From the NCBI RefSeq assembly GCF_037392515.1, contig NC_090288.1, forward strand, positions 7,433,501 through 7,497,500: DNA of 64,000 nt, given 5' to 3'. A model generated the notes under the pieces. The model did no database searches and was not told the origin of the DNA. It saw only the letters and a program-made list of their open reading frames with translations. The first letter of the stretch is position 1. The number at the start of each line of letters is the position of its first letter. Source of the stretch: Haliotis asinina (taxonomy: Eukaryota; Mollusca; Gastropoda; Lepetellida; Haliotidae). Positions 1-64,000 of the stretch are shown here, one piece after another. Both the position numbers and the translations under genes were made by a program.

Positions 1-3000
1 AATCTTACAATGCTTCCGATGCTGATGCTGATTCCAACGTCGATGCCGATGCCGATGCCGATACCGATACCGATACCGACGGATTTTGAGAGTGCTACTT
101 GTACCTGCCCCATCGATGACGCCAGGCGTATCTCAAGAACACCTCCGACAAGGGCTCCTCTGCTGATCCTGGACGTTACAGGGGCGATGCCAAGAGAGGA
201 GTGCATCCGATTACCGGCGCCGCGTCAGGGTCAGACGCACTGGCGTTTGGAGCGCAGTAGGGCGCTACTGCTTTTATCAGTGATAGAGTGAGAACAGGAC
301 GATTGGGCATCAGGAGGTCAAGGTCCAGAAGTCCTCGGAGCAGTTCGTCCAGTGTATGTCTGCATCGCCGTTCGCTGTCCAGTTCACCGGATTGCTGGGG
401 CAGATCCCTCCACCGCAGAAGAGGGAGTTGGGTTCGCAGTCCTGGTCAGCATCTCTTCCTCGTGCCAAACAGTTGGCGCACAGAAAGCAGGCGCCGGAGC
501 GCAAGTCGACCATTTCTTTGAATACTGACGAAAAGCAATACTTCTCCCCCAACTATGAGGAGGAAGAGGGATCGTACCTGCCATTGTCTGCAATGTATGA
601 CTAGATAGCTGATAGGCTCCCTGATTGACCCTCCCCGGCGTCAGGGGTAGATAGCGCTAGGGCTATCAGGATGGAACCAGAACTGATGATCCCACCACAT
701 CCCATGGTGGCTGACGCCATATCTTCACTGAATGAAGACTTTGCAAAGCTGTCATTGAATGCTACGATCAGAGCGTCGAAGAAGCAGGACTACAAGGTGC
801 ATAGTCTTGACTTTTGCAGACTCCAGGGCTGTGTTGGCCATTGACACGGAGCTGTGGCGCGTCCTAAAGCCTGTCTCAGCGCTAGCATCAGCTACTTCAG
901 CGGCGGCTGTGGATTTAAGGGAGCCTAACAAGTCCCAATAGGAACACCTGTCGTCGCTATTCCTATGGCAAGGCAAAATGCTACATGACCTGTTAGGACA
1001 TGTCCGGACAGCGTTCAACGACCATTACTTGATGGAGCTCAGGATGTTTCTGATGTTTGTATTTGAGGATCGACATTACCAGTGGTGAGTCCTGCCATTT
1101 GGTATTTCCACATTGGCATTTCTGGCTATTGACCAGAATCACAACGGCCATCAGTCAGTTTCTTCATTTCGGGCAGATAGAGTTCGACCTATACATAGAC
1201 GATTGCCTGCTCAACCAGTTCGAACCTCAGTTGTTACGCAGACAGCTAGACTTTGCCATCTGTCTCCTAGAGCAGTTAGGGTGGATAATCAACCAGGAAA
1301 AGTCGCAGTTGCATCTTGCATCAGGAATTGGTGTTTATCGGGGGCCTGTTCCAGACACAGTATGACTGATGGGAGAAGATTTCCCGGTTCATAGCTAGGG
1401 GACTGTCAGAGCCGTTGCTTCTCAGAGGGTGGCAGTCTGTATTGGGCCTACTGATGACAGTGCAGGACTTAACACACAGGAGGTGCCTGATGCTATGTCC
1501 GTTACAGAGGTACCTCCTCCCGTACATATATCCAGAAGATGTTACGACGTGCCTGTTGCTTCCAGTACATCTGCATCAATACCTACGCTGGTGGATGATT
1601 GAGTCGAACGTCTGCGAAGGAGTTTGTTTGACCAAGTTTGTGCCGGACCACGAACTATTTGTCGACACGTCACTCCAGGGTTGTGGTGCGCACCTAAATG
1701 ATCAGACAGCCTCGGGGCTTTGGTCCGACGCAGAAGCAAACTGGCACATCAACAATCTTGAGCTGGAAGCAGTGATTCTAGCTGTAAGCCACTGGGCGTC
1801 GATGCTACGCCACTCTAACCTGCTAATTGTCTCGGACGTGACGGTGGTATGGCTGATTCTGAGACAGGGAACAACCAGGTCAAGTCCCTACTGGATCAGA
1901 TGTTCCGCCTAGACTGCTGATAGACCTATTTGCCACAAAGCTCAACGCTCAGCTTCCAGTGTACGTGTCTCCAATACCAGACCTGGTAGTGTGGGTGGTC
2001 AACTCTCTGTTGATGTCTTGGGAAGGACTGGATGCGTATGCCTTCCCGCCGCCAGTATTAGTACCAGCGCTAGTGGCGAAACTGAAGCTCACAGGGAGGA
2101 TCAGTCTGCTTTTGGTCTGGTGGCCAGCGAGGATGTGGTTCCCAGAATTGTGACGTCTCGCAGAAAGAGATCTGTTCCGGCTTCCAGAGTGGGATCAGTT
2201 GCTGCGCCATCCCCACAGTCGGACACTGCACCCGGACCCAACGCGGTTTCATCTATGTGCATGGACCATTTGCAAAGGACTTTGAGGGCCAAGGGGTATT
2301 CATCTCAAGTAGCGAAGATCATTGCCTAGGTACACAGAGCTTCCACCCGATCACACTATAATGACCAGTGGGCTACATTTGAGAAGTTCTGTGCCCAAAA
2401 GTCACAAGACCCGCTGTTAGCATCACCCCAGTTCCTGGCAGAGTTTTTACGTTATTTGCGGTGCTCGAGGAAGCTCAGGGGCAGTACTATTGGGACTTAT
2501 GACGCACAGAATCTTCCACACCCGTCATCTAACAACCTGCATGAGATTCGGGCATTAGCCTTGACTATGGCCCTGCTTAGGATATGTACAGTTCCTGACA
2601 TTATGGCTTGATGCTTCTGGTGGTCCTCTACAGTATTTGTGGGACTTGCGGTGGAAGATATGGAGGGGCTGCAGTCTTTCGGACCATCCGCCCTATAAGG
2701 TGCGATCTTATTTACCTTGGTCTATATGGGTCTTGTACTTACAAAAGAAAATGTACCGTAACCCTCCGGTGGTTAGTATGTGACTTACTACTCTGATTCT
2801 GGTTCCAGTGACCATCACGAGAGATTGTTGCGGCAGACCGACGTACAGTGAATCAGTAGTGGTCCGGCTGCCCCGAGGCATACGTGGGATCTTAAGACGC
2901 TGACAGTCCTCTGGAGTCCTGCACCACCGTCCTGTCTGTTGTATCCATACGCTGTAGGCCTGTGGTAAGGTAGGTGAAAAATTTGTTAAAATCTGAATAT

Positions 3001-3306
3001 TTTAGGTATTCAAATACTTACCTTACCATAGGGTGTTCAGTCCCTCTCAACGCTGGATGCTCCTCCCCACTACGGACTCTTCGGACTGAGAAGTAAAAGT
3101 GAAGTTCTCGTGGAGTCTGGGTGCATGCGCAGTGGGGAGATCCAGATACGTCTGTATCATGACAGTCGTCGATTGCGAGGTAGCCCTTCAAGATTGAATA
3201 GCAATTCAACTCCGTCAGATCTCCTACTAAGCGAAGCTTGAGGTAATATGCTATAGGTCTATGGTAAGGTAAGTATTTAAATATCTAAAATATTTAGATT
3301 TTAACA
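1..3306 (+). mobile_element. DIRS-type tyrosine-recombinase retroelement, broken fossil
   Basis: Remains of one element run from the window edge to about 3306. Parts in order: a gag-like acidic and basic region (about 1-1000), a reverse transcriptase segment with the YIDD box near 1192, an RNase H-like segment (about 1650-1910, 'ELFVDTSLQGCGAHL' type), the pol end (about 1915-2100, 'SWEGLDAYAFPP' type) and a tyrosine-recombinase-like region (about 2160-2900). RT, RNase H and tyrosine recombinase in this order is the DIRS/Ngaro arrangement. The right end holds a short terminal sequence in both orientations (2955-3030 and again 3258-3306), fitting the split or inverted repeats of the group. The element is clearly broken, with several interruptions, so it is probably not recent. 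It sits upstream of PTGR1-like exons, presumably in an intron. The left end is outside the window. Confidence 0.75.
2955..3306. repeat. Terminal repeat region of the DIRS-type element
   Basis: The motif CTATGGTAAGGTAAGTATTT occurs at 3258 on the + strand. Its reverse complement occupies about 3011-3030, and a diverged direct copy begins near 2960, so the same terminal unit is present in both orientations. Between them is about 225 bp of unique sequence. This matches the repeated ends of DIRS-like elements; exact assignment of the parts is inference. Confidence 0.5.
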
Positions 3307-3702
3307 ATGCTTAAACATTGGCTTATGATATTTGAAATGCTAATATTGTTCACGCTTCAACATAAACTGACAATAGTCACAATGCTAAGATGTTCAATAC
3401 TTGCTTACTCCTGCACTATGCTGGTTGAGGAATGGGACATCATCATGGCCAAATCTTGTGGTTCATTGCATGTGCTTCCTGTCACTTATTAAAACTGCCC
3501 AAACTTGATTGATAGCAAGTTGTTGTGAAAGAAATATGCATCGACTGGTGTAACAGAACATTCCTTCATAGAAACAACCGACAAACTGTGTCATATTTGT
3601 GTCACTAAAATGTGATGTAAAATTTCATGTTGCATCAACATTTTGCAGCAATGTGTCAACAGTCACAACATTTAAAGTAATGAAGCATCATCTGCATTGT
3701 AG

Positions 3703-6700
3703 GGCTGTAAAGTGATTGGCTATGCAGGAACCAAGGAGAAATGTGATTGGCTGAAAGATGAACTTGGGTTTGATGCAGTGTTTAACTATAAGGAGACAAA
3801 GCTGCAGGACAGCATCAAGGAAGCAGCTCCTGAAGGGGTGGATTGTTACTTCGACAACGTGAGTAGCCGAAGTCACATGATTTCCTGCTGATCGACTGTA
3901 ATAGTTAGTGATTATCAGATACATGGTCAAGACCATTGATGTTGTTCAGGGACACATGAAGCTATCGGGCAGTGAGGTAGCCTAATAGTTCAAGTGTTTG
4001 CTCGTCTCGCCGAAGACCTAGGTTCGATTCCCTACAAGGGTACAATGAGTTAAGTCCATTTCTGATGTTCCCTGCCGTGCTGTGGCTAGAATATTGCTTA
4101 ATGTGGAGTTAAACTAACTCACTCAAATGAAACTTTTAAGTTTGACACTCCCTAACGCTTTACAACGCCAAGGTACATAACTCTGGTGTGTTGGGGCACG
4201 GATCTCATCTGTTATTCCCATCTTCCCTAGTACTATCAGTTCAGTTATGGTTTGAAAGCTAAAGCACCTTTTACAGTAACACATTATAAATATCCAGAAT
4301 CCAGCTATTTAACCACCATCTCCACAAAAACCCAGGGTCACTGTTCGAAATTAACGTCTGTCCGTAGGCCTGAAGCGGACTGAAAAACACTTGGACGAAC
4401 TGCTTTTGTTTTCTGCATGTCCTTATAGTATTTTCATCCCCAATATTGAGTTAAATCAAACTATTTAATTCAGTTTGTCAGTGTTCTTTTGCTGGGAATT
4501 ACTTATGTTGTAGATAAAATACTGGCTCTACACACGTTTTATGGCTCTGGATCCTTAGAACCTGCATCTTTTCAGGGTTAAGGGCAAACACTGCCCAGTG
4601 TATCCAGTTAGGTTACAATCTGGTAATAATTTCTTTCCATGTCTGTATTTGGAGGCATGACACATCACACAATAACTCTCCTACAGTTCTTAATGGGGGG
4701 GTTCTTGTTGTCTTGTAAATTAGCCATGTGGCTTGTGTGAGGTACAACCCTATGTTCAGATTATTATATCTATCAATTTTGGTCTAAAAATATTGAACAG
4801 TTTTTGAGTTATGCTCCAGAAAAAAATTGATTACGGACAGACGGACTAGGCGTCAACTGTATACCCCCGCATTACATGCCACGGGATAAAAATGATGACT
4901 TGATACAAATAACAGAATAACTAGTTGACTCAAAGAGAGAGCAGCGTCATGTGATTGTTGCAGGTTGGGGGTGAGTTTTCCAGCACTGTGATGTTCAACA
5001 TTAAGCAGTTTGGCCGTATTGCAGTGTGTGGTCAGATAGATGAGTACAGGTACGACGGCAAACCGCAGACAGGTGAGTGGAGAGGTGCCGTGCAAACTGG
5101 ATTACAGGTTTTTCAAAAGAATTACAGTGATTTACAAATTTCAACCAGAAACATGAAAAGGCATTGGTGGCATTGTTTTCAAAATTGGAAGACTGTTATC
5201 CTGACTCATGCTTATTACACTTATCTCCTCCCTCTTTGCGAAAATAGTGGATGGATGGCCATGTGACCGTAATGGCAGGAAAGGGAGGCTTCCAGTGGGT
5301 GAGTGTATTATACTTCTGCTTCAATTAGAACTGAACTTCAAGGGGTTTCACGTGTTTCACTATCTTCACATACATGGAGGAGACAAGCATAATAAGCATG
5401 AATCAGGATAAGTATAAATATCAATTTTATTCAGAAAATTACATCTCTGTTTGAAGGGAAAATGCAGTCGAAAGCTGCATTCCAATATATTTAGTTTTGA
5501 AGAGACACATCAATTGACATATTTTAGACGTGATGGAATTTCAGTTGTCAATAACTTGAACACATTTGAATGTATTGTTTTCTAATTTTGGGATCACCTT
5601 TTATATCTATAGGAGAGATATAGTGATAAGTTGTATTAGTATAATTATTTTAGATAATCAAGACTTGACCAGCTCAGTTACATCTCAGTACTTTAAAAAG
5701 TGTAATTTCAAGCCAAAGAATGGCGACCATGACTCCCAACGTCTGCTGAACAACACTGAATAATGAATATTCTTGACAAAAAATACAAGATGTGTACCTG
5801 TCCTGTAAACAAACAAGTGATTATTCCAATCTGGAAATGATCCATTAATGATTGCAAGGATATTGGTTGAACAAATTTGGAGTTGTGAAGCCTGAGTCCC
5901 TCCAATGATTCAGAGCATTGCCTTCAGAGTCAGGCACACAAATTCTGTGACGTAACCCACACTGCCATCGTGGTGTCTATAAAAACTGAATGATAGATAG
6001 ATAGATGTGTAGCATCTCTATAATGATGCAGACAGTGTGTAAATGCCCTGAATGGCTTTGATGAGAGCATGTGGAGCTGCTGAACCAACGTCAACAACAG
6101 ATAACCATGCAATTGGAAATCGCTGTTTTCATATCTTAGCAGTCGGAGTAAACTTGTCTCAGTACTTTTTGTTACACCTCCACTACAGAGTCTAACAAAA
6201 CCTACTATGAGGTCACGTCAGGTAACCTTTGAGATTGACCAATCAGAACATAGCTTATCAAATCACGAAAGTAGACATTTGCACATACATTATGAACTTT
6301 CACCTCGTAAAGGTTTGTACCCGAACAAAACCGAATGCTATTTTCCAAATGGTCGTTACCGGGTAACGCACATGGAGCACGCTACAATACTGTCAACATT
6401 GAGTAAACAGTCCCTGAAAATAACGTTTTTGTCAATATTGAAGGATGTCAGCTTGTGGAAATCTTAGCTTATGGTAACCATGTCATCAGAAAGCCCTAAG
6501 CGTATATACTGCAGGCCAAATACCAGTGTTTTATGCAGATTTATGTTTATTTAGGGATCAGTGTCAGTGACTAGCGAATTTTTTAAGTCCTGCCAAACCC
6601 TTAACAGTTGCAGTTGTCTGATTGGTTAAATCCGTTTGGCCTTCCCGCATTTGCTGGGACGGTCATAGCTCACTCAAAGGTTACCTAACGCTACCTTCTG

Positions 6701-7786
6701 TTAGGTTTTGGTAGACTCAGTAGTGGAGTATAACGAAAAGTACTGAGACTACGTGTAATTAGACTGCATATTTTAGAATGATGAGGTCATCATATCTCAT
6801 ACGTATGTTTAGATGTGGAGACATGTCAAAAGTGAAACAGAAAAAAAATTGTGCCATTGCTTGAATGGACTGTGTAAGGTGTGAAGAATCATCACATGTG
6901 GCCTGTGGCAGATGTATTAGGTACCACTGGGTAGGTAGAGTATTGGAGTGACCCACCAGCTAAGCTATATCCTCACTGTGCCTAACCCAAATTTCATTCT
7001 GCATGTGCTGTGGTTTAGCTGTTGCTGTTCACTTTTGATGCAGGTCCCCTGGTGTATGGGCAGATGCTGATCAAGCAGCTCACAATGAAGGGGTTCATGT
7101 GTCGCCATTACTTCCAACACTGGCCAGAAGCCAAGTTACAGGTCATCAACTGGATAAAACAGGTAATGAACAAATGACCAGGTTTGTTCAAATGAGGTTC
7201 CATCACTTCTAACACTGGGCAGCTACGTTGCATATCATGCAAAGGTTAAAAAATCCCATTGCCCAATGCCTGGGACAAGTCAGTTTTCATATTGGGGAAT
7301 CAGATAATGGCATCTTACTTGTCTGTGTGCTACTAGATAATTTCAGCTTATGGTTTCAAACTGCAAATAAACTAAGCAGAGTTATCTTTCTTTGCTATTT
7401 ATCACTTTTCGATAAACAGTTCATTAAACATTCAACATTTACATCAGATACCATTCTTTCATAATTACATCATTATAATTATGTTGTAAAATTAGGGCAA
7501 GTGGAAAATAAGTCAGGACAAGTTTCTAAAAGTCATTTGCCCTTTCACAGGTGACTTTAAAATTACATTTTGACCCCTGACATGAACAACTGTCAGAATG
7601 TTTTGTTAGTTGTGAAATGGAATACTTGTTAGAAGAATCTCACATTCTCAGTGTTATTTTTGGTTTTGTTTTCAGGGCAAGTTAAAGTATCGTGAAACAA
7701 TCACAGAAGGCTTTGAGAATATGGCTGAAGCTTTTGTTGGACTCTTCCATGGAGCCAACACCGGCAAAGCAATTGTGAAGGTGTGA
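3703..7786 (+). CDS. PTGR1: Prostaglandin reductase 1-like oxidoreductase, C-terminal half (5' exons outside window)
   Basis: Four coding exons: 3703-3858, 4964-5072, 7044-7162, 7676-7786, all with AG/GT borders and matching phases (495 nt, 164 residues plus stop). The protein reads GCKVIGYAGTKEK, then FDAVFNYKET, DCYFDNVGGEFSS, FGRIAVCGQIDEY, and ends in ANTGKAIVKV. It follows animal PTGR1 (leukotriene B4 12-hydroxydehydrogenase, about 329 aa) closely, so this is its second half. PTGR1 is a cytosolic NADPH-dependent MDR-family reductase of 15-keto-prostaglandins and other enones. Cofactor residues known from the family are visible: Lys in GTKEK, Tyr in FNYKE, Asn in GANTGKA. The glycine-rich nucleotide loop is in an exon left of the window. 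The gene ends tail to tail with NPRL2. Its introns hold a SINE, a small palindromic element and a 594-bp foldback element. Confidence 0.9.
3968..4125 (+). repeat. tRNA-derived SINE (family A)
   Basis: The tRNA-like head has an A-box-like GTAGCCTAATAG and a B box GGTTCGATTCC. A body similar to other copies follows, and the tail ends in AACTAACTCACTC. It lies in a PTGR1 intron. Confidence 0.75.
5197..5410. mobile_element. Short palindromic non-autonomous element
   Basis: The ends are inverted copies: TATCCTGACTCATGCTTATT at 5197 and its near-perfect reverse complement ending at 5410. The interior matches, in inverse orientation, the sequence at about 9300-9400. No coding capacity. Located in a PTGR1 intron. 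Confidence 0.6.
6156..6749. mobile_element. Foldback/MITE-like element with ~80-bp inverted termini
   Basis: The left end (GTCTCAGTACTTTTTGTTA) and the right end are inverted copies for about 80 bp, with scattered mismatches, up to AGGTAACCTTTGAG on the inner side. The 86-codon ORF inside (6207-6467) resembles nothing I know. A target duplication is not obvious. It lies in the last-but-one PTGR1 intron. Confidence 0.65.
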
Positions 7787-8136
7787 GACTGTAAGAAGAC
7801 AAACAGGATTCGTTGAAAGAACAAATAATTTTAGACACGCTTCCATCAAGAAGCTTCTTTGATTGGGTTGGGTTGGAAAACATGTAAAATATTTTAAAAA
7901 CACACTTCATTTTGAATGTCTTCAAGAGTCACAGCTCCAGAAACACAGCTACACCAACCATGTTGTGTATCCCCAGTGAATAATGTCTGAGCACTTTCTG
8001 ATGCTGTCAAACTTTTACACATTGTGGGAATCAGATCACACGATGTCACAAACAACCAGTCTTCGAACAGTCCACTTGGAATGCACTGCCATTGAAATTG
8101 TTGCAAATGTCTGTTGCCACTTGACATGGCTGCTTG

Positions 8137-8633
8137 CATCCTCGATATCTCCAGGGCATACGTTCTGGAGATAAGTCTCCACTATACCCTGGATGCATCT
8201 ACGGCTCAGCCCGTTAAATTTATTCCCTCCCTTGGCTGGCTTTTCATTCAATCAGGTGTTACGCTGGGAAGTTGAGCGAACCAATCACAACTCGCTTTCG
8301 CTTTTCAAATTATGTAACTGATTAAACTTGGCAAAACAAACCATGAAAAGTTTCTCAGTAAGAGGTAGAAAGAGTTTTTGCATATATTTTTTAAAAGTTT
8401 CGGACCTATAAATTTGTCTGTATGATATCTCCAAAATATGAGATGCACTGTGAGCAAACCTTTGTGACTGCTACCTTTGTTGACACTGAAAGGCTTGGTT
8501 ACAACGGCGGCCTAGCTGTTTGGCTATTGTGAGAATGCGGAGCCAGCAAAGGGAGGTAATAAAATTATCGGGCTGAGCCGTAGATGCGTCCAGGGTATAG
8601 TGGAGATCGTATACCCTGGAGATATCGAGGTTG
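8137..8633. mobile_element. 497-bp MITE with ~100-bp TIRs and 9-bp target duplication
   Basis: Termini are CATCCTCGATATCTCCAGGG on the left and, inverted, CAACCTCGATATCTCCAGGG on the right. The inverted repeats stay similar for about 100 bp. GGCTGCTTG flanks both sides directly (8128-8136 and 8634-8642), a clean 9-bp duplication. Long TIRs with a 9-bp duplication point to a Mutator-like origin; that assignment is inference. The element fills the space between the converging PTGR1 and NPRL2 3' ends, and each terminus carries an AATAAA facing the oncoming gene's transcription. Confidence 0.8.
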
Positions 8634-8681
8634 GGCTGCTTGTTGGTCCATGTTGTTCTGATCTAAATTCTCAGTCACAGG

Positions 8682-11600
8682 TCATTTCCAACACACCACA
8701 ACACTGGAGTCACTCTCTATCCGCTCATCAAGCTCCTGCTGACTGATACCTGTAACCATGGTAACCATTCAAAGGTCTATATTGAAAACACTGATTCATA
8801 CCTATTTTATAATCTATCTGAAATTACACCCTGCGAGAATATCCCTGGACAAAGATTTGTCAACATCATTGTTGCAAAATGCCTACGTTAATTTGCGTCT
8901 TGCCAGCAACACTTAGTAATGGGACCTATAGTGTCAAAGGATTGTCTGGTCCAGACTTGATTATTCAGAGTCTGCCATCATACAGCTAGCAAATTGCTGA
9001 GCACAGCGTAAAACAACAGAAAGAAACATCAATACTTTGATGTACAATAATTGCTTATAAATAATGCATGCTATCTACTTTTGGTATATTCAGACTCACT
9101 TTTATCACTGTGTTGAAATAATAACATTACTCATCCTGGAACAGCACTTTTTGTTTATCATCTCCAGGACATGTTTCCATAGTCAAAAATGTTCTGAATT
9201 TTCTGAATATAATTTTCTGAATAAAATATTGATAGTTTATACTTATCCTGACTCATACTTTTCATGCTTATTTCCTCCCTCTATGCAAATTTAGTGGAAC
9301 ACTTGAAATCTCTTGAAGTTCCTTTCTAATTGAAGCGGATGTACAATACACTCACCCACGGGAACCCTCCCTTTCCTGCCAATACGGTCACATGACCAGC
9401 CATGCTTGTCACTTTCTGAAAACTCATTAACTCAACACAAGAATTACTAGGAATTCAGCGTGCATGAGATGGGTGGTTAGGAGGGTTTGACGCCTAGTCA
9501 GGATGAGTATAAAATAGCAATTATATTCTGAAAATTACATGTTCTTCCTTGTCCTGATGCAAGCTGCTTATGCTTACAGAATCCGACAGAAACGGTGGTG
9601 GGTCAGGCCACACTGGATTCTGTTGACTGCAATATAGGTATGTCCAGTAGTTCCCCACTTTAGGGACTGCTGCAGCCATAGTTCTGTCCTGTTCTTCCAA
9701 TATTCATCTGTGAGATGAACAAAAATCAATTGTATCAGTGTTGTCGCTTTCATTTTCCGATGACTTCAGTAGTTGTACTGGAGCAGGGAATGCACATGCA
9801 TTCAGTCCTTCCCATGAGATGCTAAGAGTGTCTGTTACCAATGCTAATGGATCAGGCACTGGTGATACCAATGTTTGTTGAACCTTGTGGCAAATAGGTC
9901 TATTTGCAGGGATCCAAATGTCAGACAGGCAGAGTTATCTGATTTGAGGTGTCGAGGTGCTGAATCAGGAACCATTTTAATGGGCATAGTTGAAGATGTC
10001 CTCGTCTAGTTAAATCCTGTACATCCGCTTCAGTTAGAGAGGTACTTCAAGGGATTTCAAGTGTTCCACTGTCTTCACAAAATGGGATTAGATAAGCATA
10101 ATAAGCATGAGTCAGGATAAGGAAATACAATACACATACTAATCTTCATTTTTGGGTAGGGAAGTATTTATGATATTCAAAGACACAATGTACTTTCTTT
10201 TGTTCTGGAAACTGGATACCTGTTTCCAAAATCTTGGTAATAAGAAAATGCATACATACCATGCCGACAGCAGATTTCATCTGAATGATGAACCCCTTTA
10301 AAATACTGATAGAAGTGATGTAGCCGTGATGACTGGCCAGGTTCGTTCGGCAGTTTGACTGGGTACTTGTGAAGGTGGCGAATCAGACCGTTCATCAGCC
10401 CGAACTGAACTAGTTTCCTGGAAGAACCAACCAGATAGAAAAGGTGAACACATGAAAGACATCTGGGTTTTGTGTATCTAGTCTCACAGTGGGAGAGTTT
10501 GGCTTTGTGTTGTTTTAGCTATGTTTCAGTTATGCATCATATTATGTGAGTGAGGCTGATTTTAGCAGTATTCAAGCAATGGTGTTCACAGCAGGGGTCA
10601 CCAGAAATGGTGTTCACAGATTTTAACTGGAGAATTGAACCCAGACCTTCCACGAGATGAAAAAATACTTTAACCAGTGGACTACACCACCAATCCTTAT
10701 CATTCAGTAAGTGAGGCAGTGAGGCTGCCTTTAGCAATATTCAAGCAATATCATGGCGGGGTCATCAGAAATGGAGTTCACACATATCAGCCAGGTGGGG
10801 AATTGAACACAGACCTTCGGTGTGATGATACTTTAACCACTAGACTACCCCACCAACCCTTATCATTCATTGATGCTGAAGACAGAAATTCATCCCATCA
10901 TATCTATACATGTGTGGAAGTACCTCTCGTCCACCTTAAGGGCATGTGGGCCAATCCTGTTACAAATGTCCTTGACTGTAGTCCCCGGGCTGAAGGAACT
11001 GTAGAGCATGAACACATCGCGGAACGCTGGCAGCGTGTGACCTGACAAGTTGACAGATATATTTAGATGAACATCGTACAGATGTTCTTTGAGCTCAATA
11101 AAAATACCACCAGAAACTCAAAAATACATGGCTATAACAACCTGTAACTCAAGTGAGTTGGTGAGTCAGTTTAGTTTTGTGCAGTAAAGCAACAGAGCTG
11201 AGTGCATTGGGTTTTACGCTGCTTTTAGCAAAATTCCAGCGATATCACTGGGGACACAAGAAATCGGTTTCATACTTTGTACCCATGTGGGGATTGAACC
11301 TGGGTCTTTGGCATGATGAGCAGATGCATCAACCACTAGGCTACCACACAACTATTCCCCTTGGTACTGTGACCAATGAGAGACTGAATAATTGTTTACA
11401 CCACTTTCTGCAATACCCCAGCTACTGGTCACATATTGATGTCCTGCAAATCAAGACTGGACCATACATCGAACCCACTCAAATCATGAAAACATGTCCA
11501 CACAATTAAGTCATAGTGAGAAACATTCAGTGAAGTCACAGGGCCTGACTAAAATTTCTATTCCATTTTTGTAAGCACTTGTGACTCTTGACTGGAATTA

Positions 11601-14600
11601 AACATAGGGTAGCAATTAAAGAAATTGCAAACTTCTAAACTATCAGACACTTTTTCCAAATATGTAGTCGTTTTACCCTTTCTTGCTACAAACTGGACAC
11701 ATTCCATTTGAAGGGCTGTGTTTTCAAATAGTGTGTTGATTTCTGGCGTTACTGTGTATACATTTGAATACTGCAATCAAGAAATGAAAAGTGAGTGAGT
11801 ATGTGTTGGATTTACAGGTAACACTATCTTGAACAACTTTACTCAAACATGTCAGATTGTGGTGGAAGTAACACCTGGTGCTTTCCACTATTGTGAAACC
11901 TAAGAGGATCAGGGATTCAAATTATCACAGGATTCTGAAAAACCTAAGGGATGCAACTCTGTATTGCTTCACTTACTGCCTGTGAAAGAGTTGACAGATG
12001 CTGGGATTGGGATTGAAAACTTTGACAATGGGCCATAGGATTATTAGCCACTTCCTGAATTTAGAATGGGCCACTGTCCTTCTATCAATAGTAAACTTCA
12101 AAATTTTAAAGGGCCATTTTTGTATTCTGATGTGCACAATGGCCCATGGCCCCTGCCTTTCCCAGCTAGCCTATCCCAAAAAAATCTCTTCACTTCATTA
12201 ATAATCTTAATGAAGTCTTCAGGCATTACAACGTACAATCCTTCTGTTTCAGATCTTACTAAATTCAGTTCATGTTTTGTTTTAAAAAACTAACATTTAA
12301 CACAAACATGAAAAAAAATGTTTATGACACTCACCTGGAAAATGGATATCAGTTTAATCACAGTGTAATGTCTGAAAAAATATTCCAAATATTAGATAAG
12401 AGCAAACAAACTCTGTACGCACAGTACAAGCCTCTTATTCCTGAAACCTTACAGCATCTAGCCTTCATGTTTTTGTTATAAAAATAAATAAACACAAGTC
12501 AATTTAAATTAAAACACTGAGTGCTTTAAACCTTTATCAAGCAAAGAAATATCTGATGACAAATTCGAATGTAAGATACTCTGCATTTAGCAGTTATCCA
12601 GCAACATCATATTGGGATAAAAGGAATGGGCTTTGCACTTTGAACCCATGTGGGTAATTGAACCATGTCTTCAGTATGAAAAGGGAATGCTTTAACCCCC
12701 AGGCTACCCCACTGTCCCTGGTAATAAGAAGTGTCTCATGTGCAAATGTACAGAGGAGCACCTTGCGACAGAGACATTGGTGATGGTATTTAACTGAGAT
12801 AGCATTACAACTGATGACATCACAATCCTTCAGACATTTTACTGCAGCAACATTGATTATAATTTCTGCTAATGCTGAAGAAACTTTCTACTGTAGGTTT
12901 CCTGTTCACTGTAAACTTATCCTCAACAGTTTAGCTCAAACTGCTCACATCAGATTCTGGAGACAGGCTTTGACCAAGTTGATCTCGACATCAGCCTCTG
13001 CAGCAATCTTGGCAACATGGGAGTAACCATCAACATAGTGCAGAATCTGTAAATACCAAACATATATATTGTATTGATACCAACATTAACAAACTGGACT
13101 ATAGATCAAGGCTTAGCATTTTGTATCAAGGGAGATAATTCCAGCAGACATGATAACAATGAAGCCTGGTTCTTTGGGTGTTTTTAGATTTTGTGTGGCT
13201 CAGGGAAAAATAAATTGTTCGTGTGAAATTAAAACTTCTGCCTGTTCTGTACAAAGGGTTAATCTCCTGTTGTATATTGAAATAAACTATAACCTACGTT
13301 CACTGACTGACTAATCTGCTGTGTAGTGAGATCACCAATCACAAACTGTGTCACCAGTGTAGTGAGATCACCAATCAAAAACTGACTCACCTGTGTAGTT
13401 AGATCAGCAATCACAGACTCACCTGTGTAGTGAGATCATCATTCACTGACATTCTCACCTGCTGTGTAGTCAGATCCAACGGCAATGCCACAACACTCTC
13501 CTTGTCTCTGAACAGTATTGGCACGTCGTAGTCCTGCACTTGTGGAGGGTCAGATATGGCTGGTGCTACCTTCAGGTATATAGTACATGACTCCCCTAGA
13601 AAACAAAATCTGTTATCAGTGTCAGAAACAAGAAATCATAGCCAAGAGGATCTTGTAATTATAACAATATTCAAACTTTGGGTGCCAACAAATTTAAAAT
13701 TTTACGGCACAAGAATCAAAGACCCCGTTGATTTGTAATACTGCAGCACTTTCAATATTTTTAAACTATTCTTGGTCATGTTGTAATCTTGGTTCATCAG
13801 TATTTACCAGATTAGAAGTGCTACACTGCAACAGACTGGGTTAATTAACATATTATTATTGCACTCGGCATCATCCAATGCTTATACAGTTGTGTTTCTT
13901 TCAGTAAGGTGTTAGCCGACCTTAACATCTTCCAGGAAATTAAAAGAACTTTATTTCTGTCGTCAGTTCTATGTGGAAAATGGAAAGTCTGTTTTGGCCT
14001 GTCAGTTTATTGTTTAATGTCACTTTAAGGAATATTCATGCTATACGACCTTAGCCTATAAATAATCAAGCCTGGATCACACACCAAGTGATTGACATCA
14101 CAAGCATCACTCTACCCTGCTGGGATATATAGATGAACCAAGACAGTCTGACCACCTGATACTGTAACTTGCCCCTTTTGACAAGCATGGGTTGCTGAAG
14201 ACCAATTCTAGAGAATGAATGAGTTTAATTTTATGCTGCACTCAGCAATATTCCAGCTACATGGCAGTGGCTTATAAATAATTGAGTCTGGACCAGACAG
14301 TCCAGTGATCAACATCATTTGCATCATAACTGGGATACAATGAGATGTGTCAACCAAGTCAGTGAACCTGGCCATCCAATCCTGTTAGTTGCCTCTTACA
14401 ACAAACATGTGTCATTGAAGACCGATTCTGTCCCAGATGTGGCATGTTATAGCAATGCACTGAACAGGTACTGCTGGTGTACTAACTGATGGGAATGGCA
14501 CAGTTTCCATATTTATTGAGGTCCGTCAGGATTTGCGTTATAATCTTCGGTATCTGCTGTCTCTTCTCCTCATCAAACAGGAAACCACTTTCAAGCTGAA

Positions 14601-17600
14601 GAAGGACCAAAACCAGGGTTGTACAACATGTCTATCCACTAAACGAGTCACCCAGTACCCCAAAAACAAAAATATTCAAAAATTCAAAATAAGTCTACAA
14701 TACTTTGACAGACCTTGATTTCATCAGTTTCAAGCTGAAATTTGAAAATACAGAGATATCTGGACACCTGTAAAAAGTACTGTAGTGTATTCTCTTTGGG
14801 ATTAGTGGTATGGTAAATAGCAAAAGCATGCCTATGCTGTGACTAAGCTGATGGCATCATGACTGATCATTCTTACATGATAATGTGAGCTTAGTTTTAC
14901 ACTCTTTTTAGCAATATTCCAACAATATGAAATGGACTTCACACATGGTACCCATGTGTCGAATAAAACCTGAGTCTTCAGCATGATGAATGAACACTTT
15001 AACCACTCAGCAACCCCACTGTACCCCAATATGATAAGAAATGTGACTGAATCACTATGTCTTCATGGTTATAGCAAGAGATGGTTCCTAATATAGAAGC
15101 TGTTAGGAAGATATCACATATATCATAACACAATACAATTAAAAACAAGAAGTATTTTTATTTAAGACTTAACAAGTTAACAGTCAGTCAAAAGTTAAAT
15201 AAACATTTCTATATAAATCCCAACATAACCTCTTGATGTGATGCATGAATAATTACCTCCAGTTGGGTGAAGTAAGCTGCCAGTTTCTTAACAACTGATC
15301 CATAGTTGCATGTGCGGGTATCTTTGTCGAACACAAAACACAGGTTAAACATCAATGCATTCCTCTTGTACTTTGGATCATCAATACAAACGGGGCAGCC
15401 AACTATTTTCAGATTCCAAGCATTTCTGTCAACAAGAACAAAACAGACATCAATCTTTACATAGGCAATGCTGCTTGAAATTTACAAGTTTATTTCAATC
15501 ACTTCCAAAGAATCGCTCTTTGGCACTAAAGAGACCACAGGCACATTTTGAAAGAAATCATAGACCAAGTATTTATTTCACCAAAGAAATGATACAATGA
15601 GCTTGTTGGTTGTTCCTATTGCAGCCCAAAATATGGCTCAACAACACTCTTTCAGCAAGTTTACTTTCCTTGCCCACAAAATTATTTTCTTTTCTGCAAC
15701 GGTGCATATATTTGGCACAGAAAGAAGGAAGCTGGTCGTAACTGTTCTAGGATATTTATATAGCACACATATCCATGGAACTATTGCTTGCTCAAGGCGC
15801 TGGTATTTGTTTCCTTTGATCATTGGATGTCAATCTCAGTGTCACATTGTATTATCAATCTCAGCTCCCTTGGGAGTATACAACACTTGTTGTGACTCTC
15901 TCATCCTAATGAGGTATCGAATCCACAGCTGGGAGGACTGGGACACACAGTCACAATACTTTGTCCAAGTTTACTACATGCTGTTGTACCTGCAACTAGC
16001 CGTTTGCACGTATTCATGTGGCCACCATCTGGTCATATACCAACCGATTCATGATTTCTTTTAAGTGCACAGGGTTGTGTACTGTACACTAGGGGTTGCA
16101 ACAACACAGAAGAATCTGCACACAAAGTTGACTCCAAGGTTTCACCTCCGGTCACAGGTGGGCTCATCCAGACACCTCAACCTCACTGGATCACTAGCCT
16201 GGCACTTTAGCCAGCTCGCCCTCCACTGTTTATAATGCATATTTGGCAACCTGTTTTACTGTGATTGAGTGAGAGAGCAAGTGAGTTTGGCTTTACACTG
16301 CCTTTGGCAATATTCCAGCAACATCATGGCAAGGCACTCCAGAAATGGGCTTCACACATTGTACCCATGTAGGGAATCAAACCAGGCTGCTCGGCATGAT
16401 GAGCAAAGGCTTTAACCACTTGGCTACCCCATCTTCCCTGTTTTCTTGTGGAATACCTAGATATCATATAGCTCAAAAAGAGAAATTGAGTGAGGAACAT
16501 CACTTATTTTGATCATGGCATTGTGATGGTGAGGATTGTCAAAATACAAGATTATACAAACACAGTGATGAGTCTGTTCTGAAGTTCCGGTTTGGTGATG
16601 ATGTAAATGTGTACAGAATCAAAAACCTCTTTGCTCATGAAGTCCTCTGGCACCTGAAATGGCAAGATGAATTTATTACGAGTAAAATCAAGGAATCTTT
16701 GTATTATCATGTTTACGTACATGTCAATTTCTTTGACATCATCTTGTTGGATGTTGAACATACAACCATCATTACTTGGCACATATGTCAATTTTCAACA
16801 TACATTCATTAAATATTAAACTGAAATTTAAAAAAAAGTACATTACTCTTGATTTACAGGTAGGTACAGTATCTTTTTAATACATCTTGGAAAGACTACA
16901 GAATACCGGATACCTTCCACCATGTTTGAATCTAAGCAAAAAAATGTGAGCAACTCGACTCGAGTTGTCAGTACTTTGCTATCTTAGGTTACTTTCCTTT
17001 TAGCCCTTTAATAATAAAAATAATAATAAATGACTTTATATTGCGCTATTTTCCATCTGTCGCAGTTGCTCAAAGCACAGGTATCACGGATAGCACTTGG
17101 AGAAGAGATGGGTTTTAAGTTTGGACTTGAAGACAGTTAAAGATATGGAGGTTTTGACATCAGAAGGAGGACAGTTCCAGAGAGAAGGAGCAGAATGAGA
17201 ATGGTACCGGTCTTTGGCTGAAAGCTTTGATGTTGGGGATGGTAAACAAAAGTTGATCACTGGATCTCAGGTTTTTGCTTGAACTATATTTCTGGAAAAG
17301 TTCTTTCAGATATCCTGGTGCAGCAGCATGCATGGGTTGCTGAAGGGCTATTCTACCCTGTACCTTCACTGGTCGCTTGTACTGGGAGCCAGTGGAGATT
17401 CATTAATACTGAATTCTTATGGACATTCATTACTGTCTCCTTCAGGGTTAGTTTAATGGACAGCATTAGGGTTAAATTAGGATAAACATTAGGTTACGGT
17501 TATGGAATTTCACATGCTAATTCATTTTGACTTAAACAATTCTGTAGTTCTATTCAAAGGTGCATATATTTTTCATTTGTGATAACTTACCTTTCATTTT

Positions 17601-18584
17601 TAAAATCGTTGCTCATTTCTACTAAGTGAAAGTTGTCCCAAAAATATTCTGATTTAATGAAATTTTTTATTTTGATGCTTCATTGAATTTTTTCACCTTT
17701 TACAGCATGTGACACTACACAATATGGCTGGTAAATAGCTGGTATTCTTTTGGTGCATCGAAATCATTTTAGCTGTGTGTGTAAGGCTATGTTGGTAGGT
17801 TGGTTTGTCAGCAATATTTGAGCTATGTAGCAGTCTATAAAGAACTGAGTCTAGACCAGGCAATCCAGTGATGAAAAACATGAGCATTGATCTATGCAAC
17901 TGGAATACAATGACATGTGTCAACCAAGAAATCACTGGGCATGCAGAATTGCACCATGTGATTCCTGTAGTCGTCTTAAATTAAAAGCATGGGTTATCAA
18001 AATGAATATGGTAGTCCGATTCAGTGACTTTGCAAATACATGTAGTATGCACAAAGTGGACCAGTGCCAATTGTCTGATCCAGATGCCATGATATGTTTA
18101 GATTGGATAAGGATTTTTTCCCGGTCCCCCATCCCAAATAATGTTTATAACTTGATATATTCTCGAATTATTAACAAAACCTAACACAACAAACTAGAGC
18201 CGTAGAGGAGTTATAAAAGTAATTAAAAGCCCCCCAAATTAAGTACAGTATAAGGTTCAACCAAATAGTGGTACTTCTGTTAGTCTGAGGAAGAAAGAAT
18301 GTTGGGGAACGGAATGAACTCTTTCCTCAGATTGTCATGTCATAGCTGATTATCACTGATTGTAGTGTTACGGATCAGTTTGATCAGCTGTTTCCGAACA
18401 GCTGATGAAGGCGGAGACAACGCGACAAGTGAATGGACCATTGTGTGCACATAACATGATTATTAATATACATATTGCATTTTCTCATCTCGGACACAAA
18501 GTGACAATGTCTTGCCTGATATGTAATTTTTGGACCAGCAGTTGGGTGGAATTCACTAAAGAATATGCACTTGATTGCATTCAT
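8682..18584 (-). CDS. NPRL2: NPRL2, GATOR1 complex subunit (complete, 11 exons)
   Basis: Coding exons, 5' to 3' on the - strand: 18584-18516, 16653-16562, 15425-15257, 14595-14487, 13595-13459, 13046-12949, 12371-12335, 11770-11677, 11041-10924, 10417-10260, 8749-8682. Together 1149 nt give 382 residues; human NPRL2 has 380. It starts [19 protein letters not shown] and ends VVVCWK, with [33 protein letters not shown] and DEICC along the way, all hallmarks of NPRL2. NPRL2 with NPRL3 and DEPDC5 forms GATOR1, the lysosome-associated GAP for RagA/B that restrains mTORC1 when amino acids are scarce. Arg75 (KRNAL) aligns with the human arginine finger, Arg78. All introns are GT-AG except intron 1, which is GC-AG (CAG|GCAAGA). 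The start is the ATG aligned with the human N-terminus; it lies 390 bp from the CYB561D2 start. The 37-nt exon 7 is the most diverged piece. Confidence 0.96.
8938..9015 (+). repeat. SINE-like repeat family B, 3' fragment
   Basis: It carries the GATTGTCTGGTCCAGACTTG segment and the tail ending GCTGAGCACAGCGTAAAAC, seen in complete family B copies elsewhere in the window. It lies in the last NPRL2 intron. Confidence 0.6.
9244..10119. mobile_element. Composite: palindromic element ends around a DIRS-type fragment
   Basis: The outer ends TATCCTGACTCATAC and, inverted, near 10119 match the ends of the element at 5197-5410, and 9300-9400 matches its interior. About 9650-9960 on the - strand resembles the pol end of the DIRS-type element at 1920-2100. 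It is a broken fossil fragment, either inserted in or picked up by the smaller element. It lies in the last NPRL2 intron. Confidence 0.5.
10543..10700 (-). repeat. tRNA-derived SINE (family A), diverged
   Basis: Reverse orientation: tail GAGTGAGGCTGATTTTAGCA at the low end, B-box-like GGGTTCAATTCTCC inside, tRNA-like head at about 10660-10700. NPRL2 intron 9. Confidence 0.6.
10708..10865 (-). repeat. tRNA-derived SINE (family A), diverged
   Basis: A second reverse copy directly beside the previous one, with the same tail (GTGAGGCTGCCTTTAGCAAT) and a degraded B box. NPRL2 intron 9. Confidence 0.6.
11190..11355 (-). repeat. tRNA-derived SINE (family A)
   Basis: Reverse copy: TTTTACGCTGCTTTTAGCAA, then ACCCATGTGGGGATTGAACC (B box on -), then the head GGTAGCCTAGTGG on the - strand. 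NPRL2 intron 8. Confidence 0.7.
12586..12718 (-). repeat. tRNA-derived SINE (family A), truncated
   Basis: Reverse copy with TTGAACCCATGTGGGTAATT and the head end CCCAGGCTACCCCACTG; the tail is shortened. NPRL2 intron 6. Confidence 0.6.
13318..13478 (-). repeat. Tandem copies of the NPRL2 exon 5 splice-donor region
   Basis: On the - strand the end of exon 5 (GATCTGACTACACAGCAG) is followed in the intron by four further copies of GATCTNACTACACWG, at irregular 32-40 bp steps. Two copies read ACACAG|GTGAGT (donors at 13422 and 13390), a better donor match than the exon's own CAG|GTGAGA. See findings. Confidence 0.75.
14053..14435 (-). repeat. Two adjacent SINE-like repeat family B copies
   Basis: Both read in reverse, with the shared tail at the low end of the second: ATGCTGCACTCAGCAATATT, GAGTCTGGACCAGACAGTCC, then the head region near GAAGACCGATTCTGTCCC. 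The first copy (14053-14213) lacks the tail. NPRL2 intron 4. Confidence 0.65.
14885..15030 (-). repeat. tRNA-derived SINE (family A), diverged
   Basis: Reverse copy with GAGCTTAGTTTTACACTC, TTTTTAGCAATATTCC and a degraded B box before the head at about 15000-15025. NPRL2 intron 3. Confidence 0.6.
15820..15900 (-). repeat. Dispersed repeat containing TACTCCCAAGGGAG
   Basis: On the - strand TATACTCCCAAGGGAGCTGA leads into a stretch similar to 41285-41385 and 41637-41737 (+). The family is unknown to me. NPRL2 intron 2. Confidence 0.4.
16268..16440 (-). repeat. tRNA-derived SINE (family A)
   Basis: Reverse copy: AGCAAGTGAGTTTGGCTTTA, CTTTGGCAATATTCCAGCAA, TACCCATGTAGGGAATCAAA, then the head GGTAGCCAAGTGG on the - strand. 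NPRL2 intron 2. Confidence 0.7.
17010..17400. repeat. Dispersed repeat fused to a family B SINE fragment
   Basis: After an (AAT)n stretch, ATTGCGCTATTTTCCATCTG begins a block of repeat-like character with no reading frame I recognise. From about 17325 it passes into the family B head segment (GCATGGGTTGCTGAAGGGCT). NPRL2 intron 1. Confidence 0.45.
17800..18010 (-). repeat. SINE-like repeat family B, diverged
   Basis: The order GTCAGCAATATTTGAGCTAT, GAGTCTAGACCAGGCAATCC, CAATGACATGTGTCAACCAA is that of family B in reverse. NPRL2 intron 1. Confidence 0.6.
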
Positions 18585-18974
18585 CTTGACCACGAACACC
18601 GTAATTTAGAGTGATGTCCCTTGGTAAAGTACAAAATGCTTTACTAAAACGGAACTACGACACTTTAGATATTACATATTTATAAAGAGCACATTTAGCT
18701 CATGTTATATGTACGTCCATTAAAAAGGACAAACAGGGTTATATAGCTTTCAGTTCTCGGGTATAGTGGACCATTTATGAACATTCTAATAAACATTAAA
18801 AATCATAATCCATCATATCTTTACAAATGATATTTTTAGTACCCCATCACGGACTCGGCTTTTGCCCGAATGCAGACGACAGTTATTGTTGTGGCCTACG
18901 TCGTTTGTTCTAGAATACTATAAGCCTGTGGTCACATATTATTTCAGTTTCTTCAAATCTGCTTCTTTTTCACA
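18585..18974. promoter_or_regulatory. Shared promoter region between NPRL2 and CYB561D2
   Basis: 390 bp separate the two divergent start codons. No TATA box stands out on either strand. The space is short enough that both 5' UTRs and core promoters must lie here or overlap the first exons, unless an unseen 5' exon exists. Divergent placement of the same pair in human supports a bidirectional promoter; the regulatory role is inferred. Confidence 0.55.
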
Positions 18975-21454
18975 ATGGTTGCACATTTTGTCGCTCTTTT
19001 CTTTACAGGATTCATCGTATATACCGCTGCACCTGGCTCCAGTAAGTGAAAACAAAACGGATATATAGTGCCCCTGAAGGGCGATATAATGAAAACTGAA
19101 CAGGGAAATAAACACTGAAATTAAACATGATTTGTTTCCTTAGTCTTCACGTGGTGGAGCGTTCTTTCTTAATTTGATATTCGGAATTGTTTCATGTATG
19201 TTTTGCAACCGTGTGTACATTTATATATTTATCTTTACCTTGCTAAGGTTCTGTGTACCAATGTAGGATAGGCCATCATTTCATGAGAAGGAAACAGTGG
19301 TTGTCTGAAGCACAGAAGTGCCATCTAATTCCTCCTATGAGTGCATCAGAGTCTTTTCGTTTAGCAAGCCAAGATAGGCAGTTGATATTTCAACTATAGT
19401 GTTGCATAGCCTACAACCTTTTACAAAGTCTCCATACAAAACATGTTTCCAAAACGTATTTCAAGATAGAGAGTTAACTTAAACAGAATTTAATACATTA
19501 CTCATTGTCTCTAAGCTTGATTCTTAGGAGTAGTTTTTAAAAGTACTCATCACTTCTTTTGAAGCACCTACTCTTTTGTAAACTATTGACATGGGTCATG
19601 TAAGAATGCATCTGTTATTTGTGTAGTGCATTAAAGAGGAAATATGGTGAATCAACTACATTTTCCAAAATGCTTCTATAACAGTGATTCCTTTTTTGCT
19701 GAGATGCTTTTAGAAAAATAAGCAGGGATGACAGTTTTCCGGAAATCCACAGATTTAAATGCAAATCAATCAATCCTGGACCCTTTTTGGGCCTCAGACA
19801 ACCAGCTGGTTTTAAGCTGAAATCACTTTCATCTGCTGCCATCCCTGAGAAAGAATGACTTCCTTGTCGTATTATTTTATCAGAATTTAGGGTGTAAAAT
19901 GTAATGCATATAGATGCTTTTAAAATGCATTACCATTGTGTAAATTATTACCGATTTCGGTTTACTAAAATGACTTCTTTCTAATATTTATTGATTAAGA
20001 AACATTAATTGCCATTGTCAGGTTTCACACTGCCACACAGTTGACTTCACAGTATATGGAAATTGATATTAGAGATGTTGGAAGTTTTATGTATCAGTTC
20101 TTATCCCTATTTCAGGGTTTAATGATGTATACTTGCTTTTGGGGTTTCCCAAAATATAGAATTTTGCTGCCAGTACAGTGCTTGTAAGCAGAGGACACAC
20201 TTTGGTTTCACAACTTCTAGTCTATGTCCTGAAAAGTTCTCTAACTTATTCCCTGGCTCAAAACACATCAAATATGTCATTCAACATATTAGGATATATG
20301 AGGTTAATATCTTGCACACACAGCACTTTCAACTCAGCTGCAGGCACTTGATCTTATGATCCAGTTGTCTTGATTACATGTGATACGTGCAGATCTACCA
20401 TTGGCATGTAATCATGGTAAAGTGCAAGATCAAAATATAATTTTACTGCACATGAAGAACACAGAGAACACCAACTGAGCCAGAGCCCTTAGTTCTGCCC
20501 TGAAAACTTCTTGTGACTCCCTGTGCAAGGATCTTGTATTAAAAATATATGTTTTGTTTCAGGCTTGTTTTCATGGCACCCAACACTGATGGCCATTGCA
20601 GTAAGGACACTTTTATGATTCTACTCAGAAATAAACCTTGCTATGTTTGTAAATAAAGTACATTGAATTCATGGAGTGTCTGTTTTCATGAACATGAACC
20701 TGTTTGCTTAGATATCTTTGCCATGTTCTCCATTTACTTGTCTGTATACCATGTATACAGCATTTACTTGTATGAAAACTTGTAATATTTTGATTTGAAA
20801 GAAAATTTATTTATTTTAAATCTTAATAGTTTTCTGTTGAAAATTATCCCTGAAATTGGTACAGGATAACTAGTTGCATGTTATGAAGGGTGCACACTGA
20901 CTGATGCTTCATTCACTTCCTTTCAGTTTCTGCTGCTAATGTTTGAGGGCTTACTGGTATTTTCTCCAATCAGTTCCCTTGTACCAAGACAGTCGAGAGC
21001 TACAAAGGTCACGCTTCACTGGATGTTACAGGTTACATCCCTTACCTGTGCTATTGGAGGATTCGCAGCTATCTACTACAATAAAGAAATAAATAACAAA
21101 GAACATTTCACATCATGGCATGGTCTCATTGGAATGTCAGCCGTTGGGTATTCTTGCATGCAGATGCTGGGTGGCTCTGTGTTGAAATATCCTGCTCTTG
21201 CTAGTATCCTAAGAATAAAATTAAAACTGGCAGATCTGAAAATTGTCCATGCTACATCAGGATTGGTGTCCTTCATTCTTGTCTGTGTGAGCTTCATGCT
21301 TGCTATGTTTTCAAACTGGTTCTGTAAGAATGTGACTGGGACAACATGGTATGCTTGTCTTGGTTGCATTTCATGTATTTTGTTTATTATCATGAATCAG
21401 ATCACCAGTACATATTTGCCCAAAGTTAAGTCAAGGAAGAGAGTAGCACACTGA
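18975..21454 (+). CDS. CYB561D2: CYB561D2-type cytochrome b561 domain protein (complete, 3 exons)
   Basis: Coding exons 18975-19041, 20563-20600 and 20927-21454, with AG/GT borders and matching phases, give 210 residues. Order: VAHFVALFFTGFIVY (first membrane span), SSLFSWHPTLMAIAF, LLVFSP, LHWMLQ, SWHGLIGM, KIVHATSGLVS, VIIMNQ-like end (FIIMNQI). This follows human CYB561D2 (101F6, 222 aa). Four histidines sit where b561 proteins bind two b haems (SWHP, LHWM, SWHG, VHAT). These are six-helix membrane ferric or monodehydroascorbate reductases using ascorbate electrons. The start is the first in-frame ATG after a stop at 18921-18923, context CACAATGG. A short upstream coding exon spliced at the AG near 18947 is possible, since human has about 20 more N-terminal residues. 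It is head to head with NPRL2, as in human. Confidence 0.92.
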
Positions 21455-23842
21455 AACAATATCTGATCACATTAATTGCTTATGACATTATCATGAGGCT
21501 GAATATGTGTGTTTCAGAATTGTATACACCTTTGTGATGTATTACTGTTTGAGCAAAAATGTGTAATTTCAACTACAGACCATACTACTGATGTGCTGTT
21601 TTATGAGTATTTTTGAGCAACTTCGATTTGATTTTTGCTGTGCTTTATCTCTTTGAAATCCATTGGAAAATACTGATTTAGTCATTCATTATTGCTAAAA
21701 ACAATTCATGATTGTATTTTTTCTTTTGATTTTCTTGTCTTGAAGGTACATGTGAAATTTGATTCCTGACTATTTCCTTGTTTGCCGTATGAGACACATT
21801 AACTTAAGCTTTGAGTAATGATTCATTGCTTGTTACAATATTTTCGAAAATATCTGAAATAGTCAAGATCCTTACAGATGATTTGAGATGAAAATCAGGT
21901 CTTGTAAATTTTTGTCAGTTTTCAAAACATGAACATATTCTAGTACTCATACAGGACTGAATTTATTGAAAATAATGTCAAACTACAAGATAAGGCGAGT
22001 AGATGGTAAAGTATGTAACACTGACTGCCTTTTACTCTTTCGTTACTGGCAGCCTTTTGATGTGTTCATCTGTTTTATTAATGATGTCCTGATTATTCCT
22101 AGATAATTTCATTCACTCCTTATCTTTTTGTAATATATTTATCTGCTAATTTTACATGCATCTATTGGTGATGTCCATCGTTTGACCATGAGATAACTTG
22201 GTACAGTCAAACTGTTTGATTTATTAATGTTGTGCTTGTGAATGTGTAAGTGAAATCTTGACATAATTGTTTGATGATGACTGTCCATCAACATGATAAT
22301 CATGATACAAGAGAATGATGTGTTTTACATTCCATGGTACATTTTCATGTGCAAAATTCTTGCCTGGAAATTTTTAAATAGATATGTTAGATTGTATTGG
22401 GTGATATCATGAAATGAACAATTATTGCGGTGTCCACAGGTGTCTACAAATAGAGCACTGTAAGATAACAGTATTTTGTTCCTATGGTAATTTTGTTCAT
22501 GTAAGAATGATTGAACTGTATTCTCTCGGTTATGAGGGGACTTGTAGAGAATTGTATTCTTTTGGTATTTCAGTCTTTGTTGCCTTTGGATTGAGTCTAT
22601 GAAATTATGATTCTTGGTCTGTAGACACCATACTGAAGCTGGTTGGTACAACAAACTGGTAAACGTTTTCAACCAGCAAAACTCATGGCTTTCTTTCCAT
22701 AGCAGTCCAACCCAATCTGACATGGATGAAAGACTAGTCCATCGAACTCTCTCACTAGAATATGCACTTCAAAGCAACTTTTTAATTACTGTTAAATGAT
22801 ATGATCTGGCAGAAAATATAAAACACCAATGGAAAAGAATAACTAGTTTTATTCATGTTATGAAACTGGGTGTAAATGCAAAATGTTGTTGAACATTATG
22901 TGAACAGATCACTGAAACCAGAATAAGCTGATCATGAAAAGTCAGGTTTCAGGGTAAATAATAGTGACATAATAAGTAAACATATACAGGCAATTGCTTT
23001 GTTAATGGATATGTTCTTTTTGCTTGGTATCTTTTTGAAGTATTTGAATTTCCAAGCTGCAAACCAGTTTTGGTATTGGCATTTCTGTTTCTCTAAACAG
23101 TAGTTTGGAGCCATTTAGAACTGGCAAAATGTATTCCATTTCATGCTGTTTTTATTAACAGCATTATATTATTTGCATAATTTTGATTTTCTTCAGATTC
23201 CAGATTGTTCGAACTAGCATTTGGAGCAGATGATATTATTTTTGTGTGTGAATGAATATTGTAACTTCTGATCATTATTGATGATTTATCAAAAGGACTA
23301 CTATTTTGAAAAATGATAAAAATCTCCTCCAGTTTGTGTAATCCGGAACTTAAAACAAAGTGTTATCTTGCAATACTTGGTTAAATGGATGTTTAAGACT
23401 TTTTGAACTTCTTATCGTAATTTGCTATGCTAATATTTACAATAAATTTATGGCCTAATGACTCTTGTGTTGTTCTTAACAGTGCACTTATATCAGGATT
23501 CTCAATGTCGATTTACTGTTTTCAGTATTTCACTTCTCCTCTTCTCAGATATCACGTTTTGAAAGTGTTTCTTAGTTATGCTGTATTTAGATCCTTAGCA
23601 AATCTGTTTGTGACCAGGCTGCATTTGAAAACTTGTACTTTGTGTCCAAAGGAACATTACACATTGTGGTATCAGCCAGGGTTAGTTTACAGCCAAGTAT
23701 GGGGCAGTTATTGTATACCTTTTTATGTAATAAATTATATGAATGAAAAAGGTAACATCAACATCAATATCAATGAACAAACTGTTTATTCAAGTGCATA
23801 CACTGAAGCATATGCGCACGCAAGTTGGCAGCAATGACAAAT
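21455..23842 (+). other. 3' flank and probable 3' UTR of the b561 gene
   Basis: About 2.4 kb without a recognisable gene or repeat. Several AATAAA hexamers occur (for example near 23440 and 23730), so a long 3' UTR is possible. ORFs at 22325-22723 (-) and 23427-23837 (+) have no family resemblance and look like chance. Confidence 0.35.
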
Positions 23843-23945
23843 GTGGGACAATGCAATACTGCCTCAACCACTGTCTCTGGGACAATGCAATACTGCCTCA
23901 ACCACTGTCTCTGGGGTAATGCAATACTGCCTCAACCAATGTCCA
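23843..23945. repeat. 35-bp tandem repeat, three copies
   Basis: The unit begins GGGACAATGCAATACTGCCT and is repeated three times almost without change; the last copy is slightly diverged. Confidence 0.8.
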
Positions 23946-24104
23946 CTATAAACTCACCCATTTGTGGCATGGCCATATTTTATTGTAGAAACATTGAATG
24001 CCAGAAGACCACTGTAACTTTATTCTCCCTCAATACTGTTTGACACCAAAGACAAATAGTAACATATACAAATGAGAAAATAGTAAACTATATATATTGC
24101 AGGC

Positions 24105-24290
24105 GCCCCCCCACCCCCCCAACAAAAAAAAAACCCACACAAAACAAAAAGCAACAACCCCAAACCCCCAAACCAAACAAACACCAAACCAAACCAAACC
24201 AAAAAAAAAAACCTCCAAAAGACAAAACAAAAAAACACCACACACACCCACTCCCTCAAAAAAGAAATCAAAAACAAAAACGCGAACTAC
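24105..24290. repeat. A/C-rich low-complexity tract
   Basis: Runs of C and A only (CCCCCCCACCCCCCC, then ACCAAACC-type repeats) for about 180 bp. The reading frames crossing it on both strands are composition artefacts. Confidence 0.85.
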
Positions 24291-24636
24291 TTCACTGGTA
24301 TTAAGAGCCGAGTTCTCAACGAAGTCTCCATTCGTGACCCACTCGTGTTATTCCGGGTTACGGAAAGGGGCGAGTGTGACAAATCAAATGTGAAGTCATT
24401 CGTAACTACTCGGGTCATTCCGGAAAGCCTTCTTTCAGGTTACGGAAAGAGGCGAGTAGTTACGAATGATGTGAAGTCTCTTGAAGTTTACGCATGGTAA
24501 TGGTGACGTCACAAACGTATGACGTCATAAAGGAATGTGTCTCACGTGGCTCAAGGTCTAAGGCTCAGTTTCAATGAGCTTACAGGCAGGGTGTAATATC
24601 TTGACAATGGCATTCATGTTTTAATTATGAGTCACA

Positions 24637-27414
24637 ATGGCAACTGAAGGTACTAATGTTCAAGGTGCCATCGAAACCACCGCTGAAGATAGGAGAAATG
24701 AGCCGTCCCAGGAGATGGAGTTATTGGCATTAGGTGTTACACCTTCAGCGACGGACCAACCCACTAAGGCCGCGAGTTGTGACAGTGGAGAAGTGCAGGA
24801 GACACCATTTGATACACAACATGAGAGTTCTGATACACAAGACGAGACATCTAGCTCGGAAGTTCCTACCGACCCGGCTCAGCTGGTAGGAATGACCCGA
24901 GTGTATTTTGCCTTTTCTGGACCTATCGTAATAGTTCAATTTGATTGAGTCGGGTTTCATGCGGCTTCATTCCAGCAATGTTACAACGGGGGACACCACA
25001 CATTGTAGCTATGTCGGGAATCGGACCAGGCGCGGAAGCATTAATCGCAAGGCTACACAGCGTCCACTCGTGATGCCGAAGACCTGGGTTCGATTCCCCC
25101 ACATTGGTACAATATCTGCAGCCCATTTCTGGTGTCTTCCGGCGTGATATTGCTGAAATAATGTTAAAAGTGGCGTAAAACCATGCACACTCACCCATTT
25201 TCTGTGATGTAATCCAGTCAGCCACTGCAGCTTTAACAAATGCCATGATGGAAGTCTAACAACTAGTTGTCTAGGTCATTTACTTTGTGCAACCCTCTGA
25301 GAGTAAATTGGTACGGCTCTCACTGCTAAAGTTATGAACACAGCTGAATGGACACCTCCTTCAGTAATATTATTATCATTTCCATCGATGTTTTACCAAG
25401 ATCTCGATTTCCAGAACTCGCACACTCACTTTTTACAGAGCGACACCACCTCCAATGGACCATTGTTACGGGTTGTGAGGCAAGAGAGCATCGATGTCAG
25501 CTCGGCAAGTTCCACTGAATCCATTGTCTGCAGAATATGCCAGCTCTCCCAGAAAGAAACGGGTAAATATGCATTTAAGGAATCGTTGAATATTTCACAG
25601 GGAACTAATTACATTTGTTCACAATCCAGCATTGGTCTTGGTGTCTGATTATATAATAAATCTGTATTTTATTTGGTTGTTTAACATGTCGGCGTTTTCT
25701 TTCTTGATACAATCTTTCTTGAAACACTTCTTTTAATATACTGCTGCAAGACTGAAATCGTTGCTCATTTCACCCGCCACTGGTACAAACCCACAAACTG
25801 ACGTACCTTATAGCCTGACTTCGTAGTTGTGAGTGAGTGAGACTACTTTTACGCCGCTTTTTGCAATATAATGGCGTGGGACACCAGAGATGGGGCTATG
25901 AGGTGACATCGAGTTTAACGTAGCACTTGACAGTATTTCACTTATAAGACGACATTAATACGCGTGTATATGTGCCTGCTTGTACTAGCCCAGACGTAAG
26001 CTGATTTTATAGTACCATCTCACTAAGATACAATGTCTCAGGTAAGCATGAATACCCCTCTCAGACACGTTATACTGACTCCATGCCGACCAATCGTTCT
26101 TGTACTCATTAATGCCGACTGCCGGTCAGGACCAAAAGTACCACATTTTTACGTCTTTTGACATGATCGACGCGGTTGGGGATCGAACCTGCGACCTTCC
26201 GCTCTCCGGGGGAAGCTCTAACCACAGCAGCACTGAGGCGTTCACAGAAATGGGCCTCACACATTGAACCCATGTGGGTCAATCGAACCCAGGTGTTCGG
26301 TGTGACGAGCGATCGCTCCAACCACTCGGCTCCATTGCCCGTGTATTTATATGAAAGAGTCTGATGATGCTTAACCTGTTGACAGCCATATCTGCAGATT
26401 GATGAGTGCAGCGTAAAACTAGACTCGCTTACCTTGTTTCGTATCTTCCTCGTGATCCAGGTGAACCTATGACGGCTACATCGTGTGACTGCCGAGGAGG
26501 ACTGGAATCAGTTCACAGGTCTTGCCTCATTCAGTGGGTCACTTACAAGCGCGACAACACGTGCGAGCTTTGTGGAGTTGTCTTCCCTTCTGTATCTCCT
26601 CCACCAAGGACGGCGTCCATGGAAAGACAACAGAGGGTAAGATACAATTGTCATCCTACGCTATAAACGTCATTGTTTCAGCGACAATGCTGAGAACGTT
26701 TTTTTGCTGGCTGAAGCTGAAATGTCAACTCTGAACGTTAAGGAAAACTTTCAAATGTTGCCATTATATCAGACTTGTTTGAATTCGTTTACAGATGTTC
26801 TGTTCTTCTATACTCTCGCGTGTTAATATTTAAAAAGGTAAATAACAAAATATTAATTTTTGTAAATAGGCCTGATTTTGAAAATACCCCTTAATCCTGA
26901 AATCCGTAGCACAAGAATAATTTCCATGAATATAGTCAGTGTAATACAGTACACGGAATACTTCTTCTCAGTATGATTAAGAATTGACTTAAATATCGTG
27001 AAATCAGCCATTTCATTTTCACGATATGTTTTGTAGAGGATAGAAGCAGTATATCAGCAGTATTCCCAACTGCGGCCGATGACGAGACGCAAGAGGGCGT
27101 TCCTAGGTTCCCTGTCTCTCTTTCTCGCCATTACGACGTCGGCAACGGGCATCCTCACCGTCAGCACAGAGCGAGAGTTCCACCGCATTGACCTTGACCC
27201 TTGGAGCACTGGTCAAGCAAGGATGGACTCATACATAACGTTTTCCATTTGTTTGTCCTTCCTGCTGTTCTGCGCAACCTTGACCGTGGGGGTGCTGTTG
27301 GTGTGGTTGGCGCTGGAGGGAAGCTACTTCCGGCGACGTCAACGTTTCTACGCCTTTGCCGCCCGCCTCGGTCAGCAAGAGAGCATGCTCGGAATGTATG
27401 CACAGTACATTTAG
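24637..27414 (+). CDS. MARCH-type RING-CH membrane E3 ubiquitin ligase (4 exons)
   Basis: Exons 24637-24885, 25439-25562, 26461-26636 and 27061-27414, all phases fitting, give 300 residues. The N-terminal ~124 residues are polar and Ser/Thr/Glu-rich. The RING-CH finger spans about residues 115-165: CRIC, then CDC, VHRSC, and CELC, i.e. C4HC3 with H in the fifth position as in MARCH proteins. Two hydrophobic spans follow (about residues 193-212, LGSLSLFLAITTSATGI, and 237-265, FSICLSFLLFCATLTVG). A basic tail, YFRRRQRFYAF, ends in MLGMYAQYI. MARCH ligases ubiquitinate membrane cargo in endosomes, ER or plasma membrane. I cannot say which vertebrate MARCH is closest. The fourth exon could start 3 nt earlier (tandem CAGCAG acceptor). 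Intron 1 holds two opposed SINEs. Confidence 0.88.
24960..25196. repeat. Two opposed family A SINE pieces
   Basis: 24960-25055 is a tail-to-head piece in reverse (GCGGCTTCATTCCAGCAATG). 25060-25196 is a forward piece with B box GGTTCGATTCCCCCAC and tail AAAAGTGGCGTAAAAC. They lie in intron 1 of the RING-CH gene. Confidence 0.65.
25840..25910 (-). repeat. Family A SINE, tail fragment
   Basis: GAGTGAGTGAGACTACTTTT and ACGCCGCTTTTTGCAATATA are the reverse tail, followed by a short body piece. Intron 2 of the RING-CH gene. Confidence 0.6.
26215..26345 (-). repeat. tRNA-derived SINE (family A), partial
   Basis: Reverse copy with AGAAATGGGCCTCACACATT, ACCCATGTGGGTCAATCGAA and the head end. Another tRNA-like stretch (GGGGATCGAACCTGCGACCT) lies just before it at 26170-26225, in reverse. 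Intron 2 of the RING-CH gene. Confidence 0.6.
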
Positions 27415-28084
27415 AACATTTACCGCCAATAACTGGAAAGATGTGTCTTTGCGATTGTAATATATTTTGGTCGAGTCCACATTTAATTTTGTAAATAACG
27501 TAAGGATCTTTTCTTATACAGCCGTCAGATGGCTGCGCACACCTATCTTTTTTATTAGAGACATTTTGTTTAGTTGCCATGTCGCTAAAAGATATACAGA
27601 AATGGTATAATTTGCCGATATTTCAGACTCGTCTTGTTTAAGTTCAAATGCTGAATTGTGTGTAATAATGTGACAGCTAATATGGTAGAGATACTTCGCC
27701 ATTCATTTATTTCTTCCCAAAATTTTCATGAAAGGATTGTAATTTTCAAAGTTCTTCGCAGGTGCTTTATTGTTGAATAATAATGAAATTTTCTTAATTG
27801 TCATATACGTCTCTCTTGTTTGAGGTAGAATGTAATAAACGCTCTAGTGGAAATGTGTTTGTTTGTTTACCGTCCCACACACATGTACCCAAATCTTGTC
27901 ACAAGAAGCCTCTTGCTGTGGTCACTTTGTTTTAATGACTTTTCACTGTTTGTGTCATGGGCGCTACGTGTTTACGTCAGTTATGTTCAGTTTTCAACGA
28001 CATATGTTTTGGCCCGGCTGGTTAAATCTGTTGAGACATTTCAGTTTAGTAAAATGTTATGGTAAGCACCGCAGACCATGGACG

Positions 28085-28315
28085 TTCCTATCCACTGGGA
28101 TTCGCTTCTCATCTGGATCCGCCCTGAAGAGGCAGCTACAGGGATCGGGTGGTCAGGCTCGCTGACTACGCAGGCTAATACATGTCATCATATCCTATTC
28201 GCCTAGATTGATACTCATGATGTTGATCACTGGATCAACTGACTCGCTTTCCAGACTCGCTTATTTACAGTCCGCCGCCATATAACTGGAATATTGCTGA
28301 GGTAAGCAACATCCC
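28085..28315 (+). repeat. SINE-like repeat family B
   Basis: Forward copy with GGATCGGGTGGTCAGGCTCG, GTTGATCACTGGATC, TATTTACAGTCCGCCGCCAT and the tail CATATAACTGGAATATTGCT. Confidence 0.7.
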
Positions 28316-28423
28316 AACCAATCAGTCCTAGACGTTATCGATGCAGAGACCTGATATAACCACCAACAAGATGGGTCACTTTTTAGGTTGTTGTTGTTTT
28401 AGGGTGCACTCAGAAATATTCCT

Positions 28424-28514
28424 GGGTATAGATTTTCGAAGCTCTCTTACCGCGAAGATAGTCGTAAATTAGAGTCAACGTATGGCACTTATGACAGCTA
28501 CGAAAATCTAGGCC
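28424..28514. mobile_element. Small foldback element, family of the satellite progenitor (diverged)
   Basis: GGGTATAGATTTTCGAAGCT at the left and an inverted similar end (CGAAAATCTAGGCCC) at the right, 91 bp apart. The inner AGATAGTCGTAAATTAGAGT resembles the core of the copy at 30977-31083. Confidence 0.5.
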
Positions 28515-28519
28515 CAGCT

Positions 28520-29830
28520 CTACTGCGGCCAACATGTAGAGAGGTATCATAGTTAGGAGGTTTCAAAATAGCCCATTTATGAGTCAGCGACGAGGGCTAA
28601 TTCTGAGAAGAAGCCCAGGTTAGATCAAGAAGAAGTGGATGAGGAAGACAGCCCACGTAACCTATGTTTGAATTTGGGGCAGTACTGACGACAACAGTCA
28701 CGCATTCAATTTTTTACAGGAAAGGCTATGTGTTTTCTTCGAAATCTTTGTGCGTGTGCTCGGAGCGCAGCTTAAAATGTCAATCAGCCAAATTATTGTT
28801 GGAAGAGGCGTAAAATCATTACAGCTGCCACCTTTGACCGAATTAAGCGATGAGGTAAAGTACAAACATATAATGTTGACATACAGAATAGTCCCTGTCA
28901 TTGATCAATGGCGCCACTGACTCAATAGCAAGTGAAAAGCCAGTGTTTATTCTCATACTGGCACCTTGTCAAATAGCCTCCCCGATGATCGTACACACAC
29001 TAATATCTGATACAAACGTTGAATTAACATTAAGTCGCGACTGAATAACAGCTCATGAAAAAATAACAGAAACAGGAATTCCAAGGCCAACTTTGTCGAT
29101 GTTCGGACAAGGGTTCATGATCAAACAATGCATGACAATTAATTACGATGTGTATTTATGCCACACTACCTTCTATTTGTCATGGTTTCTATACCTTATG
29201 CATATCTGAATCTCATTTTTAGGGTTAGAAATATGAATATTTCCGCAGGTGGCGTAACATTTGTAAAAGTTTTAAAATGTTCATATCTCAACGGACCCAA
29301 TGAAGTGTTTTGATATCTTTTATTTCGATATCTTATAATTATGATGATGGGTAGTTGAGGGGTAGTGTTTTGCAACTAGAAGCGACAGTGTTTGTTTTGG
29401 CACTGTTTCTACTATTCTAATCATTACGTGAATTATTAGCATGACATAGAACTATCCGATAAGGCAAAATACTTTCAAGACGAATAAATCTACAGGATAC
29501 GACAAAGAGATACGAATAGGGAGACCATGCTACTACTGAATGAGACGTGAACCATGACCAGAGGAGTGAATGTCAACTGTCGATGCCTAACAAACGACAC
29601 GATCAACCATTTGAAAGACTCACTGGTATGAATTTGTTTCGCATTATCATTGCATCGTTTCGTTGGTGCCTATGTACCATTTGCCATGATGCCAGTGTGT
29701 TAAACACTGGGGTATTTTGACGCGTGTTTTCCAGTTGAATTGCAAATGACGACTGCAGCTTTCATTAACTGTCACAGAATGCTTGCAGGTAATGGTGTTT
29801 AATTTCAAGCACTAGCGTTCGGGTTCGTGT
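28520..29830. other. Intergenic, no gene seen
   Basis: Only short ORFs without family resemblance. No repeat recognised besides scattered AT-rich sequence. Confidence 0.4.
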
Positions 29831-29834
29831 TGCC

Positions 29835-30122
29835 ATGTTGAGTTTTACGCCGCACTCAACAATATTTCAGCTATATATGTGTGTAAATAATCCAGTCTGG
29901 ACAACACAATCCAGTGATCAACGGTAAGAGCATCGATGTCCGCGATTGGGAACCGATGACATGTGTTAACCTAGTCAGCGAGCCTGACCACCCGATAAGT
30001 ACCTTCGTCTGTAAATAATTGTCTGGACAACACAATCCAGTGATTACGACAAGCAGAGTCGCCTTTTATGGCAAGCATGGTTTGCTGAAGACCTATTCCA
30101 CCCCGGATCTTCACGGGTCTAT
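29835..30122 (-). repeat. SINE-like repeat family B with internal duplication
   Basis: Reverse copy starting TTTTACGCCGCACTCAACAA. The CTGTAAATAAT...CCAGTGAT segment occurs twice (about 29883 and 30010), so part of the unit is duplicated. It ends with CACCCCGGATCTTCACGGGT. Confidence 0.75.
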
Positions 30123-30976
30123 ATGACGTATATGTCACGTGTTACATGATACTTATTACGTAGATGTTGATTAACACGGCATTATTCCAGGTATATCATA
30201 GCGACAGGTAAATAATATCGATTGTAAATGAAACGTCAGAAATCATATAAATGAAAAATAAGTTCAATAATTTTGTACGTATTTGCCTATCGATCATTTC
30301 ACAGTCTAAGTGCACTGTACCGGATCAAACAACGCCCCATCCCCAAATGTAATACTTTCCCCTGTTGACAGCCCACTGCCTAATGTACCTTGTTCCATGG
30401 CTGTACTGAAGGCTGTTGCATAGCAACTCTATTCTTTAAAGAGGAAAGTCTAGATAAACGGCCAGTACTAAGGACATCAGTCTGTTGGAGGAATATTTAC
30501 ATTTTTTAAAAGTTATCATTTAAACTGTTAATTATTACCTTGTAGACATGTGCAAGTCTAGAAAGAACGGCACGTTCAGCTGTTTAATATAGGCAGGTGT
30601 TTATGTGTTATTATATGTATCAACACAGTGACTGTTGACTGATCGGAGCTCTTTTGTTTGTGCCTATACAATGCGAGGCATTGATTTACCCCCTGGCTTA
30701 TCTTTAGATCGATGACGTCATGCATGACTAATACGTGAATAGTTAGGTGTTTATCAATATATCAGTAAAAGTCGTCGTCGTATTTGTATATACTGTTGTC
30801 TTATCACAGCAGTAGAGTATATATCACACATTCTGAATGTTGTCGGTGTTGCTATCCACTCACTCACTCACTCACTCACTCATTCACCCAGTGAAAACAT
30901 TGATATTCTGTTTCACAAGTCACATGGTATATAGGATTGGAACGAGGTAATGTCTGCCGTTTTCAGTTCTTATGAT

Positions 30977-31083
30977 GGGCCAGATTTCGAAGTTCTCCTA
31001 GCACTAAGATAGTCGCAAGTTAACATTAATGGATGGCACGTATAACTATCTCGGCGCTAAGAGAGCTTCGAAATTTTAGGCCC
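30977..31083. mobile_element. ~107-bp foldback element, single copy of the satellite progenitor family
   Basis: The ends are GGGCC and GGCCC with inverted flanks TTTCGAAG / CTTCGAAA. Two palindrome-like boxes, TAGCACTA (30999) and CGGCGCTA (31052), are exactly 53 bp apart. The core AGTCGCAAGTTAACATT resembles the satellite's AGTCGCAAGTCTATGTT. Confidence 0.65.
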
Positions 31084-32021
31084 TGGAACTTTAATTTACA
31101 GTATTCCAACAATACTGGAAAGTCCCTGTGACATTTCCCTAGGCAGCATTAACAGAACAATTATAAAATTTCAACATGGGTACACGGAATCATTACTGAT
31201 TTGCATTATGTCTATACTATGATCCTATCTTGCCGACTTAAGAGTTATTTTTTTCAAACATCACCTTGTTAATTACCTAGAAACAAATCGATACATTCAC
31301 TCACCATTGATAATCATGAAAGATTAATAAGGTGTTGATATCAACTTGATGTCAAACATCAATCCCGCACAGCCTATTCGTGTCTACCTAGATACATACA
31401 TACCCAATGCACGCTGTGAACAAACAGATTTGATGTACACTGTTAATCTACAATGGTGACTCTACCTCTTGTTTCTTTGTCATATGTATATGTATTTGTA
31501 TTTATCCTTATATACAATAAATATATTCAATAACCAAGCGTAAAAAAACAAGAAATAGAGACACCATGATGAATGATGTGTGTGCGTGCTTGCGCGTGTG
31601 TGTGGTTCTATCACACAATCACAATAAAGCGGAAGGTATTATCGATATTACTGATTCATTTATGAAATGATTCCCTCGGTTTGACTGAGTGGTTCTATCA
31701 CACTCTGCTACCCGTGGCAATGGAAAAATATTTTAAAAATTGAAGTAAAACCAGCACCCGCGCTCTGTTCTCAGCGACCCATGATATAATTCCAGAAACA
31801 TATGGAATGTTATTTTGTACTGCACTGTATCTGTGTTTGTGGATTGTATTAAGGTGACAAGGTTTGTTTGATAAATCCCACTATCGCAAAAGGTCAGTAT
31901 TGACTCTTGGCAAGTTAGGATTAATACGTGCGAAAATACACATAACTCGCTCGTGTTTCGATTACGTGTTCATTGTGTTATCCGGGAATACGGAAAGACT
32001 AGGCTTTATTAAGCCATAGAA

Positions 32022-32102
32022 CAATGTCACGTGACTTCCGGCTGCCAATCAAACAAGAAGAATGTCATGTGACTTCCGGCTGCCAATCAAACAAGAAGAA
32101 TG
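32022..32102. repeat. Two-copy tandem repeat, ~40 bp
   Basis: AATGTCACGTGACTTCCGGC and the following CAATCAAACAAGAAG occur twice in a row, with one change. Confidence 0.8.
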
Positions 32103-32212
32103 TGATGATGTTTAAAAAAATTGTGTATCGGATAATGTTTTCGAATAGTAAATGTTATGGGTGTACGTGTCTCCAACTGACTTAAGAGCATTTCTCCATT
32201 TTAATTTGGCAT

Positions 32213-32495
32213 CGAGTGAGTGAGTTTATTTTTACCCTTCACTCAGCAAATAATCGAGTCTGGACCAGACAATCCAGTGATCAACAGTACGAGCATCGAT
32301 GTCCGCAAATGGAAACCGATGACATGTGTTAACCTAGTAAGCGAGCCTGACCACCCGATAAGTCGCTTCGTCTGTAAATAATCGAGTCTGGACCAGACAA
32401 TACAGTGATTAAAAACATGAGCATCGATCTGCGCAATTGCGTGGCAAGCATGGGTTGCTGATCTAAGACCTGTTCCACCCTGTGACCTCAGGGGT
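32213..32495 (-). repeat. SINE-like repeat family B with internal duplication
   Basis: Reverse copy. CTGTAAATAATCGAGTCTGG and the box around it appear twice (about 32250 and 32370). The head end is GGGTTGCTG...GACCTGTTCCACCCTG. Confidence 0.7.
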
Positions 32496-32729
32496 CTAAA
32501 CAATATCTAATTATCTTTATTTTGATAACTGCGAAATATTTCCATTCAAAGGGTGGAAAGAAATGTATCTGACCTGTTACCGATAACGATACATTCGTCT
32601 CCAAAAATAATATTAGTTACCGTTGTTGTTTACAGTCCTTCTCGTGTTGATACACCAGAATGTAAGTGTTTGTTTTGCTTTGTTTTGTTTGTTTGTTGTA
32701 TAAAGCCACAGTCAACAATTTCCAACTGT

Positions 32730-32895
32730 AAGTAATCAAGCCTGCTGCGGCCAGTAAATAATCGGGCCTAGACCAGACAATCCAATGATCAACATTATGA
32801 GCATCAATATATGCAAGAAGATACGATACGTCAGCAAGTCTGACCACCCGATCCCGTTAGTCGCCTCTAATGACAATTCAAACCCGGATCCTCAG
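32730..32895 (-). repeat. SINE-like repeat family B, partial
   Basis: Reverse copy: CCAGTAAATAATCGGGCCTA, GACCAGACAATCCAATGATC, GACCACCCGATCCCGTTAGT. Confidence 0.7.
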
Positions 32896-33475
32896 CACAT
32901 TTGTCTTTTCTGTTGGGAAAGGCGATCAAACTGTACTGGATATCGGGGCAGGGTGACATGATGGCGTTTCCTTGTGACCCCATGGCGTGGGACATACTTG
33001 GAGAGACTATTTACAACCTCAGTTTAACACGCGACGCTTATAAAGCACTGGAGTAGTAAGTCAAATCACACGCTCCTGTCAAAGTCCTGATAGAATGCTC
33101 TTGAGGTTATCAAAACGCCAAAACACACGCTTAACTTTCGCCGCCCTTACACTCCAGCCATCAGAGCATGAGGGGTTCAGTGACACACTGGAGAGAGCCT
33201 CTGATTGGGGACGACATCAAATACATATTGACATTACTGAACCTAAGCATGTTAAATTGTGTTTAAAGCGAACCCTGTCGAACTCCCTGTCTTCAAAGCA
33301 TTACGTTGTACGCGGCATGGTACCTCGTATTAACGACATACTGACATGACACTACAGGGGTGACGACGCAGTATACTTGACCATACACTAGGGAAATGAC
33401 AAACTGTCATCATCAGGATGATTGTTATTTGTTTGTGTTGACTCAGTGAAGTAGATGTCTCTTAATGCCATGCCA

Positions 33476-33477
33476 AA

Positions 33478-33572
<95 letters not shown>

Positions 33573-33573
33573 A
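33476..33573. repeat. (TAAA)n microsatellite, about 24 units
   Basis: Uninterrupted AAAT/TAAA repeat of about 98 bp; the reverse-strand frame reading LFIYLFIY is a product of it. Confidence 0.97.
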
Positions 33574-33614
33574 TTCAGGATATATGCTTCTGTAGTTAGT
33601 ACTTGTCAAACATA

Positions 33615-34726
33615 TACTGAGTCAAACAGGAAACTTCACAAAATGTAATTTTTAAACGTAATGAATATTCTTTCTCTGAAGATACATCTATGTATCCGAA
33701 ATGGGATCCCTATCTTTCAACTTCACTCAAACCCATCCCATTCGTCGTGGAAATGACGTTAGTGTCAACTCAAGTTTGCACAGGCAGTCGCTCACGTGAT
33801 CTTCGCATCGAAGTTTTCTTCACTTGCATGTGTTTGCATTGGCCTCAAGAATTGAGGCCACTTTTAAACCACAGTTCTAACAGTACTTTAAATGCCACGA
33901 TTGACAAATATGCAACGTGAACGTGCCGTTGGCATATTGCCAGCGGGAAGATCAGTTATTGACGTCGCAAGAGCAATGGGATGCAGCCGTCGTACTGTGT
34001 AGGACTTGCGTCGTCGTCTACAACAAACTGGCACCACTTCTGATCGCCCAAGGTCGGGTCGTCCACGTCTGACGTCCACGCAGATGACCGTCAAATCGCC
34101 CTACGTCACCCATGTGACAGATTTCTGCCGGCTACACGAACCAGGGCTGAGATGTTTAGAGGTCGACTATCCCCACAGACCATTCGAACTCGGCTGCGGG
34201 CTGCCAATCTCCATTCCCGACGTCCATATCGTAGGCCAATATTGACGCCGTTTCATCAACATCAACGTCTGCTGTGGGCCCAACGTCACCTCCGTTGGAC
34301 CCAGAGAGACTGGAATCGAGTCGCCTTTAGCGATGAATCCAGGTTTACATTCAAATTCGCGGACGACAGGCATGGAGTCTGTAGACGACGTCCTGAACGG
34401 TTTGCCCATTGTTGTGCACAGGAAATCGACAGATTCGGGGGCGGAAGTTGCATGGTGTAGGAGACCCTGCTGCTTACCGCAACCAGGTGCTTAACCCTCA
34501 ACTCTTTCCATTCATGGCGGCTCATGGCCCATTTTATATTCATGTTACTTGACATTCTGTATACCCATGTTTTGTAGCCTAATGGAACCGATTTGGCACT
34601 GTCAGTGTATCGCGTACATCACACAGATCTCAGCAATGAAATAATAACAATTTAACCATCTTACCATCTCTTTTTCTTTTATAGTTCCTTGAAGAAAGAA
34701 TGTGAAGTTTCTTGTTTGACTCAGTA
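33615..34726 (+). mobile_element. Tc1-type DNA transposon, ~1.1 kb, with terminal inverted repeats
   Basis: The left end TACTGAGTCAAACAGGAAAC and the inverted right end TACTGAGTCAAACAAGAAAC match in 25 of 26 bp. Both are flanked by TA (33613-33614, 34727-34728), the Tc1/mariner target. The transposase remnant inside is broken, and the element is shorter than a usual intact Tc1 of about 1.3-1.7 kb. Confidence 0.85.
33892..34520 (+). pseudogene. Tc1 transposase remnant
   Basis: From ATG 33892 the frame reads MPRLTNMQRERAVGIL, then SVIDVARAMGCSRRTV, a Tc1 helix-turn-helix start. An in-frame TAG follows and then DLRRRLQQTGTTSDRPRSG, the linker (GRPR) of the family. Later, in another frame, VAFSDESRFTF holds the second catalytic Asp region. 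The C-terminal DE region is not recognisable, so the transposase has at least one stop, frame changes and a 3' loss. It is not functional. Confidence 0.85.
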
Positions 34727-34954
34727 TACATAAAAATCCTTCCTCAGCAACTTTTCGCCCACTCACGGGAGTGCTCCCATTGTCGGGACATGGTACAGCA
34801 TTATGGATCTTAGGATCAACATATCGATTCAGGTTGCCGTGCAACAGTACCTATATCTGACGTGGAACATATCGATTTAACCACAGGTACTTCTTCCACG
34901 AAGAGCAGTGTCGTCACTGGAAAACACTGGAAGTATCGTAACTCTTCAATGACT

Positions 34955-35055
34955 GTCAGACCCTGATAGGTTAAGGAAGATTCAGTGGTTTAGGTCTCTG
35001 CTAGACTAACCTGATAGGGTAAGGAGGATCCAGTGGTTTAGGTCTCTGCTGGACT
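34955..35055. repeat. Two-copy tandem repeat, ~47 bp
   Basis: CCAGTGGTTTAGGTCTCTGC and flanking CTGATAGG-TAAGGA occur twice, with four or so differences. Confidence 0.8.
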
Positions 35056-35082
35056 AACCATTAGTCTCTCAAACGAGCAAAC

Positions 35083-35260
35083 TTTATTGAAAAATGTTCA
35101 TAGTTATAAAATAATAATTTATGAAATGGAACCCTGAGACTGTCTTCATTTCCAGAATGAAAGCTAAGGGAATCTAGACTTGCCACATTTTCTAGACTTG
35201 CATGGGCTCTCTTGGATATATTTACTTCAGGGTCTGTACTACAGACTAGGCCTCTGCAAT
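35083..35260. repeat. Dispersed ~170-bp repeat, copy 1
   Basis: Matches 42838-43000 over its length: GAAAAATGTTCATAGTTA, CCCTGAGACT, AATCTAGACTTGCCACATTT, CTTGGATATATTT. The family is unknown to me and has no coding capacity. Confidence 0.7.
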
Positions 35261-35763
35261 CAGAGCACCGGCTCGCATGCCTTGGTTGTGCCAAGATGCT
35301 CCTGTGTCAGCGTCCTCCTTGGATTGCCAGCGCCATGCCCGAGTTTATACGCTGTATCTGATGTATTAGGTAGATTATTATACTTTGTACAGCTTGGGTA
35401 AGCAAGATTTAGTTGAAACATATTCAGGCCTTTTCAAAAACTGAAGCTCAGTGACTCAGTCACTCCCATTACTAGACATCAACATAGTCACGAATAAAAT
35501 TACCATTATGGATAAAGTAATTATTAACTATCCAATATTTAATAAAAATGTACGTTCAGTTCAATTACTGCATGTATTCATTCGTTCGTGCGACAATTAT
35601 TTTGTTAAGAAATACAAGCAGAGCTTCCAGACAGACATACATATATATGATATTAACAGATACAGGCAGATTGGCCACACCGATATATAGAAGATTAAAA
35701 TAGCTAGTAGGTTTGTGAAGACGACACACAGAGCTACAAACTGCTGAGACGACGCTATAGGAT

Positions 35764-35992
35764 TAGTGAGTAAGTTTAGTTTTACGCCGCACTCAGCATT
35801 ATTCCAGGTGTATTGCGGCTGCCTGTAAATAATTGAGTCTGGTCCAGACAACTCAGTGGTCAGCAGCTATCTACGCAATTGGGAACCGATGACGTGTTAA
35901 CCAAGTCAGCGAGCCTGACCACCAGATCCCATCTCTTACAAGCGTGGGTTACTGACGACCGATTCTAACACTGATCGTCACGGGTCCGAGGA
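35764..35992 (-). repeat. SINE-like repeat family B
   Basis: Reverse copy: AGTTTTACGCCGCACTCAGC, GAGTCTGGTCCAGACAACTC, AACCAAGTCAGCGAGCCTGA, ending GATCGTCACGGGTC. Confidence 0.8.
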
Positions 35993-36111
35993 TTAACAGA
36001 TGCGGATGGTGGTTCCAGGATGACATGGTTGAAACGTTGAAATGAATCACCGATTTAATGTTTGTTTGTTTTGATCACCTAGGAACAAGACGTTCGCCAA
36101 CATGTCATTGA

Positions 36112-36450
36112 ACTTTAAGATAACATAAGGACAATGTAACATTGATAGTGTAAATAACATAAGAACAATGTAACATTGATAGTGTAAATAGCATAAGGAC
36201 AATGTAACATTGATGGTGTAAATAACATAAGGACAATGTAACATTGATAGTGTAAATAACAGAGGAATGTTTACAATATTATTGTAAGTGTTTAATGTTT
36301 ACAATATTATTGTAAGTGTAAATAACAAAGGAACAATGTGATATTGGTAGTGTAATACAGCAGATCAATGTGACATTAATATATATTGTTAGTTTGAACA
36401 GTGGAAGAACAATGTAACATTGTTGGTGTAAATAGGCTAGATGATGACAA
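36112..36450. repeat. ~34-bp minisatellite, about 8 units, decaying at the right
   Basis: The unit GTGTAAATAACATAAGGACA followed by ATGTAACATTGATA is repeated from about 36112. Units right of 36260 are diverged and partly rearranged (ACAATATTATTGTAA inserts). Confidence 0.8.
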
Positions 36451-36459
36451 GGAAGGAAG

Positions 36460-37460
36460 GAACTCATCAATAGAGTTCTTTATGTTCTATTTACTCCTTA
36501 CGTTTTGTTCTGTTTACTCGTCAAACTGCCACATGTCCTGCATTCTTCCTCCTTTTCTCCCCAACACCCACCCCCGTGGGATGACGGTCTGTGTTAACTG
36601 ATAAATTGGCTTCCGTGACAAGAAACATAATAGCACTTAATGTCCTTCGTAATGTTATCATTGTTTACTATGTACATTACCAGGCACACACCACAACGTG
36701 GTGGTCGCATTGCTATTTACACGTATTGCACACGTTCCTTTAACTAAGCAGTACGCCTTATATAGGCATAAATCCTTGTCATATGATACAACTGGTTACG
36801 TGCCGGGGAGCGATATGACGGGGTATGTGTAGTACATTGCAATGATTTGAGTATATCACGTGCAATCCGTGCAAAACACCGGTAATCAATCAGCATTCTG
36901 TTTGACAGATAACCCAGATATTAAAGAGCCTTCGAAGAAATACATACATGTACATAACGTGCCCATCGTTTTGGTTTCTCGATCTATAATTGTCCAAGGC
37001 TTGAATCTTTTACACATGCTGGGTTTTTTTTTTGTTTTCACCGTGCAGTTCTCAACCTTATTACACAAAATCGACGCCAGGAATGTAAAACAATCCAGTT
37101 ATTGCCTTCGCCACGTGAATTACGTGTCTACTGCAAAATATTGCCGTTTTACTCAGTGCTTTCCTCATTACGGCTATGTAAACGTGACGTTCTCTGTCGC
37201 AGTCCAACAACAACTGAGACACACCCATAAAAGACAACTTGTTTCATTGTGTGGGGATATACCAGCAGTTATTGACTGTAGAATACCCATATTTATTCAG
37301 TGAGACACATACAAATAAATCTTCCTCTTTTACAGATTATTTATCCCACAGGGAATAGAAGGCAGGCATTACATGTCAGATAAGTGTTTGTGCACCATGC
37401 TTGTCTTTTAATGGTGTCACGTGGTCTTCTGTACACAGCAAAGGGAACAGATCATGTGAT
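36460..37460. other. Intergenic, no supported gene
   Basis: A 147-codon ORF at 36860-37303 (+) has no family resemblance and an even, non-protein-like composition. I see nothing else. Confidence 0.35.
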
Positions 37461-37464
37461 GTAA

Positions 37465-37640
37465 AGTGAGTGAGTGAATTTAGTTTTAAGCGGCACTCAG
37501 CAATATTCCAGCTATATGGCCTCGGTCTGTAAATAGTCGAGTCTGTACAACATGAGAATCGATCTGCGCAATTTGGAACCGATAACATGTGCCAATCAAG
37601 TCAGCGAGCCTGACCACCCGACCCCGTTAGTCGCCTTTTA
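37465..37640 (-). repeat. SINE-like repeat family B, partial
   Basis: Reverse copy: GAGTGAGTGAATTTAGTTTT, GCGGCACTCAGCAATATTCC, CAAGTCAGCGAGCCTGACCA, then breaks off in GTTAGTCGCCTTTTA. Confidence 0.8.
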
Positions 37641-37644
37641 CTGT

Positions 37645-38510
37645 GATGTTCGAGGCTGTGTAGATGAATTTGTAATTGAATGTGATTGTATGTATATTGT
37701 ACATCAATTGGTACATTTCTTTTATATGTTTCTGAATATTTTATTAAGCCACAATATGTTTCTTAATATTTTAATTTACTTCTTGGCTTTTGTCCCATCT
37801 TGTAACTTATGTTTCTATGATTAAGTATTATAGCTAATGTACTACCTTTGGTGGTGTTTCGGAGTTAAATTAAGAACTTGTTTGTCAGTTTGGACACTGA
37901 GAGTTTCGTAATTTGTTCCGCGTTAAGGCACGTGTATCACATGTGGAGTCACCGATGACAAGTGACACTCTTCTCATTATGCCATTGATCACTTAAAGTG
38001 TGGGGCGTGCATTCATTCATGAACGCTGCTGCTTCAGGCAGTGTTCAGTAACACTGCTAGTTCAACGACTGTTCAATAAAACTGCTGGTTCCCGTTAATG
38101 GCCTACGTAACACCCGACACCACGTGGTTTACGCCAGTGGTCAATATACGTTCTAATAGTAGAAATTACTCAGTGCCATATATAGGTCTGACAGGTTCAG
38201 GCTGGTAGATGGGTTTCCCCGTCACACGCAAGGCAAACTTGTGTCTCTACTGTACTAATGGTGACATTACGTTTACTTTTGGTATTTGCATTCCTCTATG
38301 GTAACCGCCCTAGTTGTAACCATAAGACTGATGACACGGCTAATCCATGAGTCGTATAAGACTACAGCTTTATATAAGCCACTGAAACAGAAATAGCGAT
38401 GCAGTCTTGAAGCGACAAACATGACTTCACTGCACGTGTTTGTTTGGCAGAGACTGATAGCAACGACACAGATGAAACATAGCAAAAGTGTCGTTTTAAT
38501 GCAGCGTAAC
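37645..38510. other. Intergenic, nothing recognised
   Basis: AT-rich sequence without a gene-like frame. A local near-duplicate (ATATGTTTCTTAATATTTTA type) lies at about 37725-37780. Confidence 0.3.
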
Positions 38511-38514
38511 TTTT

Positions 38515-38775
38515 TGTGAGTGACTTTTGTTTTTCGCCGCACTCAGCAATATTACAGCTATATGACGTCGGTCTGTAAATAATCGAGACAATCCATTGGC
38601 CAACAACATGACCATCGATCTGCGCAAATGGGAACCGATGACATGTGTTAACCAAGTCAGCGAGCCTGTCCACCCAATCCCGTTAGTCGCCTTTTACGAC
38701 AAGCACAGATGCCTTTAATGGCAAGCATGGGTTGCTGAAAGCCTATTCTACCCCGGGACCGTCACGGGTCTTAAC
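38515..38775 (-). repeat. SINE-like repeat family B, nearly complete
   Basis: Reverse copy from TTTTCGCCGCACTCAGCAAT to CCCCGGGACCGTCACGGGTC, with all internal blocks. Confidence 0.85.
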
Positions 38776-39209
38776 TTTTAGTGCATCAGCATCACCGATC
38801 ATAGTTAAAACTGCCAGCAGCCCATCCTGGAATGACAAGGGAACATAACTCGCGCAGAGATTTGCGATGTGTAAGATCATCGGAACACTCGTGCTACAGG
38901 TAACAGACCACCCTATCTTTACGGTTTCGAATTGCCATTTAAAATAGCATTTGGATAACGGGATCGAAAATCCTGGTTACATCATACTGCTACGTAAATG
39001 CAGATAAAGCGACATGTCGCATAGAGATTAACAATTTTTTTATGAGATTAACCAATCCGATACCGTCAGCTCATATCGCCATCTGATGTGAATTAGGTCA
39101 ACAGTCAGGAAGTATATTTAAGATCCATTCATCGGTTATATATGGTTCCTCGTCAAACATCTGTTTCACCGAAGGAAATAATATCTTACACATTAGCTAC
39201 TTGATCAGG

Positions 39210-39400
39210 AAGGATCCGGGTTAGAACTGGTCTTCAATAACCCATGATTATCGGGTGTCAGGCTCACATGTCATCATAGAACGATAATCATGCTGTTGAT
39301 CACTGGATTGTCTTTTTCCAGATTCAAGTATCTACAGACGCCAGCGACACACTAGGAGCTGGAATGTTGCTGAGTGAAGCGTTAAGTGATAAACAAACAG
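39210..39400 (+). repeat. SINE-like repeat family B, diverged
   Basis: Forward copy: GGATCCGGGTTAGAACTGGT, GTTGATCACTGGATTGTC, tail GGAATGTTGCTGAGTGAAGC. Confidence 0.7.
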
Positions 39401-39439
39401 ACAAAAAGTTTCAAAATGACATCAAATGATAAGATAATA

Positions 39440-39850
39440 TTATTGATAATAATAAGAATACGTACTTCTATAGTGCTAAATTCCATACACCGAGTGCATG
39501 CTCGAAGGGCATACAAACAGACTGTTCACTATCATCCCGGATGATCGAAGCTGCCTGTGAGGTGCTAGAAGGTTATAGTCACATGACGTGTCCCCACCGG
39601 GTACCCATTTTCTGCTGGATGAACGAGGCAGATTTGAACAAATTCACTTGCCTTAAGTGAGACCACATGTATCACACGTACTTCGTTGTGGGGCAGGACT
39701 GCCGTCCAAGAAGATCTCAGGAATCATGTTGCCAAACACGGTCACCCATCCAAGGACTCTCCAACCTCAACGTTGCTAAGTGATTGTGACCTGAGCTCTT
39801 TTCAGAGGACCGCGCACCTCCACTCTACGAATGTTATTGTAAATGTAAAA
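39440..39850. repeat. Probable dispersed repeat block
   Basis: CCACCGGGTACCCATTTTCT and the sequence around it has the look of a repeat common in mollusc genomes; recognition is weak. No coding frame. Confidence 0.3.
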
Positions 39851-40313
39851 CATATCCCAGCATACTAATACAGTAAAGTATGTTAATAGCGAACACGTAC
39901 ATAACGAACGGTATGCCCTTGTCCCTATTTTAAATTTTAGAAACTAAACTGAAGTAATTAAATTATAATTTGTGATCGAAATGAGTTTGTTTTAACCACA
40001 GTGTACTTCGTGTGTGTATGTTCTACGTAGTATGATTGTATTCTCAATGCATGGTGTTTATGATTTGTAAAAGCTGAGCTGATAATCTCTATATCCAGAC
40101 TTAACCAAAGGATGATCCCCTGCAAGAGCTTAAAAGCTATAACGAACCCATTCCCCGTCAAGTTCAAAATCAGAGAATATGTAAGACTCAGTGTGACTTA
40201 CTCTATGTATAGCAAGTCGTTCAAGGTTTCTTCCTTATGACGTAATCCTCCTCGATGAAGATGTGTCAAACTGTAAATACATGCACGACATGCTTATATG
40301 TCTAGCAGTTTAT

Positions 40314-40410
40314 CAATAGGCGTAGGCTACTGGTTAAAGCGTTCGCTTTTCATGCTGAAGACCTGGGTTCGATTCCCCATTTACATGCAACACATACATT
40401 GACCATTGCT
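40314..40410 (+). repeat. tRNA-derived SINE (family A), head only
   Basis: GGCTACTGGTTAAAGCGTTC and GGTTCGATTCCCCATTTACA, no tail. Confidence 0.7.
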
Positions 40411-40504
40411 TTCATAGCCATTAGTTTTGAAGTAGAGATAGAATACCTGCATTGTGGTATTTGGATTAACTCCAAAACTTTAATTGTCTCTAAACGTCCA
40501 TGCA

Positions 40505-40625
40505 AATCGGATCTGCGTGGGGAGAGCCGGGTAGCCTAGTGGTTAAAGCGTTCGCTCGTCACACTGAAGACCTGAGTTCGATTACCAACATGGGTGCAAT
40601 CTGTGAAGCCCATTTCTGGTGAAAA
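40505..40625 (+). repeat. tRNA-derived SINE (family A), 3'-truncated
   Basis: GGGTAGCCTAGTGGTTAAAG, GTTCGATTACCAACATGGGT, CTGTGAAGCCCATTTCTGGT, then stops short of the tail. Confidence 0.8.
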
Positions 40626-40788
40626 ATAATGAAAACGCATTTGATAAATCAATGAATGGCGATTTATCTAAAGAAGGATTTCTTATCAAAATGTTTATCT
40701 ACCGGAGTAAACATTCGTAAGAAGAAACGCAAATGACAAAATATTCAGACGATGAGCACCGGTTTCTAGTTGTTCTGTTACACGACCA

Positions 40789-40898
40789 GGGCCCACCTGC
40801 ACAAAGCAATCTTAGCGCTACAATGATTGTAACTCCCATTCTCCAACATAAGATTAAGATTGTCGTAGCGCTAAGATCGCTTTGTGTAAGTAGGCCCC
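40789..40898. mobile_element. 110-bp foldback element, single copy of the satellite progenitor
   Basis: The ends GGGCCCACCTGCACAAAGC and, inverted, GGGGCCTACTTACACAAAGC are followed on both sides by the palindrome TAGCGCTA (40813-40820 and 40866-40873), 53 bp apart. The core read on the - strand (CTTATGTTGGAGAATGGGAG) parallels the satellite unit (CTATGTTAAAGTACGGGAG). No coding capacity. Confidence 0.8.
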
Positions 40899-41284
40899 GT
40901 TTTCGAAGCTAACAACCATCATTTCTGATCCATGGTTTGAAACAAAATACACCAGTTCGTGGTATTTAATTGTAAAATCATTATTTTGATCGTCTCTGTG
41001 TTTCATGTTTCAGTGCTTTAATTAGCATCCAATTATTAGTTAAAAAGTCAGCATGTATATGAACCATTAAAGTCTACGTTGCCAACTGAGGCAGGCATAA
41101 ACACAGAAAATTGTCAATAAGTCTGTACCAGAGATTAGGACTTACGGTCTCTTTGTGAACCTGGTCCTATACTTTAACATAGACATGCCGAAAGCTAACA
41201 TACATTTGTGAAATAGGTCCTTTTTATCACAGACTTACACAAGTCATGAGACCAGGATGCAATGGTTATGTGTATCTTCTTCTT

Positions 41285-41385
41285 GCGTTGTATGTTGCCC
41301 AAGGAGTTGAGAATGACAATATAATGCACACCGATCTACCCACTGGATAACACAAATGTGGCGTTACAAGCGTGTACCGTGGTGA
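41285..41385 (+). repeat. Dispersed repeat, family of 41637 and 15820
   Basis: GTATGTTGCCCAAGGAGTTG, then GAATGACAATATAATGCACA; the same order recurs at 41637-41737. Confidence 0.5.
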
Positions 41386-41387
41386 GT

Positions 41388-41590
41388 GAGTTTACCTTTC
41401 CGCTACATTCAGCAATATTCCGGTCTGTAAATAACCGAGTCTTGACCAGTCAGTCCGGTGAACGAAAGAATGAGAATCGATCTACGATGACATCTGCCAT
41501 CCATGTCAGTGAGCCTGACCACCCGTTAGTCGTCTTTCACAACTGGTTACTGAAGATCAATTCTAAACCGGATCTTCACGGGTCTTACCC
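41388..41590 (-). repeat. SINE-like repeat family B, diverged
   Basis: Reverse copy: TTCCGCTACATTCAGCAATA, GAGTCTTGACCAGTCAGTCC, ending CCGGATCTTCACGGGTC. Confidence 0.75.
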
Positions 41591-41636
41591 AGCAGTGAAT
41601 AAGTATCCGGTAGGTTGAAATTGTTATGTCTGTTAA

Positions 41637-41737
41637 CATTTTGGGGTTGCATACTCCCAAGGGAGTAGAGAATGGCAATGGAATATACACTGATTGGGTA
41701 ATGAAAGTGTAGAGCTACAAGCATGTTTAAGGTGAGT
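41637..41737 (+). repeat. Dispersed repeat, second copy
   Basis: GCATACTCCCAAGGGAGTAG, GAATGGCAATGGAATATACA, ending AAGGTGAGTA like the copy at 41285. Confidence 0.5.
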
Positions 41738-41739
41738 AC

Positions 41740-42835
41740 ATTGAACTGATTGTGATTTGCTCCTTTATCAAACCGACTGTGTTGTGCTGCGTTATGTGTG
41801 GTGACTGATGCGTTTGGTGTGCGTGGGGTGTATGAGCATTCGTGTGTGTGCGCGTATGCGTGTGCGTTCATGTCCATATTTGCACATTTAATACCGCACC
41901 ATGCATGATGCATCTATATGACGACGGCATGATGACCACATCTCAAGTTATCGCGACCTCACGATCCAGTGATCAAAGATCACTTCGTCAGGGCGTAGTG
42001 ACACCCTATCAACCGACAATCAGCATGGTGTGGTTATCAGTTTATACCTCCAAAGGCCCACGTATGTCTTTCAATTGTGAAACATTGCTTAAAACTCAGT
42101 CGTGAAGTATGTCACTTTATGCATTAGCTGTCAGCCCAAAAAGAATATAACATGTATATATCAGTACGGAACATATGAATTACCTCAGCAAAATGGCAAG
42201 CTGATTCAACTAAATAAACAAATGGATATAGGCCATAGTTCGAAATGTCCACAGATCAATCGATAGCAAAACAGTGCTGCAATATGAAAGAAATATAAAG
42301 CATCGTTCCAGCAGCAGATACCGATATATTCATTCAAATCACTGATATGTTTGTCAACAACAGGGAAGCTTCAAGCGGAACGTTTTCCTATAAACCGGCC
42401 GCCATAGGTATTGACTCCGAATGGTAAGTACGCCGGCTTATGACCTTCACATTCCTAGCGCTTGAGCGCCGTTTGAGTGGATCCCTAACGATCGTTAGCC
42501 TCTATTTATTGAACTGGGTCGATCTCGTCCTATTGTCGTCCATGCATTGTATAGTGTACGGCATAGGTACGGTGTTAACGTAGCGTGTCTAATATAGATA
42601 GATACGGTATCAGTGGGGTTCCTTCAGACAGTCAGTACTTGACTTGCATTGAATGCATACCGATGTTCATCGGTTACGTCCATTACCCGTTGCCATGGTG
42701 ACGGGATACAATACCTACGAGTATACAGTACTGCACTACCCGTTTACGCACTGAGTCACCCGATACTGTTGATTGTTGTTTATAATTATCGTCACACTCT
42801 GCAGTGTAGAGTAACAACCAGTCCCTGAAATGAAC
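41740..42835. other. Intergenic, no gene seen
   Basis: A short GTGTGYG-rich patch at about 41815-41870; otherwise unremarkable, with short chance ORFs. Confidence 0.3.
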
Positions 42836-42837
42836 AT

Positions 42838-43003
42838 ATTTTAATGAAAAATGTTCATAGTTAGAAAAGTAATATAATAAGTAGGAGCCCTGAGACTTTC
42901 TTCATTTTCTGAAGTTAAGGAAATCTAGACTTGCCACATTTTCTAGACTTGAATGGGCTTTCTTGGATATATTTGCTTCAGGGGTCTGTTCGACAGACTG
43001 TCT
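42838..43003. repeat. Dispersed ~170-bp repeat, copy 2
   Basis: Same orientation and block order as 35083-35260, roughly 85-90% alike by eye. Confidence 0.7.
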
Positions 43004-43009
43004 GCAGCA

Positions 43010-45570
43010 TTTCAGCTGCATGACGACTCAGTCTAAATGATCGTGTCTTATGCGCCAAACCAGTCATATATATATCATGATCATCAACCCGTGCACCCAG
43101 TATGCAAACCTAGGTAGGTGGGGACTTGTGAGTATTCCAACCCGAAATCCTATAAAGTGAAAACCGCCATGAAACCGTTATTTTATTTATGATACAACTA
43201 TACAACTCGAAAATATCCCGTAGTATAATATTTGATAATGTCACCGATAAGCACATGTTGATAACCAACCAACCAAACCAGTGACTGGGTAAAACAAGCG
43301 TAGCGCTTCAAGTATGTACTAGCTGAGCACAACTGAACCGGGTAAATCTTGTGCTTCGTTAATCAAGATAATTCCACAGGAAGCAATTACTGTGCCGTCC
43401 GATTTAACGTCTTTTATCATACATTCTTTTTCAGTTTGAACGGTTTCCTCAGACCTTTTGATATTTTAAGATTCACCATTTATATGCGTCTGACAATGTG
43501 GTGCTAAGTATCTTACCGTTTTATTTTATTTTGCTATAAGTCAAGTACGAAACCAGCTAGCCTGGTACTAACGTGTGGCATGGATTGCAGCGTGAAAAAA
43601 ATGAAAAGAGGTGTGAATAAAAATAATATCTAAACTCAAAATATTAAAAATATTATCAGATGACATAAATGAAACAAGGAGATCTAAAAAAAGCCTATGA
43701 TTAATTATATTCATGCTTCTGTCTGATATTTGTACCTGAATGTATTTTCATGGCGCGGAGAAACGAATAATCAATTCAGGTGTGACTCTGGGATTCGACA
43801 CCCGCCCCGACTGAAGACTGTGAAGAAACAACAAAGAAAGAACACCCATTTCAATATGTTGTATTTAGAACGTTTCAACTTGTGTGAGCTTGCGTGTTTC
43901 CTCACCGCTTCAGCTATGAAAGACATATAGATATGACATATCCTATCATTTCAATACATTTATAAACAACCATTTATCCCAAATGATAAAGAATATTTCA
44001 GCGAGCAGTTACTGAAGTAGAATGGCACTGGTATCACAGTATGACAGAAATATTATGCCTTAAAATCATTACATATTACCTAAGTAATTTTCTTGTGTGA
44101 GGACAGATGTCTATTATGAGGACTTGTATATAATGCTGTACACAAGATACTGGTGAAATGACAAAATAAAATTTCAAAACATAACGATATATTTGATATA
44201 GATGTAAAGAAATCCACAAAATAATCACACGAAGTTTCCTCCAAAGCGTTTCAACTTTATCGCCAGGTATTTTTTGGATTTCATTACATATGCACAACTG
44301 TATACTGCTGATCTTCATCTCGTAATGTATAGTCTCATATCACATGTTTCCATTCTGTTTGGCAGTTACATTAGAATCGGAGTTATAAAAACATTCCCAG
44401 AGTTTGAGCCGTTTGTTCCTACAGGTCTACGTACGTATTCGAACTGGTGTTGGTGGTTGTAGAAAGGTGGTAATTGTGTGTGACGTGCATTACTTCGGGA
44501 TTTCCTCCCGCTTTTAGCAGACACATTGTCATGTAACTTGAATACTGTTCAAAAAGACATTCAACCCAACTCACTCACTTTCACTCATCCAAAAACCGAT
44601 ATATTGGGCACAGTAAAAAAAAAACAGTCACGTCACCGACTGGTTTCTGCAGAATAATAAATCTCGATAACAACCCTGAGCATCTGTATTTCAAATTAAT
44701 GACACATTTGCGGTTAATTATAGATTCTTTGGTAAATTTAAAATCAGAGGTAGATCCAATGACATGAAACTGAAATTCTCGAAAAACTTTCACTTTTCAC
44801 ATAGGACACAAATGTGCATTATAAAATTGATTTTCTACCAGGTGGGGTTGAATAACGATGCCTCATTTCTATATACAGATCTAAAATCTCATTCATCCCT
44901 TCATTCATTCATTCCCTGACGTCATCACTGTGTCTGTAGTATTCAAGTGGATAATGCCTCTTGGACTTCGGGTCACATATGTCATTGTTGTTTAGTGATT
45001 ATCTAAGTAGAAACATTTTAACAAAGCATTGTGATTTACAGTGATGCTATTAGCAGCTGCACACAAGCGATTGTCTTCAGCAGTATACGTATCTTTGGAA
45101 TATACTCGTACACAGTGTATAAAGGAACGACCTGCTGATATTCCGGGAGAGGGGTAGGATGACATTTTTACCAGATATTTTGTTGGCTGCGTATATGAAA
45201 AACTTTTTAATTTGATAAAACGCCTACCGTGTTTGTTTCCCCAGTCACCCTCGAAAACAAACTCCTAAACTCCAAAACAGCTCGAAATTGGAAAAAAAGA
45301 AATATGCACCAAAACCTACAATAAATAGTTATAAACAACGAATATTACAAATAAAGCAAAACAGACTGCAACATTATATTTGTACGGCTCACGATTTCTT
45401 CTTTTTCAACAATCTGAAACGTTAGCATCTGATCATGATATCTTTAGAAAACACAATCCAAACGATTTTCAACTCCCAGAATATGAAATGGTCGGCCTTC
45501 ATGCAGAACAGAAATATCACATTTCATTGCACTAAGCCTAACTGAAACGCTGTCGTGCCCAAACACCTCA
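43010..45570. other. Intergenic, no gene seen
   Basis: AT-rich, with ORFs up to 80 codons that show no family resemblance. No repeat recognised. Confidence 0.35.
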
Positions 45571-45576
45571 CCGTAG

Positions 45577-45782
45577 TTAGTTGGTTGAGCTGTATAATTT
45601 GTATACAGATAATTGTTGGTATATATATATATGTATATGCATGTATGTAACATATATATGTGGCATATGCATGTATACACACAAACACACACACATGTAT
45701 ACGCACACACATACATATTTATATATTTATATACCAGTAATTATCTGTATACAAATTATACAGCTCCACCTAGTGTAACTAA
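45577..45782. repeat. ~206-bp palindromic element with perfect 27-bp inverted arms
   Basis: The arm AGCTGTATAATTTGTATACA... at 45588-45614 is repeated exactly inverted at 45739-45765. Outer TTAGTT/AACTAA pairs extend the symmetry. The middle is (TA)n and (CA)n-rich. It could be a MITE or an AT-rich hairpin. Confidence 0.65.
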
Positions 45783-46127
45783 TTCATGTAATCTGCAAAC
45801 TATATTGAATTACTTAGAAGGTACGCTACACAGGTACAATCGATGCATTTTCGAAACTGACATTATTACCTTGGCATCGTACCTTGTCGAGGAACACTAT
45901 CAGCATGGCGATCGTTGTGTGTTCGGACACCCTCAGCTGCTATAGATTATCACATAATGACCTATATCATCCGGTCCTGTGAAAGTACTTGGTAAATAGT
46001 CATGAAATATCATTCTGAAAATCCCGACAATGCCACGTTATCGTACTCGGTAGTCTAGAGCATTATAGCGCCATTGTATTACAAGGAATATACTTGCCAC
46101 CATAGTCGCGTCGAGAATGACGGAGGG

Positions 46128-46340
46128 AGTGGGCTGGAAGCCGCCTTTAACAATATTCCAACAATATCACGCTGATGGACACCAGACATCGTTCTGTTAG
46201 TCGAGTGGTTAAAGCATCCGCTCGTCAAGCCGAAGACCAGGGTTCGATTCCTCACATGGGTACAGTGTGTGAAACCCGTTTCTGTTATACTCCGCCATGA
46301 TATTGCTGGAATGTTGCTAAAATCGGCGTACCTACTCACT
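46128..46340 (+). repeat. tRNA-derived SINE (family A), with an inverted tail piece at its left
   Basis: 46188-46340 is a nearly full forward copy: GTGGTTAAAGCATCCGCTCG, GGTTCGATTCCTCACATGGG, tail ATCGGCGTACCTACTCACTC. 46135-46170 is an inverted tail fragment (AACAATATTCCAACAATATC). Confidence 0.8.
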
Positions 46341-46478
46341 CAGTAGATTCTTTGTATATTTATATTTTAGCCTCGTGACATTTTCAGCGTCCTGAAAACG
46401 ATACTACAGAGGCGATCTGGGTGTGCATCTTTATAGAGAAATGCTTTGGTTGAGAGAGGATGTGTGATGTCTGCGTGA

Positions 46479-47696
46479 TCACAATGCACCAAGTTTGAGA
46501 AACTTCGAGTACTCCATCTCGCACTTGCTGACCTTCTCAATGAAATAGTTCTCGTTTTCTATACTTTCTAAGAGGTTCGCTTGAACTAAACACACGTCCT
46601 CAAAACGTTCTAGTTCCTTCCTCGTCAAACCACGAGCCTTGGTCTTATCATCCATATCAAACATGCGGACGTCAACAATACTGTCCTCTTCATAAGCCCG
46701 GAAGTTGTCGTCGAAGAAGATGTGGTGAACTTGATGGTCACTCGGATCTATCCACAGAGGTTTTGCCACAGAATGATGATAATTGTTATTCTGCCAGATT
46801 TGAAAATCATCTTTGTACCCTGTAATGCCACTTGAATTGCACAAATGACGATAAATGTCCCTTTCATGCTGAAGTTTCTCTGAAACATCCCCAACACCAG
46901 TTTGCCAAGTCTCCAGAGTGATCTCCCCTGATTGCGTGCGCCGGATGTGCCCGGGAAAAGTGCTCACGGGCACACGGGCATCTTGAGGGAAACCGGGGTG
47001 ATTCCCCTTCAGTCCGAAGGATAAACTTGATAAAACATTTTTGCAATCCAAACCGTATGTCCTTATGATAATGGCGAATTCTCTCCTGTCCTCTTTCAAC
47101 TGATGTATAAGCTTGTATACAGATGGTAGTATGTAATGATAGGGTTTACCGTCAACTCCCTTCATGGTGAGACGCCGCTCACAACTTTCGTCGCTTGAGT
47201 AATTCCATTTCAGCAATTCCAAATGTTTCTTGAAGTGCGGCAAGAATTTTAATCCGGTATCAGTATCCGTGAAATCTCCCGTTAGGAACCTGAGCCGTTC
47301 TCGGTCGCTCGGACATTTTACCGTTATTTTTTCAAGATGCCGATAGAACGTAATGACGCCATCTTGCGGGGGCACCAGTGAGGGCTCATCGCACTGCCAC
47401 TTCCAGGCGCCATCCTCTTGTACATTACCCCATACAACTCCAGATAGGTAGCTGTTGAGAGCTTGCTCCATGTGAACCTTAGTCACCGAATCCGCGACCA
47501 GTACAGTATTCCGCACATCAAAATGAAGAACCAGTTTCCGTTTTCGTCCATTTTCAACATGTCTCGGTCGAACCTGGACCGGTAGCGTGATATTGTGGTT
47601 CCAATCCTCGTTCAAATACCCGTTCTGCGTGTCCTTTCTGCCATTGCTCATAATTACACCGTCTTGGGCTTCTCCCGATATACCGTTATTCTTCAT
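46479..47696 (-). CDS. Intronless 405-aa protein with HAD-like motifs
   Basis: A single open frame from ATG 47696 to stop 46479. Motifs fit the haloacid-dehalogenase fold: LVLHFDVRNTVLV (Asp60, motif I), FAIIIRTYG (Thr213, motif II, after hydrophobic strand), and HHIFFDDN (Asp329, Asp330, motif IV). Position D+2 of motif I is Arg62 rather than the Asp of phosphatases, and Thr64 is in place. The region between motifs I and II (about 150 residues) would hold a cap. The first 50 residues are polar and look disordered. There is no signal peptide or membrane span. Cytosolic phosphohydrolase-like or pseudo-enzyme roles are possible; I do not know the family's function. The neighbouring 1 kb on both sides has no other exon that I recognise. 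Lack of introns, unlike the left-hand genes, suggests a retrocopy origin or a naturally intronless family. Confidence 0.8.
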   Translation of the reverse strand: MKNNGISGEAQDGVIMSNGRKDTQNGYLNEDWNHNITLPVQVRPRHVENGRKRKLVLHFDVRNTVLVADSVTKVHMEQALNSYLSGVVWGNVQEDGAWKWQCDEPSLVPPQDGVITFYRHLEKITVKCPSDRERLRFLTGDFTDTDTGLKFLPHFKKHLELLKWNYSSDESCERRLTMKGVDGKPYHYILPSVYKLIHQLKEDRREFAIIIRTYGLDCKNVLSSLSFGLKGNHPGFPQDARVPVSTFPGHIRRTQSGEITLETWQTGVGDVSEKLQHERDIYRHLCNSSGITGYKDDFQIWQNNNYHHSVAKPLWIDPSDHQVHHIFFDDNFRAYEEDSIVDVRMFDMDDKTKARGLTRKELERFEDVCLVQANLLESIENENYFIEKVSKCEMEYSKFLKLGAL

Positions 47697-48420
47697 ATGA
47701 CCAATGTTTTTTCAACAACATGCATATAAGCAAAGACCTGCGAATGCTGCATGTAATCTGGAATATTCCTGTGAATCCTTCATCCAGTGTGGAATAAAAC
47801 TGTACTCACAACCTTGCCAGCACACGGGGTACTAAACGTGCTGAAACACAATATACATGGTCGATTTTACGTCCTAACACACAGGTAAATACCCAGGCGC
47901 TTGCTGATTGGCTTTTCCCTCTGAATACCCTTGTTGGGTATTTCACAACAGGCTCGATAGGTGAACGAGGCTGGAAAATGTTGAAATCCGGTTGTAAAAT
48001 CCCAAATGTTGAGATAGACCTACTTTGTCAAATGACTCGCCTGTGTGATTAGTCAGCATTACACTACACGACAGAAGGGAAATCTTTCTAGACCGCCATC
48101 GTGTTTACCTGGTTGCCAACGGCAACCTATCGGCGAGCGATCGATATCCCTACGAACGCTAACACCATGTCCCCGTTCATTCAAAGCAAACAATGCAGGC
48201 CAAGGGATATCGTAAATATTGCACCACAGTGTTGATATATTATTCAACAGGTTTTCCACGACTTTTGATTAAAACGTGTTTACATGAGTGCCAAGGTAAG
48301 AACAACTAAATCACAAGGTGTCATATGTGTTTGAATATCTCCAGCAACATGTATGGAACCAGGTAGTGTCGATGTTTGCTCGGATTTGCCTTGTTGTTCC
48401 TTGTACTTCTATAATCCTTT
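47697..48420. other. 5' flank of the intronless gene
   Basis: No other gene seen. On the - strand a TATA-like CTTATATGC lies about 30 bp before the ATG, and GGAATATTCC, a heat-shock-element-like palindrome, lies at about 47760. Their use is speculative. Confidence 0.25.
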
Positions 48421-48424
48421 GAAG

Positions 48425-48605
48425 TTCCGGGTTAGAACTGATCTTAAGTAACCCATATTCGTCGTAAGGGGAGACTAACGGCTCGCTGACATGGTTGACA
48501 GATGTCATCGTATCCCAACTGCGTAGACCGGTGCTCATGCTGTTGATCACTGAATTGTCAGGAATACTGCTGAGTTCTGCAGAAAACTAAACTTACACAC
48601 TCACT
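48425..48605 (+). repeat. SINE-like repeat family B
   Basis: Forward copy: TCCGGGTTAGAACTGATCTT, AGTAACCCATATTCGTCGTA, GTTGATCACTGAATTGTC. The middle is shortened, and the tail ends AAACTTACACACTCACTCAC. Confidence 0.75.
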
Positions 48606-48684
48606 CACCCACAAGTGCATTGGCCTGGTGGTGGTGGGGTAACGTTGTGGTCAAAATAAAACGTTAAAGCCACATAACTAGAAT

Positions 48685-48795
48685 CGATCACCCATGGGTA
48701 CAATGAGTGAACTTCATTTCTGGTGTCCCGAAGTGTGATTGCTGGAATATTGCTAAAAGTGACGTAATACTAAACATGCACACTCAATGGAAGGT
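48685..48795 (+). repeat. tRNA-derived SINE (family A), 3' part
   Basis: CGATCACCCATGGGTACAAT, CTTCATTTCTGGTGTCCCG, GATTGCTGGAATATTGCTAA, AAGTGACGTAATACTAAAC. Confidence 0.75.
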
Positions 48796-48799
48796 ACAT

Positions 48800-49985
48800 G
48801 TTAAATCAGTGTGTGTCTATTTATTGCTGAAATATTGTAATGTATATAGTGATGTAACCTAAACTCACTCACTAACTGTAAGGTACATGTTAAATCAGTC
48901 CGTGCCTGTTTATTGCGTGTGATATTGCTATAATATTGCTCCAAGCCTAAAAGCCATGTTCCTCACTCGGAAATGAAAACAGCTTTTAAAACTGGCTTTG
49001 ATATGACTGACAAAATTTCGATGAAATATCAGTTTTAATTTTTTGGACATATTTGAGTCTTAATTAGAACCAGATCCGATAGTAGCCAGTTAAAATGGAT
49101 ATTGTGAGCAAATTTACTTAGGCTCGAGATACTTGCGAGTTTTTCCAGACAGCAAGTTAGGGATATATTCTGTCACACATGATGAACTACAGTTTCAACA
49201 GATAACATAATTCACTGCTCTAAAGCATATTATTAAAAACGCCCCACAGATGTAGAAAGGTACAGCGAGGTTAGTTGCTTTCAGTATATTCAGATGACGC
49301 AATTCAAAAACGAACATACAAGCACCAGTCTGTCCTTGTTCATCTGAGTGTGTACTTTACCAACAAAGACTACAATAAACACTGAAGGCACGGGTTTTTA
49401 TCAATTATTGCCAAAAGCAGCGTTTGAAATGATGACAAAAAGGTTAAGCGACAGGGATTGCGTATATGATGTGAAGAACCACACAGGAGATGAACATATA
49501 CACAAAGAATCTTTCAAAATGTCTTTGCTATGGAGTCTCGCCTGGAAGAACTTTGTTGAACAAGTTTATAATGTGCCATTATATGAATCTCTACATTGAA
49601 ATACGAATAATGTGCGAGTCTGTTGGGTTCCACTGGATAAATGAATCATTCCATTACCTAATGCTCCTCACATGAAGTACAATTTTCGACCCCACGTTCC
49701 ATCGTGAATCAGCATGTATCAAGGACTATAGACGCGGTTATATAAGTAAAAAAATCCACATGTTCCTGTAAATTCTTTGAAAATCCAGTTCCAAGTATTA
49801 AAATGGTAACTGTAACACATTTCACTGTGGTTGAAATGAAAAGAAAACTTTGATAAAATTTGACTACACTTTACTTGTATCATGACAGGAATACACACAT
49901 CAAAATTGCCGGAAAGTATTGTTACCATGGATATCTCACCACTCTGACAGTCACAGGTTCTTGTGACTGCGACTCCATCAACAAC
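48800..49985. other. Intergenic, no supported gene
   Basis: A related pair of blocks (AAGGTACATGTTAAATCAGT) occurs at about 48790 and 48890. An 83-codon ORF at 49348-49599 (+) has no family resemblance. Confidence 0.3.
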
Positions 49986-50059
49986 CACACCACATGGAGA
50001 CGCCAGCCACATGGTGACGCCAGCCACATGGTGACGCCAGCCCTCCCATGGATACCACA

Positions 50060-50345
50060 TGTCAGTCTCCTTATTCTGGCAATCAGGCGTCGAATTTGCA
50101 GTGTCCGAACCACAGCCATTCCTAGCGCAGTTGATGTGTTTAGTCCAGCATATTTTGAGCAAAGGCACATCTCTGCCCCAAAGATGTTCGATGGAATTTA
50201 GATCGGGCTTCTTTGGGCCTATGGTAATCTTTCGATGGTGCTGTTCTGCTAATGGGCTATGAAAACGATGCGGCCAGGAGTTGTCATCCGTGAGAGCCGG
50301 ACGCCCAGTAAGGTGATAGTTATAGTGGCACGACTGCGGCATCAC
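50060..50345 (-). pseudogene. Tc1-type transposase C-terminal fragment
   Basis: On the - strand TDDNSWPHRFHSPLAEQ is followed by PKKPDLNSIEHLWGRDV, the DDN...PH and PDLN(P/S)IEHLWD boxes that carry the last two acidic residues of Tc1 transposases. KHINCARNGCGSD and NSTPDCQNKET follow, the far end of the protein. The N-terminal two thirds are missing, and a 17-bp unit (GACGCCAGCCACATGGT) is triplicated just past the end (49995-50045). Confidence 0.8.
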
Positions 50346-51344
50346 GGTATCTGGTCTTCCTTGGTCTTCTAGGTCTTGGACGATCCTTTACTTTACTGTT
50401 TTCACATGCGTCTGTGCTAGCCGATTAGTAACCGCGTGATTAATATTCAAGTTAGCAACGGCGTTTCAACAGGACTTACCCAGTACCCTTTTTCATACAA
50501 GCCAGTAACCCATCTTGTTATGTCAAAAAGTAAATTTTTAGTCCTGACCTCTTCTAAGGCAGATCTGGGAATTGAAGTGCACTTCAAGCAAATATCAAAA
50601 TGTATACCCCTTTTACTTTGCCCCTCTGCACATGAACATGGGTTTGCAGCTTTAGAGAAATTGTGTAAATGACGTGCTCTAAATGGATTACAGTTAAGAG
50701 TACTGGACAAAAATTTAAAAACAAGACCCTCTTGGATTAACTTGGTAGATGGGCTTCCCGACTATCGAGTATCAATTTTTGCAAGCAAATTCGTGAGGGT
50801 GTAAAGTGGGTATTCTCTGGCTTACAAAGAACTTATGCAAACAAACCCAATTTATATATGGCAGGCTATAACAAGACAATTGAAATGCATATACACAGTT
50901 TTTGGTGAGTGTTGTTGATACAGCATGAAAATCCCGTGCTTGAGTTTACTGTTCACACAGCATGATCAACGGCGAAAGTATGTTTATCACCCACTTCAAG
51001 TATTTTTGTCCACTTCGCCGAACCGTCGCGAAAAAAACCCTGGGAAATTTGCAATTAAATGATGTACCTCCATGAAGCTAACCTAAGTCAACAGCAGAAA
51101 ACGTGTATATAGTCGAGGATCATATACGCATGGCGTGAGTGAGTTATTTATCGTCACACAGCCATTACTTCAACCACATCGTGCGAAGAACAATTCATGT
51201 GTTAAAAATGTATAAATTACGAAAATAGAAAACTGTCATTGAAGGTAAAGTTACTAGAGTGGCAAAGGTTTGGAAGTAGCGCGTTGTCATGGCCCGCTAA
51301 CTATATCATGAATGGAACAATACAGTATTGAAGAACCCGTTATG

Positions 51345-51450
51345 GCCCGGGTTAGAAGTGATCTTCAGTAACCCATGCTTGTCGTAAGAGGCGAATAACG
51401 GGATCGGGTGGTCAGGCTCGCCGACCTGGTCGACACATGTCATTAGTTAC
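51345..51450 (+). repeat. SINE-like repeat family B, head part
   Basis: CCGGGTTAGAAGTGATCTTC, AGTAACCCATGCTTGTCGTA, GGATCGGGTGGTCAGGCTCG, then breaks off. Confidence 0.75.
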
Positions 51451-51639
51451 GCCAAGGAATGTTTCTCAACACGTTAATGTACGGGATCCGATAATCACGG
51501 ACTGGACCCCGATCGACAATGATATAATTAATAAACATATTATGCAACGATAATCAGGATATACTACAACCCAGGTTTTGTATCACAACTTTTGTCTTGT
51601 CGCGTACACCTGGTATCAACGCTGGACATGTATTAACAC

Positions 51640-51673
<34 letters not shown>
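51640..51673. repeat. (ATG)n microsatellite, about 11 units
   Basis: Pure trinucleotide run. Confidence 0.95.
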
Positions 51674-51679
51674 CAGATT

Positions 51680-53500
51680 TTACTTATGATCTTGAGAATC
51701 GTTTTGCCGCTTTATGTTGTATCTCACCCTTGCAAGTGGTTTTACTGGATGAAAAATAACCAGCTGTTCCTCATCCAGTCACCAGGTCCTTGGGCATGGT
51801 CTTCAAAATAAACATGTAATGTGTTCCATAAGTATGTAATATATTATTACCGTTCTCCGCGTATTTCCAATTTTGGAATTATTGTTTGAAAGGACTCTTT
51901 AAATATTTGGGAAGATGGGAAGATCATTGTGTCCCGTTCTGGCATTGTCCAAATGATCGTATTTGCCCTCTTCAGTATTTCGTTTCTTGAGATGTAACTT
52001 CTTAGCTATGACACCTTTGGCAAAACACACACAATACTACAAACAAAACCTTTGTATTTTTATCATTCACATGGTAGAAGCAATTTTGCTGGATTCGAAA
52101 TCACACAATTTCAGCCATATATTTCATTGTATGCAAAGGTACGAGAAGCAGAGTTTCACTGAATATTTAATTTTTAATCAAACAATAACAACAAACCTAT
52201 TTGAACTGCAGAAATCTAGACTCCATTAAAGGCTCTAGCATTTCAGAGAGGACTTGACAGTAAGTAAAATGACGTCGTTCAGCGACTGTGAGACAGACTG
52301 CGTTGGGTAGTAAATCGTTGAAATTTTGTTTGAGACAGAGACAGTACATTTTCTTTACACTGAACATCATTTATGAGGACATTAAAAAAATAAAGACAAA
52401 GTGATTAAGACACGAAAGAATGTATTGCTTCATCAGATAAAGATCATATATAGTGTATAGATTAATGTTAATTAGTAAAAAGAAAAACAACAACAACAAC
52501 AAAACCCAACAACACAAATAAAGACAAAAGTGATTAAGGCATTAAAGAATGTATTGCTTCACAAGATGAAGATCATATATATTGTATAAATTAATGTGTA
52601 ATTCGTAAATGATTTTATTGAACAGGAAATGTGTATCATCAAACAAATGATAACAAGTCTACAAGAAATGATTAATGACATGAAATTTGTAGCGTTTAAA
52701 TTTTGATTAAACAATAAAATACTTCATAAAATATATAAGAGCAATGAGAAAAGTCAACTATACTTAATGAAATATTAAATACTTCCTGTAAATTCTATAT
52801 AATATACAGAATCTATACATGTGTATGTATGTATCTGTTGCTAGTACATTCACAACAGTCGCACTTTTGATGCACACTTGATCTATGACAATTCACACAA
52901 GATGGAAAAATGTAGCTACAAAAGATGGAAATAAAAAAAACCAAAACATCAAATGCTTTCTCCGACTTAAAATACTATATGTAATATATAAGTGCAGTGA
53001 GGAACATTTTTACGTATATGATATACATGAATCGAGGGGGATTTGACAGGAGGGCTCAAATTAGCGAGGGGCTTAAGTTCAGAGAGACTTTTGTACCAAG
53101 GGACTCTTGGCGGGTACCAATCAGATTAGTCGTATTTAAAAAAATCTCGATTAACGCTCAGGTATGAGCAACTTGATAATATTATACATCCTTATGTGTT
53201 ATGAAAAATTCTAATAAAAGAACAATGGCTGCGCATGTCTTCAATAATCATCATCCTTAATCCACTTTGCGGTACTGAATCAAAAGCAGTCTCAAAATAT
53301 TCAATGTAGAATTATTTTCAAAAAATACTGTGTAGAATTATTTTCAAAATATACAATGGAAATTATTTTCTAGGATAATTTAAACATACATTTAGACCTA
53401 TCTGTTTATTATGCTTCCAGAATACGGATTACGTCTTAATTGATATGTTGATCCGGATTAGGAGCAGAGAGTGTTACACTAACGTAAATCATTTCTCCAT
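51680..53500. other. Intergenic, AT-rich, with one tandem duplication
   Basis: No gene seen. The block AATGTATTGCTTCA...GATCATATATA...TTAATG occurs at about 52390-52480 and again at 52513-52610, a ~120-bp duplication separated by an (AAC)n run. Further right, AATTATTTTCAAAA repeats near 53310-53360. Confidence 0.5.
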
Positions 53501-53507
53501 GCAGCTT

Positions 53508-53766
53508 ACTGAAGATTATCTCGGTAATTGTCGCTGTCACCTGGGTCACCTGTGTCATCTGGGTCACCTTGGCTTTCTTTATTTGGCTTGGCATTGTCAA
53601 ACGTAGGAATCAGGTGAAAGACTCGGTCAAGGACAGCGTCTCACACCCATGCAGGAAACAGCTAGGGGATAGCACGCTTTCATGTTCTCATACAAGTTGG
53701 TGCTTTGTGTCTCGCATATTATATAGTTCTTTTATATACACAATAGTTATTTACGGAAGGATGTGA
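53508..53766 (+). other. Possible terminal exon with one membrane span (weak)
   Basis: After an AG at 53506-53507 (CCATGCAG) the frame reads LLKIISVIVAVTWV, TCVIWVTLAFFIWLG, then IVKRRNQVKDSVKDS and on to TGA/TAA near 53766. A membrane helix followed by basic residues looks protein-like. However, the hydrophobic part rests on a GTCACCTGGGTCACC internal repeat, and no matching upstream exon was found. Confidence 0.2.
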
Positions 53767-53799
53767 TTTTAGCGCCCAGACGTATATACCTACGTATAT

Positions 53800-53960
53800 A
53801 GGATTGCACGGCACGGCAGAGAAGAGCAGAGAAGCAGAGCAAAGTAGAGCAGAGCGAACAGCACATTTTAGGGCACAGCAAAGTGGAGCACAGCACAACA
53901 CAACAGAACACAGCACAACGAAACACACCACACCACAACACACCCTAAAACCATATCATC
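53800..53960. repeat. GAGCAGA / CACAGCA low-complexity tract
   Basis: Degenerate GAGCAGAGCAAAGTAGAGCA and CACAGCACAACACAAC type sequence; it produces cysteine-rich chance frames on the - strand. Confidence 0.8.
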
Positions 53961-54344
53961 AAAAACACCTTCCTGTACCGTAAGACAAGACCATACCATG
54001 CAACAACCAGCACAAGTACACATGTAACAACAGGCAGAGAACATGGCAGAAATACATTCATTAGCCACTGCAGATAAGGACTTGGAATAATGATTATATT
54101 TTATAAGCACTACTTGTTTCCTAGTGCATAAAATACGTTATCGTCCAGTATGCAATTACAATGTACACATAACGGGGTATGCAATGTATGGGCATTATAT
54201 TGTGAAAATCAAACATGGTTCCCTCTCATAGGGCTTCTCTCATAGTAATTCCTCACTTATGACAGGATGTCCAGTTAACAAACCGGGTATCCCCATTACG
54301 AACCCCTACACATCTACCTCGTTCTTTACCTTTTGCGTTTCTAT

Positions 54345-54432
54345 TGTTTTCATCGCAGACATCATGGTCCGCAGTCGTGATATTGATAAGCTGTTGCTGA
54401 AAGCGGCGTAAAACTAAATTCACTCACTCATT
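54345..54432 (+). repeat. Family A SINE, tail
   Basis: AGTCGTGATATTGATAAGCT, AAGCGGCGTAAAACTAAATT, CACTCACTCATTC. Confidence 0.65.
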
Positions 54433-54540
54433 CGAAGACATGGCGAGAGTCAGGGCAGAACACGTGAGTGTTTCCACTCAACTGGTAAGAAGGTGGCTAA
54501 AATTATATGGTCATTTTCTACGTGCTTTCTAAATGACATT

Positions 54541-54703
54541 AGGGCGGTGGGGGTAGCCCAGTGGCTAAAGCGTTCGCTCGTCACGCCGAAAACCTGGGCT
54601 TGATTCTCCATATGGGCACAATGTGTGACGCCCATTTCTGGTGTCTCAAGCCGTGATATTGGTGGAATATTGCAGGGCAAAACACAACTTACTCACTCCA
54701 AAT
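54541..54703 (+). repeat. tRNA-derived SINE (family A), full length
   Basis: GGGTAGCCCAGTGGCTAAAG (A box), GCTTGATTCTCCATATGGGC (B box region), TGACGCCCATTTCTGGTGTC, GTGATATTGGTGGAATATTG, tail AACACAACTTACTCACTC. Confidence 0.85.
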
Positions 54704-55332
54704 GCCATCCATTCAGTTTTTCAATGTACTACGTGGCTATAATTCCGTCTGGCAGTTCATGTAAACCACATCGTTGTGAGTACCGAACCTTGCATGGTAT
54801 ATACAGAGGTAAGTGACACTCAGCCAGCTATGGGTGTCCTCAGTATGACAGTATGACAGTATGACAGTATGACATAATACTATGTATCGACTTTGATGGT
54901 CTTGAAGTGATAGCTATTACAAAGAGCTACACGCACACACACGCAAGCACGCGTGTAATATGTAATATATGAATTTGGTTTATAGAAAGATCCAAAACTT
55001 TATGGCACTGACACAAAACTGAATCATCCGATCACTTACTGAGACAACCAATATCGATCGATCGGAATGAGCGCTGAGATCAATTACACACAGAAGCGAC
55101 TATTGCAGTCGAGATGAGTGAACTGGTGTGTGACATATATTTATTTTTGTCTTTTGTCATTCCATGCAAACGAGAAGCGTATAACCATAGTGCTGCACAC
55201 GGATTACAACCGTTATTTCGTTTTTGTCATGAATTGCTTGACCGAAAGTGACTGCATGTTAACTGACACCAGCAAAAGTTTCCTCAAGGATAATTGATAC
55301 AATGGAAAGTTTCCTTGTCTGCTCTTAATTAA

Positions 55333-55489
55333 GGGTCCGGGTTAGAATACCAACATATGCCTGTATCCCAGTTGTAAAGGTCGATGCTCATGCTTTTGAT
55401 GACCCCTAACATCCGGATTAGGACTCACTTTCAGTAACCCATGCTTTTCGTTGGAGACGACTAACGGCCCGGGATAGGGTGGTCACATG

Positions 55490-55490
<1 letters not shown>
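55333..55490 (+). repeat. SINE-like repeat family B, rearranged
   Basis: Two head pieces in a row: GGTCCGGGTTAGAATACCAA, then ATCCGGATTAGGACTCACTT with AGTAACCCATGCTTTTCGTT. It breaks at GGGTGGTCACATGAGG, directly against a (GT)n run. Confidence 0.65.
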
Positions 55491-55550
<60 letters not shown>

Positions 55551-55596
55551 TGTGTGTGTGTGTGTGTGTGTGTCTGTGTGTCTGTGTGTGTGTGGA
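55491..55596. repeat. (GT)n microsatellite
   Basis: About 106 bp of GT with a few TC interruptions. Confidence 0.97.
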
Positions 55597-56094
55597 GTGG
55601 GAGAGATATACGCATAATATGAATTCCCTACCTCCCTTCTCCAGTTAACAAAACAAATGACAAATTGACAAATTCTATAAAAACGATTAGGTTTACCAAA
55701 CATATGGGAAACACTGGGTATATCTGAAGAGGATGAAGACACCATGCCATTTACAAAGTGGTCAGGCCCCAATTACTCGAAACAAACTCAAGTCTAAATT
55801 TTTACTTAAGCTCGAGTTTTTACTCAAATCTGAAAAAAATACATTTCCCTGAATTTACTAAAATTGACATTAACCTCACAAATAGTAGACAGTTTGTTTT
55901 TTGCGAATATATAGTTTAAGGTGTTTGGGCATTATGTGTTTTAAAAAGTGCATTTGAGTTACAAATAAAGTAGTTTCAAATTGTCAAAATCAGTTTGAAA
56001 TTTGAGTAAAATCTTAAGTTTGTTTCGAGAAATCGGGGCCTGATGTAATATGTGTCATGTTTGGGATTACACTGCCCTGGGTAGGGGGATCCAA

Positions 56095-56185
56095 GGGTTT
56101 TGAGTTTGTGAGATGGCTGACTTGGTGCGCAGACGATTAGATGCATGGCCCGGGGAGTCTGGGTTCGAATCCCTGGTGAGAGCAA
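56095..56185 (+). repeat. tRNA-like sequence, other than family A
   Basis: GATGGCTGACTTGGTGCGCA (A-box-like) and GGGTTCGAATCCCTGGTG (B box), about 45 bp apart. The acceptor stem does not pair, so this is a tRNA-derived repeat rather than a working tRNA gene. Confidence 0.45.
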
Positions 56186-56374
56186 ATATAAGTATCAAAA
56201 GTTGCCAAAGAATTGCATTGTATATACGGGGACACAGGTCAGCACGATCAACGCGTCGACACGCGTTTTTGTCACGCTTGTATGTATACAGATACACGTA
56301 TGACGCACTGCGAGTCCTAAAATTCTTGATCAACCATGCCTTATTTATGCATGCAAGGGAGAAAATGTAGCACC

Positions 56375-56590
56375 TGTGAAGATCCAAATTAGAATATTGG
56401 TCTGCAGTAACACATGCGTATCGTAAGAGACGACAAGCGAGATCGGGTGGTCAGGTTTGGTTGACATGTCATCGTATCCCGATGCTCATTATGTTGATCA
56501 CTGGATCTTCTGATCCAGACACGATTATTTACCCACCGCCGCTGTCTGGACTATTGCTGCGTGCGGAGGTAAACAAGAAACCAACCAACC
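56375..56590 (+). repeat. SINE-like repeat family B
   Basis: Forward copy: GATCCAAATTAGAATATTGG, CGAGATCGGGTGGTCAGGTT, GTTGATCACTGGATCTTCTG, CGATTATTTACCCACCGCCG, CTGGACTATTGCTGCGTGCG. Confidence 0.75.
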
Positions 56591-56847
56591 GACCAACGAA
56601 AATGTCGCTATAGCCCAAACGGTCGATATTTTACTAACGCTTCATCAATTTGCTGCCACAGACTGATGTACACATGCACTTATGTACTTTCACGCGTCTT
56701 CCAGGCAACTAAACAACACAGCGAAGTACACTTTTTATTCGGGATACATCTATTATGATAATGGAGTAAGCCCACTTTTTGGGGGAACGAGAGAAAAAAG
56801 AATTCTGCTTATATAAATCATTGATCACATAATTGTCACGAACCACT

Positions 56848-57035
56848 GGATGTCGGGTTAGAATACTGGTCTTCAGGAAGAGGCGACTAACTGGATAAGG
56901 TGGTCAGGCTCGCTTACTTGGTTAATACGTGTCATCGGTTCCCATTTGCGTAAATCAATGCTCATGCTGTTGATCACTAGATTGTCTGGTCCAGACTCGA
57001 TTATTTGCAGATCGACACCATATAAGGAATTTCAC
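56848..57035 (+). repeat. SINE-like repeat family B
   Basis: Forward copy: GGATGTCGGGTTAGAATACT, AAGGTGGTCAGGCTCGCTTA, GTTGATCACTAGATTGTCTG, CAGACTCGATTATTTGCAGA, ending in a broken tail. Confidence 0.8.
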
Positions 57036-57039
57036 GGGT

Positions 57040-58245
57040 GTAATACCGTCTTTAACAAAAATGAAACGCTTTAATTGAATGACGTCCATGTATTTATATT
57101 AATGAAAGTGAAATGTTGCACACACGCATGGGTTTGAACATTTCTTATGCGATACAAAAAGTCTCAAACTTGAGATTTAATATTAAACAGACATATGTGA
57201 CAATATTGTCTCAGACTGTCAATGGAAAATGTTCTAACACGTATATATATATAGAGAGAGAGATATCACCGGTAAAATCTCATGTGGTACGTTTTGGTTT
57301 TTGACATAGGGCTTGGGGAAACATTTACGACACAATAATGAATTGACACTGCCTCCTAGTAGCACTCAGTTATGAGCATATATCATTCTACATTTGGGGA
57401 ATGATTCATGAATATATATCATAACACGGAGAGTGCATGACATTGGAACCGTGACAATCAACTTTCACTGCATGCCAAACAACTCTTCGGCAACGCCAAC
57501 CCTTGGTGTCAGCAATTCATAGATACAATCGAGCGTGCTCTTACCGCAAAGATTTCAAAGACTTGTACGACTCAAGGTCATAAGTTGTTTGATAAGCTTT
57601 CAAAAGTATTATGGTGAATATGCGGAAGACATTTTCAACTTTGACAATTTGGGATATGGTGCCGAACCTTTGACTTTGCTTTTGGCAGTTATTTTTTATG
57701 TATACATAAAGGGGTTTGTCGCTTTTATTTGTGAGTACAGCTCTTACATAAAAATCCTGCCCCAGAGCACCAGAATGCAAACCCATCCAGTCTGCATTTT
57801 GATTACGGCCACCTTGCCCCAAACGCACACGCATGCACTCACGCACACGCATGCACTCACGCACACGTACAGACACAGTTCTAAACTGTTCTCACTCTCG
57901 ACAAGTAATATAATAAATGTCTTGAGGTATTTTGAAAATGGCGAGTTTTAGCAATGTTGTTTAGTCGGTATAAAGATGAGTAAGCAAACAGCAAAACACA
58001 TATTGGCGGCTGGCGGCATAATGCAGAGAATAGTACGTTCTCCACGTTTTTTCTACAAAACAGATGACGTGTATATGACATACGCCAAAGGCTATCTTGA
58101 AAATACGATGCATCGACAATAAATATAAATAGCATAACATTGATAAAAGCGACTTTAGAGAGCCAATAAGTAGAAGCGTATCAAATTAAAGGCTGTTTAG
58201 CCTGGATTGATATTTCCAACAACAGTTCGTGTGTACGGGTGACGT
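57040..58245. other. Intergenic, no gene seen
   Basis: Contains a short (TA)n(GA)n run at about 57243-57265 and a two-copy GCATGCACTCACGCACAC repeat at about 57829-57865. ORFs here are shadows of these or chance. Confidence 0.35.
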
Positions 58246-58249
58246 CTAA

Positions 58250-58440
58250 GCCTACAACCATCTTGTATCGGAGATCTTTTGTCCATATTGTTGTTCGTTG
58301 TGTGCTTGGACTATGCGCCAACGACTCTGGGTGTTGTCCGTCAGTACCATGTGACCTTGGTTGAGCTGCATCACAATACGCGGATGAGGCTGCTGAAACA
58401 AAATATCATACAGTGGAGCACCGTTGATTTGTGTCAAACA
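58250..58440 (-). pseudogene. Tc1-type transposase fragment
   Basis: On the - strand FQQPHPRIVMQLNQGH, VLTDNTQSRWRIVQAHN and EQQYGQKISDTRW correspond to the stretch around the second catalytic Asp of Tc1 transposases (usual form ...DNA.PHRARIV...). The histidine of the usual DN.PH box is changed here. Both ends are missing. No TIRs were found nearby. Confidence 0.6.
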
Positions 58441-58544
58441 CTGATAACGTGATGTTTTCCTTTGGCCCGTGAATATCGAGACAACGGCGCTCGATTGTAC
58501 TAAATTATCCCATTATGATTTATTGAGTCTGTGTGAGCATACGT

Positions 58545-58643
58545 GCTAACGTGCGTGCATGAGTGAGAGAGAGTGTGTCAGAGAGTGTGCGTATGAGAGA
58601 ATGTGTATGAGAGAGCGTGAAAGAGAGTGCGTGCCAGAGCGCA

Positions 58644-58680
<37 letters not shown>

Positions 58681-58791
58681 TAGATAGGGATAGAGACAGA
58701 GATAGAGAGAGAGAATTTGTATGAGAGAGAGAGTGCGTGAGAGAGAATGTGTATGAGAGAGCATGAAAGAGAGTGCGTGCCAGGGCGCATA

Positions 58792-58846
<55 letters not shown>

Positions 58847-58851
58847 GAGAC

Positions 58852-58882
<31 letters not shown>

Positions 58883-59160
58883 GAATTTGTATGAGAGAGA
58901 AAGTGTGCGTGAGAAAGAGATAGAGAGAGATAGAGATAGAGAGAGAGACAGATAGACAGATAGATAGAGAGAGAATTTGTATGAGAGAGAGAGTGCGTGA
59001 GAGAGAATGTGTATGAGAGAGCATGAAAGAGAGTGCGTGTCAGAGCGCATGTGTGTGAGAGAGAGAGGGGGAAGAGAATGTGTATGAGAGAGAGATAGAG
59101 AGAGAGAGAGAGAGAAAGGGAGTGCTTGCGAGTGTGAGAGAGGGAGTGTGTAGGAGTCTG
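58545..59160. repeat. GA/GT-rich compound microsatellite
   Basis: About 600 bp of (GA)n, (GT)n, (GATA)n and a longer unit around AGAGAATGTGTATGAGAGAG that recurs several times. The long serine/leucine frames on the - strand are products of composition. Confidence 0.9.
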
Positions 59161-59592
59161 TGAAACGAAAGAAAGTGGAATTAAATTCTTTAGCTGTAAT
59201 CTAAAGTTTATATATTTATAGAATCTATATTCTTGTTCTTTTGAAAATCAACTTAGTCCACTTTTATTGCATTTGTTGTTTAGAGAAACGTCACAACCAA
59301 CAATACTCCAGCTATTTGACGGCTTGCTCCGAATAATCGAGTAATCATCAACAGGGTTGAGAGGTTCCATTATATGGTTGTGTTAATGAGTAGTCAAACT
59401 GGGAGTAGCCAAGCTGGGAGTAGTCATAATGGGAAGATGCCGAAAGGCCACGTATATCCACCATCCCTTCTCCCATCTTCTACTAAACCCCTTTACAGAT
59501 TCAGCTTAATCTTTCCTCATCAAATTGTTTCATTAGGTTTCCAAAAATGTTTCTGTTGCCAAGCGATTCGATCTACATCTGAAATCAATTTA

Positions 59593-59862
59593 AAGTGAGT
59601 TAGTTTAGTTTTATGCCGCACTCAGCAATATTCCAGCTATATGGCAGCGGTCTGTAAATAATCGAGTGTGGACAACACACTCCAGTGGTCAATAACATGA
59701 GCATCGATCTGCACAATTGGGAACCGATGACATGTGTCAACCACGTCAGCGAGTCTGCCCACCCGATCCCTTTAGTCGCCTCTTACGACAAGCACAGTCG
59801 CCTTTCATGGAAAGCATGGGTTGTTGAAGGCCTATTCTACCCCGGCACCTTCACGGGTCAGA
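59593..59862 (-). repeat. SINE-like repeat family B, full length
   Basis: Reverse copy from GTGAGTTAGTTTAGTTTTAT to CCCCGGCACCTTCACGGGTC, all blocks present; the best complete copy in the window. Confidence 0.9.
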
Positions 59863-60143
59863 TCAATTTAAAGACACACCAAGTGGTCTTATGCTGATTT
59901 CTTTAGCAGATTAAGATACACAGTGCGTGAAAAACATTTTTGTTTTGATATTTATATATTTTGCACTCTAGCTCACTGAGGTTGGAGATGAAGACTGAAA
60001 AAGATATTGGTGGCCAGGTCAGGAGGCCGTCGTTATACAGCTGTAGTTTAATGACTGTGGCTTTAAGCAATATTCACTTGCTCACTCACATTTTACTGTT
60101 CTCTCACCCTTTTGACAACATCGAACTTTCTATTCCATGGAAG

Positions 60144-60288
60144 CTAGCGTCCGCAAGCAAGCACCCCCCCAAGAATACTGGCAACGAGCGTCATGATCCA
60201 GCCGACCACTACCATCGCGACGATGCCGACGGCAATGCTGTTAATGGCGTTGAGGTCTTCACAGGTCATTGCGCTGTCGTGTCTAGAC
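60144..60288 (-). CDS. Probable 3'-terminal exon of a small single-span membrane protein
   Basis: After an AG acceptor (TTGTTCAACAG, 60290-60289) the frame, entered with one leftover base, reads SRHDSAMTCEDLNAINS, then a strong membrane segment (IAVGIVAMVVVGWIMTLVAS), ILGGVLACGR and a stop at 60146-60144. Acceptor, phase and composition all look like a real last exon. The arrangement of a short polar stretch, one C-terminal helix and a near-immediate stop recalls the last segment of CD225/dispanin-type or tail-anchored proteins, but I do not assign it. Its upstream exons would lie to the right, beyond the satellite, so the gene would span the array. Confidence 0.4.
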
Positions 60289-60289
60289 C

Positions 60290-60600
60290 TGTTGAACAAT
60301 GGGTAAACGATAGTTAAACAAAATCAGGCATGTAATTAAGGCAATTAAGTGACTATTAGTTATGGATACAGTTCCAGTACATACAGACCGGGACAAAATA
60401 AAGTATACACTTTTTGTGATGATAGCTAAATTAGATAAACAAGAGATGGGTTCTTGAAGGGTTTATGGATGTGGGTGTGGTTTTGTATGTGGAACCTATT
60501 GTGAAATACAAAAAGTGGACGTTTCTTGAAATTCAAGCTGACATTTGTCAGTTCTGTCCTGAAGCCATGCTACCTCAGCTGATGCAGATTACGCGGTTCC
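60290..60600. other. Spacer between the candidate exon and the satellite
   Basis: About 310 bp with no recognised gene; a 63-codon chance ORF only. Confidence 0.3.
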
Positions 60601-60601
60601 T

Positions 60602-60633
60602 GGGTCCCGTTCCTCAAAGTGATCTTAGCGCTA
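60602..60633 (+). mobile_element. Left end of the foldback element from which the satellite starts
   Basis: GGGTCCCGTTCCTCAAAGTG, then ATCTTAGCGCTAC, matches the left end of the single-copy element at 40789 (GGGCCC...CAAAGC-ATCTTAGCGCTAC). The first satellite unit follows without a gap. Confidence 0.65.
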
Positions 60634-63600
60634 CCGTAGTCGTCAGTCTACGTTAAAGTACGGTTGTTACTACTGTCGTAGCGCTAGGGCAGTCGCAAGT
60701 CTATGCTAAAGTACGGGAGTTACTACGGTTGTAGCGCTAGGGCTGTCGCAAGTCTATGTTAAAGTACGGGAGTTACGATTGTCGTAGCGCTAGGACAGTC
60801 GCAAGTCTATGCTAAAGTACGGGAGTTACGATTGTCGTAGCGCTAGGGCAGTCGCAAGTCTATGTAGGACAGTCGCAAGTCTATGCTAAAGTACGGGAGT
60901 TACGATTGTCGTAGCGCTAGGGCAGTCGCAAGTCTATGTAGGACAGTCGCAAGTCTATGCTAAAGTACGGGAGTTACGATTGTCGTAGCGCTAGGGCAGT
61001 CGCAAGTCTATGTAGGACAGTCGCAAGTCTATGCTAAAGTACGGGAGTTACTACGGTTGTAGCGCTAGGGCTGTCGCAAGTCTGTGTTACAGTACAGGAG
61101 TTACTACTGTCGTAGCGCTAGGACAGTCGCAAGTCTATGCTAAAGTACGGGAGTTACTACGGTTGTAGTGCTAGGGCTGTCGCAAGTCTGTGTTAAAGTA
61201 CGGGAGTTACGATTGTAGTAGCGCTAGGTCTCTCGCAAGTGTATGTTAAAGTACGGGAGTTACTACTGTCGTAGCGCTAGGGCTGTCGCAAGTCTGTGTT
61301 ACAGTACGGGAGTTACTACTGTCGTAGCGCTAGGACAGTCGCAAGTCTGTGCTAAAGTACGGGAGTTACTACGGTTGTAGCGCTAGGGCAGTCGCAAGTC
61401 TGTGTTACAGTACGGGAGTTACTACTGTCGTAGCGCTAGGACAGTCGCAAGTCTATGCTAAAGTATGGGAGTTACGATTGTCGTAGCGCTAGGGCAGTCG
61501 CATGTCTATGTAGGACAGTCGCAAGTCTATGCTAAAGTACGGGAGTTACTACGGTTGTAGCGCTAGGGCTGTCGCAAGTCTATGTTAAAGTACAGGAGTT
61601 ACGATTGTCGTAGCGCTAGGGCAGTCGCAAGTCTATGCTAAAGTACGGGAGTTACGATTGTCGTAGCGCTAGGGCAGTCGCAAGTCTATGTAGGACAGTC
61701 GCAAGTCTATGCTAAAGTACGGGAGTTACTACGGTTGTAGCGCTAGGACAGTCGCAAGTCTGTGTTACAGTACAGGAGTTACTACGGTCGTAGCGCTAGG
61801 ACAGTCGCAAGTCTATGCTAAAGTACGGGAGTTACTACGGTTGTAGCGCTAGGGCAGTCGCAAGTCTGTGTTACAGTACGGGAGTTACTACGGTCGTAGC
61901 GCTAGGACAGTCGCAAGTCTATGTTAAAGTACGGGAGTTACTACGGTTGTAGTGCTAGGGCTGTCACAAGTCTGTGTTACAGTACGGGAGTTACTACTGT
62001 CGTAGCGCTAGCACAGTCGCAAGTCTATGTAGGACAGTCGCAAGTCTATGCTAAAGTACGGGAGTTACTACGGTTGTAGCGCTAGGGCTGTCGCAAGTCT
62101 ATGTTAAAGTACGGGAGTTACTACGGTTGTAGCGCTAGGACAGTCGCAAGTCTGTGTTACAGTACGGGAGTTACTACTGTCGTAGCGCTAGGACAGTCGC
62201 AAGTCTATGTTAAAGTACGGGAGATACTACTGTCGTAGCGCTAGGACAGTCGCGAGTCTGTGTTAAAGTACGGGAGTTACTACTGTCGTAGCGCTAGGAC
62301 AGTCGCAAGTCTGTGTTACAGTACGGGAGTTACTACTGTCGTAGCGCTAGGACAGTCGCAAGTCTATGTAGGACAGTCGCAAGTCTATGCTAAAGTACGG
62401 GAGTTACTACGGTTGTAGCGCTAGGGCTGTCGCAAGTCTATGTTAAAGTACGGGAGTTACTACGGTTGTAGCGCTAGGACAGTCGCGAGTCTGTGTTAAA
62501 GTACGGGAGTTACTACTGTCGTAGCGCTAGGACAGTCGCAAGTCTGTGTTACAGTACGGGAGTTACTACTGTCGTAGCGCTAGGACAGTCGCAAGTCTAT
62601 GTTAAAGTACGGGAGTTACTACGGTTGTAGTGCTAGGGCTGTCGCAAGTCTGTGTTAAAGTACGGGAGTTACGATTGTAGTAGCGCTAGGTCTCTCGCAA
62701 GTGTATGTTAAAGTACGGGAGTTACTACTGTCGTAGCGCTAGGGCTGTCGCAAGTCTGTGTTACAGTACGGGAGTTACTACTGTCGTAGCGCTAGGACAG
62801 TCGCAAGTCTGTGCTAAAGTACGGGAGTTACTACGGTTGTAGCGCTAGGGCAGTCGCAAGTCTGTGTTACAGTACGGGAGTTACTACTGTCGTAGCGCTA
62901 GGACAGTCGCAAGTCTATGCTAAAGTATGGGAGTTACGATTGTCGTAGCGCTAGGGCAGTCGCATGTCTATGTAGGACAGTCGCAAGTCTATGCTAAAGT
63001 ACGGGAGTTACTACGGTTGTAGCGCTAGGGCTGTCGCAAGTCTATGTTAAAGTACAGGAGTTACGATTGTCGTAGCGCTAGGGCAGTCGCAAGTCTATGC
63101 TAAAGTACGGGAGTTACGATTGTCGTAGCGCTAGGGCAGTCGCAAGTCTATGTAGGACAGTCGCAAGTCTATGCTAAAGTACGGGAGTTACTACGGTTGT
63201 AGCGCTAGGACAGTCGCAAGTCTGTGTTACAGTACAGGAGTTACTACGGTCGTAGCGCTAGGACAGTCGCAAGTCTATGCTAAAGTACGGGAGTTACTAC
63301 GGTTGTAGCGCTAGGGCAGTCGCAAGTCTGTGTTACAGTACGGGAGTTACTACTGTCGTAGCGCTAGGACAGTCGCAAGTCTATGTTAAAGTACGGGAGT
63401 TACTACGGTTGTAGTGCTAGGGCTGTCACAAGTCTGTGTTACAGTACGGGAGTTACTACTGTCGTAGCGCTAGGGCAGTCGCAAGTCTATGTAGGACAGT
63501 CGCAAGTCTATGCTAAAGTACGGGAGTTACTACGGTTGTAGCGCTAGGGCTGTCGCAAGTCTATGTTAAAGTACGGGAGTTACTACGGTTGTAGCGCTAG

Positions 63601-64000
63601 GACAGTCGCAAGTCTGTGTTACAGTACGGGAGTTACTACTGTCGTAACGCTAGGACAGTCGCAAGTCTATGTTAAAGTACGGGAGATACTACTGTCGTAG
63701 CGCTAGGACAGTCGCGAGTCTGTGTTAAAGTACGGGAGTTACTACTGTCGTAGCGCTAGGACAGTCGCAAGTCTGTGTTACAGTACGGGAGTTACTACTG
63801 TCGTAGCGCTAGGACAGTCGCAAGTCTATGTAGGACAGTCGCAAGTCTATGCTAAAGTACGGGAGTTACTACGGTTGTAGCGCTAGGGCTGTCGCAAGTC
63901 TATGTTAAAGTACGGGAGTTACTACGGTTGTAGCGCTAGGACAGTCGCGAGTCTGTGTTAAAGTACGGGAGTTACTACTGTCGTAGCGCTAGGACAGTCG
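60626..64000 (+). repeat. 53-bp satellite array, running off the right edge
   Basis: The unit is bounded by TAGCGCTA and reads GGGCTGTCGCAAGTCTATG, TTAAAGTACGGGAGTTACTA, CGGTTG. The first two palindromes are at 60626 and 60679, 53 bp apart. About 60 units are in view. Variants differ at a few sites (GGCTG/GACAG; TACTAC/TACGAT; TTACAG/TTAAAG). Some units carry an extra 21 bp (TCTATGTAGGACAGTCGCAAG), making 74-bp units. A higher-order period of 1,462 bp covers at least 61150-63980. Confidence 0.97.

Follow-up and report, generated by a model that had tools for sequence, protein, structure and literature searches.

Tandem arrays born in MITEs or foldback elements are already known from Xenopus, bivalves and Drosophila, as the accessible portions of the relevant sources describe them. 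The Xenopus MITE miDNA4 carries one or a variable number of tandem monomers in its interior, and short direct repeats have been proposed as their cause (Scalvenzi and Pollet, 2014; from excerpts of PMC12628747 and PMC9659126). Xstir occurs as a MITE, as a tandem array and in mixed forms, with repeats that come from the MITE interior (Hikosaka and Kawahara, 2004; from excerpts of PMC12628747). The foldback element Tetris of Drosophila virilis is an inverted-repeat element that yields tandem repeats, for which unequal crossing-over has been invoked (PMC4079207, in excerpt), while the small pearl and DTC84 elements of bivalves hold up to six internal repeats, with a palindrome near the repeat junction in DTC84 (PMC5139131, in excerpt). 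The birth of minisatellites between direct repeats of 5–10 bp is likewise a published model (Haber and Louis, 1998; via an excerpt of PMC6947457).

A 64,000-nucleotide stretch of the Haliotis asinina genome (C9:7433501-7497500, hereafter the window) holds an array that invites comparison with these systems; all genome-wide counts below refer to one assembly of 1.14 Gb in 159 contigs. Like miDNA4, the element concerned is a MITE with one or several internal tandem monomers. Unlike miDNA4, in which, according to the excerpts, a Tc1/mariner MITE has captured a tandem repeat, its monomer is its own core plus one palindromic box, its flanks are of CWG type and its units are mostly private to one locus. 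As in Xstir, the repeats derive from the MITE interior, but the loop excision between neighbouring elements proposed in the accessible text on Xstir differs from the arrays seen here, which lie within one element. With Tetris, so far as its source was available, it has in common an inverted-repeat element producing tandem repeats and the appeal to unequal exchange. In Tetris, repeats located within the long inverted ends supply shared satellite arrays, whereas ours lie between ends of only 23 bp, which sets the element apart from the foldback (FB/Tetris) type. The pearl/DTC84 elements are similar in being small and having internal repeats, DTC84 also in its palindrome near the junction; in contrast to the pearl-type repeats, which the consulted part of PMC5139131 links to widespread satellites, the units here are mostly locus-private. 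As in the Haber and Louis model, in the form available to us, a stretch between very short repeats would be duplicated and then expanded; unlike in that model, one parent sequence provides many comparable starting sites and two predictable periods. A literature search by sequence (TAGCGCTA and three longer strings) gave no title on a repeat element among the matches listed, and a search by topic gave no description of this element among the matches listed, with subscription papers mostly outside its scope.

The array is bounded on the left by CTG (60600-60602, unstranded), the left copy of a probable 3-bp target duplication, and the same CTG stands on the right at 64354-64356, outside the window. 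The left terminal inverted repeat of a family-C element, GGTCCCGTTCCTCAAAGTGATCT, follows at 60603-60625 on the plus strand, where the initial annotation had already placed an element's left end. Together with the first unit (60599-60686), this end is 82% identical to the family-C consensus versus 69% to family A. The array proper runs on the plus strand from 60626 to the window edge at 64000 and continues outside to 64323. It is 3.7 kb long, and its 66 boxes span 60626 to 64323, the final box having decayed to TAGCTCTA. Its unit, correctly measured at the outset as 53 bp from box to box, is the box TAGCGCTA plus 45 bp, and is accompanied by a 74-bp variant that is 32 bp short of two units. 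The far end, some 350 bases outside the window, reads CGGTCGCTTTGTGGAATGGGGCC, which matches the left end in inverted form, and it runs to about 64353. Closure of the array by the element's right end had been set as a test of the initial proposal, and it came out in its favour: the array lies inside a single element with both ends, and its unit is the box-to-box interval. With at most one mismatch, TAGCGCTA occurs 74 times in the window versus 13 expected, 60 of the 74 being inside the array. At higher levels, a repeat of 339 bp (5x53+74) is present, and a 1,798-bp block (61013-62810) recurs at 62475-64272, at a distance of 1,462 bp and with 98.0% identity. Such layering (53, 74, 339 and 1,798 bp) is the pattern expected from unequal exchange. 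Shortly 5' of the array, GA-rich repeats occupy 58580-59115, one of them with a 148-bp period and about two copies.

Three families, designated A, B and C, follow a common plan of end, box, 45 bp, box and end, and each comprises single-unit copies, the abundant form, and at least one tandem locus. Family A (end beginning GGGCCCACTTGCACAAAG) has 76 copies of single-unit length with both ends exact; family B (end with CTAGATTTTCGAAGCTCTCT before the box) has 1533 ends with at most one mismatch; and family C (end GGCCCCGTTCCTCAAAGCGATCG followed by the box) has 106 strict ends. The family-C consensus, drawn from 27 single-unit copies, is 115 bp long with flanks included and has inverted ends and well conserved boxes; mean identity to it is 0.81, and C may be the oldest of the three families. 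Genome-wide, the pattern TAGCGCTA-N45-TAGCGCTA matches 1150 times and its reversed control not once, and three TAGCGCTA in a row at 53-bp spacing occur 406 times. Being short and non-coding, with terminal inverted repeats and many dispersed copies, these elements are MITEs. The target-site duplication of a MITE is also present, of CWG type according to flank comparison, with CTG on both sides of the window array. Of the 37 family-C loci with A or T in both flanks, 25 have the same W in each (p = 0.024), as do 37 of 50 copies in family A (50 listed of the 76 copies; p = 0.0005), and the complete 3-mer flank is equal in 15 of the 37 family-C loci. A 5-bp target duplication was rejected, all five CCWGG letters being equal in only 5 of these 37. 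The target of zebrafish Harbinger3 is centred on CCWGG. Family-C ends adjoin a family-B-like end at a CCWGG target in L046, L048, L053, L065, L068, L096, L118 and L122 (L053, L096 and L118 by eye), as if each family inserts into the other's target duplication. CWG target duplications and ends usually starting GGG are described for the NuwaI group of the PHIS superfamily in the available part of PMC4482050. The CWG duplication is present at our elements, and after it their ends start GGC or GGT; reading a GGG start would shorten the duplication. In sequence, the CWG flanks and GG-starting ends resemble those of the NuwaI group of PHIS, and we do not file the element as NuwaI. Elements of that group would be driven by a DDE transposase and a Myb/SANT protein encoded by an element with matching ends; in the genome, 150 DDE_Tnp_4 transposase matches were scored.

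Two other elements in the window had been linked to the array, one of them as its source. The first, a single-unit family-A element on the minus strand (40787-40897; 94% to a family-A sequence), has the two boxes 53 bp apart that were originally reported, TAGCGCTA at 40813 and 40866, and is 78% identical to the family-C consensus over the full length. The second, a single-unit element on the minus strand at 30976-31083, does show 53 bp from box to box, but both boxes have decayed (TAGCACTA at 30999, CGGCGCTA at 31052) and it belongs to family B (85% to a family-B sequence). Relative to shuffles, folding back scores z = -7.7 for 40789-40898 and z = -4.1 for 30977-31083. Sequence comparison added a further, internally shortened family-B element of 96 bp (28422-28517, unstranded) that was absent from the initial annotation. 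The statement that the array and foldback cores align better than shuffled sequence holds for both cores: the majority of 48 window units is identical to the 40821-40865 core in 31 of 46 columns and to the 31007-31051 core in 29 of 45, with 0 of 1000 dinucleotide shuffles as good in either case; for the opposite strand of the 31007-31051 core, 31 of 1000 shuffles were as good. What fell was the source itself, since the element at 40789 belongs to family A and the array fits the sister family C. By their sequences, the foldback elements at 40787 and 30976 appear to be cousins of the array's parent, not the parent. As for coding content, Pfam searches on 10 of the 31 open reading frames of the window gave cytochrome b561 and reverse-transcriptase RNase H only, besides one weak match below the cut-off; in that order, the two are an ORF with the domain at 20870-21451 and a fragment at 1370-1909.

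The share of family-C insertions that carry arrays was counted in a sample of 90 loci (L036-L125) taken from 100 listed ends of the 106. Left out were four more C6 sites near L084-L086, the far end of L072, three C15 sites and one C16 site; L045, the other end of L044, was dropped and the window array (L016) added, so that the number stayed at 90. Flank matches marked L038, L039, L070, L085, L086, L101, L119 and L120 as segmental duplicates, and their removal left 82 loci. From 28 tandem rows, the duplicates L038, L039 and L085 were subtracted, and so was L089, whose duplication involves other sequence, leaving 24. Arrays are thus present in 24 of the 82 sampled insertions, 8 of the 82 being copies of one longer carrier repeat, so that independent insertions number nearer 75. 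The intermediates predicted initially do exist, as loci with 2, 3, 4, 5 and more units besides the window array. Both element ends were seen in 11 of the 24 arrays, and elsewhere the sequence read ended inside the array or no right end was recognised. The window array is not the sole long one: boxes at 0, 265 and 530 bp, as ten units in phase would place them, gave 95 matches, with no fewer than 15 loci including the window array, in a listing as far as C12. Within C6:4803496-5169467 (L084-L086), seven family-C ends lie in 370 kb, three of the six intervals measure about 58 kb and flanks are common to the three compared; this is probably a large segmental duplication.

The two main periods of the arrays equal the spacings of short direct repeats in the parent. 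In the family-C consensus, the direct repeats at a distance of at least 15 are 11 bp at 53 (TAGCGCTACGA), 7 at 17, 6 at 67, and 5 at 50, 36 and 17. The longest, 11 bp and 53 apart, is the box plus CGA, and 53 is also the commonest period in the sample (11 of 24 arrays). Because the ends are inverted, a motif found in both is normally an inverted repeat, and a palindrome alone is also direct, which places the longest direct repeat at the boxes; the initial annotation had been right to treat the palindromic box as a direct repeat in spite of the inverted ends. The repeated unit holds the box in 19 of the 24 arrays (nearly all units have it with no more than one mismatch, and a box in L053 has two), and in 8 of these 19 the best period is not 53 (39, 45, 46, 50, 52, 52, 55 and 55), as expected if a local indel preceded growth. 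The unit is without a box in L037, L072, L076, L078 and L109, with L076 having box-spaced units around a 27-bp stretch. The period of L072 and L109 is that of a TACGA pair, 5 bp long and 36 apart in the consensus, so no box is needed. In searches of the genome with 31-letter patterns and at most two mismatches, the 53-bp box junction matched 650 times (289+361) and the 36-bp junction 688 times (370+318), with 0 matches for the reversed controls; among the matches listed, perfect junctions lie at 22 loci or more for the 53-bp and 20 or more for the 36-bp type. Box-less 36-bp units of the same core occur at C4:54152632-54155583, C2:70842238-70847148 and about 19 more loci, near-identical at at least 20. 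The array at C4:54.15 exceeds 3 kb, and one-mismatch matches spread over 5 kb at C2:70.84. From L072 (both ends) and L109 (left end), we infer that the genome-wide 36-bp arrays lie inside family-C elements. The 36-bp unit could also stem from a 53-bp array via a 17-bp deletion between TACGA repeats. By eye, the period of 29 in L037-L039 fits two AGAC motifs at this distance in the locus, and for the periods of L076 (27) and L078 (39-41) no matching direct repeat was identified. Given an unexpanded parent with an 11-bp repeat at 53 and a 5-bp repeat at 36, and arrays of both periods, the case has the form of minisatellites arising between short direct repeats.

Units were compared among 25 loci, consisting of 14 of the 24 arrays, L021-L024 and seven from the genome-wide triple-box listing; L048, L078, L103 and L114 were left out, so that 18 of the 22 chained loci were used. 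Mean unit identity was 0.92 within loci, 0.705 between loci and 0.709 among single cores, and within-locus identity exceeded the mean between-locus identity in all 25. Of 90 units, a fraction of 0.81 had the nearest neighbour in their own locus, versus 0.04 after label shuffling. For the window unit type, 41 of 41 matches in the 1.14 Gb fall in this single array. The term satellite, used in the initial annotation, could not be kept for the window array, as a satellite would have one monomer in long arrays at many sites or in heterochromatin and this unit type was seen at a single locus of 3.7 kb. Units follow one another head to tail, with one orientation in 21 of the 22 loci with two or more chained units, and the exception, L048, proved head to tail on direct reading. 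Transposition or conversion may have carried some units between loci, or these units simply lie close to the consensus, given that L021 and L023, 1.3 Mb apart, have identical units and different ends, and that in several loci, including L058, L063 and L094, the best match in another locus equals or exceeds the mean within. A carrier repeat (left near GGCAAGTAATCTGG, right near ATGGCTTACAGATAAATAA) that may be another transposon moving a family-C end and units holds such an end with one to five units; of its eight copies, five are one-unit (L064, L082, L083, L113 and L124), L107 has one and a partial unit, and L058 and L071 have five. Taken together, single-unit carriers, locus-private units and abundant single-unit copies argue that growth runs from one to many, in place and repeatedly. 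In 11 of 13 loci (L063 left out because its right end is uncertain), the units differ less from one another than the two ends of the element do, a weak timing test as the ends have only 23 bp and were perhaps unlike from the start; in L038/L039, 29-bp arrays of one segmental family, the units are more diverged than the ends.

Our preferred reading, to which we give a probability of roughly 0.86, is that the window array grew by in-place duplication between short direct repeats inside an old family-C MITE insertion, and that this was repeated at many insertions of families A, B and C. The starting point would be one old insertion of a non-autonomous DNA transposon of about 110 bp, whose inverted ends, about 23 bp long and each with a palindromic box at the inner edge, enclose a 45-bp core. 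After insertion, replication slippage or unequal exchange would have duplicated, at the site itself, the stretch between two short internal direct repeats. This doubled stretch would then have lengthened as unequal exchange involved blocks of increasing size (53 bp, 339 bp and 1.46 kb). The putative seeds are the box pair (11 bp, period 53), TACGA (5 bp, period 36) and, at one locus, the AGAC pair (period 29). Slippage or unequal exchange as the molecular step, and the temporal order of events, are what we infer. A bolder version, which we put forward tentatively and with more doubt than conviction, is that the palindrome at the inner edge makes the inverted ends direct repeats, so that each insertion would be a loaded minisatellite seed with a preset period, with independent births at dozens of sites seen and about a hundred by extrapolation (13-14 loci in ~150 Mb).

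The TAGCGCTA palindromes themselves might instead drive amplification, through hairpins or cruciforms and fork stalling. We consider this unlikely, even though the box is part of the repeated unit in 19 of 24 arrays, boxes are well conserved in the family-C consensus and folding back is much stronger in two complete single elements than in their shuffles. For stretches of the array, the advantage over shuffles is small or absent (z -0.6, -1.0 and -1.5), and hairpin folding of the array unit was for this reason rejected as a driver. Box-less 36-bp junctions are as frequent genome-wide as the box junctions, and units stand head to tail, whereas palindrome-driven exchange could also invert cores. 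Family B is instructive here, with a 14-bp direct repeat at its boxes (TCTTAGCGCTAAGA, by eye) and yet tandem junctions at only 16 loci (31 matches) versus 1533 ends, which indicates that a palindrome is not sufficient; its palindromes were accordingly dropped as a stronger seed, and an age difference may explain the small number. In family A, one clear array locus accounts for 10 of 16 matches. The exchange between palindromes proposed in the initial annotation is therefore upheld in part: it agrees with the 11-bp repeat at 53 and with the arrays whose unit includes a box, and it disagrees with the 5 of 24 arrays without one, the equally frequent 36-bp class and the few tandem loci of family B.

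The sharing of units between L021 and L023 bears on two further explanations. A satellite could have multiplied its units at one place, with transposon ends seeding other loci, as proposed for Tetris and miDNA4, and the common units of two stretches at C1:88.67, separated by about 1 kb, would also suit it. Against this, the window unit type is confined to one locus, most units have their nearest neighbour in their own locus and the listed stretches with boxes at 0, 265 and 530 bp are kb-sized, and we regard it as quite improbable. Still less probable is an ancestry in which multi-unit elements were the original mobile form and later collapsed to single-unit copies. The repeated length changes in the window array could be read in that way, but the 76 single-unit copies of family A, the excess of family-B ends over its 31 tandem junctions, the privacy of units and the single unit in 5 of 8 carrier copies speak for the opposite direction. 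Long tandem arrays are difficult to assemble, so the length of the window array may be off; that the array as such is an assembly artefact is hardly credible, with both flanks and both ends present, an ordered higher-order structure and other arrays of just 2-5 units. Duplication in place between short direct repeats of an inserted MITE remains the explanation that we prefer.

On our preferred reading, the window array is one of many home-grown minisatellites rather than a spread-out satellite. As far as we have seen, two things are new: how many times arrays have arisen in parallel from a single parent, and the agreement of both main periods with the parent's short direct repeats. Tandem arrays seldom preserve the initial step of their own birth. 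In this genome, unexpanded copies of one parent sequence, intermediates of two and three units and kilobase arrays coexist, which makes models of the first duplication testable by counting, with homology length, spacing, palindrome and age as countable variables. If the seed reading is true, the family would offer a natural replicate series for tandem-repeat birth. The mostly locus-private character of the tested arrays suggests that the step from MITE to array need not end in a satellite.
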